This document shows positions 1 through 64,000 of a stretch of 64,000 nucleotides of DNA, one piece after another (within the stretch, counting starts at the first letter, position 1; each line of letters starts with the position of its first letter). The position numbers and the translations under genes are program-made. This DNA comes from Corallococcus macrosporus DSM 14697 (lineage in GTDB: Bacteria; Myxococcota; Myxococcia; Myxococcales; Myxococcaceae). Location of the stretch: the NCBI RefSeq assembly GCF_002305895.1, contig NZ_CP022203.1, forward strand, positions 1,218,501-1,282,500, in the 5' to 3' direction. The notes under the pieces were generated by a model. That model made no database searches. It was not told where the DNA came from and saw only the letters and a list, made by a program, of their open reading frames with translations.

Positions 1-1
1 C

Positions 2-2014
2 GGTGGACGTGCCTGCTCCGCGTTGCTGCACGCCAGCGGCGACGCGTCAGTGCTGGAGCTGGAGCCACTGACGGACGCGGACACCCGCGTGGAGGAGGAC
101 GCGCTGGAGGCCATCCACGCGCTCGTGGCTCCGCTGGGGCAGGTGCGGGGGACGTCCGCGCTGCTCCAGGTCGCGGCGGAGGGGGTGCGCGCGCTCACCG
201 GCTTCGACCGCGTCATGGTGTACCGCTTCCACGCGGACTGGCACGGCGAGGTGGTGGCGGAGAGCCGGGCCGAAGGCGTGGACGGCTTCATGGGCCTGCA
301 CTTCCCGGCCAGCGACATCCCCGCGCAGGCGCGGGCGCTCTACCGGCGCAGCCCGCTGCGGCTCATCGCGGACGTCCACGCGAGGCCCGTGGGGCTGGTG
401 CCCCCCACGTTGCCGGACACCGGCCAGCCGCTGGACCTGTCCGGCGCGGCGCTTCGCAGCGTGTCCGAGGTGCACCTCGAATACCTGCGCAACATGGGCG
501 TGGGCGCGTCCTTCTCCGTGTCGCTGCTCAAGGACGGCGAGCTGTGGGGGCTCATCGCCTGCCACCACCTGTCACCGCGTCATGTGTCCGCCCAGCGGCG
601 GCAGGCGTGTGAAGTGCTCGCGCGCCTGTTGTCGCTCCAACTCGGCGCGGAGGAGCGCGGCGCGGACGCGGCCACCCGCGTGCACCGGGCGGAGCTCCTT
701 TCGCGGCTCGTCGCGGGCCTGGGCGGCGAAGGCGTGTCGCTGCCCAGCGCACTGGAGACCCACGGCGCGCTGCTGATGGACCTCACCGGCGCCACCGGCG
801 TGGCGCTCGTCCTGGGCGAGCGGCTCGACGCGGAGCAGGGCGAGGCGCCGCTGCTCGTGGGCCAGACGCCCACGCCGAAGGAGGTCCTGGCGCTGGCGAC
901 GCGGCTGGCGAGCACGCCGGGCGGGAGCGGCACCCTGCACACCGAGCGGCTGGGCGCGCTGCATCCGCCCCTGGCCGGACGCGCGGACGTGGCCGCGGGC
1001 CTGCTGGCCGTCCGCCTGGACCCCCAGGCGCCGCGCTTCGTCTTCTGGTTCCGCCCCGAAGTGGCGCGGACCGTCACCTGGGCGGGCAATCCCCACAAGC
1101 CCGCCCAGCCCGAGCCCGGCCACGCGCGCCTGCATCCGCGTGCCTCGTTCGAGGCGTGGCGCGAGGACGTGCGCGGCGCCAGCACGCCGTGGACGCAGGC
1201 GGACGTGGAGGCGGCCGAGTCCTTCCGGGGCGCCCTCGTGGGCGTGGTGTTGCGCCATGCCGCGGAGCTGGCCCGGCTGTCGCGCGCCCTGGCCCGCTCC
1301 AACGCGGAGCTGGAGTCCTTCAGCGGCACGGTGGGGCACGACCTGCGCGAGCCCCTGCGCGGCATCCAGCAGTACACGACCTTCTTCCTGGAGGACCACG
1401 GCGCGGCGCTCGCCCCGGACGGCCGCGAACAGCTCCAGTCCGTGACGTGGCTCGCCCGCCGGGCGCAGGCCCTGTTGGAGGACCTCTTCGAATACAGCCG
1501 GCTGGGCCGCATCGAGCTGGCCTGGCGGGAGGTGGACATGCACGCGCTGGTGGAGGAGGCGCTCGCCGTGGTGGCCTCCCGGCTCCAGGAAGGGGAGGCC
1601 GACGTGCGCCTGCCCCGCCGCCTGCCCCGCGTCGCCTGTGACGCCGTCCGCATCCGCCAGGTCTGGGAGAACCTCCTGGCCAACGCGGCCAAGTACCAGG
1701 CGGCGGCCCCCCACTGGGTGGAGGTGGGCTACCACGGCCCTGGGGAGCCACGTCCGGAGGCGGCGGCGCGGCATGACGCGCCCTACGTTTTCTTCGTGAA
1801 AGACCCTGGCATCGGCATCGCCTCGCGGTTCCACGAGGCCATCTTCGACATGTTCCGCCGGCTGCACCCCGTGCAGGCGTACGGAGGCGGCACCGGCGCG
1901 GGGCTGGCCATCGCGCGCCGGCTGGTGCGGCTGCACGGCGGCGAGCTCTGGGTCGACTCCTCGCCAGGGCAGGGCGCCACCTTCTACTTCACGCTGGGAC
2001 GAGGTCCGGCATGA
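2..2014 (+). CDS. bphP: Bacteriophytochrome sensor histidine kinase (5' truncated by window)
   Basis: Red/far-red photoreceptor kinase that senses light through a bound bilin and phosphorylates a response regulator. The frame is open to the left edge, so the N-terminal PAS domain, including the region where the bilin-binding Cys normally lies, is outside the window. Visible domains (numbered from base 2): end of PAS; GAF at about 30-215 with the PASDIPAQAR signature and a GLIACHH chromophore-pocket motif; PHY at about 220-400 with the PRASF tongue motif near 378; HisKA with phospho-acceptor His near 446 in GHDLREPLRG; and a HATPase domain with N box NLLANAAKY and a GTGAGLAI G2 box. The G1 box reads DPGIG. 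It overlaps the next gene by 4 bp (ATGA), so translation is coupled to a response regulator. Family assignment is firm; binding of biliverdin is inferred from motifs. Confidence 0.93.
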   Translation, partial: GGRACSALLHASGDASVLELEPLTDADTRVEEDALEAIHALVAPLGQVRGTSALLQVAAEGVRALTGFDRVMVYRFHADWHGEVVAESRAEGVDGFMGLHFPASDIPAQARALYRRSPLRLIADVHARPVGLVPPTLPDTGQPLDLSGAALRSVSEVHLEYLRNMGVGASFSVSLLKDGELWGLIACHHLSPRHVSAQRRQACEVLARLLSLQLGAEERGADAATRVHRAELLSRLVAGLGGEGVSLPSALETHGALLMDLTGATGVALVLGERLDAEQGEAPLLVGQTPTPKEVLALATRLASTPGGSGTLHTERLGALHPPLAGRADVAAGLLAVRLDPQAPRFVFWFRPEVARTVTWAGNPHKPAQPEPGHARLHPRASFEAWREDVRGASTPWTQADVEAAESFRGALVGVVLRHAAELARLSRALARSNAELESFSGTVGHDLREPLRGIQQYTTFFLEDHGAALAPDGREQLQSVTWLARRAQALLEDLFEYSRLGRIELAWREVDMHALVEEALAVVASRLQEGEADVRLPRRLPRVACDAVRIRQVWENLLANAAKYQAAAPHWVEVGYHGPGEPRPEAAARHDAPYVFFVKDPGIGIASRFHEAIFDMFRRLHPVQAYGGGTGAGLAIARRLVRLHGGELWVDSSPGQGATFYFTLGRGPA

Positions 2015-2457
2015 CGGCGCCGCGCTCACTGCTCCTGGTGGAGGACAGCGACGCGGACGCCATCGCGTTGCAGCGCATCGCCAGCCGGCTCCCGTCCCCC
2101 ATGACGGTGGTCCGCATGCGCGACGGGGAGAGCGCGCTGGACTACCTGTACCGGCGCGGCGCGTACGCGAGCGCGTCCAGGCCGGCGCTGGTCTTGTTGG
2201 ATTTGCACATGCCCGGCATGAGTGGCCGCGAGGTGCTCGCCCAGCTCAAGGCGGACCCCGCGCTGCGCCGCATCCCGGTCATCATCTTCTCGTCCTCGGA
2301 GGACCCGGGGGACGTGGAGGGCGCCTACGCGGAGGGCGCCAACAGCTATCTGTTCAAGCCGGAGCCGGGCGCGCAGTTGGAGGCGGCGGCCCAGGCGCTC
2401 CAGGCCTTCTGGCTCACGGCGGCGAGGCTCCCCGAGGAGCCCGGGGCGGCGCCATGA
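2011..2457 (+). CDS. Single-domain response regulator, phytochrome-partner (Rcp1) type
   Basis: Receiver-only regulator of 148 aa that probably accepts phosphate from the phytochrome kinase directly upstream. The acidic pocket (ED near residues 11-12), phospho-acceptor Asp near 64 in VLLDLHMPG and conserved Lys near 116 in YLFKPE are all present. The spacing and the RRIPVIIFSSSED stretch match Rcp1-like regulators that pair with phytochromes in cyanobacteria. There is no output domain, so it must act by protein-protein contact or by phosphorelay, possibly to the hybrid kinase encoded next. The ATG overlaps the kinase stop (ATGA), and its own stop overlaps the next ATG in the same way, giving a tight three-gene operon. 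Confidence 0.93.
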   Translation: MTAPRSLLLVEDSDADAIALQRIASRLPSPMTVVRMRDGESALDYLYRRGAYASASRPALVLLDLHMPGMSGREVLAQLKADPALRRIPVIIFSSSEDPGDVEGAYAEGANSYLFKPEPGAQLEAAAQALQAFWLTAARLPEEPGAAP

Positions 2458-3668
2458 GCCCGACCCTGCGTGTCCTGCTGGTGGACGACAACCCCGCGGA
2501 CCGGTTCGCCATGCGGCGGGCCCTGGAGCGCGACGAGGAGCAGGTCTGGGTGCTGGAGGCCGTGTCGTCCGCGGAGGACGCCCTGGCGCGCATCTACGCC
2601 GAGCCACGGGTGGACGTGGCGCTCGTGGACTTCCACCTCCCAGGCATGACGGGGCTGGACCTGCTGCGCGAGCTGCAAGCCCGTGGCGGCAGCCCCAGCA
2701 CCGCCATGGTGATGCTCACCGGCAGTGGCAACGAGCGCGTCGCGGTGGAGGCGATGAAGGCCGGGGCGCAGGACTACCTGGTCAAGGACGCCTACAGCGC
2801 GGAGCGCGTGCGCCGCAGCCTCCGGGCCGCGGTGGACACGGTGCGCATGATGCGCGAGCTGGAGGAGCGCCGGGCGCAGACCGAGCGCGCGGAGCGGGCG
2901 GCGCGCGAGGCGCTGGCCGTGCGCGACGAGCTGTTCGCCCTGGCCACGCATGACCTCAAGGGGCCGCTGCAAATCATGGCCCTCAACGCGCAGATGTTGC
3001 AGCGCCAGCTCGCGAAGACGGAGCTGGGGGCCTCGCAGGCGCCGCGGTTGGAGCACATCATCCGCGCCACGCAGCGCATGGGCGAGCTCATCGATGGCTT
3101 CCTGGGCGCCACGCGCAGCGATGAGCCCCCCCTGAACCGCGAGCCCCTGGACTTGCTGGCGATGGTGCGCTCCAAGGTGCATGCGCTGGAGGCCTCCGGC
3201 CAGCACCGCTTCGTGCTGCATTCGGAGGGCGAGGACTTCACCGGCGAGTGGGACTCGCGCGCGCTGGAGCGCGTGCTGGAGAACCTGCTGGGCAACGCGG
3301 TGAAGTACAGCGCCGCGGACACCACCGTCACGGTGACGCTGTCGACGGAAGCGGACGGCCCGGCGGCGCGCGTGCGGCTCCAGGTGGCGGACGAGGGCAT
3401 GGGCATCCCCGCCGAGGACCTGCCCTACGTCTTCGAGCGCTTCCGCCGCGGACGCAACGTGTCACCGGACGTCACCGGCAGCGGGGTGGGGTTGGCCAGC
3501 GCGCGCCGCATGGTGCGGCTGCACGGAGGCACCATCCACGTGGCGAGCCAGGAGGGACGCGGCGCCACCTTCACCGTGACGCTGCCGCGTGTCGCGGTGC
3601 GTTCAGGAAGCCTGGACGCTGGAGCGCCGCCGGACGCGCTGGCCGAGCCCGCGTCATCGACGTCGTGA
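2454..3668 (+). CDS. Hybrid receiver-histidine kinase
   Basis: 404-aa soluble protein with an N-terminal receiver domain (about 5-120) followed by a histidine kinase core. The receiver has DD near 11-12, Asp near 59 in LVDFHLPGM and Lys in YLVKDA. A short helical linker rich in Glu/Arg leads to HisKA (THDLKGPLQ) and a HATPase with N box NLLGNAVKYS, G1 DEGMGI and G2 GSGVGLA. No transmembrane segment or PAS domain is visible. The third position in the phytochrome operon and the ATGA overlap suggest it is a downstream relay: light signal in through the receiver, kinase output to an unlinked partner. The partner cannot be identified here. It ends 9 bp before the convergent DUF420 gene. Confidence 0.9.
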   Translation: MSPTLRVLLVDDNPADRFAMRRALERDEEQVWVLEAVSSAEDALARIYAEPRVDVALVDFHLPGMTGLDLLRELQARGGSPSTAMVMLTGSGNERVAVEAMKAGAQDYLVKDAYSAERVRRSLRAAVDTVRMMRELEERRAQTERAERAAREALAVRDELFALATHDLKGPLQIMALNAQMLQRQLAKTELGASQAPRLEHIIRATQRMGELIDGFLGATRSDEPPLNREPLDLLAMVRSKVHALEASGQHRFVLHSEGEDFTGEWDSRALERVLENLLGNAVKYSAADTTVTVTLSTEADGPAARVRLQVADEGMGIPAEDLPYVFERFRRGRNVSPDVTGSGVGLASARRMVRLHGGTIHVASQEGRGATFTVTLPRVAVRSGSLDAGAPPDALAEPASSTS

Positions 3669-3677
3669 ATCCGCGCG

Positions 3678-4241
3678 TCACGGCACCGCGGGCACGCCGC
3701 CGCGCAGCATGAAGTACACGACGACGCCCGTCACCGACACGTAGACCCAGATGGGGGCCAGCCACCGCGTCACCTTGCGGTGCCGGGTGTAGTCCTGGCG
3801 CCACGTGAAATAGAAGGCCACCAGCGCCATGGGCACCACGGGCATGGAGAGCAGCACGTGGCTGGCCAGGATGCTCAGGTACAGCCCGCGCCAGGCGCCC
3901 ACATAACGCGTGTCGCCATGCACGAAGTGGTAGGCCAGATAGCCGACCAGGAAGACGGCGGACGCCGTGAAGGCGGACACCATCAGGTACTGGTGCACCT
4001 GCCGCGCGCCCCGTCTGATCGCCACCCACCCGGCGATGAGCAGCGCCGCCGCCGTGGCGTTGAGGCCCGCGTTCACCGCCGGCATGAAGCGCAGGTTCAC
4101 CCCGTCCACCGGGCCGCCGCTGCGCACCATCAGAATCCAGCCGATGAAGGCCAGCGCCACGGCGGAGACCACGGCGGTGAAGATGAAGAAGGCCCGGTCA
4201 CTGACCCGGGGCGGCACCGTGGCGGGGGCGGCGTTCGACAT
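3678..4241 (-). CDS. DUF420 (CtaM-like) integral membrane protein
   Basis: 187-aa membrane protein with about five hydrophobic segments and conserved polar residues at membrane edges (His in RRGARQVHQYLM and in YHFVHGDTRYVG, and HRKVTRW near the C-terminus), typical of DUF420. Members from Firmicutes (CtaM/YozB) are needed for assembly or function of haem-copper terminal oxidases, so a role in respiratory oxidase maturation is inferred, not shown. The start is placed at the ATG beginning MSNAAP because the hydrophobic core starts shortly after it. A longer in-frame extension would add an Arg-rich, non-conserved tail. The gene is convergent with the phytochrome operon and shares a short AT-richer divergent region with the next operon. 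Confidence 0.82.
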   Translation of the reverse strand: MSNAAPATVPPRVSDRAFFIFTAVVSAVALAFIGWILMVRSGGPVDGVNLRFMPAVNAGLNATAAALLIAGWVAIRRGARQVHQYLMVSAFTASAVFLVGYLAYHFVHGDTRYVGAWRGLYLSILASHVLLSMPVVPMALVAFYFTWRQDYTRHRKVTRWLAPIWVYVSVTGVVVYFMLRGGVPAVP

Positions 4242-4414
4242 GGGCCCTATCTCTCGCGCGGCGGACTTCGTTGCAACTCCCGCCAAGGGGGTGCGACGAC
4301 CCGGCGCTGTATGTGGGAGAAGGTGTTTCATCTGCCATTACTGGATCTTGAAACGGTAATTCCTGCATACTGGGAGCGGTCTCCCCCGACCCCCCCCATC
4401 CGGAGGTCCCCCCC
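4242..4414. promoter_or_regulatory. Divergent intergenic promoter region
   Basis: This 173-bp gap separates two divergently transcribed units. It contains an unusually AT-rich patch for this genome at about 4328-4372, which includes ttgaaacggtaat and tgcatact. That is a plausible place for promoter elements, but no pair with ideal spacing can be assigned. A C-rich run precedes a clear ribosome binding site GGAGG at 4402-4406, 8 nt before the GTG start at 4415. Confidence 0.4.
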
Positions 4415-6439
4415 GTGCTCCGTGTGCGCTACCTCGCCTGCCTGGCTGGTGCCGCCTTCTTGCTGGCCCTGCCGGCCTCCGCTCAAGAGGAGGCTGTCTG
4501 TTCACCAGTGGTCGCGAAGGTGCCGTTGGAGCGGCATCTGCGGCAGCTGTCGCTGGACCTGCTCGGCCGTCCTCCCACCTACGAGGAGTACCAGGCCGCC
4601 CAGGCCAAGGGCCGCATCGACGTGGAGGACATCCGCGCGATGATGACGAAGGAGGAGTTCAACGCGCGCATCCGCGGCTACCACCGCTCGCTGCTGCGTT
4701 CGAATCTCTCCAGCAGCCTCAACAACAACCAGAACTCGCGGGTGACGGGGAACGGCATCACCACGGCTTATGGCGTGGCGGGCAACCCCGCGACGACGCT
4801 GCGCGGCGCGAACGGCGCGACGTGCGACTCCGACATCGCGCAGGACGAGTGCCTCACGGCGGCGCAGCCGGACGCACACGCCGCGCCGCTCACCGCGCAG
4901 CCCCGGACGAAGTGCCACGACGACCAGGGCGTGCCGCTGGCCGTCAGCTACGACTACGACACGAACTACTACCAGTGCACGGCGCTTCAGCCCGTGTCGG
5001 CGAACACTCCGGCGAAGTGCTCGGACCTGGCGAGCACCAGCCACCCCGAGCACAGGTACCTCTACTTCTGTGACCAGCGCGGCTCGGGCGCCAGCGCCGG
5101 GGCCTTCATCTGCAAGCCGGACCCGCGGAAGACCACGACCAGCGCGCTGACGGTGGAGGAGATGGATGGCACGCGGGTGCGCGCGTTCAAGCACCCGAAC
5201 CCGGACTCCAAGCCGGCGCTCACCGAGCTGAAGCGCTGCACGTTGGATTTGGAGCTGCGCAACGGCCTCCGGGGCAACTACGGGGTGCAGCGCGGCTGCG
5301 TGCTGCGCGAGGGCTTCGTGAACAAGCCCGCGCCGTACTGGGGCACGGACAAGACGCCGGAGACCGTCAAGGTGTGCGCCATTGACGCGCAGGAGCGCAC
5401 CCACAACCCCTGGAACATGCAGTCGTGTGAGACGGCCCGCTTCTCCAGCGACCGGAGCTGCGGCTGCGGCGTGGGCATGCGCCGCTGTGAGACGCCGGCC
5501 ATCGCCGCGCAGGACATTGAGAACGTGCACAGCCTGCGCGTGGCCGCCTTCAACGACGAGCCGCTGCGCATCGCCGAGTCGGTGGTGCAGCGCGACGAGC
5601 CCTACTTCAACATCCTCACCACGCGCCGCTCGTTCGTGAACGGCACCTTGTCGGCGTACTTCCGCGGCGCGCAGGGCGTGGGCGTCTTCAACGTGACGGC
5701 GCCCACCGCGCCGGGCGCCGTGCCCGCCATCGCGTACACCGACGCGGACACCTGGCGGGAGTACACGCGCGACGAGGGCCACTCGGGCGTGCTCACCACG
5801 CCGTCCTACCTCTACCGCTTCCCCACGCACCGCGCGCGGGTGAACCACTTCTACGAGGCGTTCCTCTGCAAGACCTTCTCGCCGCCGACGGGGGCCGCGT
5901 CGCCCGCGCCGGAGGACGCGTGCAACCGGGAGAACAACCTGGCGGTGCGCTGCGGCTGCAACTACTGCCACGCTACGATTGAACCCACCGGCGCGCACTG
6001 GGGCCGCTACGCGGAGCGCTCCGCGCAGTTCCTGGCGCCCGACCAGTTCCCCCGCTTCGACCCGAAGTGCCGGGACTGCGCGCTCAACGGCGACACCAAC
6101 TGCGGCGGCGAGTGCAGCCAGTACATCATGCAGGCCTACGACGGTGACGGCGCCAGCAGCCTGGGCATGCTCAAGACGTACCTGTACCGCACGCCGGACG
6201 AGGAGCAGAACATCGAGGCCGGCCCCGCGCTGCTGGTGCAGAAGATGCTCCAGTCGGGTGACCTGGAGCGCTGCACGGTGCGGCGCATCTGGAGCGAGTT
6301 CCTGGGCCGCCCGATGACCGCGGAGGAGCAGCGCATGTACCTGGCGCCCCTGGCCCAGGACTTCGCGCGCAATGGCCACCGCCTCAAGGCGCTCATCGAG
6401 CGCGTGGTGACGTCCGACGCCTACCGGAGGATTGACTGA
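4415..6439 (+). CDS. Secreted Cys-rich DUF1549-like protein with CxxCH motif
   Basis: 674-aa exported protein. A Sec signal peptide ends near ALPASAQ. The mature N-terminus (LRQLSLDLLGRPPTYEEY) resembles the start of DUF1549 in planctomycete-type cytochrome (PSD1) proteins. The central region is rich in Cys, and a CNYCH motif at residues 515-519 could bind haem c. After it comes a further Cys-rich stretch and a C-terminal segment (EFLGRPMTAEE...AYRRID) like the end of DUF1553 proteins. The GTG start follows GGAGG at 8 nt. It overlaps the next ATG by 1 bp and leads a five-gene operon that includes a DUF1501 protein, a common partner of PSD1 proteins. Haem binding and substrate are not known. 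Confidence 0.7.
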   Translation: MLRVRYLACLAGAAFLLALPASAQEEAVCSPVVAKVPLERHLRQLSLDLLGRPPTYEEYQAAQAKGRIDVEDIRAMMTKEEFNARIRGYHRSLLRSNLSSSLNNNQNSRVTGNGITTAYGVAGNPATTLRGANGATCDSDIAQDECLTAAQPDAHAAPLTAQPRTKCHDDQGVPLAVSYDYDTNYYQCTALQPVSANTPAKCSDLASTSHPEHRYLYFCDQRGSGASAGAFICKPDPRKTTTSALTVEEMDGTRVRAFKHPNPDSKPALTELKRCTLDLELRNGLRGNYGVQRGCVLREGFVNKPAPYWGTDKTPETVKVCAIDAQERTHNPWNMQSCETARFSSDRSCGCGVGMRRCETPAIAAQDIENVHSLRVAAFNDEPLRIAESVVQRDEPYFNILTTRRSFVNGTLSAYFRGAQGVGVFNVTAPTAPGAVPAIAYTDADTWREYTRDEGHSGVLTTPSYLYRFPTHRARVNHFYEAFLCKTFSPPTGAASPAPEDACNRENNLAVRCGCNYCHATIEPTGAHWGRYAERSAQFLAPDQFPRFDPKCRDCALNGDTNCGGECSQYIMQAYDGDGASSLGMLKTYLYRTPDEEQNIEAGPALLVQKMLQSGDLERCTVRRIWSEFLGRPMTAEEQRMYLAPLAQDFARNGHRLKALIERVVTSDAYRRID

Positions 6440-7098
6440 TGCGCCGCCTCGTCTTGACCGCCGCGCTGCTCGCGCTGGCCACCGGCTGTACGCAGGATGA
6501 AGCGAAGTCCTCCGACGGCATCATCGAGCCCATCGCCAACCCGCATCAGCCGGGGGACTTCACGCCCCTGCCGGACCCGGAGGCCCAGGAGGGCAGCGTG
6601 GGCCGCGCGCCGCGCCGGCTCACCGTGTCCCAACTGGACGCCGCCATCGTCGGGGCGGTGGGCCAGCGCTGGAGCGACCTGGACTCCCGCGCGACCTCCA
6701 TGGGGCGCGCGGACTACGCCCTGGTGGTGAGCGAGAACATCGAGCCCAACCTGGTGTTCGCCAAGTTCCTGGAGGACGGCGCGCGCAAGGTGTGCATCAA
6801 CCAGGCGTCCGCCGAGATGCGCATGACGGACCCGGCGGCGCGCACCATGGGACGGATGCTGCCGGAGAAGTGGGATGACCTGACGAAGCTGACGGACGCG
6901 CAGGTGCGCGCGCAGCTCGTCTACATGTCCACCCGCTTCTGGGGTTCGCCGCTGTCGGGCGAGGAGCTCACGAAGTGGACGTCCTTCTTCACCCAGGCCG
7001 CGGCCCGGGTGCAGACCCTGTCCTCTTCCAAGCGCCATGAGACGTTGGCCGTGGTGTGTATCGCCATGCTGACGGACCCGCGCTTCATCACCTACTGA
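6439..7098 (+). CDS. Lipoprotein, DUF1553-like C-terminal fragment type
   Basis: 219-aa lipoprotein. The signal peptide ends in the lipobox LATGC (Cys near residue 18). The mature part contains LTVSQLDAAIVGAVGQRW and a C-terminal helix ending LAVVCIAMLTDPRFITY, which resembles the end of DUF1553/PSD1-type proteins. With the preceding gene it may form a two-polypeptide version of the PSD1 architecture. It is translationally coupled to the preceding gene (TGATG) and lies 17 bp before the DUF1501 start. No enzyme motif is recognised; the role is inferred only from its neighbours. Confidence 0.65.
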   Translation: MRRLVLTAALLALATGCTQDEAKSSDGIIEPIANPHQPGDFTPLPDPEAQEGSVGRAPRRLTVSQLDAAIVGAVGQRWSDLDSRATSMGRADYALVVSENIEPNLVFAKFLEDGARKVCINQASAEMRMTDPAARTMGRMLPEKWDDLTKLTDAQVRAQLVYMSTRFWGSPLSGEELTKWTSFFTQAAARVQTLSSSKRHETLAVVCIAMLTDPRFITY

Positions 7099-7115
7099 CG
7101 CTCGGAGTGACCGCG

Positions 7116-8546
7116 ATGAAGAAGAACCGCCACGACGAGAATTGCTCCCAGGGCTGCGCCCACGGGCGCCGCACCTTCCTCAAGGCCACCGCCGGCTTCA
7201 TGGGCTCCACCCTGCTGGGGGGCCTGCCCTTCCGCGCCTTCGCCCAGGCGACGGACCTGGCGCCCGCGGACCGCTGCTTCGTCTTCGTCTACTTCAACGG
7301 GGGGTGGGACCAGCTCCTGGCCTTCGACCCCCGGGACCCGACCGAGTTCACCGCGGAGCGGGCCTCGGAGACGAAAATCCTCCCCGGCTACGACCAGATC
7401 AACAACGCCAGCTTCGAGGCCCGTCCCCTCATCCCCGCGGAGCTGCCGGGCGTGGGCCGGTCCAACATCGACTTCGGGCCCGCGGTGGGCAACGAGCTGG
7501 CCAAACACTACGACCTGATGACCGTGGTGCGCGGCATCAACATGAACACGCTGGGCCACGAGGTGGGCTACCGCTACTTCCTCACCGGGAAGATGCCCAT
7601 TGGCAGCGCGGCCCGCGGCTCCTCCACGGCGACGGAAATCGTGGGGCAGATGAAGCCGCGCGTGCCCATCGCCTCCATCTCCTACAACGTGGAGTCGTAC
7701 AACGACCGGTACGGCGGCTACGCCAACGCGCTGCGCGTCAGCCGGCGGGACGACCTGATTCTGACGCTGAAGGGCAGCGCCGACGCGCTGGACAGCGAAA
7801 TCGAGAAGCAGCTCCTCGACTTCCGCGGCCAGCCCGTCAACTGCGAGCAGGCGGCCTACGGCGCGCGCGGGGTGGGCACCACCTACGCCAACAGCCAGGA
7901 GCAGATGCGGCTCATCCAGTCCCAGGGCCTGGACAAGTCGTTCGACTTCCTCGCGGCGGAGAACCAGCCGCACGGCCCGGAGATGAAGGTCATCCGCACG
8001 AAGTACAACCTGAACAACCTCAACGACGTGAACGGCGAGCGCGGCCGCGCCGCCACGGTGGCCACCGCGCTGAAGAAGGGCATTGCCCAGTGCGTCACCA
8101 TCAACCTCACGGGCGGCCTGGACACGCACTTCGGCAGCCAGCTCACGCAGGCCAGCAACCAGCGCCGCGGCTTCGACGCCCTGGCCATGCTGGTGAAGGA
8201 CCTGCGCGAGAGCGACCACCCTGCGGGTGGCAAGTTCATGGACCACACCACCATCATGGTGTTCTCCGAGTTCTCCCGCACGCCGCTCATCAACAGCTCC
8301 GGTGGCCGTGACCACCACCTGAGCAACTCCGCGCTGCTGATGGGCGCCGGCATCAAGCACAACTTCGTCTTCGGCCGCAGCGGCGACATTGGCATGGCGC
8401 CGGGCACCTTCGACCTGCGCACCGGCGCGTCGGACCCGAACGGCGAGAACATCCTCCCCGAGCACGTCATCGCCACGGTGCTGGCGTCCGCCGGGCTGGA
8501 CTACAGCATCACCCGCGTCGAGCCGCTGCGCCCCATCCTCGCCTGA
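7116..8546 (+). CDS. DUF1501 family protein, Tat-exported
   Basis: 476-aa protein with a twin-arginine signal: RRTFLKATAGFMGSTLLGG near residues 15-33, cleaved after about FAQA. Tat export suggests it folds or gains a cofactor before export. The mature part has DUF1501 features: FVFVYFNGGWDQLLAFDP early, HEVGYRYFLTG in the middle, GGLDTHF, and FSEFSRTP followed by GGRDHH near the C-terminus. The family has an alkaline phosphatase/sulfatase-like fold but its reaction is unknown. The ATG beginning MKKNRH is chosen because it precedes the RR motif directly and has GGAG 9 nt upstream. An earlier in-frame start would overlap the lipoprotein gene. Confidence 0.85.
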   Translation: MKKNRHDENCSQGCAHGRRTFLKATAGFMGSTLLGGLPFRAFAQATDLAPADRCFVFVYFNGGWDQLLAFDPRDPTEFTAERASETKILPGYDQINNASFEARPLIPAELPGVGRSNIDFGPAVGNELAKHYDLMTVVRGINMNTLGHEVGYRYFLTGKMPIGSAARGSSTATEIVGQMKPRVPIASISYNVESYNDRYGGYANALRVSRRDDLILTLKGSADALDSEIEKQLLDFRGQPVNCEQAAYGARGVGTTYANSQEQMRLIQSQGLDKSFDFLAAENQPHGPEMKVIRTKYNLNNLNDVNGERGRAATVATALKKGIAQCVTINLTGGLDTHFGSQLTQASNQRRGFDALAMLVKDLRESDHPAGGKFMDHTTIMVFSEFSRTPLINSSGGRDHHLSNSALLMGAGIKHNFVFGRSGDIGMAPGTFDLRTGASDPNGENILPEHVIATVLASAGLDYSITRVEPLRPILA

Positions 8547-8565
8547 GCCCGAGCCGTCCATCCGC

Positions 8566-10095
8566 ATGCGCATCCATTCGAGGGCTTCCGCCTCCGCCGT
8601 CCTCTCCCTGCTCTCGCTCGTCGTCCTGGGGGCATGCGGGGAGGACGGCTCGCTCCCGCTCGACAAGCCCGAGCCGACGCCGTTCCAGCCGGCCCAGGTC
8701 CCGGCCATCACGGCCCTGGCGCCGGTCTCCGGCTTCGCGGACCAGGCGGGCGGCGGCGTCTTCGCCACGGCCTCCCGCGAGCTCGTCCGGCTGCGGCTGG
8801 ACGGCACGCTGGGGGCGCTGGAGCCGCACCCGGGCAACGCGGTGGCGGCGGGGGGCATCCTCGGCGTCTTCCGGCTGGGGCCCCACAGCGCCCTGGTGGA
8901 GACGCAGACCGGGCTCTTCCTGGCGGAGTCCGGCTGGCTCATCGCGCCGCCGTGGCGCGACGCGCTGGGGCAGGGCGTCATCGCCACCGCGCAGTCCGCG
9001 GACGGCGCGGTGTGGCTGGCGCACACGCGCGGCCTGTTCCGCCTCCAGGAAGGCACGCTGGCCGAGCTGAAGGTGGACGGCGCGTCGGTGACGGGCATCA
9101 CCTCGCTGGCGGCGGCGCCCTCGCCGGAGAACCTGCCGGGCGTGTGGTTCCTGCACGAAGGCGGGCTGAGCGTCGCGGCGGCCCTCAGCACCACGAACTA
9201 CCGCGTGCTCACGCCGAGCGCGCCGCTGGCGGAGGGCGAGACGCTCCAGGCCCTGGCGGGCATCGGGCCCGCGGTGGGCACCGCCGGTGAGCTGTGGGTG
9301 CTCACCAGCAAGGCCCTGCTGCGCGCGGGCCGGAACGGCTGGCGCCGCGTGGAGCTGCCACAGCAGCCGCGGCAGTTGATGGGCGCGGGCCGCTTCCTGT
9401 GGGCCAGGGCGGACGGCGCGCTGCTCCAGTTCGACGCGGACGCGGACCTCTGGCGCGTGGCCACGGACGCCGGCGCCGGTGACTTCCACTTCCTGGCGGC
9501 GGACGAGAGCGGCACCGTGTGGGCCCAGCAGGGCGGCGCGTCCGTCGCGCTGAGCCACGTGCTGGTGCCGCGCCTCCAGGGGCTCTACCAGGGCATGCAG
9601 CTCGTGAATGACGGGCTGGTGGTGCGCGCGGTGATGCCGCCGGGCCCGGCGCCCACGAGCGTCGTCTACTCGCTGGGCAGCTCGGAGATTCCCACCGAGG
9701 GGCCGGACTACAGCCTGGGCGGCCTGGAGGCCGACGGCACGCACCGGGCCTACTCCTTCGCCGCGCTGGAGGCGGGCCGCTACGCCCTGTCCGTGGTGGC
9801 GCGCTACGAGGACGGCTCGGAGGCGCGGCGCTCGGTGCCGTTCGACTATGCGCCCCTGGTGTCGGGGCCGCTGAGCTGGGACCAGGACATCCGCCCCATC
9901 CACGAGGCGCGGTGCCGCAACTGCCACAACACCTCCAGCGCGGCGCGCTCGCTCGACAGCTACGAGCTGTGGCGGGCCAACGCCCCCATCATCACCGCGG
10001 CCGTGAGAGACCAGCGGATGCCCGCTGACGGTCCCATGGACCCCGAGCTCATCTCCCGCATCCAGCGCTGGGCCGCCTCTGGCGCCAGGCCCTGA
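8566..10095 (+). CDS. Lipoprotein with C-terminal c-type haem motif
   Basis: 509-aa lipoprotein. The signal peptide ends in lipobox LVVLGAC. The body, rich in Gly, Leu and short repeats (for example LWVLTSKALLRAGRNGW, VWLAHTRGLFRLQEG), looks like beta-propeller blades. An Ig-like segment may follow (about residues 350-425). The C-terminus has DIRPIHEARCRNCH, with a single CxxCH at residues 450-454, in a short module like the planctomycete-type cytochrome C domain. The start is the ATG at 8566, 19 bp after the DUF1501 stop and directly before a typical signal peptide. It is probably an outer-membrane-anchored electron-transfer or substrate-binding partner of the DUF1501 system. Confidence 0.72.
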   Translation: MRIHSRASASAVLSLLSLVVLGACGEDGSLPLDKPEPTPFQPAQVPAITALAPVSGFADQAGGGVFATASRELVRLRLDGTLGALEPHPGNAVAAGGILGVFRLGPHSALVETQTGLFLAESGWLIAPPWRDALGQGVIATAQSADGAVWLAHTRGLFRLQEGTLAELKVDGASVTGITSLAAAPSPENLPGVWFLHEGGLSVAAALSTTNYRVLTPSAPLAEGETLQALAGIGPAVGTAGELWVLTSKALLRAGRNGWRRVELPQQPRQLMGAGRFLWARADGALLQFDADADLWRVATDAGAGDFHFLAADESGTVWAQQGGASVALSHVLVPRLQGLYQGMQLVNDGLVVRAVMPPGPAPTSVVYSLGSSEIPTEGPDYSLGGLEADGTHRAYSFAALEAGRYALSVVARYEDGSEARRSVPFDYAPLVSGPLSWDQDIRPIHEARCRNCHNTSSAARSLDSYELWRANAPIITAAVRDQRMPADGPMDPELISRIQRWAASGARP

Positions 10096-10127
10096 AGCCA
10101 CGCGCAGTCTCCCCCGAGGTACCTGAC

Positions 10128-13100
10128 ATGACCCGACTGTCCCGCGCGGCCCCCCTCCTCGCGCTCCTCGCCGCGGCGTGCTCGGATGCGCCGGAGCCCG
10201 CCCGCGTGGCGGAGCCTCCCCAGACGGACCCGTGCACGGGCCTGGCCGCGCTGACGCTCACCGCGCAGCCCTCGCGGGTGCGCGTGTCGAGCCCCGTGGC
10301 CCTGGAGGCCACCGGTGGCAGCGGCCACTACACCTACCGGCTGGAGCCGGGAGGCTCCTCGGGTGAGCTGGTGGGCAGCCGCTTCCTGACGGGGCGCACG
10401 CCGGGCACGGACACGCTGGTGGTGGAGGACGCGCGCTGTCCGGGCGTGAGCGCCACCGCGCAGGTCTCCGTGGCGGCGACGTTCAACGTCGCGCCCGCGC
10501 GCGCGGAGCTGCGGCCGGGCACCTCCTTCCAGGTGGCCACCGACGGCGTGCTGGGCTCGGCCAACTACCTGCTGACGGCCGACGGCTCCGGCGCCACGCT
10601 GACGCCCGCGGGGCGCTACACGGCCGGCACGCGCGAGGGCCTGGACGTCATCACCGTGCGCGACACCCAGTCGGGTGACGAGGCGGTGCTCCAGTACGAG
10701 GTCCGCGAGAGCGCCCGGCTGACGGGCGCGCCGGCCTTCCTCGCCGTGCCCTCGGGGGCCTCCGTGCCGCTGGCCACGCGCGGTGGCAGTGACCGCGTGA
10801 CGTGGACGAAGGAGTCCGGCCCCGGGACGCTGGCCGGTGGCCGGCTCACCTTCGAGCCCGGCGCCACCGGCGTGGCGGTGCTCAACGCGGCGGACCCCTT
10901 CACGGGGGACACGGCGCGGGTGTCGGTGCGCGTGCTGGACGAGCTGACGCGGCCCGTGCTGGCGCACGGCCGGCTGTCCGACGTGGCCACCCTGGTGACG
11001 GCGGACTTCGACGGCGACGGCCAGCTGGACCTGGCGGTGGGGCAGCGCGAGAGCGACCTGAACCAGCCGACGGGCGGCGCGGTGTTCATCTTCAAGGGGG
11101 GCAGCGGCGGCCTGCCGGCGGAGCCCACGTGGGTGCTCACCGGCGCCACGGAGACGGCGCAGTTCGGTGACGCGCTGGCCGCGGGGGACCTGGATGGAGA
11201 CGGGCGCGCGGAGCTGCTGGTGTCCTCGCCGGGCGCGGACGTGGCCCTCACCAACGCCGGCGCCGTGTACCTCTACACCTTCCGGAGTGGCGCCCCGGCG
11301 CCGCTGCGGCAGCAGCTCACCGGCCTGCTGCGCAACGCGGCGTTCGGCTCGGGCATGGCCATCGCGGACTTCGAGGGCGACGGCGACCTGGACGTGGTGG
11401 TGGGCTCGCCGCTGGGCGACCTGGCCCCCACCAACGCCATCCGCAACCGCGGCACGGTGGACATCTACGCGTCCACGCGGAGCTCGCCGGTGCCGGACGT
11501 CCCGACGGTGCGGCTGGGCGGCTGGGACTTGACGCCGGACGGCGCCCTGGTGTCGCGCAGCAACTCCGAGCTGGGCCGCGCGCTGGTGACGGGCGACGTC
11601 AACGGCGACGGCCTGGTGGACCTGGCGGCGCTGAGCAAGGTGTCCCGCTACAACGCGTCGGGCGCGGTGTCGGGCTCGCAGGTGGCCATCTCCGTCTTCC
11701 TGGCGCGCGCGGAGGGCGCGCGCTTCCGGGCCTCGCCGGACGTGTACGTGCTGCCGGCCAACACGGCCGACAGCAACGAGGGCACCTGGCGGCTGGGCGT
11801 CATCCCCGCGGAGGGCACGCGGCCGGCGCTGCTGCTGGCGGTGGCGGACCGGGCGGACTCGCCGGACCTGCGCTCCAGCGGAGGGCTGCAGTCCGGCAAT
11901 GACGCGGGCGGCGCGCTGCTCTTCGACTTGTCGGGCTACGCCGCCACGGGCGAGCCTGCCCAGCGGCCGCCCCAGGTGAAGCGCGAGGACGCCTTCGCCC
12001 GCCTCTACGGCGAGGCCGGCGGCATCAACGCGGGCCGGAGCTGGGCGGTGATGGACGTGGACGGCGAGCCGGGACTGGAGCTGCTCCTGGGCGCGCCCTA
12101 TTCGTCCGCGCCGTCGGGGGTGGGGAACGGCACGCTCCGCTTGAGCGGCAAGATCCTCGTCCATTCCCTGGCGACGCTCCAGCCGGGCGCCGTCCTCAAC
12201 CGGCCGCTGACGGCCATCAACGGCACGGCGGCGGCGGACACGCTGGGCGCCGGCCTGGCGACGTGGGGCCCCGCGGCCAGCCCGTCGCTGGTGGCCTTCG
12301 CGGGCCGCGCCTCGTCGGAGCAGGGCGCCTTCACCGGCAGCGTGGAGCTGTACCAGCGTCAGGGCGCGTCGGTGGCGGAGTGGACGCGCACCAGCGTCCG
12401 GGTTCCGGCGAAGCCGAGCGTGGAGCGCTTCGGCGAGGCGGTGGCGATTGCCCAGGGCCCCCAGGGCCGCCCGCTGGTGCTCACGGGCGCGCCGGGCTGG
12501 TCTGGCCCCGGCACCAGCAACGACGGCAACGCCCTGTCCATTGGCCGCGCCTACGTGCATGACGTGATGGCGCCCACGCAGGCCACCGTGGTGGCGGAGG
12601 GCATGCCCTCGCCGCACCACGCGGGCCGCAACGTGGGCGTGGACGTGGCCTTCTCCGACTTCAACGGCGACGGGCGGCCGGACATGGTGGTGGGCGCGTC
12701 CAACTTCTACGTGCCGGGCACGGGCAGCACGAGCTCGAACAACGAGCTCAACAACACGTACACCTCGGTGCCCGCCGCGTGCGTCACCAGCGGCACCCAG
12801 AGCGTGGGCGGCGCGCTGGTGTCGCTGGGGCAGACGGACGGCAGCTTCAAGCCGGCGTACCGGCTCTTCGCCCCGTATCAAATCAAGGACTGCGAGCCGG
12901 AGACGGACGCGAAGTGCCGGCGCACCGGCATCGGGCGCGGCGTGGTGGGCGGGTTCGACCTGAACGGCGATGGCCGCGAGGACGTGGGCCTCTTGCGCAA
13001 CGACGGCATGGAGGTCTTCCTGGGCCGCGCGCCGGAGGACGCGTCGCTGGCGAAGCTGAGCATGGTGTGTGACTCCGTCTACACGATGCCCTCCATGGAC

Positions 13101-13862
13101 CTCCAGACGTCCATGCCGGTGTCGCTGGGCGACCTCGACAGCGACGGCTGTGACGAGCTGGCCTGGCGCTACGCGGAGGGCTCCCGGTCGGGTGTGGCCA
13201 TCCTGCCGGGCTTCGACGCGGGCGGCTCGCGCTGCGGCGGGCGCCGGACGGCCACCCTGTGGCGCATCGCGGGTGACAGCGAGGCGCAGCTCACCAACAT
13301 GGGCCTGGGCCTGGGCATGACGCGGGCGGGCCGCTTCCTGGGCGACTCGCGCGACTTCGTGGCCATCAGCGCCACCAGCGTCCCCTTCAACGGCGTGACG
13401 CAGCCGGTGGTGCTGCTCTTCGACAAGGCGGTGCTGGTGAACAGGATGCGGTCGCTCCCCGCGGGCTCGCCGCTGGTGGTGGGCGCGCTGGGCGACGGGC
13501 TCGACCCCGTGGTCCTGGTCCACCGCCACCGCGCGGTGAACTTCGGCGCGCGGCTGGTGGGCGGCACGGACCTCACGGGAGACAACGTCCCCGACCTGCT
13601 GGTGAGCGCGCCAGGCGCCTCCGAGGCGTCCGACGGCGGCGGCGCGGTGTTCCTCTATGCTGGCGGTGTTGGCCAGGAAGGCGCGCTTTCGCCGTTCCTC
13701 ATGGTGGTGGGGGATGGTTCGGAGCGCTCGGCGCTGGGGCAGGCCCTGTCGCTGATGCCGGGCAGTGGCGGCTCGCCGCCGATGCTCGTCATCGGCGCGC
13801 CGCGCAGCTACCGGACGGGGACGCAGAACGGCACGGCCTTCCTGCTGCCGCTGGGCTTCTGA
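10128..13862 (+). CDS. Giant FG-GAP repeat lipoprotein
   Basis: 1244-aa lipoprotein with lipobox LLAAAC near residue 18. Residues of about 35-280 look like several Ig/Big-type beta domains. The remainder carries FG-GAP/integrin-alpha-like repeats, each with a calcium-loop motif: DFDGDGQLDLAVG, DLDGDGRAELLVS, DFEGDGDLDVVVG, DVNGDGLVDLAAL, DFNGDGRPDMVVG, DLNGDGREDVGLL, DLDSDGCDELAWR, and a last DLTGDNVPDLLVS. It should form one or two calcium-binding beta-propellers on the cell surface. Its position at the end of the DUF1501 operon, 32 bp after the haem lipoprotein and with GAGG 8 nt upstream of the ATG, suggests a scaffold or ligand-binding role. The ligand is unknown. Confidence 0.85.
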   Translation: MTRLSRAAPLLALLAAACSDAPEPARVAEPPQTDPCTGLAALTLTAQPSRVRVSSPVALEATGGSGHYTYRLEPGGSSGELVGSRFLTGRTPGTDTLVVEDARCPGVSATAQVSVAATFNVAPARAELRPGTSFQVATDGVLGSANYLLTADGSGATLTPAGRYTAGTREGLDVITVRDTQSGDEAVLQYEVRESARLTGAPAFLAVPSGASVPLATRGGSDRVTWTKESGPGTLAGGRLTFEPGATGVAVLNAADPFTGDTARVSVRVLDELTRPVLAHGRLSDVATLVTADFDGDGQLDLAVGQRESDLNQPTGGAVFIFKGGSGGLPAEPTWVLTGATETAQFGDALAAGDLDGDGRAELLVSSPGADVALTNAGAVYLYTFRSGAPAPLRQQLTGLLRNAAFGSGMAIADFEGDGDLDVVVGSPLGDLAPTNAIRNRGTVDIYASTRSSPVPDVPTVRLGGWDLTPDGALVSRSNSELGRALVTGDVNGDGLVDLAALSKVSRYNASGAVSGSQVAISVFLARAEGARFRASPDVYVLPANTADSNEGTWRLGVIPAEGTRPALLLAVADRADSPDLRSSGGLQSGNDAGGALLFDLSGYAATGEPAQRPPQVKREDAFARLYGEAGGINAGRSWAVMDVDGEPGLELLLGAPYSSAPSGVGNGTLRLSGKILVHSLATLQPGAVLNRPLTAINGTAAADTLGAGLATWGPAASPSLVAFAGRASSEQGAFTGSVELYQRQGASVAEWTRTSVRVPAKPSVERFGEAVAIAQGPQGRPLVLTGAPGWSGPGTSNDGNALSIGRAYVHDVMAPTQATVVAEGMPSPHHAGRNVGVDVAFSDFNGDGRPDMVVGASNFYVPGTGSTSSNNELNNTYTSVPAACVTSGTQSVGGALVSLGQTDGSFKPAYRLFAPYQIKDCEPETDAKCRRTGIGRGVVGGFDLNGDGREDVGLLRNDGMEVFLGRAPEDASLAKLSMVCDSVYTMPSMDLQTSMPVSLGDLDSDGCDELAWRYAEGSRSGVAILPGFDAGGSRCGGRRTATLWRIAGDSEAQLTNMGLGLGMTRAGRFLGDSRDFVAISATSVPFNGVTQPVVLLFDKAVLVNRMRSLPAGSPLVVGALGDGLDPVVLVHRHRAVNFGARLVGGTDLTGDNVPDLLVSAPGASEASDGGGAVFLYAGGVGQEGALSPFLMVVGDGSERSALGQALSLMPGSGGSPPMLVIGAPRSYRTGTQNGTAFLLPLGF

Positions 13863-13940
13863 CGGCAGGCGCACCCGGAGGCTGTTGGGTCCACGCTGGG
13901 GCCGGGGCTATCCTGGCGCCTGTCTCAGCGTGGGAGGACC

Positions 13941-14351
13941 ATGAGCCTGAAGCGGGAGTGGCGTCACGGCGAGCAGCAGGCGTGGTTCGAGGCGCCGGAC
14001 ATCCTCTGGGCGCGCTTCCGCGGCGCCGTCTCCCTGGAGACGTCGGTCTGGTCGTGCGGCGTCTACCGGGAGCTGGCGGACACGCAGCGCTTCTACCTGG
14101 CCGCGGACATCACCGGCTCGCACCTCAGCCCTGAGTCACGCCGCTACCTGGTGGAGCACGCGAAGGCCGGCTGGTTCCTGGGCGTCGTCTACATCGGCGC
14201 GGCCATGGAGCAGAAGGCCACCACCAAGAGCCTCATGGTGGGCGCCATGCTGAGCGGCGGGACGCGGCTGGACACGGCCTACGTGGACTCGGCCGAGGAG
14301 GCGCGGGCGTGGATTGCCCGGCACCGCGAGGCGGCCGCGCGGACGGGCTGA
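13941..14351 (+). CDS. STAS/SpoIIAA-like domain protein
   Basis: 136-aa soluble protein. The pattern of alternating strands and helices (ILWARFRGAVSLET...FYLAADITGSHLSPESRRYLVEH...LGVVYIGAAMEQKATTKS) matches SpoIIAA-like/STAS proteins, small anti-anti-sigma-like or ligand-binding folds. No obvious phosphorylatable Ser can be assigned at the canonical site with confidence. Start is ATG with GGGAGG 4 nt before it. It is monocistronic or cotranscribed with the following small gene 81 bp away. A role in partner-switching signalling is only a family-level guess. Confidence 0.6.
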   Translation: MSLKREWRHGEQQAWFEAPDILWARFRGAVSLETSVWSCGVYRELADTQRFYLAADITGSHLSPESRRYLVEHAKAGWFLGVVYIGAAMEQKATTKSLMVGAMLSGGTRLDTAYVDSAEEARAWIARHREAAARTG

Positions 14352-14432
14352 AGGCGGTGGCCGGTCCGGCGGGGTGACGGGCGTGCTGCACCCGACAGGG
14401 CGCATGCACATCCTCTCTGGCCAGGAGGGTGC

Positions 14433-14744
14433 ATGGGGGCCGAAGCCCTGGGGTGGTTCAGTTCGTTCGTCCTGCTGTTGACCATTGCCACGCAGGTCTA
14501 CAAGCAGTGGAAGTCAGGTTCGAGCGAGGGTGTGTCCAAGTGGCTCTTCGTGGGGCAGATGACAGCCTCCGTGGGGTTCACGCTCTATAGCTGGCAGGTC
14601 GGCAACTGGGTGTTCGTGGTGACGAACGCGCTGATGCTGCTGAGCGCGGTGCTGGGGGCGGTGATTGTCCTCAAGCACCGCCGGGCCGCGCGCCACAAGC
14701 GGGCCTCGCGGCCACGCGCGCCCTCTGGCGCCGCGCACGCTTGA
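14433..14744 (+). CDS. SemiSWEET/PQ-loop family membrane protein
   Basis: 103-aa protein with three predicted transmembrane helices (about 8-25, 38-55 and 62-82) and a basic C-terminal tail. The first helix runs into TQVYKQWKSGSSEGVSKW, matching the PQ-loop region of SemiSWEET transporters with T in place of P. SemiSWEETs work as dimers that move sugars down their gradient; the substrate here cannot be inferred. The gene is followed within 10 bp by a strong hairpin terminator, so transcription probably ends here. An AGGAGGG sequence lies a few bases upstream of the ATG. Confidence 0.7.
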   Translation: MGAEALGWFSSFVLLLTIATQVYKQWKSGSSEGVSKWLFVGQMTASVGFTLYSWQVGNWVFVVTNALMLLSAVLGAVIVLKHRRAARHKRASRPRAPSGAAHA

Positions 14745-14753
14745 GGCCAGGCC

Positions 14754-14788
14754 CTGGCCGCCCGCCTGCTCCGGGGGCGGGCGGCCAG
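14754..14788 (+). terminator. Intrinsic terminator-like hairpin
   Basis: A perfect 13-bp GC-rich stem (14754-14766 pairing with 14776-14788) with a 9-nt loop begins 10 bp after the SemiSWEET stop. There is no T tract, which is common in very GC-rich genomes. Placement supports a termination role. Confidence 0.65.
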
Positions 14789-14863
14789 CGCGGCCCGGAG
14801 GCGGGTTGGTTTGCGGGAACATCCTTCTCACATTGCCCGAGCCCCTTAGCGCAGGAGTTCGAC

Positions 14864-15349
14864 ATGGCCGACAAATCCGAAGTGGCCCGGCTGCGCAGCC
14901 TGGCCCAGCTCGATGCGGACGCCGTGGGTGCCTACGACGCAGCCCTGGCCCGGATTCCGGAACCGTTGGTTCGCGAGCGGCTCAACGGGTTCCGCATCGA
15001 CCACGTCCGGCACGTGCAGGACCTGAACGCCCTCATCCACGAGGCGGGCGGGACGCCGCTGGAGCTGCGCCTGGACCTCAAGGGAACGGCGATGGTGGGC
15101 CTGACGGCGATGTCCAGCATGATGGGCACCGAGGCCGCGCTGGTGGCCATGCTCGGCAACGAGGAGTTCTCCAACCGGGCCTACGACGTGGCCCTGCGCT
15201 TCCACTGGCGTCCGGACGTGCGGGCGCTCATCGAGAAGCACCGGGAGGACGAGCGGCGCCACATGACGTGGATCCGCGAGGCCGTCCGGACGCGCCCCTG
15301 GGAGCAGGCACGCGCCGCCGCGGCGGAAGGCTCCGAGGCCCCCGCCTGA
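14864..15349 (+). CDS. Ferritin-like (DUF2383-type) four-helix protein
   Basis: 161-aa soluble, strongly helical protein. Pattern residues include LDADAVGAYDAAL, RIDHVRHVQDL, GTEAALVAMLGNEEFSNRAYD and IEKHREDERRHMTWI. The spaced Glu/Asp and ExxxH-like motifs in paired helices match the ferritin-like superfamily (DUF2383 group), so a di-metal site is possible. The start is the ATG of MADKSEV because AGGAG lies 6 nt upstream and the protein pattern begins there; a longer in-frame extension would run through the terminator hairpin. Function (metal storage, stress or spore-coat role) is unknown. Confidence 0.68.
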   Translation: MADKSEVARLRSLAQLDADAVGAYDAALARIPEPLVRERLNGFRIDHVRHVQDLNALIHEAGGTPLELRLDLKGTAMVGLTAMSSMMGTEAALVAMLGNEEFSNRAYDVALRFHWRPDVRALIEKHREDERRHMTWIREAVRTRPWEQARAAAAEGSEAPA

Positions 15350-15365
15350 GCCGCCCTCCCGGGCC

Positions 15366-15372
15366 GATATGT
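15366..15372 (+). promoter_or_regulatory. Conserved GATATGT motif upstream of paralog 1
   Basis: The sequence cGATATGT lies 62 bp before the paralog 1 ATG. The same motif lies 58 bp before the starts of paralogs 2 and 3, in otherwise diverged leaders. This suggests a shared promoter element or operator. Its exact role cannot be read from sequence alone. Confidence 0.4.
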
Positions 15373-15427
15373 CCCCGTCACACGCTCGTTTACGCTCCGG
15401 CTGGGGCTTTACGAGGAGACGGGACGA

Positions 15428-16915
15428 ATGCGCTCTGCGCTCTATGCGGCGGCCGTGTTGGCGGCCCTGCTGACCGGCTGTGCCGCCCATCAGGGCAATA
15501 CCTATAGCGACCTCTTCATCCCGGATGGGGAGGCCGTCTACGAGCGGCCCCTGGAGGAGCTGTGGCCGGAGGTCCGGAAGTACTTCACGGAGGCCAACCT
15601 GCCCTACCGCGAGGACCGGGGCAGCATGGTCCTGGAGACGGACTGGCGCCAGGAGTTCGGCGGCTCGAAGGTGTCTGGCTTCTTCCACCGCTACATGGTG
15701 CTGGGGAAGCGCGAGACGCCGACGACCAGCAAGCTGTGGATCATCCGCATCACGAAGAGCCGGAACAAGGCGCTGGCGCCCCCGGGCCGTGAGCTGGACT
15801 GGGGCGTGGCCCGGGTCGTCGGCAACGGCGGGGGGGACGTGGCCGTCCCGGGGCTCTCCCCCGAGGACTACGAGGACTACCTGGACGCTCCGATTGGGGA
15901 GAACTCCTTCTTCGCGGAGTCCGGCCAGGGCTCGCGGGACCTGGTGATGGAGTGGCGGGTGTTCCGCTCCATCTCGCCCAAGCTGATGAAGGAGGAGAAC
16001 GCGCCCAGGCCGGTGCAGGTGGCCATGGCGCCCAACGCGAAGGGGAGCGTGGCGGCCACGGACTTCGAATGCGGCCTGCCGATTCTGGGCCTGGGCAAGC
16101 AGGTGAAGCCGGGCGGGGTGCTGCTGCTGGGGGAGATGCACGGCACGCAGGAGGTGCCGCGCTTCGTGGCGCAGACGTCCTGCCAGACGGCGGTGGCGGG
16201 AACGCCGGTGACGGTGGGGCTGGAGCTGCCGCTGGAGAGCCAGACGCGAATCGACACCTTCCTGGACAGCGCGGGCGCGGAGGCTGACTGGCTGAAGCTG
16301 ATGGAGGCGCCGTTCTGGCGCAGCCCGTACCCGGACGGGCGCAGCAGCGAGGCGGTGGCGAACCTGCTGGAGCAACTGCGGCAGCTCCGCTCGCGCGGCC
16401 TGGACGTGGACCTCTTCGTCTTCGACCACCCGAAGTCCCAGGGGCAGGCGCGTGAGGACGCGATGGCGGCCACGGTGCGGCACCAGGTGGAGTCGGGCCC
16501 CAGGCGCTTCCACGTCATCCTGTCGGGCAACATCCATTCGCGCACGACGAAGGGCCTGCCCTGGGATGAGTCCTTCAAGCCCATGGGCCTGTCGCTGAAG
16601 GACGCGCTGGACAGCGTGGTGTCGCTGGACATGGCGTACAACAGCGGGTCGGCGTGGATTTGCGCAGTGGACAGCAAGGGCGTGAAGGACAAGCTGGACT
16701 GCGGCATCCGCGAGGCGAAGGGCCGGGACAACGGCGACCGCTTCTTCGTGCATACGTGGGGCGGCACCAATGACGACGGCTACCACGGCGTCTTCTACGT
16801 GGGCCCGGTGAGCGCGGCGGTGCCGGCGGTGCACAAGGGCCTGGGCCGCCCGGGCGCGGGAGACAGCTCCGGTGCGCCAAAGGAAGACCCGACGCCAATG
16901 CTCGCGTCGCATTGA
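15428..16915 (+). CDS. Lipoprotein paralog 1: BamC-like plus EreA/ChaN-like domain
   Basis: 495-aa lipoprotein with lipobox LLTGC near residue 18. Residues of about 25-115 (PLEELWPEVRKYF...EDRGSMVLETDWRQ) resemble the helix-grip fold of BamC-type lipoproteins. A short linker follows, and residues of about 215-460 carry LLLGEMHGTQEVPRF, a conserved VGLELPLES, VDLFVFDHP and SGNIHSR. This order of Glu/His motifs resembles the EreA/ChaN/TIKI group of metal-dependent hydrolases or haem-binding proteins. It is the most diverged of three tandem paralogs. The ATG has AGGAG about 12 nt upstream. Enzyme activity and substrate are unknown; the domain calls are from motif pattern only. Confidence 0.7.
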   Translation: MRSALYAAAVLAALLTGCAAHQGNTYSDLFIPDGEAVYERPLEELWPEVRKYFTEANLPYREDRGSMVLETDWRQEFGGSKVSGFFHRYMVLGKRETPTTSKLWIIRITKSRNKALAPPGRELDWGVARVVGNGGGDVAVPGLSPEDYEDYLDAPIGENSFFAESGQGSRDLVMEWRVFRSISPKLMKEENAPRPVQVAMAPNAKGSVAATDFECGLPILGLGKQVKPGGVLLLGEMHGTQEVPRFVAQTSCQTAVAGTPVTVGLELPLESQTRIDTFLDSAGAEADWLKLMEAPFWRSPYPDGRSSEAVANLLEQLRQLRSRGLDVDLFVFDHPKSQGQAREDAMAATVRHQVESGPRRFHVILSGNIHSRTTKGLPWDESFKPMGLSLKDALDSVVSLDMAYNSGSAWICAVDSKGVKDKLDCGIREAKGRDNGDRFFVHTWGGTNDDGYHGVFYVGPVSAAVPAVHKGLGRPGAGDSSGAPKEDPTPMLASH

Positions 16916-16927
16916 CGTCGGGCATTG

Positions 16928-16961
16928 CACGGGGCGCGCGGCGGCTGCTGCGCGCCCCGTG
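16928..16961 (+). terminator. Terminator hairpin after paralog 1
   Basis: A 15-bp stem (16928-16942 with 16947-16961, one G-U pair) with a 4-nt loop starts 13 bp after the paralog 1 stop. It is nearly identical to the hairpin after paralog 2, which shows that the duplicated unit included the terminator. Confidence 0.7.
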
Positions 16962-16983
16962 GCGTTTGCGTCATCACGCTCCC

Positions 16984-17022
16984 TCGCGTCCCAGACGTTG
17001 TCGCGCACGCTGTACGCCTCCG
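16984..17022 (+). pseudogene. Remnant of a second hutF 3' end
   Basis: Bases 16995-17019 match the last codons of the intact hutF (20055-20079) at about 22 of 25 positions. Read in the same frame they give SQTLSRTLYA against FQALSRALYA in HutF, with the stop codon lost. The relic occupies the same place relative to paralog 2 as the real hutF end does to paralog 3. It is best explained as the scar of a deleted hutF copy. Confidence 0.6.
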
Positions 17023-17037
17023 CTGCGACGCTTCAGC

Positions 17038-17044
17038 GATATGT
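17038..17044 (+). promoter_or_regulatory. Conserved GATATGT motif upstream of paralog 2
   Basis: Same motif as before paralogs 1 and 3, 58 bp before the ATG and followed by TATT. It lies just after the hutF relic. The constant spacing supports a promoter or operator role. Confidence 0.4.
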
Positions 17045-17095
17045 TATTGAGGCGCGCTGCGTTCACTCCTCGAGTATCGATTCTTGGAGGGGTTG

Positions 17096-18625
17096 ATGCG
17101 CGCGGCGTGGTTCGCGGTGGTGACGTTGATGTGTTTCCAGGTGGGGTGTGCGGCCCGGCAGGGAAGCACCTACAGTGACTTGTTCATCCCGGATGGGGAG
17201 GCCATCTACGAGCGGCCCCTGGAAGAGGTCTGGCCGGAGGTGCGGCGGTTCTTCACGGAGAACAAGCTGCCCTACAAGGAGGACAAGGGGAGCCTGGTGC
17301 TGGAGACGGACTGGCGCCAGGAGTTCGGAGGCTCGAAGATTTCGAGCTTCTGGCACCGGTACATGGTGCTGGGGAAGCGCGAGACGCCGACGACGAGCAA
17401 GCTGTGGATCATCCGCATCACCAAGAGCTCCAGTACGGCGCTGAGCCCTCCAGGACGGGAGATTGATTGGGGCACCAGCCGAATTGTAGGAACGTCCAGG
17501 GCGGACCGGGCGGCGAGTAGCCGGCTGGATACGGGAAGTGGCTCTGTTGCAACGAATCCAATTCTCAGCGTGGAGGACTGGGAAGACCGCATGGACGCGC
17601 CCCAGGGGGAGAACTCCTTCTTCGCGGGCTCGGGGCAGGGCTCGCGGGACCTGGTGATGGAGTGGCGGGTGTTCCGCTCCATCTCGCCGAAGCTGATGAA
17701 GGAGGAGAACGCGCCCAAGCCGGTGCAGGTGGCGGCGGCCCCGAATGCGAAGGGGGACACGTCGGCGATGGACTTCGAATGCGGCCTGCCGATTCTGGGC
17801 CTGGGCAAGCAGGTGAAGCCGGGCGGGGTGCTGCTGCTGGGAGAGATGCACGGCACGCACGAGGTGCCGCGCTTCGTGGCGCAGACGTCCTGCCAGACGG
17901 CGGTGGCGGGCACGCCGGTGACGGTGGGGCTGGAGCTGCCGCTGGAGAGCCAGACGCGCGTGTCGGCGTTCCTGGACAGCGCTGGGACGGAGGCTGACTG
18001 GCTGAAGCTGATGGAGGCGCCGTTCTGGCGCAGCCCGTATCCGGATGGGCGCAGCAGCGAGGCGGTGGCGAACCTGCTGGAGCAGTTGCGCCAGTTGCGC
18101 GCGCGTGGGCTGGACGTGGACCTCTTCGTGTTCGACTACCCGACGATGCAGGGGCAAGCGCGAGAGGACGCGATGGCGGCGACGGTGCGGCACCAGGTGG
18201 AGTCGGGCCCCAAGCGCTTCCACGTCATCCTGTCGGGCAACATCCACTCGCGCACCCGGAAGGGCCTGCCGTGGGACGAGTCCTTCAAGCCGATGGGGCT
18301 GTTGCTGAAGGACGCGCTGGACAGCGTGGTGTCGCTGGACATGGCGTACAACAGCGGGTCGGCGTGGATTTGCGCGGTGGACGGCAAGGGTGTGAAGGAC
18401 AAGCTGGACTGCGGCATCCGTGAGGCGAAGGGCCGGGACAACGGCGACCGTTTCTTCGTGCACACCTGGGGCGGCACCAACGGCGACGGCTACCACGGCG
18501 TCTTCTACGTGGGGGCGGTGAACGCGGCGGCGCCGGCGGTGCACAAGGGCCTGGGACGCCCGGGTGCGGGAGACAACTCCGGTGCGCCAAAGGAAGACCC
18601 GACGCCAATGCTCGCGTCGCATTGA
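17096..18625 (+). CDS. Lipoprotein paralog 2: BamC-like plus EreA/ChaN-like domain
   Basis: 509-aa lipoprotein. The signal peptide ends at CFQVGC, with Cys near residue 18. It has the same architecture as paralog 1: PLEEVWPEVRRFF helix-grip N-domain, then LLLGEMHGTHEVPRF, VGLELPLES, VDLFVFDYP and SGNIHSR in the C-domain. The linker at about 124-162 is longer than in paralog 1 and its codon use is less GC-rich than the flanks (codons such as att, gta, tgt). The ATG at 17096 has GGAGG 5 nt upstream; an upstream in-frame TTG overlaps that ribosome site and is unlikely. It shares its last 20 codons and terminator with paralog 1. Expected to be outer-membrane anchored or periplasmic. Confidence 0.72.
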   Translation: MRAAWFAVVTLMCFQVGCAARQGSTYSDLFIPDGEAIYERPLEEVWPEVRRFFTENKLPYKEDKGSLVLETDWRQEFGGSKISSFWHRYMVLGKRETPTTSKLWIIRITKSSSTALSPPGREIDWGTSRIVGTSRADRAASSRLDTGSGSVATNPILSVEDWEDRMDAPQGENSFFAGSGQGSRDLVMEWRVFRSISPKLMKEENAPKPVQVAAAPNAKGDTSAMDFECGLPILGLGKQVKPGGVLLLGEMHGTHEVPRFVAQTSCQTAVAGTPVTVGLELPLESQTRVSAFLDSAGTEADWLKLMEAPFWRSPYPDGRSSEAVANLLEQLRQLRARGLDVDLFVFDYPTMQGQAREDAMAATVRHQVESGPKRFHVILSGNIHSRTRKGLPWDESFKPMGLLLKDALDSVVSLDMAYNSGSAWICAVDGKGVKDKLDCGIREAKGRDNGDRFFVHTWGGTNGDGYHGVFYVGAVNAAAPAVHKGLGRPGAGDNSGAPKEDPTPMLASH

Positions 18626-18637
18626 CGGCTGGCGTGA

Positions 18638-18671
18638 CACGGGGCGCGCAGCGACTGCTGCGCGCCCCGTG
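18638..18671 (+). terminator. Terminator hairpin after paralog 2
   Basis: A perfect 15-bp stem (18638-18652 with 18657-18671) and 4-nt loop lie 13 bp after the paralog 2 stop and 22 bp before the hutF start. It should separate paralog 2 transcription from hutF, unless read-through occurs. Confidence 0.75.
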
Positions 18672-18692
18672 ACGGTGTCGTAAGTTGCCCGC

Positions 18693-20081
18693 GTGAGCGA
18701 CATCACCGTCTATCAGCCGGAGTACCTCTATACGGGCGGCCGGTTCCACGAAGGGCGCGGCCTCGCGGTCAGCGCTGATGGTCACATCCTGGCGCCGGAC
18801 GCCGTGCCCGAGGGCGCGCGCACTGTTCCGCTGCCGGGGCGGGCCTTGCTGCCGGGGCTCGTCAACGGGCACTCCCACGCGTTCCAGCGGCTCATCCGCG
18901 GGCGCACGGAGTACGTGGCATTCGGCCGGGAGGCGGACGACTTCTGGAGCTGGCGCGAGGCGATGTATCGCGCCGCCGAGTCGCTGAGTCCCGAGGACCT
19001 CTACGTCGCCTCGCGGCAGGCCTTCCTGGAGATGGCGTTAGCGGGCATCACCACCGTGGGGGAGTTCCACTACATCCACCATCAGGTGGACGGGGCGCCG
19101 TACGCGGACCGCAACACGTTGGCGCACGCGGTGATTCGCGCCGCGCGGGACGTAGGGCTGCGCATCTGTCTGCTGCGCGTGGGGTACGCCCGTGCGGGCT
19201 TCGGTGTGGCGGCCAATCCGCGGCAGCGGCGGTTCATCGACCCGGACGTGGAGACGTTCCTCGGCTCGGCGGAGGCGCTGGTTCGCGAGGTGCGCTCCGA
19301 CACGGCGGTCAGCGTGGGGCTCGCCCCGCACAGCGTGCGCGCGGTGACGCGGGAGTGGCTGGCGGCGCTCGCGGGCTCGTCCGTGCGGAGCCTGCCCGTC
19401 CATATGCATGTGGCGGAGCAGCCGAAGGAGATTGAAGCCTGTCTGGCGGAGCACGGCCGCAGGCCGGTGGAGCTGCTGTCGGACCTGGGCCTGCTGGGGC
19501 CGGGCTTCACGGCGGTGCACGGCGTCCACCTGACGGACGAGGAGGTGGCCCTGCTGGGCCGGGCGCAGGCCACGGTGTGCGCGTGTCCTTCCACGGAGCG
19601 GAACCTGGGGGACGGCATCGTCCCCGCGGATGCGCTGGTGAAGGCGGGGGCCCGCATCAGCCTGGGGTCGGACAGTCAGGCGACGGTGGACCTGCTGGAC
19701 GAGGCCCGGCAGGTGGAAGGGCACCTGCGGCTGGCGCGGCTGCGGCGCGCTGTGTTGGACCCGGGCACGGGCGCCATGGACGGGCTGGCGGCGCGGCTCC
19801 TGGGCATGGCCACCGTGGACGGCGCGCGGAGCCTGGGGCTGCCCACCGGCGTCCTGGAGGCAGGGGCGCCCGCGGACTTCTTCACAGTAGACCTGCATCA
19901 TCCGTCGCTCGTGGGGGCGCTGCCGGCGTCACTGTTGCCCGCAATCGTGCTGGGCGCGGAGAAGGCGGCGGTGCGCGACGTGGTGGTGGGCGGGCGCGAG
20001 GTCGTCCGCGAAGGCCGACATGCGCTCGCGGAAGAGAGTGGCCGCGCCTTCCAGGCGTTGTCGCGCGCACTGTACGCCTGA
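18693..20081 (+). CDS. hutF: Formimidoylglutamate deiminase
   Basis: 462-aa amidohydrolase-superfamily enzyme that converts N-formimidoyl-L-glutamate to N-formyl-L-glutamate and ammonia in histidine breakdown. Motifs: metal ligands in NGHSHAFQR (H60, H62), the HutF-typical DFWSWREAMY and VGEFHYIHH segments, metal His in HMHVAEQ and VHGVHLTDEE, and the metal Asp region SLGSDSQATVDLLDEAR. Length is usual for the family. The GTG start directly follows a terminator hairpin; no strong ribosome site is seen. No other hut genes lie in the window. It sits between two paralogous lipoproteins and seems to have been carried along in their duplication, so a functional link to them is uncertain. Confidence 0.9.
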   Translation: MSDITVYQPEYLYTGGRFHEGRGLAVSADGHILAPDAVPEGARTVPLPGRALLPGLVNGHSHAFQRLIRGRTEYVAFGREADDFWSWREAMYRAAESLSPEDLYVASRQAFLEMALAGITTVGEFHYIHHQVDGAPYADRNTLAHAVIRAARDVGLRICLLRVGYARAGFGVAANPRQRRFIDPDVETFLGSAEALVREVRSDTAVSVGLAPHSVRAVTREWLAALAGSSVRSLPVHMHVAEQPKEIEACLAEHGRRPVELLSDLGLLGPGFTAVHGVHLTDEEVALLGRAQATVCACPSTERNLGDGIVPADALVKAGARISLGSDSQATVDLLDEARQVEGHLRLARLRRAVLDPGTGAMDGLAARLLGMATVDGARSLGLPTGVLEAGAPADFFTVDLHHPSLVGALPASLLPAIVLGAEKAAVRDVVVGGREVVREGRHALAEESGRAFQALSRALYA

Positions 20082-20099
20082 GCGGGGCGGTTCCTCGTC

Positions 20100-20106
20100 G
20101 ATATGT
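20100..20106 (+). promoter_or_regulatory. Conserved GATATGT motif upstream of paralog 3
   Basis: Third occurrence of the motif, 58 bp before the paralog 3 ATG and 18 bp after the hutF stop. The identical spacing to paralog 2 despite diverged surrounding bases is the main evidence for function. Confidence 0.4.
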
Positions 20107-20126
20107 CATTGCGGCATGACGCGTTT

Positions 20127-20154
20127 CTCCTCCGGGAGTTGATTCCCGGAGGGG
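20127..20154 (+). promoter_or_regulatory. Hairpin sequestering the ribosome binding site of paralog 3
   Basis: Bases 20129-20137 pair perfectly with 20144-20152, and one G-U plus one G-C pair extend the stem to 11 bp; the loop is 6 nt. The GGAGG ribosome binding site at 20148-20152 lies wholly in the 3' arm, 5 nt before the ATG at 20158. Translation of paralog 3 is therefore probably limited unless the hairpin opens. Paralogs 1 and 2 lack an equivalent strong hairpin. Confidence 0.5.
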
Positions 20155-20157
20155 TCG

Positions 20158-21687
20158 ATGCGCGCGACGTGGTTCGCGGTGGTGACGTTGATGTGTTTCC
20201 AGGTGGGGTGTGCGGCCCGGCAGGGAAGCACCTACAGCGACTTGTTCATCCCGGATGGGGAGGCCATCTACGAGCGGCCCCTGGAAGAGGTCTGGCCGGA
20301 GGTGCGGCGGTTCTTCACGGAGAACAAGCTGCCCTACAAGGAGGACGAGGGGAGCCTGGTGCTGGAGACGGACTGGCGCCAGGAGTTCGGCGGCTCGAAG
20401 ATTTCGAGCTTCTGGCACCGGTACATGGTGCTGGGAAAGCGCGAGACGCCGACGACGAGCAAGCTGTGGATCATCCGCATCACCAAGAGCTCCAGTACGG
20501 CGCTGAGCCCTCCGGGCCGGGAGATTGATTGGGGCGTCACGCGCGCTGTTGGATTGGGGCCTGGCAGCCAGAATCAAATTGATGTCAACGCCGGCACCGG
20601 CTCTGTCGCCGCCGAACCGGGACTCAGCGTGGAGGACTTCGAGGACCGGTTCGACACGCCCCAGGGGGAGAACTCCTTCTTCGCGGGCTCGGGGCAGGGC
20701 TCACGGGACCTCGTCATGGAGTGGCGGGTGTTCCGCTCCATCTCGCCGAAGCTGATGAAGGAGGAGAACGCGCCCAAGCCGGTGCAGGTGGCGGTGGCCC
20801 CGAATGCGAAGGGGGGCTCGACGGCGATGGACTTCGAATGCGGCCTGCCGATTCTGGGCCTGGGCAAGCAGGTGAAGCCGGGCGGGGTGCTGCTGCTGGG
20901 GGAGATGCACGGCACGCACGAGGTGCCGCGCTTCGTGGCGCAGACGTCCTGCCAGACGGCGGTGGCGGGCACGCCGGTGACGGTGGGGCTGGAGCTGCCG
21001 CTGGAGAGCCAGACGCGCGTGTCGGCGTTCCTGGACAGCGCTGGGACGGAGGCTGACTGGCTGAAGCTGATGGAGGCGCCGTTCTGGCGCAGCCCGTACC
21101 CGGATGGGCGCAGCAGCGAGGCGGTGGCGAACCTGCTGGAGCAGTTGCGCCAGTTGCGCGCGCGTGGGCTGGACGTGGACCTCTTCGTGTTCGACTACCC
21201 GACGATGCAGGGGCAGGCGCGCGAGGACGCGATGGCGGCGACGGTGCGGCACCAGGTGGAGTCGGGCCCCAGGCGCTTCCACGTCATCCTGTCGGGAAAC
21301 ATCCACTCGCGCACCCGGAAGGGGCTGCCGTGGGACACGTCCTTCAAGCCGATGGGGCTGTTGCTGAAGGACGCGCTGGACAGCGTGGTGTCGCTGGACA
21401 TGGCGTACAACAGCGGCTCGGCGTGGATTTGCGCGGTGGACGGCAAGGGTGTGAAGGACACGCTGGACTGCGGCATCCGTGAGACGAAGGGCCGGGACAA
21501 CGGCGACCGTTTCTTCGTGCACACCTGGGGCGGCACCAACGGCGACGGCTACCACGGCGTCTTCTACGTGGGGGCGGTGAACGCGGCGGCGCCGGCGGTG
21601 CACAAGGGCCTGGGACGGCCGGGCGCGGGGGACAAGTCGCTGTCTCCGATGGAGGCGCCCGTGCCCAGGCTGGCCGTCGTTCGCTGA
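20158..21687 (+). CDS. Lipoprotein paralog 3: BamC-like plus EreA/ChaN-like domain
   Basis: 509-aa lipoprotein that matches paralog 2 over nearly all of the signal peptide, N-domain and C-domain, including LLLGEMHGTHEVPRF and SGNIHSR. It differs strongly in the linker (about residues 125-160, rich in Gly/Asn/Gln) and in the last 15 residues, which read SLSPMEAPVPRLAVVR instead of the SGAPKEDPTPM ending of paralogs 1 and 2. The lipobox Cys is near residue 18. Its ribosome site is buried in a hairpin, so its expression may be controlled differently from that of its sisters. Function unknown; a hydrolase or ligand-binding role at the outer membrane is inferred from the EreA/ChaN-like motifs. Confidence 0.72.
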   Translation: MRATWFAVVTLMCFQVGCAARQGSTYSDLFIPDGEAIYERPLEEVWPEVRRFFTENKLPYKEDEGSLVLETDWRQEFGGSKISSFWHRYMVLGKRETPTTSKLWIIRITKSSSTALSPPGREIDWGVTRAVGLGPGSQNQIDVNAGTGSVAAEPGLSVEDFEDRFDTPQGENSFFAGSGQGSRDLVMEWRVFRSISPKLMKEENAPKPVQVAVAPNAKGGSTAMDFECGLPILGLGKQVKPGGVLLLGEMHGTHEVPRFVAQTSCQTAVAGTPVTVGLELPLESQTRVSAFLDSAGTEADWLKLMEAPFWRSPYPDGRSSEAVANLLEQLRQLRARGLDVDLFVFDYPTMQGQAREDAMAATVRHQVESGPRRFHVILSGNIHSRTRKGLPWDTSFKPMGLLLKDALDSVVSLDMAYNSGSAWICAVDGKGVKDTLDCGIRETKGRDNGDRFFVHTWGGTNGDGYHGVFYVGAVNAAAPAVHKGLGRPGAGDKSLSPMEAPVPRLAVVR

Positions 21688-21760
21688 GTGGACTTGGGGG
21701 AGGGAAGGGCCTTCCGGGGGCTGGCGTGCCGTGGCATGACCGTCCCCGGAGGTCTTACCC

Positions 21761-22903
21761 ATGAGTGACACGCTGCCCGCGCTGCGGGCCACCCTGACGG
21801 AGTTGGTGGCGATGGACACCACGTCCTTCCGCCCCAACGCTCCGCTCATCGACTACGCGCAGGCGCGCCTGGAGGCCGCGGGCTTCAGCGCGGAGCGCCA
21901 GAAGTTCACGGACGACGCGGGCGTGGAGAAGGTGAACCTCATCGCGGTGAAGGGCGGCACCGGCTCCGGCCGCGCCGCGCTGGCCCTGGTGGGGCACTCC
22001 GACTGTGTGCCGTATGACGCGGCCTGGACGGACGCGCTGCGGCTCACGGAGAAGGACGGGCGGCTCTACGCGCGCGGCGCGTGTGACACCAAGGGCTTCA
22101 TCGCCTGCGCGCTGCACGCGGCGCTGAACGCCAGGGACTTGAATGCCCCGCTGATGGTGGTCCTCACCGCCGACGAGGAGGTCGGCCTGACGGGGGCCAA
22201 GAAGCTGGTGGAGGCCGGCCTGGGCCGCGCGCGGCACGCGATTGTCGGCGAGCCCACGCGCCTCATCCCGGTGCGCGCCAACAAGGGCTACTGCCTGGCG
22301 GAGGTGGAGGTGCGGGGGAAGGAAGGGCACAGCGCGTATCCGGACTCGGGCGCGTCGGCCATCTTCCGCGCGGGGCGCTTCCTCCAGCGCCTGGAGCACC
22401 TGGCGCTGACGGTGCTGCGGGAGGACCGCGACGAGGGCTTCCAGCCGCCCTTCACCACCGTCAACGTGGGCGTCATCCAGGGCGGCAAGGCCAAGAATGT
22501 CATCCCCGGCGCCTGCCGCTTCGTCGTGGAGTGGCGGCCCATCCCCGGTCAGCCGCCGGAGCGCGTGTCTCAGCTCCTGGAGACCATCCGCCAGGAGCTG
22601 GTGCGGGATGAGCCCGCCTTCGAGGCGCACATCCAGGTGGTGCGCACGGACCGCGGGGTGAATACGCGCGCGGACGCGGAGGTGGTGCGCTTCCTCGCCG
22701 AGGCCAGCGGCAACGCACCGGAGACGGTGTCCTTCGGCACGGAGGCGCCGCAGATGACGGAGCTGGGCGCGGAGGCGGTGGTGTTCGGCCCCGGCGACAT
22801 CCGCGTGGCGCACCAGACGGGTGAGTACGTCCCGGTGGAGGATCTGGTGCGCTGCGAGGCCGTCCTGGCGCGCGCCGTGGCCCACTTCTGCGGCGGACGC
22901 TGA
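21761..22903 (+). CDS. argE: Acetylornithine deacetylase (M20 peptidase family)
   Basis: 380-aa cytosolic M20-family metalloenzyme that removes acetate from N-acetylornithine in arginine synthesis. Key motifs: first metal site VGHSDCVP, bridging Asp in ARGACDTKG, catalytic Glu pair in TADEEVG, GEPT, dimerisation-domain KEGHSA, and the C-terminal metal His region VAHQTGEYVPVEDL. Length fits ArgE rather than longer dipeptidases, but a close relative such as succinyl-diaminopimelate desuccinylase cannot be excluded by motifs alone. The ATG has GGAGG 8 nt upstream. The gene is monocistronic and convergent with mfd. Confidence 0.85.
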   Translation: MSDTLPALRATLTELVAMDTTSFRPNAPLIDYAQARLEAAGFSAERQKFTDDAGVEKVNLIAVKGGTGSGRAALALVGHSDCVPYDAAWTDALRLTEKDGRLYARGACDTKGFIACALHAALNARDLNAPLMVVLTADEEVGLTGAKKLVEAGLGRARHAIVGEPTRLIPVRANKGYCLAEVEVRGKEGHSAYPDSGASAIFRAGRFLQRLEHLALTVLREDRDEGFQPPFTTVNVGVIQGGKAKNVIPGACRFVVEWRPIPGQPPERVSQLLETIRQELVRDEPAFEAHIQVVRTDRGVNTRADAEVVRFLAEASGNAPETVSFGTEAPQMTELGAEAVVFGPGDIRVAHQTGEYVPVEDLVRCEAVLARAVAHFCGGR

Positions 22904-22941
22904 GCCCGCGAGCGCCTCACCTGGTACGTGGCAGGTGTGAA

Positions 22942-22966
22942 GCCACGGGGCCTGCTCCCCCGTGGC
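22942..22966. terminator. Hairpin terminator between argE and mfd
   Basis: A perfect 9-bp stem (22942-22950 with 22958-22966) and 7-nt loop lie 38 bp after the argE stop, in the 215-bp gap between two convergent genes. No T tract is present. It serves argE most directly; the rest of the gap is GC-rich with nothing else recognisable. Confidence 0.55.
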
Positions 22967-23118
22967 GGCCAGGGGCGCGCCGCCGTGGCCCCGCGCCGCG
23001 CGCATGTTGCAGTCCGGCGTTGACGGTGGCGGGTTGTCCGCTGCCTGGCCTCGCTCGGGCAGAGGCAACCGCGCCCTGGCGCGAGCTCCCGGCGGCGAAG
23101 GACCGCCGAGGCTCGCGC

Positions 23119-26100
23119 CTACGCCTGCGGCAGGGCGCAGTGGCTCAAGTCCCTGAGCACCTTCTTGGCCTCGGCGATGAGGTCGTGGCCGCTGGCCCCC
23201 TGCGGCGCGCGGGCGATGAGCTTCATGTCCGGGGTGAGCCGGTAGACGCCCTTGGAGCGCTGCACCAGCCCCGCGACCTTGGGGCCATCCAGCAGCGCGT
23301 CCGCGCCCAGCGTCACCACCAGCCGGGTGGTGCCCACCTCCAGCCCGCGCAGGCGCAGATCGCGCATGTCGATTTTCAGCAGCGTCAGCTCGGACAGGTG
23401 GTCCACCTCGTCGGGGGCCTCGCCGTAGCGGTCCACCAGCTCCGCGCGCAGGTCCGTGACTTCGTCCGGGTGGCTGGCCTGGCTGAAGCGCTTGTAGAAG
23501 ACGAGCCGCTGGTGGACGTCGCTGACGTAGTCATCCGGGATGAGCGCCGGCATGGGCAGCGTGACGTCCGGTTCAATCTGCACCTTGGGCGGCTGGCCCT
23601 GCATCTCCGCGACGGCCTCCTCCAGGAGCTGCGCGTACATGTCGAAGCCAATCTCGGCGATGGCGCCCGACTGCTTGTCGCCCAGCAGGTTGCCCGCGCC
23701 GCGAATCTCCAAGTCGTGGCTGGCGATGGAGAATCCCGCGCCCAGCTCGGTGAAGTTCTGGAGCACCTCCAGGCGCCGCTGCGCGTCCTTCGTCACCGCG
23801 CGCCGTGACGGCACCAGCAGGTACGCGTACGCGCGCTCCTTGGAGCGGCCCACGCGGCCCCGGAGCTGGTAGAGCTGCGCCAGGCCGAACTGGTCCGCGC
23901 GGTTCACAATCATCGTGTTGGCGCTGGAGATGTCGATGCCGCTCTCGATGATGCTGGTGCACAGCAGCACCTGGTACTTCTTCTCCGTGAAGGCCAGCAT
24001 CACCTTCTCCAACTGCCCCTCGCCCATCTGCCCGTGCGCCACGCCGATGGTGACCTGGGGGACCAGCGCGCGGAGCTGCGTCTCGATGGACGGCAGCGAC
24101 TCCACGCGGTTGTGGACGAAGAACACCTGACCGCCGCGCGCCACCTCGCGTTCAATCGCCTCCTTCACCACCTGGTCCTCGTACTTCATGACGAAGGTGC
24201 GGATGGCCCGGCGGTCCTGCGGCGGCGTGGCGATGATGCTCATGTCGCGCACGCCGGACATGCTCATGTGCAGCGTGCGGGGGATGGGCGTGGCCGTCAG
24301 CGTCAGCACGTCAATCTGGGAGCGCCACTTCTTCAGCGACTCCTTCTGCTTCACGCCGAAGCGCTGCTCCTCGTCGACAATCATCAGGCCCAGGTCCTTG
24401 AAGGCCACCTCGCCGCCCAGCAGCTTGTGCGTGCCGATGAGGATGTCGACCTTGCCCTCCTTGGCGCGCTTGAGGACCTCCCGCACCTCCGGCGCCTTCT
24501 TCAGGCCGGAGATGACCTCCACCGTGACGGGGTAGTCCTTGAAGCGCTTCTTGAAGGAGAGGAAGTGCTGCTGCGCCAGCACGGTGGTGGGCACCAGCAC
24601 CGCCACCTGCTTGCGGTCCAGCGCGGCCTTGAAGGCGGCGCGCATGGCCACCTCCGTCTTGCCGTAGCCCACGTCGCCGCAGACGAGCCGGTCCATGGGC
24701 TCGGCCTTCTGCATGTCCGCCAGCACGTCCTCAATCGCCTTGGCCTGGTCCGGCGTCTCCTCGAACTCGAAGTCCGCCTCGAACTGGGCGAAGTACCGGT
24801 CCGGCGCGCTGAAGGCGTGGCCCGGGTGCGCCTTGCGCGCGGCGGCAATCTGGAGGAGCTCCGCCGCCATCTTGAGGAGCTGCTCCTTGACGCGCTTCTT
24901 CGTCTTCTCCCAGCTCGTGGTGCCCAGCTTGTCGAGCTGCACCTGCGACGGGTCGCCGCCGGAGAACTTCTGGATGAGCCGCATGCGGCCCACCGGCAGG
25001 TAGATTTTGTCCCGGCCCGCGTACTCCAGGATGAGGAAGTCCCCGGGCACGCCGTTGACCTCCATCTTCGTCAGGCCCGCATAGCGGCCGATGCCGAAGT
25101 CGGTGTGGACGATGAGGTCTCCTTCCTTCAGGTCCCCGAAGCCCGCGCCGAACGCGTCCAGCTTCTTGCTGCGCCGAGGCCTGCGGCGCGCGCGCACGCC
25201 GAAAATCTCCTCGTCCGCCAGCACCGCCAGGCCGCCCGGCCCATCCACGAAGCCGTGGCTCACCTCGCCCGTGAAGAGGTGCGCGCGGATGGACGGCTCG
25301 TACAGCGACGTGGCGTCCTCCAGCGGCTCCGTGTGGACCTTCACCACCACGTTGCGGTCCATCAGCAGCCGCTTCAGCCGGTCCGCCTGGCTCAGCGTGC
25401 CGCACGCCACCACGCAGGCCACGCGCAGCTCGCGCCAGCGCTCCAGCCGCTCCACCAGCGGGGACAGCGCGCCCTCCTCGCCGTGGTGCGCGAGGATGGC
25501 CTCGCGCAAATCCTGGGTGCCGCCGAAGCTGAAGTGCACCGGCGGGCGCTCCGTCTGCGCCAGCGACAGGCCGCCGCCCTCCAGCACGCGGAACCCCTGC
25601 AGCCGCTGGCCCACGTCCTCGCGGGAGAGGAAGTGCTCCCCGGGCGGGCAGATGAGCTCCTGCCGGGCCTCGGCCGCGCTGTGCGAACGCTCCAGCTCCT
25701 CCCACAGCGTGTCCGCCGCGCGCTCCTGTCCCAGCGGGTCATCCAGGTAGAGGACGGGCGCCTCGGGGCTCCAGTCGCGCAGGAAGTCGAACAGCGTGGC
25801 CAGCCCGCCCTCGAAGAAGCCGGGCAGCAGGCCCTCCAGGCCGAAGCCGGGCAGGCCCTCGCGCAGGGCGTCCAGGTGCTCGCGCAGCTTGATGGTGGGC
25901 AGGTTGATGCGGTCGGCCACCGCGCGGGCGGCGGACTCGGCGCGCGGGCGCGTCTCGTCGGTGAGCAGCACCTCGCGCGCGGGCACCAGGTCCACTTCCT
26001 TCAGCGCGTCCACGGTGCGCTGGGACTGCGGGTCGAAGGCGCGGATGGACTCGATGGTGTCGCCGAAGAACTCCAGGCGGACGGGCTTGTCGTAGAGCGG

Positions 26101-26685
26101 GCTGAAGACGTCCAGCAGGTCGCCGCGCACGCTGAAGGTGCCCACGTCCTCCACCAGCGGGCTGTTCTGGTAGCCCATGCGCACCAGCCGGCGCGCCAGC
26201 GAGTCCCGGTCGAAGTCCTGGCCCACCGTCACCCGCGCGGCCAGCGCGCGCATCACCTCCAGCGGCAGCACCTTGCGGTGCAGCGCGCGCACCGACAGCA
26301 CCAGCGCCGGGAAGCGCGTGCCCTGGCCCAGGTGATAGAGCGCGCCCAGCCGCTCGGTGACGGCCGCCGCGTCGGGAGACACCTCGTCGTAGGGCAGCAC
26401 CTCGTCCGCGGGCAGCCGCAGCACGCGCGGCGCCAGCAGGCTGCCCTGGCCGCCCAGGAAGAAGGACAGGTCGGCGGCGAGCGCGTCGGCCGCCTCCTCG
26501 TCCACCGCCACGCAGACCAGCGGCGCCTTCAGCGCGCCATGCAGGCGGGCGAGCACGTGCCCGCGCGCGGCGCCCTTGAGCCCCTGTGTCCGGACGCGCT
26601 GCCCCGCCCGAAGTCCATCAACCACCTGGGCGAAGGGGTCGCCCGCCGCGCCGCCGTCCTGCGTCTGTGTGAAGGGAGTGTCCAT
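23119..26685 (-). CDS. mfd: Transcription-repair coupling factor
   Basis: 1188-aa ATP-dependent DNA translocase that displaces RNA polymerase stalled at lesions and recruits UvrA. Domains in order: UvrB-homology module at about 30-330; RNA polymerase interaction domain containing LKEGDLIVHTDFGIGRYAG (about 500-570); superfamily-2 helicase core with Walker A GDVGYGKTEVAM, MIVDEEQRFGV in place of a DEAH box (normal for Mfd), TATPIPRTL, and motif VI QLRGRVGRS; and a C-terminal D7-like domain after VQIEPDVTLPMPALIPDDYVSD. Length is typical of the family. It is divergently transcribed from a PAS kinase gene. No frameshift or missing motif is seen. Confidence 0.97.
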   Translation of the reverse strand: MDTPFTQTQDGGAAGDPFAQVVDGLRAGQRVRTQGLKGAARGHVLARLHGALKAPLVCVAVDEEAADALAADLSFFLGGQGSLLAPRVLRLPADEVLPYDEVSPDAAAVTERLGALYHLGQGTRFPALVLSVRALHRKVLPLEVMRALAARVTVGQDFDRDSLARRLVRMGYQNSPLVEDVGTFSVRGDLLDVFSPLYDKPVRLEFFGDTIESIRAFDPQSQRTVDALKEVDLVPAREVLLTDETRPRAESAARAVADRINLPTIKLREHLDALREGLPGFGLEGLLPGFFEGGLATLFDFLRDWSPEAPVLYLDDPLGQERAADTLWEELERSHSAAEARQELICPPGEHFLSREDVGQRLQGFRVLEGGGLSLAQTERPPVHFSFGGTQDLREAILAHHGEEGALSPLVERLERWRELRVACVVACGTLSQADRLKRLLMDRNVVVKVHTEPLEDATSLYEPSIRAHLFTGEVSHGFVDGPGGLAVLADEEIFGVRARRRPRRSKKLDAFGAGFGDLKEGDLIVHTDFGIGRYAGLTKMEVNGVPGDFLILEYAGRDKIYLPVGRMRLIQKFSGGDPSQVQLDKLGTTSWEKTKKRVKEQLLKMAAELLQIAAARKAHPGHAFSAPDRYFAQFEADFEFEETPDQAKAIEDVLADMQKAEPMDRLVCGDVGYGKTEVAMRAAFKAALDRKQVAVLVPTTVLAQQHFLSFKKRFKDYPVTVEVISGLKKAPEVREVLKRAKEGKVDILIGTHKLLGGEVAFKDLGLMIVDEEQRFGVKQKESLKKWRSQIDVLTLTATPIPRTLHMSMSGVRDMSIIATPPQDRRAIRTFVMKYEDQVVKEAIEREVARGGQVFFVHNRVESLPSIETQLRALVPQVTIGVAHGQMGEGQLEKVMLAFTEKKYQVLLCTSIIESGIDISSANTMIVNRADQFGLAQLYQLRGRVGRSKERAYAYLLVPSRRAVTKDAQRRLEVLQNFTELGAGFSIASHDLEIRGAGNLLGDKQSGAIAEIGFDMYAQLLEEAVAEMQGQPPKVQIEPDVTLPMPALIPDDYVSDVHQRLVFYKRFSQASHPDEVTDLRAELVDRYGEAPDEVDHLSELTLLKIDMRDLRLRGLEVGTTRLVVTLGADALLDGPKVAGLVQRSKGVYRLTPDMKLIARAPQGASGHDLIAEAKKVLRDLSHCALPQA

Positions 26686-26890
26686 GAGTGGACCCTGAGG
26701 GCCCCGGGGTAATTAGGAGTCTCATCCTGTCAGGTCAACGACGGAGCGCGGCCGGTGTCGAACGAAACAGGAGAAAACGGAAGTTCTGGTTAGCTCGAAT
26801 ACTGTTCAGCCACCCCGGGGACCGGTTGGCCGCAGCCCCTGCTGCGGGGGTAGGTTGAACGACAACGGCAGCATCGGGGGCCACGCCGAC

Positions 26891-28396
26891 ATGTCATCTG
26901 GCCGTGGAGTCAACAGGTGCCTGAGCACCGAGGGGGATGAACCTCTCTCCGAGGCGGTGGTCGTCCTGCGGAGCGTGCGCTCCGCGGCCGGCGGCATCGT
27001 GGATTTCGAGTGCGTCTCCGCCAACGTGCAGGCGGAGCGCTGGCTCGGCGGAGAAGAGGGCAGTCTGGTGAACAACCGGCTGTTGGAGGAAGCGCCGTGG
27101 GTCTGGGACGGCGGCCTCTTCAGCGCGTGTGTCCAGGCGGTGACACGCCGGGCGCCGGAGGTCGCGCGGGTGTCCCGGCAGTCGCCCCTGGGCACCATGT
27201 GGTTGCTGGCCCGCGTGTCGCCGTGTGACGACGGCGTGGTGCTCTTCCTGGAGGACCTTACCGAGCGCATGGCCGCGGAGGAGGCCCTCCGGCGGGACCA
27301 TGACCTGCTGCACGCCGTCATCGAGAGCGCCACCGACGCCATCTACGTGAAGGACGTGGCGGGCCGGTACATCCTCATCAATCCCGCCACCGCGAGCGCC
27401 TTCCACCGGGCGCCGCGCGACATCCTCGGCCGCACGGACGCGGAGCTCCTGGGCGCGGACAGGGCCGCGCCGACGCTGGCGCATGACCGCGAGGTGATGG
27501 ACTCCGGACAGACGGCCACCTACGAGGGCGCGGAGGGCGGCCCGGGCACGGACCGCATCTGGCACACCACGAAGGGCGTGCTGCGCCGGGGCGACGGCAC
27601 CGTGTACGGCCTCTTCGCCATCTGCCGGGACGTCACCGCGCGCCGCCGTCAGGAGCTGGAGCGCGAGGAGGAGGCGCGCTTCCAGGAGCGCTTCATCGGC
27701 GTGCTGGGACATGATTTGGGCAACCCGCTGGCGGCGGTGCGGCTGTCCTCCGCGGCGCTGCTGGCGCGCGACACGCTGCCGCCGGAGGTCCGGCGCGTGG
27801 TGGCCCGTATCGACGGGAGCGCGGAGCGGATGGCGCGGCTGGTGAAACAGTTGCTCGACTTCACGCGCGCCCGGATGGCCGGCGGCATCCCGCTGCGTCC
27901 GCACGAGGTGTGCATGGAGGACGTGTGCCGCCGCATCATCTCCGAGCTGGAGCCCGCGCACCCGGAGTGCAGCGTCCGGCTGGAGGTGGACGGCGAGTCA
28001 CGCGGCGTCTGGGACGAGGAGCGCCTGGGGCAGGTGCTGTCGAACCTGCTGGGCAACGCCCTCCAGCACAGCCCGGAGGGCAGCCCGGTGCAGGTGCGGC
28101 TGGCCGCGAAGGACCCCCTCTTCCAGCGGGTGGAGGTCCACAACGGCGGGCCGCCCATCCCCGAGGCCTTGCGCACGCGCCTCTTCTCCCCCTTCCACGG
28201 GATGCCCCCCGAGCCGGGCAAGCCGAAGCCGAAGCACCAGGGCCTGGGGTTGGGGCTCTACATCGTGTCGCAAATCGTGACGGCGCACGGCGGCTGGCTG
28301 GACGTGGCGTCTTCGGTGGAGACAGGGACCTGCTTCTCCGTGACGCTGCCTCGCGTCACCCGGCCGCTGGGAGGGCCGCCGGGCAAGAGCGCGTGA
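26891..28396 (+). CDS. PAS-domain sensor histidine kinase
   Basis: 501-aa kinase without transmembrane segments, so probably cytoplasmic. A degenerate PAS-like domain (about 15-120) is followed by a clear PAS domain (about 135-245, ATDAIYVKDVAGRYILINPA and a PAC-type end at FAICRDVTARR). HisKA has VLGHDLGNPLAAVR with the acceptor His, and HATPase has NLLGNALQHSPEG, VEVHNGGPPIP and QGLGLGLYIV. The ATG at 26891 is chosen; a TTG at 26855 is an alternative that would add 12 residues. No response regulator is adjacent, so it is an orphan kinase, as is common in myxobacteria. The signal is unknown. Confidence 0.88.
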   Translation: MSSGRGVNRCLSTEGDEPLSEAVVVLRSVRSAAGGIVDFECVSANVQAERWLGGEEGSLVNNRLLEEAPWVWDGGLFSACVQAVTRRAPEVARVSRQSPLGTMWLLARVSPCDDGVVLFLEDLTERMAAEEALRRDHDLLHAVIESATDAIYVKDVAGRYILINPATASAFHRAPRDILGRTDAELLGADRAAPTLAHDREVMDSGQTATYEGAEGGPGTDRIWHTTKGVLRRGDGTVYGLFAICRDVTARRRQELEREEEARFQERFIGVLGHDLGNPLAAVRLSSAALLARDTLPPEVRRVVARIDGSAERMARLVKQLLDFTRARMAGGIPLRPHEVCMEDVCRRIISELEPAHPECSVRLEVDGESRGVWDEERLGQVLSNLLGNALQHSPEGSPVQVRLAAKDPLFQRVEVHNGGPPIPEALRTRLFSPFHGMPPEPGKPKPKHQGLGLGLYIVSQIVTAHGGWLDVASSVETGTCFSVTLPRVTRPLGGPPGKSA

Positions 28397-28415
28397 CGCC
28401 TGGCTGGCGGGCCCC

Positions 28416-28733
28416 TCAGCGCTGGCCGAACTTCACGGCGGCCTGGAGGCGGATGACGTCCGTCAGGGCGCCCGGGTCCACCAGCTCCAGCGCGGCCTGC
28501 TGGGACAGCCCGGCGTAGCGGCGCTTGCGGTAGTCCTCCTCGTCCTCCTCGCCGCCCTTTCCGCCCTTGTCGTCACCGCTGCCCTTGTCGTCCCCCTGGG
28601 GGCGGAGGGACAGCGGCTGCGCGGCGGAGAGCCCCTGCTCGATGTGCACCGACGACAGCGCGTCCGCGCGCAGGGAGGTGAACAGGCTGGCCATGGAGAG
28701 GCAGAAGACAACGGCGACAGTGAGGTTCTTCAT
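28416..28733 (-). CDS. Small secreted acidic/Gly-Lys-rich hypothetical protein
   Basis: 105-aa protein with a Sec signal peptide (MKNLTVAVVFCLSMASLF, cleavage near RADA). The mature part has a low-complexity stretch of Gly, Asp, Lys and Glu (about residues 48-68), followed by a short conserved-looking tail (YAGLSQQAALELVDPGALTD). It matches no family that I recognise. The start is the ATG with GGAG 6 nt upstream; the longer reading adds no signal peptide features. It lies 50 bp downstream of the cytochrome c gene on the same strand and may be cotranscribed with it. It is convergent with the PAS kinase. Confidence 0.6.
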   Translation of the reverse strand: MKNLTVAVVFCLSMASLFTSLRADALSSVHIEQGLSAAQPLSLRPQGDDKGSGDDKGGKGGEEDEEDYRKRRYAGLSQQAALELVDPGALTDVIRLQAAVKFGQR

Positions 28734-28783
28734 GGGGGGCTCCGTTTCTCTGAGGGGGAGGACGCGCGGCCGCGAACGGATAT

Positions 28784-29113
28784 TCAAGGGCCCGACGGCG
28801 CCTTGAAGGTGCGGATGTACCCCACCAGTGCGTCAATCTGTGCTGGGGTGAGCTTGTCCTTGAAGGGCTTCATCATGCGGTTCCGTGGGGCGCCTTCGGC
28901 GATCACCTCGCGGAGTTCGGCGTCGGCGCGGGCCTTCTGCCAGTCAGGCCGGCTCATGTCGCCGATGGACGCCTTCTGGCCCATCTTCGTCTGGGCCTTG
29001 CCGTCAGCGCCGTGGCACATCGCGCACTTCGCCTTCCACACGTCGGCCACGGTCTCCGCGTGGGCGCCGGTGGCCAGCGTCAGGCTCAGGACCAGGACGA
29101 ACCGCTTCATCAT
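28784..29113 (-). CDS. Periplasmic monohaem c-type cytochrome beside the pilus cluster
   Basis: 109-aa cytochrome c of class I type. A Sec signal peptide (cleavage after GAHA) precedes the haem motif CAMCH at residues 30-34. A C-terminal helix PAQIDALVGYIRTFK is typical of the family. Met80 and Met81, in NRMMKPFK, are the candidates for the sixth haem ligand. The start MMKR has GAGGAG 9 nt upstream. It is the first gene after the minor-pilin/PilY1 genes on the same strand, 106 bp away with a small hairpin between. In Myxococcus, the cytochrome TfcP with His/Cys ligation helps PilY1 bind calcium; this gene may be an analogue, but with a canonical Met it could also be an ordinary electron carrier. 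Confidence 0.85.
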   Translation of the reverse strand: MMKRFVLVLSLTLATGAHAETVADVWKAKCAMCHGADGKAQTKMGQKASIGDMSRPDWQKARADAELREVIAEGAPRNRMMKPFKDKLTPAQIDALVGYIRTFKAPSGP

Positions 29114-29201
29114 CGTCGGGGGCTCCTCGAGGATGGCACGCCGGGCCATGCCAGGCCCGGGCCCCCGAGCATACGCCGAAGCGGCCCGTTCGCACGCGTG
29201 A

Positions 29202-29218
29202 CGGCGGCGTTTCCGCCG
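29202..29218 (-). terminator. Possible terminator after the FimT/GspH-like gene
   Basis: A 6-bp GC stem (29202-29207 with 29213-29218) and 5-nt loop begin directly after the stop codon of the pilin-like gene on the minus strand. The stem is short and lacks a T tract, so it may only attenuate transcription into the cytochrome gene. Confidence 0.35.
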
Positions 29219-29219
29219 C

Positions 29220-29864
29220 CTACTGGCAGCCTGGTGTGGAGGCGTGCTTGTCGCAGTCCACGGGGCGTACGGCCGCCGTCAGCCGGTCCGCCTGGAACAC
29301 CAGCTCCGGCTTCCAGTCCGGCGCCTCGGGTGTGCCGTGGTCGCGCAGGAGGACCAACCGCTCCGTTGGCGGCGCGTCGGCGGCCGGCTCGCAGGCCCGC
29401 CCACCCGGCGCCGCGGGCGCGACGATGGGGGAGTTCCCGTCGGTGGCCTCCATCCAGCACAGGCCCACCAGCAGCGACACGTCGAGCCTGGGCGGGATGA
29501 CGAGCTCCGGCCCCACCTCCGGGCACACGCAGCCGCTGACGCCGCAGGCGTTGTCCTGGCACGCGGCGGTGGGGCAGACGGTGCCCCAGGTGTCTTCACA
29601 GGCCAGCGCCTCCCAGCGCAGGCGCGTCACCTGGACGCCGTGCTCCTCCGCGACGCGCAGGCCCAGCCGCACCGGTTGATGCGTCGCGCGCGCCTTCTGG
29701 CGGGCCTCCTGCAGCATCATCACCAGCTCGCGCTGCGCGCCGCTGACGCGCTGGCGCTCCGTCATGCCCTGGAAGCTGGCCACGGAGACGGTGGCGAAGA
29801 GGCCGACCAGGGCCACCACGACCATGACCTCCAGCAGCGTCAGGCCCTTGCTTCGGCGCTCCAT
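29220..29864 (-). CDS. FimT/GspH-like minor pilin
   Basis: 214-aa prepilin-like protein. The class III signal is short and basic (MERRSKG) and is cleaved before LTLLEVMVVVALVG, with Glu at mature position 5. The N-terminal helix continues to about residue 60 (QRELVMMLQEARQKARATHQPVRL), matching GspH/FimT. The globular part is rich in Cys (about ten), suggesting several disulfides. The ATG beginning MERRSK is chosen because the prepilin motif starts there; upstream in-frame sequence is the overlapping end of pilW. It is the last pilin gene of the cluster, 1 bp from the preceding stop, and with PilV, PilW and PilX it should form the four-pilin priming complex. Confidence 0.82.
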   Translation of the reverse strand: MERRSKGLTLLEVMVVVALVGLFATVSVASFQGMTERQRVSGAQRELVMMLQEARQKARATHQPVRLGLRVAEEHGVQVTRLRWEALACEDTWGTVCPTAACQDNACGVSGCVCPEVGPELVIPPRLDVSLLVGLCWMEATDGNSPIVAPAAPGGRACEPAADAPPTERLVLLRDHGTPEAPDWKPELVFQADRLTAAVRPVDCDKHASTPGCQ

Positions 29865-29865
29865 G

Positions 29866-31068
29866 TCAGCCCCCCGTCCTGTCGAAGGCGAAGTTGCGCG
29901 GCGCCAGGCGGATGACGCTGTGGCGGCGCTTGTAGCCATCCCGGAGGTTGCCTTCGTCATCCCGCGCTCCGGGCGCTTCGTTCCCCAGCCGCTCCACCCG
30001 CTCCGAGCGCGCGGTGATGGACAGCTCCACCACGCGCACGTGGCGCATCAGCTCGTCGCCCGCGCTGCCCGGGCCCCGGTCGGGGGGGACGGGCACGCCA
30101 GGGTCCCACGCCCAGGAGACGTGCGTGGCGCAGGTGGCCTGCGTGCACGTGGCCAGCGAGGGGCGCCCCGTCTCCGTGTCCGGGAAGAAGCGCACCGGCG
30201 TATCGGGAGGCGCGTCCGGTGCCATCACGCCCAGCCGGACCTGGAGTTGTTCGATGTCCTGGGACACCGCGGTGTAGCCCGCCGGGCCCGCGGGGCCGTC
30301 CGCGTCCATCTCCAGCACGGGGGGGCCGCTGGCCCAGTTCACGCGGTAGCTCCGGCTGCCGAGCGGGAGCAGGTACATGCCGCCTTCATCCGGGCGCTGG
30401 GTCCCGGCCCAGGGTGAACCCGCGGTCGCCGCGGCGAGGGTGCAGTCGCCCTCCGCGGGGGCGGCCCGGCCCGGGATGCCCGGGGCCCACTCCACCCCTT
30501 CCGCCACGAGGTTCGTCACCTGTCCCACGCAGGCCCAGCCCCGCGCGTCGTCCGTGCCCGGGAACACCACGGCGATGACCGCGTCGTCCAGGAAGGCGGG
30601 CGGCGGGCCCCCCAGGCACAACGTGTCCTCATTCCAGGCCGCGACGGCGGGGAGGGGGCATTGCTCCAGGAACACCATGCGCGCCGGGTCCGTCTCCCAG
30701 ACCTCCAGCGCATCCGACAGCAGCGAGGGGTCGTCGGGTGGGGCGAAGCCGGGGTCGTCCGCGAAGGTGGCCCGGGGGCGGGCCCACACCGCGTAGAACA
30801 GGTCGGCTTCGCCGGAGGGAAGCCGGCCTCCGGTGAGGGAGACGCTGCCAATGCCCGCGCCGGCCCGCTGCACGCCGAACGCCATCAGGTCGCGCGCGGC
30901 CCGGCCCTTGTTCTGCGTCTCCATGATGCGCTCCTCCAGCAGGCCCCGGCGCTGGAGGTGGGCGCTCACGCCAATGGCGGCGGCGAGCACCACCATGGAC
31001 ATCGCGGCGGCCACCATCAGCTCGATGAGCGTGAAGCCTCTGCGCGGAGTCGAACGAAGTCGCTTCAT
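29866..31068 (-). CDS. pilW: Minor pilin PilW
   Basis: 400-aa prepilin. The leader ends in PRRG, followed by FTLIELMVAAAMSMVVLAAA with Glu5, so it is a substrate for the PilD prepilin peptidase. After the N-terminal helix (QRRGLLEERIMETQNKGRAARDLMAFGVQRAG) comes a large globular domain of about 330 residues with several Cys. PilW pilins are usually large, which fits. It overlaps the pilV stop by 4 bp, so the proteins are made in a coupled way. It acts in the inner membrane and pilus tip as part of the complex that starts type IVa pilus assembly. Confidence 0.82.
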   Translation of the reverse strand: MKRLRSTPRRGFTLIELMVAAAMSMVVLAAAIGVSAHLQRRGLLEERIMETQNKGRAARDLMAFGVQRAGAGIGSVSLTGGRLPSGEADLFYAVWARPRATFADDPGFAPPDDPSLLSDALEVWETDPARMVFLEQCPLPAVAAWNEDTLCLGGPPPAFLDDAVIAVVFPGTDDARGWACVGQVTNLVAEGVEWAPGIPGRAAPAEGDCTLAAATAGSPWAGTQRPDEGGMYLLPLGSRSYRVNWASGPPVLEMDADGPAGPAGYTAVSQDIEQLQVRLGVMAPDAPPDTPVRFFPDTETGRPSLATCTQATCATHVSWAWDPGVPVPPDRGPGSAGDELMRHVRVVELSITARSERVERLGNEAPGARDDEGNLRDGYKRRHSVIRLAPRNFAFDRTGG

Positions 31069-31601
31069 GGCGCCATCCGGGTCTGCAGGGCCACCGCGCG
31101 GCGGGGCGCGCCGGGCGCCTCCTGCCAGCTCACGGTGACGCGGACGTTGATGACCTGGTGCGGGGCCAGGTTGCTGGCGTGGGGGAGCGGGATGGCGCGG
31201 CTCAGGGCGGGCTCACCCGTCTCCGCGCCCTCGAAGGGTGGGTCCACGTCCAGGCGCAGGGCGTAGGCCATCCGCGGGGGCGCGCCGGGGACGGGCGGCG
31301 TCTCCGACATGCGGCCATTGGCGGACCACCACACGTCCCGCCCCGTGTTGTCGAGCTGCTTGATGTTGACGCACGGGTCGCTCAGCGGCTCGCCCACGCA
31401 GCGCAGGTTGACCACGCGCTCCAGCTCCTGCTCGGCGATGAGGCTGGCCTGGCCCAGGTTGTTGTTGCGGCGGTTGTGGCGGGACGCGGTGCCCAGCGTG
31501 AGCAGGATGCCCAGGATGCCCAGCATGAGCACCGCGGCGGTGACCAGGGTCTCCAGGATGCTGAGCCCGCGCGGGTGCGCGTGGCGCCTGCGCCGGCTCA
31601 T
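31065..31601 (-). CDS. pilV: Minor pilin PilV
   Basis: 178-aa prepilin with leader MSRRRRHAHPRG and the mature start LSILETLVTAAVLMLGILG, with Glu5 present. The helix runs into ASLIAEQELERVVNLRC, the usual PilV pattern, and the C-terminal part has VRVTVSWQE and a short beta-rich end. It overlaps the pilY1 start-side gene by 4 bp at its beginning (pilY1 stop) and the pilW ATG by 4 bp at its end. It probably bridges PilY1 and the other minor pilins. Assignment rests on size, leader and gene order. Confidence 0.8.
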   Translation of the reverse strand: MSRRRRHAHPRGLSILETLVTAAVLMLGILGILLTLGTASRHNRRNNNLGQASLIAEQELERVVNLRCVGEPLSDPCVNIKQLDNTGRDVWWSANGRMSETPPVPGAPPRMAYALRLDVDPPFEGAETGEPALSRAIPLPHASNLAPHQVINVRVTVSWQEAPGAPRRAVALQTRMAP

Positions 31602-34600
31602 GGCACCACCTCCTGGACGCGGGAGCCGGACCGCACGTCCCAGATGAGGACCCGGGAGCTGCTTCGCGGCGATTCGGAGGTGGGGTTGTTGTACGGCCCG
31701 CTCCCCAGCGCGCGCACCTGCCCGTTCTTCACGATGAGCAGGTGATTGTCATAGAGCACGGGCGCGTGCGTGCCGTGGCCGTCGATGGGGGTGTCGTTGC
31801 CCGCGAGCGGCGCGCCCGCGGTGCTGTAGGCGTAGACCCTGCCGCTGGTGGTGCTGTCCAAATCACACGCGCTGGCGGCGCGGCCCACGGCGCTGGTGGT
31901 GAAGACGCCGTCCTGCGTGGTGGACACACCGCCCCAGACGACCTGTCCTTCTCCCAGCTCCCGCGCCCATTCGAAGTGCGCGGGGCACTGGGCGCCGGGG
32001 CGCTGGGAGGGCACCGGGTGGCGGTCCTCGAAGGCCATCAGGTGATAGCGGGGCCGCGGGTCGGCGGTGTCCTCCGGCTCGTTGGCGATGTCCGGGTTGT
32101 TGGCGGTGCCGAAGTAGAGGCGCACCCGGCGGGAGCCGTCCGTCGCCACCGACGCGGAGATGGAGGAGTAGATGCGCTGGCTGGAGGGATTCCGGATGCC
32201 GGGCACTGCCTGCGCGTCCGCGACGACGCAGGAGGCCAGCACCTTGCCCAACTGCGTGCTCGAGCCGGTGTTCGACCAGGTGGGGTTGATGCGGTAGATT
32301 TTCCCCGAGGTCGACGGGACGTAGATGACGTCGACGCTGCCGTCGCCATTCACGTCCAGGGGGATGGGCTCGCCGCCGATGCCCGCGCCCACGTCCGCGG
32401 TGGTGCCCAGCGTGACGACGCCCGCGAGCAGCGCCCGCGCGCCGCTGCCCCGCACCCGCGCGGGCAGGCCCGTCTTGAGGTCCATCAGGTAGACGGTGCC
32501 CACGGCGCCGGCGTCGGTGGCGTAGTCCGTGCCGAACAGGGACACCCACTTCTTGCCGCCGTCCGCGCCGAAGTCCATGCGGACCAGCGAGGGCGCATGG
32601 CGGGAGCCGCGCGTGTCGGGCTTCGGCGTCGCGCCGGTGAAGTACGACGCCAGCGGAGCGCAGCCGTTGCCGGTGGTCGTGCACGGGGCGCCCGCCGGCG
32701 TGAAGCGGTCCCGCTTCATGTCGAACTCCCACAGGGGCGCGGGGTAGTTCGGGTCCGCGGGGTTGGTGATGTCGAGCGCGAAGAAGATGCTCTGCCTGGG
32801 GCCGGTGGCGCTGGCCAGCACCGTCTTGGCGCCCTCGTTCCAGGCCGAGCGGGGGCGCCAGGCCTCGTCGGTGTCCCGGGGGTCGTGGCCGGTGTCCGCG
32901 CGGTAGTCCGTGCCGCGCAGGTCCACGTCCGCCACGGAGGGCGAGGCGTCCAGGGTGGCGCGCTCGGTGGCGTAGTCGTCGTTGGCGCGGCGGTAGTTCT
33001 CCACGTAGTAGGGCAGCATCTTGTAGGGCAGGTAGGCGAACAGCTCGCTGCCCAGGCCGTAGTCGTTGTCGCTGCCGCAGCCGCCGCTCCGGCCGAAGTA
33101 CCCCTGGTACTCGATGCGGCCCGGGGTGCAGGGGTCGTCTCCCGTCCGGAAATGGCCGGTGCCCAGCGCGTGGAGGTAGCCCTGCGTGGTGCCCACGTAG
33201 GTCACCGTGCGGCGGTCCGCGTTGGGCGCGCGGAAGTTCTCCACGAACTTCTGGCGCTCCGCGTCCAGGTTCCGGCCCTCCAGCAGCCACGCCGGCACGT
33301 TGGGCGTCCCGATGACGGCCGCCGTGGACAGGTTCACGCCGCCCAGCGGCCAGGTCCGCATCCGGTTGCGCAGGGTGGAGGCGTGGCGGTCCTCCCAGCC
33401 GTAGAGCCAGTCGCGCAGCGCCAGCCGGTCATCCGCGGTGCAGCCGTTCCGGCCGTCCAGGTCATATAGATACACGCTGCCGTTGCGGCGCGTGCAGAGG
33501 CTGTCCGGGAACACCGGGCTGCTGGTTGCGTTGCGCGCCATCAGGTCCTTCACGGCGACGGCCTGCCGGGTGGCCGGGTTGAGGGTGACGAGCTTGCGGG
33601 CGTTGAGCGGATCCTGCGGTTGGGGCTCCAGGTCGCGCATCAGGTCGCGCAGCCACTTGCCGGAGTCCCAGACCTCCTCGGCGGGGTCGTGGGGCGCCAG
33701 CGTGGCGGGCTCGTAGAGCTTCTTCAGGTAGAGGTGGCCCCGGTCGATGGTGTCCGGGCGGTTGTCGTAGGTGCGGATGGAGACCTGGTCCACGCCGCCG
33801 TCGGCGACCCAGGTGCGGCCGGGCGTCTCGTACACGCCGTGGACGACTGCGTTGGCCATGGGGATGAGCGAGGCGCGGCCGTACTCGCCGCTGCGCTGCG
33901 CCTTGTAGGAGACGTTGATGTTGTGGATGGTGGGCTGGCAGGCCTCGCCCGGGCTCTCCATCACCGCGCGCCAGCACAACTGCGTCCCCACGCGGCCCTG
34001 CTCCAGGAACTCCTGGAGGACGGCCGTCTCGTTGCGCACGCCGCCGTCGCTGTCCGGGATGGGGACCCGCAGCCAGTTCGGACTGTCGTTCTGGACGTAG
34101 GTGGGGTGGGCGGTGTCGCAGGGCTCCTGGCAGACCTTGCAGTCCAGCGCTACCTCGTAGGTGATGTCCGGATGGCGCTGGCCCATGCCGCCGTCCGGAA
34201 GCGGCACGGCGCGGGAGCACGGCGCGAGGCTGCCGCCGTCCGCCGCGTAGTAGGGCTGGTCCTCCACGGTGAACGTCACCTCGGTGATGGTGAAGTCCAG
34301 CGAGATGTCCGGGGAGATGTCCGACACCACGTCGGAGCGGAAGGAGCCGTTGTTCTGCTTGTTGATGAGGATGACGATGTCGCTGTACGTGCGGTCACCG
34401 CCCGCGTTCTGGTCCTCCCAGCCCAGAATCCAGACCAGGGGGTTGTCCCGTGGCGCGCCGACGAGGGTGTGCGCCGCGCGGCGGTTCACGGAGTGGACGT
34501 TCTGCGTCTGGTCATTGGGGAAGACGACGCCGCCATAGGCCGGGTCGTTCTCCAGGCGGCCGTAGGCCCGCCCGTCCAGCCACTCGGAGCGCAGGTTCTT

Positions 34601-35965
34601 CCGGTCCACCACGAGCGGATCCGTGCTCTGGTGCAGGTCCAGGTTGAGCGGCGTCTTGGTGAAGAAGACGTTGATGTCGCCGTGCATCCACAGGTCGCAC
34701 TGCACCTGTCGTCCATCCGTCGTCGGGCGGGTGATGAAGCAGGAGTCCGTGGCCGGGCCGTAGATCTGCTCCACGTAGGTCACGAGGAAGAAGACGATTT
34801 CGCGGTTGCCCGCGAGCCGCCCCAGGGGGACGACCTGGTCCTCCGCCTTGGTGATGGCCGCGGCCGGGTTCCTGCCGGTGATGAGGCGCCCCGCGCTGTC
34901 GAACGCGCTGGCCTTGTAGTCGGGGATGCCGTCCCCGTCATCGGACTTGTCCCAGGCGGTGCCGGTGCGTGTGAACTGTCCGTTGTTGTCGAGCGTCCAG
35001 CCCTGCCGCGGCGCGAAGCACTCCGCCGACTCCGATTCATGGCACCACGTCTCATCGTCGTCGGTGGACAGGAAGATGAGGTTGCCGATGCCCCTGTTCC
35101 CATTGAGCGCGTGCCGCGGCTCCAGCAGGTTGGGGATGTGCGGGAACAGGCCCCGGTCGCTGAAGTAGGTGTCGATGACGCCGGAGCTGACGGCGCCTGG
35201 CCTCAGGTTGTCTCGCCCGTGGTAGGGGTCGTAGACGAGCAAGGTGGCCTCGAAGTCGCGCACGCGCCGTCCGACCACGCCGCCCGTCGTGGGCTGCGCG
35301 GGGTAGCCGGCGCCGCCCTGCCAGCGCCGAGGCCCCGTGTTGGCGGTGTAGTTGCCGCCCGCGTTGCACGGGCCCAGCAGCAGGTCGGGCTCGCGCAGCG
35401 TCACCGTCCCGGCGTCACCCCAGCGCTGGTGGGTGAACGTCCGGTTGCAGCGAGGGCCCTCGCTGCCGATGTAGTGCGAGGGGTTGAGGTTGTAGAGGTC
35501 CTCGTGGAAGTCCGGCACGCCGTTGTGGTTCGTGTCCAGCAGCCGGTCGTCATCGGAGGTGTCCTGCGTGCCGTTGTCGTCGACGTAGCCGGCGTCGATG
35601 AGCTCGTCGTAATAGAACCAGCCCAGCGTGCTGGAGGCGCCGCTGCCCGCGCGGTCGTCGACGATGAGCGCGGTGAGGTCCTGCTCGAAGGGCAGGATGA
35701 TTTTCTCCGGGTCCAGCGCGTTGAGGTTGGTGTTGAGGCGCAGCTTGGGCGGGTCATCGTCCGTGACGATGATGGCGCTGGGGATGCCCGCGTCCCTGCT
35801 GAAGTCGGGTTGCTTGTCCTGGTCCGCGGTGTCGATGCACAGCGCGAGGCTGCTGACGCCGCCATCCGAGCCGCCACCGCCCGTGTCGCCGCTGGGGCCT
35901 TGTGCGAGCACGGCCCCCGCCGCCGCCACGGCCAACGCGGCCATCCAGGTTCGAGTCCAGCGCAT
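31598..35965 (-). CDS. pilY1: Pilus tip adhesin/priming factor PilY1
   Basis: 1455-aa secreted protein with signal peptide MRWTRTWMAALAVAAAGAVL. The N-terminal half is specific and contains an EF-hand-like stretch near residue 142 (LDTNHNGVPDFHED). The C-terminal half matches the PilY1 beta-propeller: TVTYVGTTQGYLHAL, ELFAYLPYKMLPY, DYRADTGHDPRDTDEAW, a KWVSLFGTDY segment, and the calcium loop LDVNGDGSVDVIYV near residue 1203 followed by SGKIYRIN. PilY1 sits at the tip of type IVa pili, mediates adhesion and, with minor pilins, primes assembly. The start is the ATG of the signal peptide; the in-frame region upstream overlaps pilX in another frame and is non-coding. No VWA domain is obvious. 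Confidence 0.93.
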   Translation of the reverse strand: MRWTRTWMAALAVAAAGAVLAQGPSGDTGGGGSDGGVSSLALCIDTADQDKQPDFSRDAGIPSAIIVTDDDPPKLRLNTNLNALDPEKIILPFEQDLTALIVDDRAGSGASSTLGWFYYDELIDAGYVDDNGTQDTSDDDRLLDTNHNGVPDFHEDLYNLNPSHYIGSEGPRCNRTFTHQRWGDAGTVTLREPDLLLGPCNAGGNYTANTGPRRWQGGAGYPAQPTTGGVVGRRVRDFEATLLVYDPYHGRDNLRPGAVSSGVIDTYFSDRGLFPHIPNLLEPRHALNGNRGIGNLIFLSTDDDETWCHESESAECFAPRQGWTLDNNGQFTRTGTAWDKSDDGDGIPDYKASAFDSAGRLITGRNPAAAITKAEDQVVPLGRLAGNREIVFFLVTYVEQIYGPATDSCFITRPTTDGRQVQCDLWMHGDINVFFTKTPLNLDLHQSTDPLVVDRKNLRSEWLDGRAYGRLENDPAYGGVVFPNDQTQNVHSVNRRAAHTLVGAPRDNPLVWILGWEDQNAGGDRTYSDIVILINKQNNGSFRSDVVSDISPDISLDFTITEVTFTVEDQPYYAADGGSLAPCSRAVPLPDGGMGQRHPDITYEVALDCKVCQEPCDTAHPTYVQNDSPNWLRVPIPDSDGGVRNETAVLQEFLEQGRVGTQLCWRAVMESPGEACQPTIHNINVSYKAQRSGEYGRASLIPMANAVVHGVYETPGRTWVADGGVDQVSIRTYDNRPDTIDRGHLYLKKLYEPATLAPHDPAEEVWDSGKWLRDLMRDLEPQPQDPLNARKLVTLNPATRQAVAVKDLMARNATSSPVFPDSLCTRRNGSVYLYDLDGRNGCTADDRLALRDWLYGWEDRHASTLRNRMRTWPLGGVNLSTAAVIGTPNVPAWLLEGRNLDAERQKFVENFRAPNADRRTVTYVGTTQGYLHALGTGHFRTGDDPCTPGRIEYQGYFGRSGGCGSDNDYGLGSELFAYLPYKMLPYYVENYRRANDDYATERATLDASPSVADVDLRGTDYRADTGHDPRDTDEAWRPRSAWNEGAKTVLASATGPRQSIFFALDITNPADPNYPAPLWEFDMKRDRFTPAGAPCTTTGNGCAPLASYFTGATPKPDTRGSRHAPSLVRMDFGADGGKKWVSLFGTDYATDAGAVGTVYLMDLKTGLPARVRGSGARALLAGVVTLGTTADVGAGIGGEPIPLDVNGDGSVDVIYVPSTSGKIYRINPTWSNTGSSTQLGKVLASCVVADAQAVPGIRNPSSQRIYSSISASVATDGSRRVRLYFGTANNPDIANEPEDTADPRPRYHLMAFEDRHPVPSQRPGAQCPAHFEWARELGEGQVVWGGVSTTQDGVFTTSAVGRAASACDLDSTTSGRVYAYSTAGAPLAGNDTPIDGHGTHAPVLYDNHLLIVKNGQVRALGSGPYNNPTSESPRSSSRVLIWDVRSGSRVQEVVP

Positions 35966-36041
35966 GATGTCCCCCCTGGCGGCCGGTGCTCCAGAGGCCG
36001 CCCGATTCAGGTGCAACGGATTGTGTTTGAAGGCTCGCGTG

Positions 36042-36761
36042 TCAGAACGTGGGAAGGCCGCTGCCGGAGGTGCCGGTGCCCCGGCAGCCCATCTTCGTGC
36101 CGTAGCTGCACGCCAGGCCTCCCTGGGTGCTGGTGTGCTCCAGGAGCGAGCGGATGATGGTGCGGTACGGGAGCCCCGTCCCCGCCGGTTGGACCTCGCC
36201 CACCGACACCAGCCAGATGCGGCCGTTGGCGTCGGCGTCGCGGTCGGCGTCGTCGTCATCCTCCACGACGAAGACGCGGTAGGAGACGCCGCGCGCCTCC
36301 GGATAGGCGCGGATGGGCGTGCCCTCCACGTCGTTGATTTCGGTAGAGGGCGCCGTGACGGTTTCGTCGAGGGCCGTGCCACGCGCCAGCGTGTAGGGCG
36401 TCTGGGGAATCAGCTCCCGCCAGGGCACGCCGCCCGAGGCGACGTCCGGCAGGCCCGCCTCGGCCACCACCTGCAGCCGTGGCAGGACATCCTGGTTGTA
36501 GTTGCCCGTGCTCCCCGAGACGGGGGCGTTCAGCATCGCCAGGACGACGGCGCGCCCTTCGGCCAGGCCCGCCTCGGCGGCGAAGAGGGCCTCGCGCGAG
36601 CGGCGCTCATGGGCCTGGAGCGTGCTCTCCGCGTTCACCGCGCGCAAGGACACCAGGACGCCGGCCGTGACGAGCGCGATGAGGCCCAGGGCCAGCAGCA
36701 GCGTGAAGCCTCGCGGCGCGCGGAGCGCGGATGCGGGCTTGCGGGTCGGATGACAGCGCAC
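36042..36761 (-). CDS. pilX: Minor pilin PilX
   Basis: 239-aa prepilin that begins the pilus operon. The leader ends APRG and the mature protein starts FTLLLALGLIALVTAGVL. Position 5 is Leu rather than Glu, as in some tip pilins (for example GspK-type). The helix continues to ERRSREALFAAEAGLAEGRAVV, the usual PilX pattern (xFxAAEAGL). The C-terminal part holds an acidic DDDDADRDADANG stretch that could bind calcium or be flexible, and a Gly/Ser-rich end with paired Cys. pilY1 starts 76 bp downstream. It should act at the very tip of the minor pilin complex. Confidence 0.83.
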   Translation of the reverse strand: MRCHPTRKPASALRAPRGFTLLLALGLIALVTAGVLVSLRAVNAESTLQAHERRSREALFAAEAGLAEGRAVVLAMLNAPVSGSTGNYNQDVLPRLQVVAEAGLPDVASGGVPWRELIPQTPYTLARGTALDETVTAPSTEINDVEGTPIRAYPEARGVSYRVFVVEDDDDADRDADANGRIWLVSVGEVQPAGTGLPYRTIIRSLLEHTSTQGGLACSYGTKMGCRGTGTSGSGLPTF

Positions 36762-37024
36762 CGGGGACTCCTTGCCCTGGAGGGCGGCAGGGAAGCGCGG
36801 GTGTCTGTCTCAGCAATCCCCAGGCCCGGTGTCGCGCCGCGTCCGTGTCAGTCCATCCGGCCGTTTGGCCAGGCCCCCGGGTGACGCCTGACACGCATTG
36901 CGACGACACGGCTTGCGTACCTCGCAAAAATTGCGAGTCAGCGACAAAGTGGGACTGTCTGTGTGGGTCGTCCCAGGGGGCTGGGTCGCTGGTGGCTCCG
37001 TGACATCCGCACGGAGCGTCCTGC
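36762..37024 (-). promoter_or_regulatory. Pilus operon upstream region with 17-bp palindrome
   Basis: This 263-bp gap lies upstream of pilX and downstream of the GT-C gene. It contains an inverted repeat at 36921-36937 with 7-bp arms (CTCGCAA and TTGCGAG) around AAA, about 160 bp from the pilX ATG. The surrounding 36895-36960 is less GC-rich than the coding regions. It is a likely promoter/operator region, but no -35/-10 or sigma-54 pair can be assigned firmly. Confidence 0.45.
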
Positions 37025-38734
37025 TCAGCCGCGGCCGCGCGGCCAGAACGTCACCGCGCGCTCCGGGGCGTTCAACCAGACGGACTGGAGGAAGCGCACG
37101 GCGTTGCGGTCCGCGGTGTCATGCCGCGTGGTGAAGACATGGGACGCGCCGATGAGCAGCAGCAGCGCCAGGGCGGCGCCCAGCGCGGGCGGTGCGGGCC
37201 ACTGCTGGCCGGGGGCTCGTGACAGGCTGACGTAGACCCAGCCGGCGGTGCCCAGCAGCAGGGCCACCAGCACCGTGCCCGTCAGCGCGGGCGGCAGCCC
37301 CACGAAGGTCAGCACGCCGGGCGGGAAGTAGCCGGCGCGCAGGAGCGGCAGCGCCAGCGCGCCCACGGCATTGGAGACGTCGTCGGGGATGTAATTGATG
37401 AAGGTGGCCGCGCCCGTGACGGTGATGGACACCGCGCACAGCAGCGCGGCCGCGCCCAGGGCCCAGGTGCTCCGGCCCGCCGCGCGCAGCCGCTCCAGGA
37501 GGAGCCCGGCGGGGAGCAGCAGGAAGGGCACCAGGCCGGTGAGGTGGCGCGGCCCCGTCGTCCAGCCCCACGAGTCGTAGGAGAACGACGAGGTGAAGTA
37601 CGTGTAGCCCGCCAGCAGGGCCAGGCCCAGCCACGCCAGCGCGCGGGCCTCGGGCGACTGGCTCCGGCGGCGCCACACGAGCACCAGCCCCGGCAGCGCC
37701 AGGAGGAGGAAGGGCGCCAGGGTGAACAGGCCGCGCAGGGGGGAGAAGAAGGACAGCGTGAAGGCGCGCGGGTCCGGCGTGCGGATGCCGAGGAAGCCGC
37801 CCAGGTGCCAGGGCTGGTAGCCCGCGTCGTTGAGGTACTTGTAGCCGCTGGTCAGCGGGTGGCCGAACGTCACCTGGTGGTACGCCATCAGCGCCAGCAG
37901 GAAGGGCAGGGCGCCCAGCGTGGCCAGCCCCGCGGCCCGGCCCAGGCGGACCCAGCGCTCGCGCGCGGGCACGGGCTGGAAGGCGAAGGTGAGCACCGCG
38001 TAGAGCACCAGGCCGAGCACGCCCAGCGCGCCGGTGTACTCGGCGGCCACGGTGGCGCCCGCGCAGGCCCCCGCCACCAGGTAGCCGCGCTCGCGCCACT
38101 CACCCCGCGCGCAGCGCCACAGCGCGTAGAAGCTGGCGAAGAGCAGCACCGCCGTCGTCTGGTGGCTCATGAAGAGCAGCGAGTAGCTGAAGGCCAGCGA
38201 GCCCAGCCCGTACGTCACCGTGAGGGCGTCCGCGACGAGCGGCTCCAGGGCGGCGCGCAGGTAGCGCCGCACCAGCCACAGCAGGCCCAGCGTGGGCAGC
38301 ACCGTGAGCAGCAGGCGCGAGAAGAAGACCAGCGGCACCTCCGGCACGGCGTGGCGGTGGCCGCCGCCCACCGCGCGCAGCGTGGCGTAGATGGGCACGG
38401 CGGCGAACGACAGCAGCGGCGCCTTGCTGGGGTAGTACTTCCCGTCCTTCACGGACAAGTCACCGACCTTGCCGTAGTCATGCAGCGCCTGGTTGATGTG
38501 CAGGGTGCCGTACTCCACCAGCGCGCGCGTCTGCCACAGCCGGCACAGCTCGTTGGGCGAGCGCAGGCCCGGGTGGTACGGGAACAGCAACACGTACAGC
38601 GCCGCCAGCGCGGCCCACACCGCGCGAGGCGCGCCCGCGGGTGAGGCGCCGGGTCGCGAGGCCCTGCCTGGCTCGGAGACGGGGGCCACGGCGGGCGTCG
38701 GGGACGCGTCGGAAGGCACGGGCGAGGTGTTCAT
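37025..38734 (-). CDS. GT-C family polytopic membrane glycosyltransferase (putative)
   Basis: 569-aa protein with about a dozen transmembrane helices after a Pro/Ala-rich N-terminal tail. The first large loop holds SPNELCRLWQTRALVEYGTLHINQ, and a later loop holds DGKYYPSKAPLLSF, features of bacterial GT39/ArnT-like GT-C enzymes that use polyprenyl-phosphate sugars. Other loops include HPLTSGYKYLND, FSPLRGLF and YDSWGWTTGPRHL. It probably adds a sugar to a lipid or protein on the periplasmic side. It lies between the pilus operon and the polysaccharide locus and could serve either. No gene symbol can be given. Confidence 0.7.
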   Translation of the reverse strand: MNTSPVPSDASPTPAVAPVSEPGRASRPGASPAGAPRAVWAALAALYVLLFPYHPGLRSPNELCRLWQTRALVEYGTLHINQALHDYGKVGDLSVKDGKYYPSKAPLLSFAAVPIYATLRAVGGGHRHAVPEVPLVFFSRLLLTVLPTLGLLWLVRRYLRAALEPLVADALTVTYGLGSLAFSYSLLFMSHQTTAVLLFASFYALWRCARGEWRERGYLVAGACAGATVAAEYTGALGVLGLVLYAVLTFAFQPVPARERWVRLGRAAGLATLGALPFLLALMAYHQVTFGHPLTSGYKYLNDAGYQPWHLGGFLGIRTPDPRAFTLSFFSPLRGLFTLAPFLLLALPGLVLVWRRRSQSPEARALAWLGLALLAGYTYFTSSFSYDSWGWTTGPRHLTGLVPFLLLPAGLLLERLRAAGRSTWALGAAALLCAVSITVTGAATFINYIPDDVSNAVGALALPLLRAGYFPPGVLTFVGLPPALTGTVLVALLLGTAGWVYVSLSRAPGQQWPAPPALGAALALLLLIGASHVFTTRHDTADRNAVRFLQSVWLNAPERAVTFWPRGRG

Positions 38735-38947
38735 GGCGGCGGGGCCCTGCTCACGGGCGAGGCCACCTGGGCGGGCGGCCGTGATTCAAAGAGGGGCTGG
38801 GGCGTCGCGCGCCGCGCTGGAGCCGCGCTTCCGCCGGGGGAGGGCTGGGAGCTTGTCAGCCGCCGGGGCGTCACGCGCATGGCGTGGCCTCGGCCTGGCT
38901 CCTGGCGCTCATCGGAGGGGCGCCGCATCCCGCGCGGCGGCCGTGCC

Positions 38948-40294
38948 TCACGCGTCGCCCCCGGTGGCGCGGGCGACGGCGAAGAGGCTCATGCCCACGG
39001 GCAGCTTCACGTGCGACTCCGCGCGGGCAATCAGCGGCGCCAGCGTGTCGTAGAGCTTGAGCTGGAGCTTGGGCACCGAGCGGCGGCGCAGCAGGCGGCT
39101 GTTGACGAACCAGCCGGGCAGGCCCGCCAGGTTCATCCACTCCAGCGTCTCCACCTGGAAGCCGTTCTCCTCCAGCACCGCGCGCAGCGTGGACGGCGTG
39201 TAGCGGCGGTAGTGGCCCACGGCCTCGTCGATGGCGCCGAAGAGCTGCTGGAGCGCCGGCACCAGGATGACCACGCGCCCCCCGGGCGCCAGAATCTGCT
39301 TGAAGCGCCGGACGGCGGCCGCGTCATCCGGGATGTGCTCCAGCACGTTGGAGAGGACGATGGTGTCCAGCCGCTCCGTCTTGAGCGCCTCCCAGTCCGC
39401 CAGGGCCACGTCGGACAGGTAGGGCCGGATGTGCGGCTTGCCGCGGAAGAGGTTCTTCAGCCGGTCCACGTAGAAGCGGTCCACCTCCAGCGCGATGAGC
39501 AGCTCCAGGCCGGACTCCAGCTCGCGCGTAATCGTGCCGATGCCCGCGCCAATCTCCAGCACGCGGCGGCCCAGGTGCTCGCGGAAGCGGCGGCCCAGCC
39601 ACTGGTTGTAGTGGACGGCGCCGTCCATGCGCTCCAGCGTGGTGTAGCCCTCGTGCTGGTTGTCCGCGTCGTCGCGCACGGTGGCGTAGCGGACCAGCGT
39701 CTTGAGCCGGGACAGGTGCGCGGCGGGCGTCCGGCGAGGCACCGCGCCCGGCGGCAGCGTCACCTCGGTGAGGCGGAAGAGCTGCGCGGCCAGCTTCACC
39801 ACCAGCTCCGCGTCCACCGCGTCGTCGTCGCTGGTGAGCGTGACGGAGCGCAGGGCCTCGGTGCGGAAGGCGCGCAGGCCGGTGAGCGGGTCCGTCAGCG
39901 CCACGTCGGCGACGAAGCGGGTGACGTGGCCCAGGGCCCGCTCCGCCAGCAGCTCCGGCGCCAGCCCCTGCGACGTGCGCAGGCCGAAGACGGCGTCCGC
40001 GGTGTCCGCCTGAATGGGGCGCACCAGCGCCTCATAGACGTCCCGCGGATACGAGGTGTCCGGGTCCTGGAGCACCGTCACCGGGCCCCTCACCTTCTCC
40101 AGCGCGGCGCGGATGGCCGCTCCCTTGCCGCCGGGCACCGACAGGACGTGCACGTGGGGCGCGGAGGCGGCGTCGATGGAACCCTCGCCTGCGAGGACGA
40201 CCTCCGCGCCAGGGGGCAACGCGTGGGCGAAGCGGGAGGCGGCGGCCGCGGTGTCGGGCGAGAAGGGGAGGACGAAGGAAAGCGGTGGCGTCAC
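38948..40294 (-). CDS. Fused GT2 glycosyltransferase and SAM methyltransferase
   Basis: 448-aa two-domain protein. The N-terminal part (about 1-190) is a GT2/dolichyl-phosphate-mannose-synthase-like fold: LSFVLPFSP, GGKGAAIRAALEK, and the DxD-like VLQDPDTSYP, then LTDPLTGLRAFR. The C-terminal part (about 215-445) is a class I methyltransferase with motif I RVLEIGAGIGTITREL, acidic ALEVD, LSNVLEHIPDD and PGGRVVILVPA. The GTG at 40294 is chosen because the GT2 fold starts right after it; an upstream in-frame ATG would add an unconserved, Arg/His-rich stretch. It is divergent from the tyrosine kinase gene. It may make and methylate a lipid-linked sugar, but this coupling is inferred. Confidence 0.8.
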   Translation of the reverse strand: MTPPLSFVLPFSPDTAAAASRFAHALPPGAEVVLAGEGSIDAASAPHVHVLSVPGGKGAAIRAALEKVRGPVTVLQDPDTSYPRDVYEALVRPIQADTADAVFGLRTSQGLAPELLAERALGHVTRFVADVALTDPLTGLRAFRTEALRSVTLTSDDDAVDAELVVKLAAQLFRLTEVTLPPGAVPRRTPAAHLSRLKTLVRYATVRDDADNQHEGYTTLERMDGAVHYNQWLGRRFREHLGRRVLEIGAGIGTITRELESGLELLIALEVDRFYVDRLKNLFRGKPHIRPYLSDVALADWEALKTERLDTIVLSNVLEHIPDDAAAVRRFKQILAPGGRVVILVPALQQLFGAIDEAVGHYRRYTPSTLRAVLEENGFQVETLEWMNLAGLPGWFVNSRLLRRRSVPKLQLKLYDTLAPLIARAESHVKLPVGMSLFAVARATGGDA

Positions 40295-40499
40295 GCCGGG
40301 CTCACTAGCACAGGCGGCTCGGGCATGCGCGTGCGCGCCCGCGAAGAAGCGCGGATGGAGGGCATCCAGGCGGCCGCGGAAGGATGGACAACCCCGCGGG
40401 GACACGGCACGCTCGTCACGGTCCCCTCGCGTGTGGGTGAAGGTCGGCGGAGTTCCGCCAGGCCGCGAAATCGCTCAGGGGACGGCAGGGAGACGTGAC
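40295..40499. promoter_or_regulatory. Divergent promoter region of the polysaccharide locus
   Basis: A 205-bp gap separates the GT2-methyltransferase gene from the tyrosine kinase gene, which point away from each other. Promoters for both should lie here. It is GC-rich and no clear box pair is seen; the only firm element is AGGGA about 8 nt before the GTG at 40500. Confidence 0.4.
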
Positions 40500-42692
40500 G
40501 TGGATGGAACCGGTTTCGACCCGGCTGGCGGCGCCGGTGGCCTGACGCCGTCGGGCCTCATGCAGCACCTGCGCGCGGTGTGGCGGCGCAAGTGGGTCGT
40601 CCTCGGCGTGGCGGTGGTGGTGGTGGCGCTCACGGCCGCCCACACGTTGCGTCAGCCCAAGGTGTACTCCGCCAGCGCGTCGCTCATCATCGACGTGATG
40701 GCGCCTCGCTTCCTGGATGGGGAGGTGAAGGAGGTGATGGGCGAGGAGCGCAGCAACTACTGGTTCAACAAGGAGTACTACGCCACCCAGAGCCAGATCA
40801 TCACCTCGCGGGCGGTGGCGGGGCGCGTGGTGGACAAGCTGGGCCTGTCCACGGACGCGGACTTCCTGGGCATGGCGCACGTCACGGACGAGAAGGCGCG
40901 CCTCCAGGCGATGCAGGGCGCGGACGCGGTGGCGCTGCTCCAGTCGCGCATCCGCGTGATTCCCGCGAAGGACTCGCGGGTGATGAACGTCGCGGTGGAT
41001 GACTTCGACGCGAAGCGCGCCGCGCTGCTCGCCAATGAAGTGGCCGCCGCGTACATGGCGGAGAACCTGGCCCTCAAGCTGCGCACCACGGACGACGCGC
41101 GCGACTGGCTGGAGGTCCGGCTGGCGGAGCTGGAGTCCCAGTCCAAGACGAGCGAGCTGGCCGTCTACGACTTCAAGAAGGACGCGGACATGCTGTCCAC
41201 GTCGCTGGAGTCGCGGATGAGCATCGTCAGCGAGCGCATCAACAGCTTCAACCTGAAGCTGACCGAGGTGCGCATCCAGATCGCCGCCCAGCAGGCGCGG
41301 GTGGAGGCCATCCACCGGCTGCGCAAGGCGTCTCCAGAGGACGAGACGTGGGCGGAGGCGCTGCCGGGCGCCACGGACGGCCCCATCCAGGACCTGCGCC
41401 GCAGCTACACCGAGCTGCGCGTGACGTGCGCGGAGCTGGGGGAGCGCTACCTGGCCGAGCACCCGAAGCTCCTGGAGTGCAACCGCAAGCTGTCGGTGGT
41501 GCGCGAGGACTTCCTCAAGAGCCTGGGCAACGTGGTGCGCGGCGCGGAGACGGCGCTGGCGGAGGCGGTGGCGCAGGAGAAGAACCTGGTGCGCCTGCTG
41601 GACGCGGAGAAGGCGGAGGCCTTCCTGGTGAACAAGAAGGCCATCGAGTTCGACCGGCTCAAGCGCGACTCGGACAACAACCAGCGCTTGTATGAGCTGG
41701 TGGCCAGGCGGCTGAAGGACATCGAGCTGTCCGGCATGCTGCGCACCAGCAACGTGCGCGTGCTGGACGCGGCGCGGCCCATCCTGCTGCCGGTGAAGCC
41801 GCACGTGCGCCGCAACCTGGCGGTGGGCCTGGTGATGGGGCTGCTCGCCGGCCTGGGCGTGGTGGTGCTGCTGGAGCTGCTGGAGAACAGCGTGGCCACG
41901 CAGGCGGACGTGGAGGAGCGGCTGGGGCTGGCCTTCCTGGGCGTCATGCCGCGGCTGGAGGCCAGCAAGGCCCCACGGGAGCGGGACCTCCATGTCCACC
42001 GCGAGCCCAAGTCGACGGCGGCGGAGTGCTGCCGCGCCATCCGGACGAACCTGTTGTTCATGTCGCCGGACAACCCGTTCAAGACGCTGGTGGTGACGTC
42101 CAGCGGGCCGCAGGAGGGCAAGTCCACCACGTCCATCAGCCTGGGCGTGGCCATGGCCCAGAGCGGCAACCGCGTGCTGCTGCTGGACACGGACATGCGC
42201 CGGCCGCGCCTGCACCGCGCCTTCGGGGTGCCCAACGAGCTGGGCATCTCCTCGCTGGTGGTGGGCGAGGGCACGCTGGACGCCGCGGTGAAGAGCACCG
42301 AGGTGCCCGGCCTCTTCGTGCTGCCGTGCGGCCCGCTGCCGCCCAACCCGGCGGAGCTGCTGCACACGCAGGCCTTCACCGACCTGCTCAAGGCCGCCTC
42401 CGAGCGCTTCGACCGCATCATCCTGGACAGCCCGCCCATCAACGCCGTGGCGGACGCGGCGGTGCTGGCCACCAAGTCCGACGGCGTGGTGCTGGTGCTG
42501 AAGGCGGCCAGGACGAACCGCGAGTCGGCGCGGCGCGCGCTGCGCTCGCTGGCGGACGTGCAGGCGCGCATGTACGGCGCCATCCTGAACGACGTGGACC
42601 TCTCGGCCCCCCGCTACGGCGACTCGTACCTGGGCTACCAGGGCTACGGGCAGTACGCCGAGGAGTCCAAGGACGGGGTGGCGCAGTCGTGA
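40500..42692 (+). CDS. wzc: Wzc-type polysaccharide co-polymerase / BY-kinase
   Basis: 730-aa inner-membrane protein that controls chain length and export in Wzx/Wzy systems. TM1 lies at about 32-48 and TM2 at about 440-465, with a coiled-coil periplasmic region between. The cytoplasmic tyrosine kinase has Walker A SSGPQEGKSTTS (about 534-545), Walker A' VLLLDTDMRRPRL and Walker B RIILDSPP. A C-terminal cluster of five Tyr in about 14 residues (YGDSYLGYQGYGQY) is the autophosphorylation tail. Membrane and kinase parts are fused in one chain, as in proteobacterial Wzc. GTG start: an upstream in-frame reading is non-coding. It leads an operon of overlapping glycosyltransferase genes. It resembles the M. 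xanthus BtkA/WzcB group by architecture. Confidence 0.92.
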   Translation: MDGTGFDPAGGAGGLTPSGLMQHLRAVWRRKWVVLGVAVVVVALTAAHTLRQPKVYSASASLIIDVMAPRFLDGEVKEVMGEERSNYWFNKEYYATQSQIITSRAVAGRVVDKLGLSTDADFLGMAHVTDEKARLQAMQGADAVALLQSRIRVIPAKDSRVMNVAVDDFDAKRAALLANEVAAAYMAENLALKLRTTDDARDWLEVRLAELESQSKTSELAVYDFKKDADMLSTSLESRMSIVSERINSFNLKLTEVRIQIAAQQARVEAIHRLRKASPEDETWAEALPGATDGPIQDLRRSYTELRVTCAELGERYLAEHPKLLECNRKLSVVREDFLKSLGNVVRGAETALAEAVAQEKNLVRLLDAEKAEAFLVNKKAIEFDRLKRDSDNNQRLYELVARRLKDIELSGMLRTSNVRVLDAARPILLPVKPHVRRNLAVGLVMGLLAGLGVVVLLELLENSVATQADVEERLGLAFLGVMPRLEASKAPRERDLHVHREPKSTAAECCRAIRTNLLFMSPDNPFKTLVVTSSGPQEGKSTTSISLGVAMAQSGNRVLLLDTDMRRPRLHRAFGVPNELGISSLVVGEGTLDAAVKSTEVPGLFVLPCGPLPPNPAELLHTQAFTDLLKAASERFDRIILDSPPINAVADAAVLATKSDGVVLVLKAARTNRESARRALRSLADVQARMYGAILNDVDLSAPRYGDSYLGYQGYGQYAEESKDGVAQS

Positions 42693-43939
42693 ACGCGCCA
42701 GCAGCGGGGGCGGGCCTGCGGGTGCTGCACCTGGGCAAGTTCTATCCCCCCGCGTCGGGCGGCATGGAGGCCCACGTGCAGACGCTGGCGCGCGCCCAGG
42801 CCGCGCTCGGCGCGCAGGTGGAGGTGCTGTGCGCCAACCACAGCGCGGAGGGCGCCGGCACCAGCCACGAGTTCCAGGGCCGCAGCCCCACGCGCGAGTC
42901 CTGGGACGGGCCGGTGCGGGTGCTTCGCCTGGGCCGGCTGGCCTCCGTGGCGCGCATGGACGTGATGCCGGACCTGCCGCGCGCGCTCGGCGGCGCCCTG
43001 GCGCGAGGCGTGGACGTGGTGCACCTGCACACGCCCAACCCGACCTGGGTGCTGGCCCTGGACGCGGTGCGCCGGCTGCCGCCCGTCTTCGTCACCCACC
43101 ACAGCGACGTCATCCGGCAGAAGGTGGCGGGCGCGCTCTTCAAGCCCTTCGAGGCGCTGCTCTACGCGCGCGCCCGCCGGGTGCTGGCCACCAGCGCGGC
43201 GTACGTCCCGGGCTCGCCGCTGCTGCGCGCGTTCCGCGGCAAGGTGCGGGCGCTGCCGCTGGGGCTGGACCTGGCGCCGTACCTCCAGCCGTCCGCCGCC
43301 GCGCGTGAGGCCCAGGCGCGCTGGCGGGAGCAGGCCGCGGGCGCGCCGCTGTGGCTCATGGTGGGGCGGCTCGTCTACTACAAGGGCCTGTTCACCGCGC
43401 TGGAGGCCCTGGCCCGCGTGCCCGGGCGCCTGGTGGTGGTGGGGCAGGGGCCGCTGGAGGCGGAGGCCCGGCGGCGGGCGCGGGCGCTGGGCGTGGCGGA
43501 CCGCGTGACGTGGACGGGCTATCTGCCTCCGGACGCGCTGGTGGGCGCGCTCCATGCGGCCACCGCGCTGTGGTTCTGCGGCAACGCCCGCAGCGAGGCG
43601 TATGGCCTGTCGCAGGTGGAGGCCATGGCCAGCGGCCTGCCCGTGCTGAACACGGCGATTCCCCACTCGGGGGTCGCCTGGGTGAGCCTCCACGAGCAGA
43701 CGGGCCTGACGGTGCCCGTGGGTGACGCGGCGGCCCTGGCGGCGGCGGCCCGGCGGCTGGTGGAGGAGCCCGGGCTGGCGCGGCGTCTGGGACGCGGCGC
43801 GCGCGAGCGGGCGGTGGCGGAGTTCCGGCATGACGTCATGGCCTGGCGCAGCCTGTCCCTGTACGCGGAGGCGCTGGGCCGGCCCATTCCCTCGGGCGCC
43901 CCCGAGGACCTGCCTCGGCGCCTCGCGGGGTCTGCATGA
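42689..43939 (+). CDS. GT4-family glycosyltransferase A
   Basis: 416-aa GT-B fold retaining glycosyltransferase. The N-lobe begins RVLHLGKFYPPASGGMEAHV, the usual nucleotide-sugar enzyme start; the C-lobe has WLMVGRLVYYKGL and the ExxxxxxxE-type motif in SEAYGLSQVEAMASGLPVL. The GTG start overlaps the kinase stop (GTGA), so it is translationally coupled. It should add a sugar to the lipid-linked repeat unit on the cytoplasmic side. Donor and acceptor are not predictable here. Confidence 0.88.
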   Translation: MNAPAAGAGLRVLHLGKFYPPASGGMEAHVQTLARAQAALGAQVEVLCANHSAEGAGTSHEFQGRSPTRESWDGPVRVLRLGRLASVARMDVMPDLPRALGGALARGVDVVHLHTPNPTWVLALDAVRRLPPVFVTHHSDVIRQKVAGALFKPFEALLYARARRVLATSAAYVPGSPLLRAFRGKVRALPLGLDLAPYLQPSAAAREAQARWREQAAGAPLWLMVGRLVYYKGLFTALEALARVPGRLVVVGQGPLEAEARRRARALGVADRVTWTGYLPPDALVGALHAATALWFCGNARSEAYGLSQVEAMASGLPVLNTAIPHSGVAWVSLHEQTGLTVPVGDAAALAAAARRLVEEPGLARRLGRGARERAVAEFRHDVMAWRSLSLYAEALGRPIPSGAPEDLPRRLAGSA

Positions 43940-45075
43940 GCCGCCCCCTGCGCGTGCTGCACGTCTCCAGCGGCAACCTCTACGGCGGCATCGAGACGTT
44001 GCTGCACACGGTGGCGCGCGAGCAGGGCCGGCACCCGGCGCTGGCGCACGCCTTCGCGCTCTGCTTCGAGGGGCGGCTGTCCCAGGAGCTGCGTGACGCG
44101 GGCGCGGCGCTGCACGTGCTGGGGCCCGCGAGGACGGGGCGTCCCTGGTCCGTGTGGCGCGCGCGGAGCGTGCTGCGCGCGCTGCTGCGCGCGGGGCGCT
44201 TCGACGGCGTCATCTGTCACGCCATCTGGCCCCAGGCGCTGTTCGGCCCGGTGGTCCGCGCGGTGGGCGTTCCCCTGGTCTTCTTCCAGCACGACGCGCT
44301 GTCCGGCGCGCACTGGCTGGAGCGATGGGCGCGCGTCACGCCGCCCGACCTGGTGCTGGCCAACAGCCGCTTCACCGCGGGCACGCTGGCGTCCGTCTAT
44401 CCACGCGCCCCCTGTCGCGTGAGCCATTGCCCCGTGCCCGCGCCGCCACCGGCGCTGGCGCCCGCCGAGCGCGCGCGGCTGCGCGAGGAGCTGGGGGCCG
44501 CCGAAGGTGACGTCGTCATCCTCCAGGCCAGCCGCATGCAGTCGTGGAAGGGGCAGCGCTTGCTGCTGGAGGCGCTGGGGCGGCTGCGGCGGGTTCCGGG
44601 CTGGCGTGCCTGGGTCGCGGGTGGCGCGCAGCGTCCAGAGGAGCGGGCCTACCTGGACGGGCTGCGCGCGCAGGCGAAGCAGCTCGGGGTGGAGGACCGC
44701 GTGCGGTTCCTCGGGCAGCGCTCGGATGTGCCGAGCCTGCTGCGCGCCGCGGACCTCCACTGTCAGCCCAACGTGAAGCCCGAGCCCTTCGGGCTGGCCT
44801 TCGTGGAGGCGCTCCAGGCGGGCGTGCCCGTGGTGACCACGGGGATGGGCGGCGCGCTGGAAATCGTGGATGCCTCCTGCGGCGTGGTCGTCCCTCCCGA
44901 GCCCGGGGCCCTGGCACGGGCGCTGGCGGCGCTCATCGAGAATCCCCGGACGCGAGCGGCGTTGGGCGCGGCGGGGCCGGCGCGGGCCTTGGCGGTGGGG
45001 GACGCGGGGGCCTTCCTGCGCGGCATGGAGGAGGCGCTGCGAGCGCTGTCCGGGCCCCAGGAGGTGTCCGCGTGA
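43936..45075 (+). CDS. GT4-family glycosyltransferase B
   Basis: 379-aa GT-B enzyme. Start motif LRVLHVSSGNLYGGIETLL, middle VFFQHDALSG, C-lobe ILQASRMQSWKGQRLLLEAL and the EPFGLAFVEALQAGVPVV motif with both conserved Glu. It overlaps the preceding gene by 4 bp (ATGA) and the next by 4 bp (GTGA), so it is in the same operon. Predicted role: one transfer step in repeat-unit synthesis. Confidence 0.88.
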   Translation: MSRPLRVLHVSSGNLYGGIETLLHTVAREQGRHPALAHAFALCFEGRLSQELRDAGAALHVLGPARTGRPWSVWRARSVLRALLRAGRFDGVICHAIWPQALFGPVVRAVGVPLVFFQHDALSGAHWLERWARVTPPDLVLANSRFTAGTLASVYPRAPCRVSHCPVPAPPPALAPAERARLREELGAAEGDVVILQASRMQSWKGQRLLLEALGRLRRVPGWRAWVAGGAQRPEERAYLDGLRAQAKQLGVEDRVRFLGQRSDVPSLLRAADLHCQPNVKPEPFGLAFVEALQAGVPVVTTGMGGALEIVDASCGVVVPPEPGALARALAALIENPRTRAALGAAGPARALAVGDAGAFLRGMEEALRALSGPQEVSA

Positions 45076-46523
45076 CGGTGCCCCAGCTCCAAGGGCCGGG
45101 TGTGCTTCGGCGCCGGTACGTGCGCCGTGCGCCGGGGGCGTCGCTGGAGGCGGTGCCCGAGGGCGCTCCGTCCGCCATGCGGCGAGCGACGGCCGGGGGC
45201 GGGCTCCTGGCGTCGGGCCGGCTGGTGCCGCTCTTCGTCTGCCTGCTCATCGGCTGTCAGCTCGCGCTGCTGGTGGAGGCCATCGCGCCGCTCCGCGTGG
45301 CGGTGCGCGTGCTGGCCTTCGGCGTCAGCCTGGCCCTGCTGGTGCTGGTGCGGGGACGGAGCCTGAAGCACCCCGCGCAGCCCTTCATCCTGGCCGCGCT
45401 GGGCGTCACCGCGCTCCAGTTCTTCAATCCCGGCACGGGCGCGCCCCTGGCCGCCGTGGCGCAGGTGGGCATCCAGTTGGCCATCGCCGCGCCGCTGCTC
45501 TGGGTGACGCGGCTGTCCATCGACCCGAGGACGTTCCGCCGCACGCTCGCGCTGCTCTTCTTCTTCAACGCGGCCAGCGCGGGCGTGGGCGTGCTCCAGG
45601 TCTACTTCCCCGGGCGCTTCCAGCCGGCGCTGTCCTCCGCGGTGCAGGGCCAGGGGCAGGGCTACGTGAACAGCCTCCAGTTCGAGACCGCGGACGGCGT
45701 GCGCGTGTTCCGGCCCATGGGCCTGACGGACATCCCGGGCGGCGCGTCCACGGGCGGCTTCTACGCCGTGTTGCTCGGCGGCGGCTTCCTGCTGTCGGCA
45801 CGGCGTGGCTTGACGCGCGTGCTGAGCGTGGGCGGCATCCTGGTGGGCCTCTTCGGCATCTACCTGTCCCAGGTGCGCGCCACCGCCGTCATGCTGCTCG
45901 TCTGTCTGGTGGCCCTGGCCGGGGTGCTCCTGGTGAGCGGCCGGGTGGGGCGGTTCCTGGCGCTGCTCGCGGTGATGGGGACGGCGGGCGTGGCCACCTT
46001 CGGCTGGGCGGTGGCGGTGGGCGGTGACACGGTGATGCAGCGCTGGTCCTCGCTCTTCGAGTCGAGCCCCGACGAGGTGTACCACCGCAACCGCGGCTAC
46101 TTCCTGACGGGCACCTTCACGGACGTGCTGCCCGAGTACCCGCTGGGCGCGGGCCTGGGCCGGTACGGCATGATGAACGCCTACTTCGGCGACCACGGCG
46201 ACCGCGAGCGCCCGTCGCTGTGGGCCGAAATCCAGTGGACGGCCTGGGTCTACGACAGCGGCATCCTGGGCGTGCTGCTCTACCCGTTGGGGTTGTTGAT
46301 GTCGCTGGCGTTCGCCTTCCGGGTCGCTCGCAGCCGGGATGGCCCGCGGAGCGAGTTCTGGCTGTGGGGCAGCGTCCTCTTCGCGTACAACCTGGGCGCC
46401 CTGGCGTTCACCTTCAGCTATCCGTTCTTCATGAGCCAGACGGGCATGGAGTTCTGGTTGCTCAACGCGGCGCTCTTCGGCGCCCTGGCCCATGAGAAGA
46501 CCGTACACCCTCATCGCCGGTGA
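45072..46523 (+). CDS. Wzy-like O-antigen polymerase/ligase family membrane protein
   Basis: 483-aa protein with about ten to twelve transmembrane helices and a large periplasmic loop (about 320-400) containing YHRNRGYFLTGTFTDVLPEYPLGAGLGRYG, which has the conserved Arg, Gly and Pro pattern of O-antigen ligase/polymerase (Wzy_C) proteins. A cytoplasmic N-terminal tail of about 50 residues precedes TM1. The GTG start overlaps the preceding stop; a later start (MRRATAGGG) is possible and would remove the tail. It is the best polymerase candidate for the locus in this window. It shares about 32 bp with the next gene. Confidence 0.75.
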   Translation: MTVPQLQGPGVLRRRYVRRAPGASLEAVPEGAPSAMRRATAGGGLLASGRLVPLFVCLLIGCQLALLVEAIAPLRVAVRVLAFGVSLALLVLVRGRSLKHPAQPFILAALGVTALQFFNPGTGAPLAAVAQVGIQLAIAAPLLWVTRLSIDPRTFRRTLALLFFFNAASAGVGVLQVYFPGRFQPALSSAVQGQGQGYVNSLQFETADGVRVFRPMGLTDIPGGASTGGFYAVLLGGGFLLSARRGLTRVLSVGGILVGLFGIYLSQVRATAVMLLVCLVALAGVLLVSGRVGRFLALLAVMGTAGVATFGWAVAVGGDTVMQRWSSLFESSPDEVYHRNRGYFLTGTFTDVLPEYPLGAGLGRYGMMNAYFGDHGDRERPSLWAEIQWTAWVYDSGILGVLLYPLGLLMSLAFAFRVARSRDGPRSEFWLWGSVLFAYNLGALAFTFSYPFFMSQTGMEFWLLNAALFGALAHEKTVHPHRR

Positions 46524-47634
46524 CTTCGTCGACACCGGCGGCATGGACCGGGCGAACCTGGCCCTGGCGCTCTGGCTGGCGAAGCAGGGGCACCCGGTGC
46601 GGCTCGTGGCGCACCGCGTGGCGGACGTGCTGCTGGGCCACGCCAACGTTCGCTTCGTGCGCGTGCCCAAGCCCGCGAACGCCTATCTGCTCGGCGAGCC
46701 GCTGCTGAGCGCCGCGGGCCGCGCCTGGGCCCTGCGCACCCGCGCCGAGGGCGGCCGCGTGGTGGCCAATGGCGGCAACTGTCCGGTGGCCTCGGCCAAC
46801 TGGGTCCACTACGTCCACGGCGCCCATGCCTCCGAGCCCACCGGCGGCGTGCTGCGCCAGCTCAAGGGCCGCGTGAGCCACCGGTACTACGTGCGCTCGG
46901 AGCGGCGGGCGCTGCGGCGCGCGCGCGTCATCATCGCGAACTCGGAGCGCACGCGGGACGACCTGGTGGCGGCCACGGGCGTCCCCGCTTCCCGGGTGCA
47001 CGTCATCTACCTCGGTGGGGATGCGGAGCGCTTCCGCCCGGCTTCACCCGAGGCGCGGCGCGCGGCCCGCGCGGCCCTGGGCTGGCCGGAGTCGCGGCCC
47101 GTGGCGCTCTTCGTGGGCGCGCTGGGGGACCGCCGCAAGGGCTTCGACACGCTCTTCCAGGCCTGGGCGCGGCTGTGCGCGCGGGCGGACTGGGACGTGG
47201 ACCTGAAGGTGGTGGGCTCGGGCGCGCAGCGTGAGGCGTGGGAGCGCGAAGCGGCGGCCCGGGGGCTGGGGGCGCGCATCCAGTTCCTCGGCTTCCGTGA
47301 GGACGTGCCGTTGCTGCTGTCGGCGGCGGACGTGCTGGTGTCTCCCACGCGGTATGACGCGTATGGGTTGAACGTCCATGAGGCGCTGTGCGCGGGGCTC
47401 CCCGCGCTGGTGAGCCGCTCGGCGGGCGTGGCGGAGCGTTACCCCGCGGCGCTGGCGGGGCTGCTGCTGGACTCGCCGGACGACGTGGACCTGTTGGCGC
47501 GGCGCCTGGAGGCCTGGCGCGAGAATGCCGCCGCCTGGGCGCCGCATGTTGCCGCGTTGTCCGAGTCGCTCCGGGCGCAGACGTGGGACACCATGGCCGA
47601 GGCCATCGTGGACGTGGTGGAGCGCGAGGGCTGA
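46492..47634 (+). CDS. GT4-family glycosyltransferase C
   Basis: 380-aa GT-B enzyme. The N-lobe has YTLIAGDFVDTGGMDRANLAL, the middle HYVHGAHAS, and the C-lobe VALFVGALGDRRKGFDTLFQAW and TRYDAYGLNVHEALCAGLPALV. The ATG lies 32 bp inside the end of the polymerase gene, so it is coupled to it. Its stop is only 1 bp from the stop of the convergent gene on the other strand. Confidence 0.88.
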   Translation: MRRPYTLIAGDFVDTGGMDRANLALALWLAKQGHPVRLVAHRVADVLLGHANVRFVRVPKPANAYLLGEPLLSAAGRAWALRTRAEGGRVVANGGNCPVASANWVHYVHGAHASEPTGGVLRQLKGRVSHRYYVRSERRALRRARVIIANSERTRDDLVAATGVPASRVHVIYLGGDAERFRPASPEARRAARAALGWPESRPVALFVGALGDRRKGFDTLFQAWARLCARADWDVDLKVVGSGAQREAWEREAAARGLGARIQFLGFREDVPLLLSAADVLVSPTRYDAYGLNVHEALCAGLPALVSRSAGVAERYPAALAGLLLDSPDDVDLLARRLEAWRENAAAWAPHVAALSESLRAQTWDTMAEAIVDVVEREG

Positions 47635-47635
47635 A

Positions 47636-48787
47636 TCAGCCGCGCCGCTCCAGGAGCTCGGTGAAGAAGTCGAGGTGGGCCTTGGCCACCACCGGCCAGG
47701 CGAAGCGGGTGACGGCGCGCTCCCTTCCGCGCGCGGCCAGGGCCTCCCGGCGCTCGGGGCTCTCCAGCAGGCTCGCGAGCGCCTGCGCCCAGGCGGCAAC
47801 GGACGCCTCCGGCAGGACGATGCCTGCGTCGCCCATGGTGCGTGGCACCTCGCCCGAATCACTGCCGAGCACCGGCACGCCACACGCGAAGCCCTCCGCC
47901 AGCATGCGGCCGAACTGCTCCCGCCACTGGGGCGTCGTCTGGCTGGGCGCGCACAGCACATCCATGGCGTTGAGCGCGCGCGGCACGCCGTGATGGGGGA
48001 CCCCGGTGAGGACGCGCGCCGCGTCTCCATGCCGCGCCGCCCAGTCGCGCAGGGCGCCTTCCATGGGGCCCCCGCCCACGAAGAGCGCCCGCCACGGTGT
48101 GCCGAGCGCGTCCAGCGCCGCCATCAGCAAGGGCACGCCCTTCTCCGGGACGAAGCGGCCGAGAAACCCCACGACGGGTGGTCCGGAGGTCGCCCAGCCC
48201 AGCTCCTGCCGCAGGGACTCACCCTGGGCGCGGTTGGGGTGGAACAGGTCCACGTCCACGCCCATGGGGATGGCGCGCGCGGGGCGCTCCGCGTAGCCGG
48301 GGCGGGTGAGGAGGTTTTCCTTCACCGTTTCACCCCACGCCACCCAGCCGGCGGACCGCTGGACGACGCCGCGCTCCGCCTGCGCGAAGGGCGGTGGGTA
48401 GCGCTTGGACAGGTTCTGCGCGGTGCAGAAGACGAAGGGCACGCGCCGCGGGGTGAGCAACGCCAGCTCCAGGCCGGCCAGGACGTAGGGCTCCTCCCAC
48501 GCGTGCACCAGGTCCGCGCTGCTCGCGAGGTGGGCGCGCACCTCCGGGCCGTAGAGGAAGGCGTGGAGCGAGCGGCTGAAGAAGGCGCGCACGCCCTCCG
48601 TCCTGGCGGCCTCCTCCGCTTCGAGCTGGAGGGTGAGGGGGCTCAGGTCGCCGTGGAAGAAGCGGGGCGCGACGGTGGTGACGTCCCAGGTGCCCGCGCC
48701 CACGAGGGCCATTTCGTTGGCGAGGCGCCGGTTGAGGCCGACGACGTAGGAGTGGGACAGGGTGACGAGCCGGCGTGCGCGCTTCAA
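47636..48787 (-). CDS. GT4-family glycosyltransferase D
   Basis: 383-aa GT-B enzyme on the minus strand. Motifs: LVTLSHSYVVGLNRRL start, HAWEEPYVLAGLEL, VVGFLGRFVPEKGVPLLM, and QFGRMLAEGFACGVPVLGSDSGE with the two Glu. It is the last gene of a five-gene minus-strand operon and overlaps the preceding gene by 4 bp. Confidence 0.87.
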   Translation of the reverse strand: MKRARRLVTLSHSYVVGLNRRLANEMALVGAGTWDVTTVAPRFFHGDLSPLTLQLEAEEAARTEGVRAFFSRSLHAFLYGPEVRAHLASSADLVHAWEEPYVLAGLELALLTPRRVPFVFCTAQNLSKRYPPPFAQAERGVVQRSAGWVAWGETVKENLLTRPGYAERPARAIPMGVDVDLFHPNRAQGESLRQELGWATSGPPVVGFLGRFVPEKGVPLLMAALDALGTPWRALFVGGGPMEGALRDWAARHGDAARVLTGVPHHGVPRALNAMDVLCAPSQTTPQWREQFGRMLAEGFACGVPVLGSDSGEVPRTMGDAGIVLPEASVAAWAQALASLLESPERREALAARGRERAVTRFAWPVVAKAHLDFFTELLERRG

Positions 48788-50043
48788 TGGACGGGGACTC
48801 CACGGCCTTCAGCGGGGGGGCTGCTCCGCGCGAGCGTGCGGTACAGGGCGAGCACCTCGCTGGCGTAGCGCTCGCGTGAGAATCGCGCCGCCGCGGTGAG
48901 GCGCGCGGCCGTGCCCAGCCGGGCTCGCAGTGCCGGGTCATCCAGCAGCGCGCGCATCGCCTGGACGAGCGCGTGGACGTTGCCCGGTGGCACGAGCAGC
49001 GCGTCTACGCCGTCCGTGAGGGCCTCCGCCGCGCCGCTCGCGCTGGAGACGATGGCGGGCCGCCCGCAGGCGAGCGCCTCCGCGATGGTGAGGCCGAAGG
49101 GCTCGCGCCGGGTGCTGGCGTGCACGAAGACGTCCAGGGCCCGGTACACCGACGCTGGCTGGGCTTGGAAGGGCACCAGCCCCGCGCGCTCCGACAGTCC
49201 TCGCGAGGCGATGAGCCGGCGCAGCTCCTCCTCGGTGAATTGGGAGCCGGGCGTCTGGTACAGGGGCGCGCCCACCAGGTAGTAGCGCACGGGCAGGGCG
49301 GGGTACAGGCGCGTCATCGTCGCCGCTGCTTCGAGGAAGGCGTCCTGGCCCTTCCAGCGGGCATACGTGGCGACCAGCCCCACGCGGAGCGTGCCCGCTG
49401 GCGCCGTGGGCAGGCCGGACAGCAGGTCCAGTCGCGCGCCGTCCATGGGGCCCGGCGAGAAGTGGGTGGTGTCCACGCCGTTGTAGACGACGTGCACGGG
49501 GACGCGGAACAGCACCTGTCGCGCGTCGTCGCCCACGGCTCGCGAGTTGGCGATGGCCGCCGACGCGAGGGGGGAGATGAGCCGCAGCGCGCTGCGCACC
49601 AGCGGGCGCTCGCCGAGGAAGTCATGGATGTGCCACACCCGCTTCAGGGGCAGGCCGGCGGTGGCGGCGCTGAGCAGGTGCGTCTTGATGCCGTTGGAGT
49701 GCACCAGGTCGGGGCTCACCTCGGCCACGTCGCGGCGGAGCGCGCGTCCATGGTCCGCGAGGTGGCCGGGGGCAGGCGCGAGGCGGCGGGCGAAGCGCAG
49801 CGCCTCCAGTGGACCGTGCCCGCGCAGGGCGGAGTCGCCCAGGGTGGACAGTTGCTCCGGCAGCGGCAGCAACCGCGCGTCCACGCCCAATGCACGCGCC
49901 TCGTCGAGCAGCGGCCCCGCTGTCCCCGCGCGCAGGTGGAGGGACAGCGTCGCGTCCTGCTGCTTCAGGCAGGCGAGCAAGTCGAGCAGCGCGCGCTCGG
50001 CTCCGCCAAGGATGCCCACGGGATTGAGGAAGAAGAGGCGCAC
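48784..50043 (-). CDS. GT4-family glycosyltransferase E
   Basis: 419-aa GT-B enzyme. It begins VRLFFLNPVGILGGAERAL, has HSNGIKTHLL and HIHDFLGERPL in the N-lobe, and VGLVATYARWKGQDAFLEAA and EPFGLTIAEALACGRPAIV in the C-lobe. The GTG at 50043 is chosen because the fold begins there. A GAGGAGG lies about 30 nt upstream and does not decide a start. It lies 112 bp after the stop of the gene before it in transcription order. Confidence 0.87.
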   Translation of the reverse strand: MRLFFLNPVGILGGAERALLDLLACLKQQDATLSLHLRAGTAGPLLDEARALGVDARLLPLPEQLSTLGDSALRGHGPLEALRFARRLAPAPGHLADHGRALRRDVAEVSPDLVHSNGIKTHLLSAATAGLPLKRVWHIHDFLGERPLVRSALRLISPLASAAIANSRAVGDDARQVLFRVPVHVVYNGVDTTHFSPGPMDGARLDLLSGLPTAPAGTLRVGLVATYARWKGQDAFLEAAATMTRLYPALPVRYYLVGAPLYQTPGSQFTEEELRRLIASRGLSERAGLVPFQAQPASVYRALDVFVHASTRREPFGLTIAEALACGRPAIVSSASGAAEALTDGVDALLVPPGNVHALVQAMRALLDDPALRARLGTAARLTAAARFSRERYASEVLALYRTLARSSPPAEGRGVPVH

Positions 50044-50155
50044 GGCGGATGGACCGAAGCAAACACCTCCTCCCGGGTCAAGGAACGTCACCAGGGCCTG
50101 AAGGGCAGCCGACTCGGCCGGGCGATGACGTCGCCGCGGGTCGCGAGCGCCGGCC

Positions 50156-51316
50156 TCAGGGGGAGGCGGTGTCCAGCAGCCGCAGATAGGCGTCCAGCAC
50201 CGTGCGCGCATGCGCGGCCCAGGTGAAGCGCGCGGCGCGTGACAGCCGGGCCTCGCGCGACGGCTGCGCTCCGCTTCCGGTGAGCAGGGACGACACGGCG
50301 CCCACCCAGGCGGGCACGTCACCCACGGGGCAGTAGGTGCAGGACTCGGCGCCCACCTCTCGGAGCACGGGCAGGTCGCTGGCCACGACAGGGGCGCCAC
50401 AAGCCAGTGCTTCGATGACGGGGAGGCCGAAGCCCTCCGCTTCGCTTGTTACCAGCACGGCCGCCGCGTTCCGGTAGAGGCCCGCCAGCGTGGCGCGTTC
50501 CTGCCGGGCGGGCTGGAGCAGCGCGTCGCCGATGCCCAGCGCTTCCACCTGCGCGCGCTGCGCGTCGTTCAACACGCCACCTTGCTGGACCAGCTGTAGC
50601 TCCGGGTGCCGGGAGCGAAGCGCGGCGAACACGGCGAAGAGCACGTCCAGGCGCTTGCGAGGAATCGCGCTGCCGACATGGAGCAGGTAGGGCCGGCCAC
50701 CCAGCGGCGCGAGCACCGCCTCGCTGTCATCGAGGGCCCCCGCCGGCTCCGGGCGGTATTCAGGCGACACCCCATACGGCGCCCACACGAGCCGCGATTC
50801 CGGCACCACGCCGTGCGCGAGCAGCTCCGAGCGCACGGCCTGGGTGCTGTGAAACACGATGGCCGCGCGCTCCAGCCCGGCGAGCTGGGCACGCGCCATG
50901 GCGCGGAACCAGGCGGGGCGTGGCTCGCGGTGGGGCTCCAGCACGGAGCGGAACGCATCCATGTCGTGGCAGTAGACGCCGGTCCGTGACGCGGGAAGCG
51001 CGTGGACGAGCTGCGCGTAGGTGTGGTCCACGACATGGAACACGTCGTACCGGCCCCGAGCGAGCAACGCGCGGCCCGGGTAGAGGCCAAAGCGGGTGAG
51101 GACCCGGTCCGCGTTGAAGGCCGCGTTCCGAAGGCCCACGCGCGGGAGCCGCCGCGCCACCTCGGGCATCGACGGGCGCAGGGCCTCTGCTCGGACTTCG
51201 GAGGTCTGCGCGGCCAGCCCCGCGAGCAGGGCCTCGCCCACCAGGTCCATGCTGGGCCACCCCTCCTCGCGAGGGTCCATGAGCAGCGCCAGCCGAGGCG
51301 CGGAGTGAGGCCTCAT
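50156..51316 (-). CDS. GT4-family glycosyltransferase F
   Basis: 386-aa GT-B enzyme. Motifs: HVVDHTYAQLVHALP, CHDMDAFRSVLEP, YLLHVGSAIPRKRLDVLFAV, and EAEGFGLPVIEALACGAPVV. HDxD-type residues in the N-lobe are like those of mannosyltransferases, but the donor cannot be assigned. The ATG beginning MRPHSAP overlaps the stop of the gene before it in transcription order (ATGA), so it is translationally coupled. Confidence 0.87.
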   Translation of the reverse strand: MRPHSAPRLALLMDPREEGWPSMDLVGEALLAGLAAQTSEVRAEALRPSMPEVARRLPRVGLRNAAFNADRVLTRFGLYPGRALLARGRYDVFHVVDHTYAQLVHALPASRTGVYCHDMDAFRSVLEPHREPRPAWFRAMARAQLAGLERAAIVFHSTQAVRSELLAHGVVPESRLVWAPYGVSPEYRPEPAGALDDSEAVLAPLGGRPYLLHVGSAIPRKRLDVLFAVFAALRSRHPELQLVQQGGVLNDAQRAQVEALGIGDALLQPARQERATLAGLYRNAAAVLVTSEAEGFGLPVIEALACGAPVVASDLPVLREVGAESCTYCPVGDVPAWVGAVSSLLTGSGAQPSREARLSRAARFTWAAHARTVLDAYLRLLDTASP

Positions 51317-52461
51317 GTCGGAGCGGCACGCAGCAGTGCATCCACCGTGCGCTCCAGCGCGAAGTGCTCGCGGTAGATGCGTGAGGCGCGCTGTCCCAGC
51401 TCCCGCCTGGCGTCCGAAGGCGACAGCAGGGCCTCGGCACACTCCACCAGCGCGGCGGGCGCCGTGCCCTCCGCCAGGGCGACCGCGCCCAGCTCACGCC
51501 ACAGCGGCTCCGTGAGGTGCCCCGTGTGCGTGACCACGGGAAGCCCCAGCGCCAGCCCCGCCATCACCGTGGTGCGCCGCGTGCTCACGCCGTCCGGATA
51601 GGGTTGCAGCATCACGTCACACGCCGCCAGATGCACGGCGATGGCGTCGAGCGTGAGTGAGTCCCTGGCCACGAGCCGACCGCTCAGCGCGGGATGCCGT
51701 GTCTCCAACCCTTCGACGAAGGCGCGGCTGCCTCTGCCCAGCAGCAACGCGCGGCGCGTCCCATCCTTCCGCAGCAGCGGCACCAGCGCGGCCTCCAGCG
51801 GCTCGGCGGTGAGCCGCCCGAAGGTGCCGAAGTGACCCAACCAGGGCCCCGCGCCAAGCGCCGAGCGGAGCGCGTCCACGGCCTCCCGGGGGACCTCGAC
51901 GGGCAGGTTGCTGGGGACAGGCAGCCAGGTCGCGTGAGGCCGGACGCGAGCGGGCAGGTGCGCCGCCCACTGGGGAATGGACATGAAGACGCGGTCCGCG
52001 GCGCTCGCCACGATGCGCACCATCAGCCGCGTGGTGCCCGCGAGGACGTGGTGGCGCCACGGCCCACGGGGACTCCACGGGTGGACCGCCTCATGGACGT
52101 AGACCCAGCGCGCATCCTTCCGCCGGGCGGCGAACCACGCGCAGAAGGGGACGTTCATCGCCTTCATCCCGAACGCGTGGGGCACGTACTGGAGCAGCAG
52201 CCGCCGGGGCCCCGGGCACGCATCCAGCCCGCGCGACAGGCCGGGCAGCCCCGCGGGCGTCAGGAGCCCGGGGACGCGGTGAACGGTGACGCCGTCCTCG
52301 TCGCGCACGCCACCTTCGCCAGGCGCCCAGACGTGGACCTCCTGCCCGGCGCCCGCGAGCGCGCGGCCCACCTGCCGCGTGTAGTCACCGACGCCGCCGG
52401 GCCTCGGCGGGTATTCGCCGGTGAGGATGTGCCAGGCGGGCGCGGTGCGGGGCGGGGGCAT
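51313..52461 (-). CDS. GT4-like glycosyltransferase G
   Basis: 382-aa GT-B enzyme. The start HILTGEYPPRPGGVGDYT is a common GT4 opening. The C-lobe has LGHFGTFGRLTAEPLEAALV and a VMLQPYPDGVSTRRTTVMAGLA region in place of the usual ExxxxxxxE motif, so it is a divergent member. It lies 9 bp after the methyltransferase gene in transcription order. Confidence 0.82.
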   Translation of the reverse strand: MPPPRTAPAWHILTGEYPPRPGGVGDYTRQVGRALAGAGQEVHVWAPGEGGVRDEDGVTVHRVPGLLTPAGLPGLSRGLDACPGPRRLLLQYVPHAFGMKAMNVPFCAWFAARRKDARWVYVHEAVHPWSPRGPWRHHVLAGTTRLMVRIVASAADRVFMSIPQWAAHLPARVRPHATWLPVPSNLPVEVPREAVDALRSALGAGPWLGHFGTFGRLTAEPLEAALVPLLRKDGTRRALLLGRGSRAFVEGLETRHPALSGRLVARDSLTLDAIAVHLAACDVMLQPYPDGVSTRRTTVMAGLALGLPVVTHTGHLTEPLWRELGAVALAEGTAPAALVECAEALLSPSDARRELGQRASRIYREHFALERTVDALLRAAPT

Positions 52462-52470
52462 GGCGTGGCG

Positions 52471-53139
52471 TCAGGACGCTTCCATGTCTCGGATGGCCAG
52501 GAGCTGGAACGCGTGCTGGGGCCAGCGCGTGGCGAAGGGCTCGGTGAGGATGGACAGGCGGCTGCCCAGGCGGAAGGGCCGGATGCGCGGCAGCGCGTAG
52601 TCGCCGCGCAGGGGCTTCCAGCCGCTCATGCCGGTGACGCGGTAGCCGCGCAGCTCGAAGTCGTAGACCTCCCAGCCGGAGCGGTGCACCTGGTGGACGT
52701 TGTCGTCCCACTCGTCCTGGGGCAGGAAGCCGTTGGGCGTGAAGATGATGACGCGCTTGCGCGCCAGCGACTCCATCATCTCCAGCAGCCGGAAGCCGTC
52801 CTGCTTCTCGAAGTGCTCGATGACGTCCAGCGCGACGACGGCGTCGAAGCGCTTCGGCCCGAAGTGCCTGCCCGCCTCCAGCAGGTCCATGCAGTGGTAT
52901 TCGCGGTGGATGCCCGCCGCGCGGCTGCGCTCGATGCTGGTCGGGTGGCCATCCACGCCCACGGTGTGCGGCAGCAGGTGGGAGAAGCTGTGCAGCGGCG
53001 AGCGCGAGCCACAGCCGATGTCCAGCACGCTGTCACAGGTGCCGACCAGCGCCTCCTTGAGGGTGCGGTGCAGCACCTCGTGCTCGCCCACGAGGACTTC
53101 GCGCTTCAGGAACTGGAGGACGTTTCCACCGGGCAGCAT
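52471..53139 (-). CDS. SAM-dependent class I methyltransferase
   Basis: 222-aa enzyme. Motif I is SVLDIGCGSRSPLHSF, with GVDGHP as the acidic post-I loop and FDAVVALDVIEHFEKQ as the DVxEH motif. The C-terminal part carries a TPNGFLPQDEWDDN segment common in sugar or lipid methyltransferases. It heads the minus-strand operon of four glycosyltransferases, so methylation of a sugar in the repeat unit is likely. The ATG of MLPGGN is chosen; its ribosome site is weak and an upstream extension would be Arg/Ala-rich and non-conserved. Confidence 0.82.
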   Translation of the reverse strand: MLPGGNVLQFLKREVLVGEHEVLHRTLKEALVGTCDSVLDIGCGSRSPLHSFSHLLPHTVGVDGHPTSIERSRAAGIHREYHCMDLLEAGRHFGPKRFDAVVALDVIEHFEKQDGFRLLEMMESLARKRVIIFTPNGFLPQDEWDDNVHQVHRSGWEVYDFELRGYRVTGMSGWKPLRGDYALPRIRPFRLGSRLSILTEPFATRWPQHAFQLLAIRDMEAS

Positions 53140-53332
53140 GCCGGCGGACCGTAGCCCCGGCGCTCCGCGGAGGGCAACCCTGGCGCGGTGCCCAGGCAGG
53201 CGAGCGCGCCTGGCTCCCGTGCGGGGAACGCGCGTTGCTTGTGGGCCCTGGGCGCTGTCGCTAGCATTTCCTCTTCCCGCGCGCCCTCGCGCTGGCCCTC
53301 CCCGGGACGCCCGGAGCGGGCCGCCCAGCCCC

Positions 53333-54823
53333 ATGAACGCGACCGCAGCGCCCGAAGCCTCCGCCGTCGAAGTCAAGGCGCGTGCCCTGAAGGGCATGTT
53401 CGTCCTGGCCGCCCGGACCGTGGCGTCCCAGGGCCTGCGGGTGGTGAGCGCGCTGTTCCTGTCCCGGCTGCTCTTCCCGTCGGACTACGGCCTCTTCGGC
53501 ATCGTGTCCTACGCGGCCTCCCTGGGGGTGTTCCTGGGCGACCTGGGCCTGAGCGCGGCGCTGGTGCGCCAGCCGCACGAGCCCACGCGGGATGAGACCT
53601 TCACCATCTTCTGGTGCCACCAGGCGCTCACCGCCGCCGTCGTGGCCGTCGTCTGCCTGCTGGCGCCCCAGCTCACGCGAGGCTACGCGCTGGGGGACGG
53701 GGCGGTGCCCATGGTGTGGGCGCTGGCGCTGGGGCTGTTCCTGTCCTCGCTGCGCGTGATTCCGCTGATGGCGCTGGAGCGCCAGCTCGCCTTCCCCGTC
53801 ATCGCGCGCGCGGAGCTGATTGAGAACGTGGTGCAGGTCATCACCACCATCTCCCTGGCGGCGCTGGGCTTTGGCGCGTGGGCGCTGGCGCTGGGCGGCC
53901 TGGTGCGCGGCGGGGTGGGGCTGGTGCTCATCTGGTGGGCCTCGCCCTGGCGTCCGCGGGGACGCTTCCGCGTGGACGTGCTGCGGCGGCTGTTGGGCTT
54001 CGGGCTGGCGTTCCAGCTCCCGCCCCTGGTGGCGGCGATGGTGGCCGGCTGGGTGCCGCTGGTGGTGGGGCACCTCCTGGGCAAGGACGCGGTGGGCCTG
54101 GTCAACTGGGCCTGGGCGCTGGCCTCCACGCCGATGATGCTGAGCGTGGTGCTCAACCGCGTGGCCTTCCCCGCCTACTGCCGGCTGCAGGATGACCCGG
54201 AGGGCTTCGCGGACTACCTGCGCACCTCGCTGCGCCGGCTGTCGGCGGTGCTGCTGCTGGCCATCCCCGTGGCGGTGCTCGCCGTCCCCGTGGCGGTGCC
54301 CCTCTTCTTCGGCGCGCGCTGGGTCCCCGCGGTGGTGCTGGTGCAGTGGTTCAGCCTGGAGTGCATCCTGACCACGCTGGTGGGCCTGCTGGCCACGGCG
54401 CAGAACGCGGGGGGCCGCCCCTGGGAGCGGCTGGCCGTCGTGGTGGGGGTGGGCGCGGCGAAGTGGGGGCTGGGGACCTGGGCCATCCAGCGCTTCGGCC
54501 TGGAGGGCATGGGGCCGGCGGGCGTGGCGGTGGGGCTGGCCGAGGTGTGGGTGACGGCGTGGCTGGTGGAGCGGCTCAACCCGGCGATGCGCGGGCTGGC
54601 GCGGCAGGTGGTGGAGCCCTTCGTCACCCTGGGGCTGTTGCTGCTGGGCGCGTGCCTGGCGGCGATGCGGCTGGTGGATGAGGGGGTGGTGGCGCAGGCG
54701 CTGGTGGGCGCCGGGGTGTTCGCCATCCTGGTGTATGTCCGCGAACGGCTGCCGGGGACGCTGCCAGTCCTGGGCGAGCTGAGGCAGATTCTCGAATTCG
54801 TCCGGGCACGGAGGCGCCAATGA
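53333..54823 (+). CDS. wzx: Wzx-type polysaccharide flippase
   Basis: 496-aa protein with about twelve to fourteen transmembrane helices, of the MOP/PST family. It starts VKARALKGMFVLAARTVASQ, and has SRLLFPSDYGLFGIVSYAAS and LVGLLATAQNAGGRPWERL in the usual places. Flippases move the undecaprenyl-linked repeat unit across the inner membrane. The ATG at 53333 is the only start that directly precedes the conserved N-terminus. It heads a short operon with two GT2 genes, joined by a 4-bp overlap. It is divergent from the methyltransferase-led operon. Confidence 0.9.
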   Translation: MNATAAPEASAVEVKARALKGMFVLAARTVASQGLRVVSALFLSRLLFPSDYGLFGIVSYAASLGVFLGDLGLSAALVRQPHEPTRDETFTIFWCHQALTAAVVAVVCLLAPQLTRGYALGDGAVPMVWALALGLFLSSLRVIPLMALERQLAFPVIARAELIENVVQVITTISLAALGFGAWALALGGLVRGGVGLVLIWWASPWRPRGRFRVDVLRRLLGFGLAFQLPPLVAAMVAGWVPLVVGHLLGKDAVGLVNWAWALASTPMMLSVVLNRVAFPAYCRLQDDPEGFADYLRTSLRRLSAVLLLAIPVAVLAVPVAVPLFFGARWVPAVVLVQWFSLECILTTLVGLLATAQNAGGRPWERLAVVVGVGAAKWGLGTWAIQRFGLEGMGPAGVAVGLAEVWVTAWLVERLNPAMRGLARQVVEPFVTLGLLLLGACLAAMRLVDEGVVAQALVGAGVFAILVYVRERLPGTLPVLGELRQILEFVRARRRQ

Positions 54824-55770
54824 AGAAGCCAGACCTGGTCATCTCCATCGTCAATCACAGCAACCCGGAGCTGCTGCACGACTGTCTGCGCACGCTGTAC
54901 GCGACGACGCGAGACTGCTCCTTCGAGGTCTGGATTGTCGACAACGCCACCGGCGGGCGCGGCGTGGACGCCATGCGGCGCGACTTCCCCCAGGTGCGCT
55001 GGCTCTTCAACTCGGAGCGCAAGGGCTTCTCCGCCAACCACAACCAGGTGCTGCGCCAGGCACGGGGCCGCCACTTCTGCATCTTCAACGACGACACCAT
55101 CGTCCACGAGGGCGCCTTCGACGCGCTGGTGCGCTTCATGGATGACAACCCGCGCGTGGGCATGGCGGGCGCGCGGCTGTTGAACGCGGACGGCACCATC
55201 CAGAACTGCACCTTCCGGCCCATGTCGCTGGCCGGGCAGCTCTTCGACATCGTCTTCCTGCCGCGCCCCCTCCACTTCCTCAAGGCAATGGCCATCGACC
55301 CGGCGCAGTACGGCCACGACGAGGCCCGGGTGAACTGGGTGCTGGGGGCCTGCATCGTCGTGCGCGAGGAGGCGCTCGCGGAGGTGGGGCTGCTCGACGA
55401 GCAACTGTCCCCGCTGGGCAACACCGAGGACACCGACTGGTGCGTGCGGGCCTGGAAGGCGGGCTGGGAGGTGGCCTTCTGCCCGGAGGCGGTGATTACG
55501 CACCTGACGAGCCGCTCGTTCCGTCCGTCCGACACCGGCGCGGACAAGGTGCGCATCGAGCTGTGGCGCACCCGGCTGGCGTACTTCCGCAAGCACCACG
55601 GCCGGCTGCACGAGGCGGCCATGCGGGCCATCCTGGTGGGGACGCTGCCCTACAACTCGGCGGTGCTGACGCAGACGCTGCTGCGCGGGCGCATGCGCCT
55701 GCCGGAGTACCGCAAGCAGCTGGCCACCTTCCTGGGCATCTCCCAGATGGGCCTGCGCGCCCGCGTGTGA
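54820..55770 (+). CDS. GT2 glycosyltransferase (rhamnosyltransferase-like)
   Basis: 316-aa inverting GT-A enzyme. It begins DLVISIVNHSNPELLHDCL, has WIVDNATGG, the donor-binding CIFNDDTIVH (DxD-type) and TEDTDWCVRAWKAGWEV, which supplies the catalytic base region. The pattern is that of WbbL-type rhamnosyltransferases, but the sugar is not certain. The ATG overlaps the flippase stop by 4 bp. Confidence 0.87.
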   Translation: MKKPDLVISIVNHSNPELLHDCLRTLYATTRDCSFEVWIVDNATGGRGVDAMRRDFPQVRWLFNSERKGFSANHNQVLRQARGRHFCIFNDDTIVHEGAFDALVRFMDDNPRVGMAGARLLNADGTIQNCTFRPMSLAGQLFDIVFLPRPLHFLKAMAIDPAQYGHDEARVNWVLGACIVVREEALAEVGLLDEQLSPLGNTEDTDWCVRAWKAGWEVAFCPEAVITHLTSRSFRPSDTGADKVRIELWRTRLAYFRKHHGRLHEAAMRAILVGTLPYNSAVLTQTLLRGRMRLPEYRKQLATFLGISQMGLRARV

Positions 55771-55771
55771 C

Positions 55772-56689
55772 ATGCCCTTCTTCTCCGTCGTCATCCCCAC
55801 GTACAACCGGGCGCGCCTCCTGGAGGTGGCGCTCGACTCGGTGTTCGCGCAGGAGGAGCGCGACTTCGAGGTGCTCGTCGTGGATGACGGCTCCACCGAC
55901 GACACGTTGGAGCTGCTGGCCCGCTACGGCGGGCGGGTGCGCGTGCTCGGGCAGCCCAACGCGGGGCCCGGCGCCGCGCGCAACCTGGGCATCCAGGAGG
56001 CCCGGGGCACCTACGTGGCCTTCCTGGACAGTGACGACGTGTGGTTCCCCTGGACGCTGGCCACGTACCGGCGGGTGCTCGAAGCGGAGGGCGGGACGTC
56101 GCTGGTGCTGGGCACGTCGACGCTGTTCTCCCGGGTGGAGTCCCTGGCGGGCGTGGCCCGCGAGCCGCTCCAGGTGCTGCGCTTCACGGACTACCTGGCC
56201 AGCGCCGGGGACAGGACGCCGCGCACCGCGTGCGTGCTGGCGGTGCGCACGGAGGCGCTGCGGCGCGTGGGCGGCTTCACCCCGCTGCGCATCAGCGGCG
56301 AGGACTACGACTTGCTGTACCGGCTGGGCACGGAGCCGGGCTTCGCCTGGGTGCGCGCGCCCGTGGTGGTGGGCTACCGGCAGCATGAGGGCTCCACGTC
56401 CACGTCCCTGGAGTCCGGCTACCGGGGCACGCGGTACCTGTTGGAGCAGGAGCGCCTGGGGCGCTACCCGGGAGGCGCCGCCCGCAGGCGCGAGCGGCTG
56501 GAGATGCTGCTCTACAGCCTGCGCCATGTGTCGCACTGGCTTTTGTCCCAGCGCCGCGTGGACCTGGCGTTGGATTTGTACCGGCGCGGCCTGCCGCTCC
56601 ACCTGGCGGTGCCGCGCTGGCGCTACATGCTGGGCTTCCCGCCGTGGGCGGTGGCCACCACCGTGCGCCAGCGCGTGACGGGCCGCTGA
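55772..56689 (+). CDS. GT2 glycosyltransferase (family A)
   Basis: 305-aa GT-A enzyme. It begins FFSVVIPTYNRARLLEVAL and has LVVDDGSTDDTLELL, the DxD-like AFLDSDDVWFP, and SGEDYDLLYRLG as the ED-type catalytic motif. It starts 1 bp after the preceding stop, so it is the third gene of the flippase operon. Its stop lies 1 bp from that of the convergent small gene. Confidence 0.88.
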   Translation: MPFFSVVIPTYNRARLLEVALDSVFAQEERDFEVLVVDDGSTDDTLELLARYGGRVRVLGQPNAGPGAARNLGIQEARGTYVAFLDSDDVWFPWTLATYRRVLEAEGGTSLVLGTSTLFSRVESLAGVAREPLQVLRFTDYLASAGDRTPRTACVLAVRTEALRRVGGFTPLRISGEDYDLLYRLGTEPGFAWVRAPVVVGYRQHEGSTSTSLESGYRGTRYLLEQERLGRYPGGAARRRERLEMLLYSLRHVSHWLLSQRRVDLALDLYRRGLPLHLAVPRWRYMLGFPPWAVATTVRQRVTGR

Positions 56690-56690
56690 C

Positions 56691-57245
56691 TCAGCGTCCG
56701 CCGCCGCCCATCAATCCGCCCAGCAGGCCCCCCAGGCCGCCGCCTCCGCCGCCGGGCGTGTCGCCCCCGCCGCCCGCGCCGGCCAGCAGCGGCACCGCGG
56801 AGAGGATGCGGCCCATGAGCGCGGGGTCCAGGCGCGACTTGAGGAAGTTCAGCAGCAGGGGCGCGACGAGGGACGCCTTGCTCGCGTCGATGTTGAAGCG
56901 CCCCAGCAGGGCCGCCACGGCGGCCACGTCACCGGCGTGCCCCGCGGCGCCGCCCAGCGCGCTCAGCATGCCGCCCGAGCCGCCTTCCTGGCCGGACATG
57001 AGGCCCCCCAGCGCGCCCATCAGCCCGCCGCCCGCGTCGGGCGCCGTCTGGGGCGCGGACGTGGCGCTGGGGGCCTGCCGCCAGGTCTCCAGCTCCGGAA
57101 CCGCCTGGCCCATCTGGCTCGCCGCGTCGGGGCCCAGCTTCTCCTGCACCGTGCCCTGCACCATCTTCAGCAGCGAGCCCGCCAGCCCCTGCGCCTGCGT
57201 CCCATTCACCCCGAGCTGCTGAGAGAGCTGTCCGATGAGGTCCAT
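56691..57245 (-). CDS. DUF2780/DUF937-like Gly-rich protein
   Basis: 184-aa protein without signal peptide or membrane helix. The N-terminal part (MDLIGQLSQQLGVNGTQAQGLAGSLLKMVQG) and the middle (DVAAVAALLGRFNIDASKASLVAPLLLNFLKS) resemble small helical families DUF2780/DUF937 of unknown function. The ends of the chain and the centre are very Gly-rich. It is divergent from the ROK gene and convergent with the GT2 operon. Its presence in the locus may be incidental. Confidence 0.6.
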   Translation of the reverse strand: MDLIGQLSQQLGVNGTQAQGLAGSLLKMVQGTVQEKLGPDAASQMGQAVPELETWRQAPSATSAPQTAPDAGGGLMGALGGLMSGQEGGSGGMLSALGGAAGHAGDVAAVAALLGRFNIDASKASLVAPLLLNFLKSRLDPALMGRILSAVPLLAGAGGGGDTPGGGGGGLGGLLGGLMGGGGR

Positions 57246-57470
57246 CCCTTGCTCCTTTCCTGTCGCGCGTCCGTGTGGAGCGCCTTTCTAGCGGGCCCCG
57301 CGAGGCGGCGCGGAGGCGTTGGTGGGGAACCGTTGCTCACGGACAGGCCGGGCGGCACGCAGGCCGGCCGCTCCGCCGCCTGCTCGCCGCCTCCACGCGG
57401 CCGGTTTGGACTGCGCATCTTCGCTGGGGAGGCACGGGCGCCGTGCCCGGTCCCCGGCCGGAGGCGTGTG

Positions 57471-58493
57471 ATGCGGGAGGCGAACGCGGTGGGCTCGCGG
57501 CGGGAGACGGCGGCGCGTGACACCCCGGAGTGCTGGGGCGGGGTCGACCTGGGCGGGACGAAGATCGAGGCCGTGGTGGTGGACCGCGCGGGCACCGTCC
57601 TGGGGAAGCTGCGCCAGCCCACGCCCGCCGACGGCGAGCCCGGCGACGTGGTGCGCGCCATCCATGACACCCTGGAGGGGGCGGCGCACGCCGCGGGCCT
57701 GACGCCGCGCCAGCTCCTGGGCGTGGGCGTGGGCGCGCCCGGCGCGGTGAACGCCAACGAGGGCACGCTGGCGCACGTCAGCAACGTGGGCCGCGGCTGG
57801 ACGGCGCCGTACCCGGTGGCGGGGGAGTTGGGCGCGCGCGTGGGCTGCCCCGTGGCGCTGGGCAACGACGTGCAGGTGGCGGTGGCGGCCGAGTACCGGC
57901 TGGGCGCGGGCAGGCCCTACCGCTCCCTGCTGGGCGTCTGGTGGGGGACGGGCGTGGGCGGAGGCCTGGTGCTGGACGGCGTGCCGTGGCGCGGCCGGGG
58001 CGCGGCGGGCGAGGTGGGCCACATGGTGGTGAAGCCGGGAGGCGCCCGCTGCGGCTGTGGCCGGCGTGGCTGCCTGGAGGCCTACGCGGGCCGCGCGTCC
58101 ATGGAGCGCCGCGCCCGCACGGCCGTGTGCCACGGCGAGGCGACCGTCCTCTTCGACTTGATGCGGAAGAAGGGCCGCACCCGGTTGACCAGCAGCATCT
58201 GGGCCCGGGCGCTGGCGCACGAGGACGCGCTGGCCACGTGGCTCATCGGCCGCGCGGTGCGGATGCTGGGCGTGGGGCTCGCCTCCGCCATCAACCTGCT
58301 GGACGTGGAGGCGGTGGTGCTGGGCGGCGGCCTGGGCACGCGGCTGGGCCCCGACTTCGCCGGCCGCATCCATGAGGCCATGCGCCCGCACATCTTCGTC
58401 CCGGAACGCCAGCCGCCCGTGCGCGTCGCTGAACTGGGAGAACTTTCCGGTGCCATTGGCGCCGCGCTGCTGGCCCAGCCGCCGCTGGGCTGA
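57471..58493 (+). CDS. ROK-family sugar kinase
   Basis: 340-aa kinase of the ROK family. The N-terminal phosphate loop is GVDLGGTKIEAVVVD (about 24-38), and the zinc motif is CGCGRRGCLEAYAG (about 194-207), with the GEVGHMVV active-site Glu/His before it. Glucokinase is the best guess, but other hexose or N-acetylhexosamine kinases share these motifs. The ATG at 57471 has GGAGG 6 nt upstream; an in-frame upstream extension would run through a non-coding region. Phosphorylated sugars could feed nucleotide-sugar synthesis for the polysaccharide, which is an inference from position. Confidence 0.85.
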   Translation: MREANAVGSRRETAARDTPECWGGVDLGGTKIEAVVVDRAGTVLGKLRQPTPADGEPGDVVRAIHDTLEGAAHAAGLTPRQLLGVGVGAPGAVNANEGTLAHVSNVGRGWTAPYPVAGELGARVGCPVALGNDVQVAVAAEYRLGAGRPYRSLLGVWWGTGVGGGLVLDGVPWRGRGAAGEVGHMVVKPGGARCGCGRRGCLEAYAGRASMERRARTAVCHGEATVLFDLMRKKGRTRLTSSIWARALAHEDALATWLIGRAVRMLGVGLASAINLLDVEAVVLGGGLGTRLGPDFAGRIHEAMRPHIFVPERQPPVRVAELGELSGAIGAALLAQPPLG

Positions 58494-58655
58494 GGCGCGC
58501 CCCGGTATCCGGGGGCTGGGGCGCCGCGCCGGGCGCATGCCCACACACAGCGTGGCAGGGGGCGAGAACCCGACCCACGTCGCATGGAATGCCCCAGCCC
58601 CTGTCAGGTAGTCTCCGCGCCTCCTCGCTCCCTGGTCGATTGGAGGCACTTGTCG

Positions 58656-60557
58656 TTGGCACGCCGCACACGGATTCCACAGACCCTGTTCTTCCAGCGG
58701 CCGCCCTCCAACCTGTGGCCGTTGGTGGGCGTCCTCCTGGCCTCGGCGGTGCTCGTCGGGGCCATGGAGCTGACCATCGCCATCTTCTCCAGCGTGGGCC
58801 TGGAGGGCATCACCCAGCGCAACGCCTACTCGATGCTCCTCAGCGTGGGCGTCATCTCGGCGGTGACGGGCCTGCTGTGGGCGGTGACGAACCGGGTGGG
58901 CATCTCGGTGGCGCTGGTGATGTCGGCGATGCTCTTCACCGTCACCCTGCACATCCGGAAGGTGCAGCTCATCGACCGGCCGCTGATGCCCTGGGACTTC
59001 CTGGAGTGGCGGCAGGTGACGGCGCTGGCGCCCACGCTGCTGCCCGGCGGCGGCGCCCTGGCCGCCATCGGTTCGTGTCTGTTGCTGGTGGCCATGCTCT
59101 TCGTCATGGCCCGCGCGGTGGCGCGCGGCACGCCCCGGTATCCGCTGCCCAAGGCCGGACGCCGCAACCTGGCGCTGGCGGCGGTGGCGTACCTGCTGGT
59201 CATCATCTTCCAGCAGCACCTGCCCGTGCGGCGCGTCTTCAACCGCTTCGGCATTTACGACCAGGTGTGGGACCAGCGCTCCAACTTCCAGATGAACGGG
59301 CTCACGCTGATGATGCTCTGGAACTGGGAGGGCCTGCGGCTGGCGCCGGGCGGTGAGTACTCACAGGAGAAGGTCCACGCGGCCCTGGGCGTCCCGCCGG
59401 GCGTGGTGCCCACCGCGCCCCAGGAGCCCGTGGACGTCGTCGTCTTCATGGCTGAGTCGCTGTGGGACCCGCTGCGGCTGGGCGTCCCCCTCAGCGAGGA
59501 CCCGCTGCCCTTCGTGCGCTCGCTCATGGGCAAGCACAGCTCGGGCAACCTCATCAGCCCGGCCTTCGGCGGCGGCACGGCCAACGCGGAGTTCGAGCTG
59601 CTGACGGGCATGTCCTCGTCGTTCGCCCCGGACGGCGCGTTCCCCTACCAGCACTACGTGCTGCGGCCCGTGGACGCGCTGCCGTCCCTGTTCCGCCGCG
59701 CGGGCTACCAGACGGTGGCCATCCACCCCTTCCACTCCTTCTATTGGAGCCGCGACGTGGTGTACCCGCTGCTGGGCTTCGACTCCTTCCAGTCGCTCAC
59801 GGACTTCCCGTCGCCCCGGCTGGAGGGGCCCTGGGTGTCCGACGAGGAGGTGGTCGACCACATCCTCCACGAGCTGTCCGACGAGCGTCAGCCGCGCTTC
59901 ATCATGGCCGTGACGATGTCCACCCACGGGCCCTACAACCTGCCGCTCACAGGGGAGGAGAAAATCGAGGTCCAGGGCGACACGCTCTCCGCCGACAACC
60001 GGCTGCTCCTGAAGAACTACGTGCACAAGCTGCGGCAGATGGACAAGGCCGTGGAGCGGCTGGTGCGGCGGCTGGAGGCGCGCGAGCGCAAGACGCTGCT
60101 CGTCCTCTTCGGGGACCACCTGCCGATGCTGGGCTCGGACTACGCGACCTACCGCGAGGCGGGCTACTTCCAGGAGCCGTGGACGGACGCGCAGCGCGAG
60201 CGCATGGCGGAGGTCCCCGTGGTGCTCTGGACGAACTTCCCCGCGCCCCGGGAGGAGCTCCACATGAGCATCAGCATGCTCACCCCGCGCATCCTCGAGA
60301 CGGCGGGCATGCGGCCTCCGGGCTTCTTCGCCTTCGTCTCCGAGCTGTCCAAGGTGCTGCCCGTGGTCCGGGGCGATTTGCTGCGCGACGCCTCCGGCGA
60401 ATACCTGCCCACGGGCGACAAAATCCCCCAGGCGCCGGAGCCGGGCTCGTGGGCGGACTGGATGCGGCGCTACCGGCTGCTCACGTACGACAGGCTGGCG
60501 GGCGACAACTTCAGCGCGGCCCAGGCGGCCGGGGCGGTGACTCAGGACTCGCGGTGA
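58656..60557 (+). CDS. LtaS-like membrane phosphotransferase (alkaline phosphatase fold)
   Basis: 633-aa protein with about five transmembrane helices in the first 200 residues, then a periplasmic alkaline phosphatase-fold domain. Metal and catalytic motifs match lipoteichoic-acid-synthase-type enzymes: MAESLWDP with Glu267, GGGTANAEFELLTG with the nucleophile Thr308, HPFHSFYWSR, STHGPYN and LFGDHLPML with Asp487 and His488. Such enzymes move phosphoglycerol or phosphoethanolamine from lipids. The TTG at 58656 has GGAGG 9 nt upstream and is preferred; an ATG at 58584 in the same frame has no good ribosome site. It may decorate the polysaccharide or a membrane glycolipid. Confidence 0.82.
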   Translation: MARRTRIPQTLFFQRPPSNLWPLVGVLLASAVLVGAMELTIAIFSSVGLEGITQRNAYSMLLSVGVISAVTGLLWAVTNRVGISVALVMSAMLFTVTLHIRKVQLIDRPLMPWDFLEWRQVTALAPTLLPGGGALAAIGSCLLLVAMLFVMARAVARGTPRYPLPKAGRRNLALAAVAYLLVIIFQQHLPVRRVFNRFGIYDQVWDQRSNFQMNGLTLMMLWNWEGLRLAPGGEYSQEKVHAALGVPPGVVPTAPQEPVDVVVFMAESLWDPLRLGVPLSEDPLPFVRSLMGKHSSGNLISPAFGGGTANAEFELLTGMSSSFAPDGAFPYQHYVLRPVDALPSLFRRAGYQTVAIHPFHSFYWSRDVVYPLLGFDSFQSLTDFPSPRLEGPWVSDEEVVDHILHELSDERQPRFIMAVTMSTHGPYNLPLTGEEKIEVQGDTLSADNRLLLKNYVHKLRQMDKAVERLVRRLEARERKTLLVLFGDHLPMLGSDYATYREAGYFQEPWTDAQRERMAEVPVVLWTNFPAPREELHMSISMLTPRILETAGMRPPGFFAFVSELSKVLPVVRGDLLRDASGEYLPTGDKIPQAPEPGSWADWMRRYRLLTYDRLAGDNFSAAQAAGAVTQDSR

Positions 60558-61641
60558 CGGGGGCCGCCGGACGCCGCGCCCACCGGGGGAGCCGCTCCTT
60601 GCGCCGCAAGGCGGGCTGCTCCACCCACCGCCACGACAGCGCCGAAAGCACCAGCACGCAGGGGAGCGCCACCGCCGCGTTCACCCACCACGCCGTGCGC
60701 CCGCCCAGCAGCGCGGTGACGGCCTGCTGCACGGGGAAGGCGTAGAGGTAGACGCCGTAGGACAGGTCGCCCCGGCGCCCGAAGTCCGCCAGCGCCCCCA
60801 GGGGCCGGAAGGCGAGGTACAGCACGACGTAGCCGCCCAGGAGCCCGGTGACGATGCGGCAGCCGTACCCGAGCCGCGCCGTGACGAGCCACCCCGCGGC
60901 GCACGCCAGCGCCACCCAGGGGCTCATCCGCACGCGCTCGCGCCACTGGTACAGCGCCACGCCGCCGCCGAAGTACAGGTACAGCTCCGGCCAGAAGCCC
61001 AGCCGCCCGGTGACGAGCGTGGCCACCGCCGCGCCCACCAGGCCGAAGACGACCATGCCCTTGCGCAGCAGGCCCGTGAGGCCCAGGCCCAGCGTCAGCA
61101 GGTAGAAGCCGACCTCGTACTTCAGCGTCCACAGCGAGCCGTTGACGGCGGTGGGGTACGCGTTGCCTTCGAAGACGCCGGGCAGGTGCCACTGAGGCCA
61201 GTTCAAGGCGAGGTTGCCCAGCAGGTACCGCGCGGTGTCCGGGGCCGTGAGGTACTCGCCCAGGGGCAGGCGGGTGAAGGCAGGCCCCAGCACGCCCACC
61301 GTCAGCAGCAGCATGACCCCCAGCGCGGGGAAGATGCGCAGCGCCCGGGCCCAGACGAAGCGCGCCACGTCGGGCGTCCGCTCCCAGCTCCGGGTGATGA
61401 GCACGCCGCTGATGATGAGGAACACCGCGACGCCCAGCCGCCCCAGGGAGAACTGTCCCCGCGTGAAGGCCTCCAGGGGCTCCGCCGTCCCCTTGCCCTC
61501 ACCCAGGGGGAAGGCGTGGCTGAACAGCACGCCCGCCGCCGCGGCGAAGCGCAGGAAGTCCAGGTTGTTGCGGCGCGAGTCGAGGCACGCCTGCAACGTG
61601 TGCGGGGAAGCCGGGGGCATGGGAGCGGGAATCGGTGGCAT
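60511..61641 (-). CDS. Acyltransferase-3 family membrane protein
   Basis: 376-aa protein with about ten transmembrane helices. It has RRNNLDFLRFAAAAGVLFSHAFPL with the catalytic His of the family, then GRLGVAVFLIISGVLITRSW and the Arg-containing RALRIFPALGVML. Members acetylate or succinylate sugars of exopolysaccharide or LPS. Two ATGs (61641 and 61620) are near the start; neither has a strong ribosome site. It overlaps the preceding convergent gene by 47 bp at its 3' end and is divergent from the next. Confidence 0.83.
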   Translation of the reverse strand: MPPIPAPMPPASPHTLQACLDSRRNNLDFLRFAAAAGVLFSHAFPLGEGKGTAEPLEAFTRGQFSLGRLGVAVFLIISGVLITRSWERTPDVARFVWARALRIFPALGVMLLLTVGVLGPAFTRLPLGEYLTAPDTARYLLGNLALNWPQWHLPGVFEGNAYPTAVNGSLWTLKYEVGFYLLTLGLGLTGLLRKGMVVFGLVGAAVATLVTGRLGFWPELYLYFGGGVALYQWRERVRMSPWVALACAAGWLVTARLGYGCRIVTGLLGGYVVLYLAFRPLGALADFGRRGDLSYGVYLYAFPVQQAVTALLGGRTAWWVNAAVALPCVLVLSALSWRWVEQPALRRKERLPRWARRPAAPVTASPESPPRPPGPR

Positions 61642-61714
61642 TCTCGCCCACGCCGCGCACCCATGAAAAGCAGGCAGGCCGCTTCCGGGTGTTCTAGAAG
61701 GCGGCCCCGTCCCC

Positions 61715-62860
61715 ATGCGCGTCTTGCTTGGCATCCACCATCCCCTGGACCCGAACATGGGCGCGCCGGGCGTGACGCTCGCGCTGGGGCAGGCGCTGGC
61801 GGCGCAGGGCTGCCAGGTGGATTACTTCAGCTACGACGACGCCTATCCCGGCCTGCGGCACCACACCACCCTGCACGAGCTGCGCTTCCCGTGGAAGCTG
61901 ACCGCGCACCTGCTGCGTGAGGCGGAGCGGTACGACGTGCTGGACATCACCACGGGGGATGCGTGGCCCTGGATGCGCCTGGGCCGTCCCGGGGCGCGGG
62001 CGCGGCATGCCCTGGTGACGCGCAGCCACGGCCTGGAGCACACCTTCTCCGAGCGGCTGCGCGCGGACGCCCGTGCGGGGCACCTGACGCTGAGCTGGAA
62101 GTACCCGCTGTACCACGGGGGCTACCGCCTCTGGGAGGTGCGCCAGTCCCTGCTGCGGGCGGACCACGCCGTGCTGCTCAACACCCAGGACGCCGCCTAC
62201 GCTGCGGAGCGGTTGGGTGTGCCGGCGCACCGGATGAGCGTCGTACCCCACGGGCTGGAGGTCGCCTTCCACGGGCTGCCTCCGCCCGCGCCCGGCGCGC
62301 CTGGTGCGCCCTTGCGCGTCGCGTGCGTGGGGAGCTGGCTGGCGCTCAAGGGCCGCGCGGAGATGGTGGACGCCGCCACCCGCCTGCAGGCCGAAGGCGT
62401 GTCCTTCACCCTGACGTTGTACGGCACGGGGAACCCGGAGGCCGAGGTGCTGGCCGCGTTTCCGGCCGGCGCGCGGGAGCGGGTGCGCGTGGTGCCGCGC
62501 TACGAACGCGCGGAGCTGCCGCGCCTGCTGCGCGACGAGGAGGTGCTGTTCTTTCCCAGCCACTCGGAAGGCTTTGGCATGGCGCTGGTGGAGTCGATGG
62601 CCAGCGGGCTGGTGCCCGTCTCCACGCCGGTGGGCGTGGCGCCCCAGGTCGTGCGTGACGGCCAGACGGGGCGGCTGGTACCCATGGGTGATGTGGACGC
62701 GCAGGTGGCGGCGCTTCGCTCACTGGCGGAGGACCGGGCTCGCCTGCTCGTGTTGCGCGGAGCCGCGCAGGCGGCCGTGAAGGACATGACCTGGCGGGAC
62801 ATCGCCGCGCGCACGCTCAGGCTTTACGAGCAGCTTCTCCGCTCTCCACGGACTATCTAG
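61715..62860 (+). CDS. GT4-family glycosyltransferase H
   Basis: 381-aa GT-B enzyme. It begins RVLLGIHHPLDPNMGAPGVT, with TRSHGLEHTF in the N-lobe and RVACVGSWLALKGRAEMVDA and HSEGFGMALVESMASGLVPV in the C-lobe. The ATG follows directly on a short leader shared with the divergent acyltransferase gene. A hairpin follows 8 bp after the stop. Confidence 0.87.
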   Translation: MRVLLGIHHPLDPNMGAPGVTLALGQALAAQGCQVDYFSYDDAYPGLRHHTTLHELRFPWKLTAHLLREAERYDVLDITTGDAWPWMRLGRPGARARHALVTRSHGLEHTFSERLRADARAGHLTLSWKYPLYHGGYRLWEVRQSLLRADHAVLLNTQDAAYAAERLGVPAHRMSVVPHGLEVAFHGLPPPAPGAPGAPLRVACVGSWLALKGRAEMVDAATRLQAEGVSFTLTLYGTGNPEAEVLAAFPAGARERVRVVPRYERAELPRLLRDEEVLFFPSHSEGFGMALVESMASGLVPVSTPVGVAPQVVRDGQTGRLVPMGDVDAQVAALRSLAEDRARLLVLRGAAQAAVKDMTWRDIAARTLRLYEQLLRSPRTI

Positions 62861-62868
62861 GAATGCGC

Positions 62869-62891
62869 CCGCCTGGCTGGACGGCAGGCGG
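62869..62891 (+). terminator. Possible terminator after glycosyltransferase H
   Basis: A 7-bp stem (62869-62875 with 62885-62891) and 9-nt loop begin 8 bp after the stop codon. The next gene starts about 100 bp later, so it may have its own promoter in the less GC-rich stretch at about 62896-62945. Confidence 0.4.
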
Positions 62892-62987
62892 ACTCAAGGG
62901 CCCATTGCTTCACAAACCTATCGCACTCCAGCGTGCATTGACGCGTGAAGCCACCGGCCGTCACGATGCACGGACGGTGCGCGACCC

Positions 62988-64000
62988 ATGATTACGCTCT
63001 TTGTCGCCTTCTTCGTCTCGCTGGTGGTGGCCCTGGCGCTCACGTTGCTCGTGCGCGACCGGGCCCTGGCGTGGGGGTGGCTGGACCAGGCGAACTCCAG
63101 CCGGAAGGTGCACGTCCGTCCGATTCCCCGGCTGGGCGGGGTGGGCATCGTCGGTGGTTTCTTCGCGCCGTTGTGCGCGCTGTTCCTGGTGGACTCCGGT
63201 GTGGGGCATCACTTCCGCTCCCACACGGACCTGGTGGTGGGCCTGTTCCTGGGCGGCGGGGTGATTGCGGCGCTGGGCCTCTACGACGACTTGCGGGGCG
63301 CGGGCGCGCGGCTGAAGTTCGCCGTCCAGTTCACGGTGGCGTTGGGCCTGTATGCGATGGGCTTCCGCATCGAGGTCATCGCCAATCCCTTCGGCCCGGA
63401 GCTGGTGCTGGGCGCGCTGGGCTTGCCCTTCACCTTGCTGTGGGTGGTGGGCGTGGTCAACGCGCTCAACCTCATCGACGGGCTGGATGGGCTGGCGGGC
63501 GGCGTGGCCTTCTTCGGCGTGGGCACCAACTTCATCCTCGCGCTGTCTCGCGGCGACGTGCTGCTGTCCCTGCTGATGGCGGCGCTGGCGGGCGCCATCC
63601 TGGGCTTCCTGGTGTTCAACTTCAACCCGGCCTCCATCTTCATGGGGGACACGGGGAGCATGTTCCTGGGCTTCGTGCTGGCGGCGGTGTCCATCAAGAC
63701 GAGCACCAAGAGCGGCACGGCCGTGGCCATGCTGGTGCCGGTGATGGCGCTGGGGCTGCCTATCATGGACACGCTGCTGGCCATGGTGCGCCGCTCGCTC
63801 CTGGGCCGGCCGATGTTCAGCGCCGACCGCGAGCACATCCACCACCGGCTGATGAGCCACCTGGTGCTCAGCCACCGCGCCACCGTGCTCGTGCTGTATG
63901 GGCTGTGTGGCCTCTTCATGCTGGTGGCGCTGGCGCTCAACTTCGCCAGCAGCGTGGAGAGCGCCATGCTGCTGTGTGGCGTGGGCACGCTCATCGTGTT
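62988..64000 (+). CDS. WecA/TagO-type polyprenyl-phosphate sugar-1-P transferase (3' truncated by window)
   Basis: At least 337 aa of a polytopic membrane enzyme that moves GlcNAc-1-P or a similar sugar-1-P from UDP-sugar to undecaprenyl phosphate, the first step of repeat-unit synthesis. It begins with TM1, then SRKVHVRPIPRLGGVGIV, the Mg-binding ALGLYDDL, NALNLIDGLDGLAGG, NFNPASIFMGDTGSMFLGF and REHIHHRLM, all in family order. The frame has no stop before the window edge, so the end is missing. The ATG has no strong ribosome site. It is the best initiating enzyme for the polysaccharide locus visible here. Confidence 0.92.
   Translation, partial: MITLFVAFFVSLVVALALTLLVRDRALAWGWLDQANSSRKVHVRPIPRLGGVGIVGGFFAPLCALFLVDSGVGHHFRSHTDLVVGLFLGGGVIAALGLYDDLRGAGARLKFAVQFTVALGLYAMGFRIEVIANPFGPELVLGALGLPFTLLWVVGVVNALNLIDGLDGLAGGVAFFGVGTNFILALSRGDVLLSLLMAALAGAILGFLVFNFNPASIFMGDTGSMFLGFVLAAVSIKTSTKSGTAVAMLVPVMALGLPIMDTLLAMVRRSLLGRPMFSADREHIHHRLMSHLVLSHRATVLVLYGLCGLFMLVALALNFASSVESAMLLCGVGTLIV

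Follow-up and report, generated by a model that had tools for sequence, protein, structure and literature searches.

The window analysed here is a stretch of 64,000 nucleotides (G000:C1:1218501-1282500) within a single-contig genome of 8.97 Mb (G000). A ferritin-like gene is followed in it by lip1, lip2, hutF, lip3, argE (acetylornithine deacetylase) and mfd. The named relatives that carry this locus are mainly Myxococcus species, and we found nothing on the locus in the literature. Closely behind hutF, argE is found in many Myxococcaceae and Acidobacteriota genomes (L048-L081). The original prediction described three paralogous lipoprotein genes around one intact hutF, and that description is accurate: lip2 shares 86% identity with lip1 and 92% with lip3, the three genes have no other close copies in the genome and share one orientation (plus strand), and the intact hutF product scores 622 bits against TIGR02022, above the cut-off of 413. 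The genes and the two hairpins that follow lip1 and lip2 are:

15428-16915, plus strand: lip1, lipoprotein with a predicted BamC-like N domain, a short variable linker and a predicted EreA/ChaN-like C domain; A-type (pre-hutF position)
16928-16961, plus strand: terminator-like hairpin after lip1, in a spacer of the lip-to-hutF type; -39.6 kcal/mol
17096-18625, plus strand: lip2, a mosaic with lip3-type 5' and central parts and lip1-type sequence in its last ~30-45 codons
18638-18671, plus strand: terminator-like hairpin in the lip2-hutF interval; -37.8 kcal/mol
18693-20081, plus strand: intact hutF, formimidoylglutamate deiminase
20158-21687, plus strand: lip3, lipoprotein; B-type, in the ancestral position after hutF and before argE

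The two hairpins were originally called nearly identical terminators. They are indeed nearly identical, and strong (z about -5). Both lack a downstream T run, however, and a terminator scan calls neither of them; on these grounds we rejected intrinsic terminators and refer to both as terminator-like hairpins.

The interval between lip1 and lip2 contains, in order:

16962-16974, plus strand: left deletion edge, the remaining start of a lip-to-hutF spacer; TGGCGTTTGCGT here, TGGCGCTGGCGT in relatives
16975-16984, no strand assigned: deletion junction; about 1.36 kb missing, corresponding to hutF codons 1 to about 449
16985-17019, plus strand: hutF relic, the last ~11-13 codons of the gene
17020-17095, plus strand: hutF-to-lip spacer before lip2, homologous to 20080-20157

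Alignment with eight relatives identifies the sequence just 3' of the hairpin as the start of a normal lip-to-hutF spacer. Given this match, the lip1-lip2 spacer corresponds to the two edges of a lip-hutF-lip segment from which about 1.36 kb has been removed. The order and orientation of such a segment are retained, with hairpin and spacer first and then the end of hutF and the hutF-lip3 spacer. What follows lip1 is of the lip-to-hutF type, which differs from the lip-lip spacers found elsewhere, and what precedes lip2 is of the hutF-to-lip type. When 16962-17095 is aligned to 18672-20157, the single significant match is the 3' end of hutF together with the spacer before lip3; at the hutF 5' end nothing rises above background. 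Similarity begins at about 16982-16985 and continues through the whole hutF-lip3 spacer up to the start of lip2. The relic had been credited with about 22 of 25 bases matching the last hutF codons. Our count, 24 of the last 27 nt of hutF, agrees with that figure, but the relic is longer than described, as the match extends through the hutF-lip3 spacer. The former stop codon TGA reads TCC (17020-17022). A short CATCAC at the junction (16975-16984) was considered as a 5' hutF relic; the evidence is suggestive only, and we make no claim for it.

Weak matches are frequent in GC-rich coding DNA, and others in this genome reach E=2e-6 (one) or about 1e-4 (several), so a chance resemblance with no hutF origin must be weighed. 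Local alignment of 16962-17050 with the hutF region nevertheless scores 52, while 500 shuffles gave a mean of 20.4 (sd 2.4) and a maximum of 32. With 18640-20157 as query we also searched all 8.97 Mb of genomic DNA and counted matches outside the unit itself. The best of these pairs 16982-17093 with 20042-20155 (E=5e-7); the third-best pairs 16930-16964 with 18640-18674 (E=6.5e-6). These two matches are collinear, lie 17 bp apart and correspond to the final 114 and the initial 35 query bases, respectively. The relic is also continuous with a homologous lip spacer, and on all these counts the probability that it arose by chance is negligible.

Comparison with relatives places this scar in context. 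All eight of the closest relatives have a lip-hutF-lip arrangement with no scar and with an undisturbed 67-nt lip-hutF spacer. Our genus sample comprises 27 genomes, one per species; hutF is single copy in every one, and no two-hutF intermediate was found among them. In other clades up to four lip genes precede hutF (arrays of two to four are common) and none or one follow it. One could thus envision an older lip-lip array in front of hutF that was partly overwritten by conversion from the hutF-lip3 region, with a tract starting in the hutF tail and no duplication of the unit. Gene conversion among lip copies is likely at this locus, as we discuss below. However, the sequence after lip1 is of the lip-to-hutF and not the lip-to-lip type, conversion requires the left end of its tract to be homologous and no such homology is evident, and the eight close relatives uniformly have one lip before hutF. 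We regard this scenario as very improbable.

The structure of lip2 provides a second line of evidence. Trees computed by segment pair lip2 with lip3 over the first 360 nt (support 100/99); for the 3' end they pair it with lip1 (support 93/83). The segment trees were also computed as FastTree versions. AU tests reject a lip1+lip2 grouping for the first 360 nt (p=1.7e-12) and a lip2+lip3 grouping for the 3' end (p=0.005), the latter segment being short at 99 columns. A hybrid of this kind is the product expected from recombination between a lip3-type and a lip1-type gene across hutF, an exchange that duplicates hutF automatically. Together, the two hutF edges in the spacer, the hybrid lip2 and the unduplicated arrangement of the relatives lend strong support to the original proposal that the unit was duplicated and one hutF lost.

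We consider it very likely that the lip-hutF unit was duplicated by recombination between lipA and lipB, that the first hutF was then deleted, and that the lip genes were later converted. The ancestor would have been lipA-hutF-lipB, as kept in the eight close relatives. A homologous exchange between the directly oriented lipA and lipB, through unequal crossing over between sister chromosomes, would yield lipA-hutF-lip(B/A)-hutF-lipB. A subsequent deletion of ~1.36 kb would have taken out the first hutF almost exactly, leaving the lip-side spacer on the left and, on the right, the last ~13 codons of hutF with the promoter-bearing spacer of lip2. All three lip genes would have come through whole, each keeping a promoter-like motif of its own. 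We infer the order of these events, the sister-chromosome mechanism and the later gene conversion from what the locus retains.

Two full hutF genes need not have coexisted, and an identical scar and hybrid lip2 could arise in one step if a hutF-less lipA-scar-lipB chromosome recombined with an intact one through lipB and lipA, for example after transfer between strains. The variable loop of lip2 is nearer to the lip of another species (G021) than to lip3, which makes exchange with other lineages conceivable. This route needs a viable lineage without hutF, however, and hutF is kept across the genus sample, in which no hutF-less allele was found. We therefore judge it unlikely and favour duplication of the unit followed by deletion.

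Gene conversion is suggested by a discordance between coding and spacer sequence. Between lip2 and lip3, 398 of 413 third codon positions are identical (with the variable loop and the 3' end left out), while the upstream spacers agree at 52 of 75 positions (Fisher p=2e-11). In a comparison of G000 with G021 the two classes are about equal (third positions 341/413; spacers 78%). Identical tracts common to the three lip genes are longer than permutation predicts. Because the spacers are far more diverged than the coding DNA, the lip genes have probably been re-homogenised: conversion would have acted between lip2 and lip3 over most of their length and between lip2 and lip1 at the 3' end, sparing the spacers. 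The simplest reading of the discordance is an old duplication with later conversion limited to coding sequence, and of the whole history the discordance is the point we are least sure of. Spacer divergence (about 31-35%) exceeds the distance that separates this genome from sister species (about 18-22%). The duplication could accordingly be older than the species split and have been lost elsewhere, which leaves the number of events uncertain. As the spacers give a value older than the split, we offer no date.

The lip arrays turn over across the genus, with one to five copies per genome. Corallococcus and Citreicoccus have no lip before hutF and two or three after it, one of them truncated. We searched the lip-lip spacers of the other genus genomes for hutF relics and found none above shuffles, in a set that excluded two spacers shorter than 25 nt and one split contig. 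Since no other testable lip-lip spacer carries a relic, lip arrays usually grow without hutF, and the array in the window stands apart in having recorded a duplication of that gene. Retention of the lip genes had been taken to suggest selection for their dosage or diversity. Mutational turnover combined with a single-copy hutF explains as much, because lip numbers vary, mostly with no scar, and no genome of the sample has more than one hutF. The other genomes in which hutF lies near argE mostly lack a lip at that place, and the lip genes are thus probably later arrivals; the hutF-argE pair is old, and lip genes were probably inserted around hutF afterwards.

Several loci outside the window merit mention in their own right. 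In G003, a C-terminal lip fragment lies between two lip genes (L138 7275-7469) and is possibly another array scar; the lip preceding this fragment may be frameshifted. In Citreicoccus inhibens a partial lip match stands straight after hutF (L058 7456-7836) and is followed by two full lip genes, possibly representing another partial copy. A sequence titled 'Comamonas sp. KCTC 72670' (L039) carries the full Myxococcus-type locus with an 89% identical hutF, and is probably a mislabelled Myxococcus genome.

Each lip gene in the window is preceded by a promoter-like motif, and further sites of this motif occur elsewhere on the contig:

15365-15390, plus strand: CGATATG-N15-CGTT, 63 nt before lip1
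17037-17063, plus strand: CGATATG-N16-CGTT, 59 nt before lip2; left in place by the deletion
20099-20125, plus strand: CGATATG-N16-CGTT, 59 nt before lip3
Further sites in G000:C1 (contig coordinates; minus strand where marked): 789553, 790169, 1920137 (minus), 1950754 (minus), 7081979 (minus), 7194764

The hutF deletion ended about 50 bases short of the lip2 motif, and lip2 has for this reason kept it. Across the family, 63 of the 69 lip genes have CGATAT-N16/17-CGTT in front of them, in most cases 56-65 nt from their start codons. G000 has ten exact sites and a reversed control has none; the 27 genus genomes have 7-26 sites each, against 0-2 for reversed controls. Beyond the three lip genes, the G000 sites precede five genes with lipoprotein-like signals (one judged by eye) and an operon encoding an ECF sigma factor and a zinc-finger anti-sigma factor. 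The site at this operon is present in G000 and in the eight relatives whose motif sites were fully listed (G001-G008), at 112-115 nt upstream of the ECF start that the search relied on. Among 45 sites checked across four genomes, 44 of them outside lip arrays, 16 have a strictly called lipoprotein signal after them, compared with 1.8% of random positions. On this sequence evidence, the ECF sigma factor may use the motif. The lip genes could then be members of a regulon of Myxococcus envelope lipoproteins that is undescribed, ECF-sigma-dependent and autoregulated, in which the motif drives the sigma/anti-sigma operon and many lipoprotein genes; the arrays would be its fast-evolving part, expanding, contracting and swapping hypervariable linkers around a constant hutF. 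We see the case for this regulon as evenly balanced, and the motif makes it a testable candidate that ties an ECF sigma factor to the lip family.

All lip proteins have a lipoprotein signal, with G17 and C18 invariant. Searches of solved structures by sequence gave no convincing relative of the lip proteins. The structure model is of modest confidence (mean pLDDT 58, pTM 0.60); its C-terminal part aligns with the erythromycin esterase EreC (6xcq, Z 13.2) and ChaN (2g5g, Z 10.7), and its N-terminal part with the N domain of BamC (2yh6, Z 8.0). All 31 of the aligned family members match ChaN (best E 7.5e-8). Going by fold, the lip products would function as envelope lipoproteins with a BamC-like domain and an EreA/ChaN-like domain of the esterase or haem-binding type. 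Between them lies a hypervariable linker (lip2 residues 123-160, window about 17462-17575). Linker types in lip2 and its orthologues do not track the species tree, and the lip2 type is that of the G021 lip, not that of lip3. Such a pattern points either to short cassettes being exchanged or to diversifying selection.

Among known proteins, members of the EreA/ChaN (Tiki) superfamily such as EreC and ChaN resemble the lip proteins in the predicted C-terminal fold and in the conserved GExHG...E...H residues. Unlike them, the lip proteins are lipid-anchored, carry a BamC-like N domain and a hypervariable linker, and score below the Pfam cut-off (24.2-24.9 bits for the three in the window against PF04187, ChaN or Cofac_haem_bdg, where gathering requires 27.7). 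BamC (Lipoprotein_18) shares with them a lipoprotein signal followed by an N-type domain. The lip proteins differ in having the N domain only, and in scoring 12.5-14.6 bits against PF06804, below its cut-off of 25.

The closest parallel for the locus itself is tandem duplication by unequal recombination between direct repeats. It shares with such systems flanking repeats, a hybrid gene at the junction, loss of the redundant non-repeat gene and homogenised repeats: the lip genes are repeats in the same orientation, lip2 is the junction hybrid, both edges of the unique gene survive with its interior lost, and the eight closest relatives are unduplicated. The event that left the hutF scar is of an ordinary kind, in an unusually good state of preservation. 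It presents a clean case of array growth by recombination across a neighbour that was then shed, at a locus where hutF sits within a recombination-prone lipoprotein array and yet is single throughout the genus sample. Compared with tandem duplication in general, followed by deletion and concerted evolution, the lip locus is no different in kind; it is only easier to read than usual, since the lost gene has left both of its edges behind.
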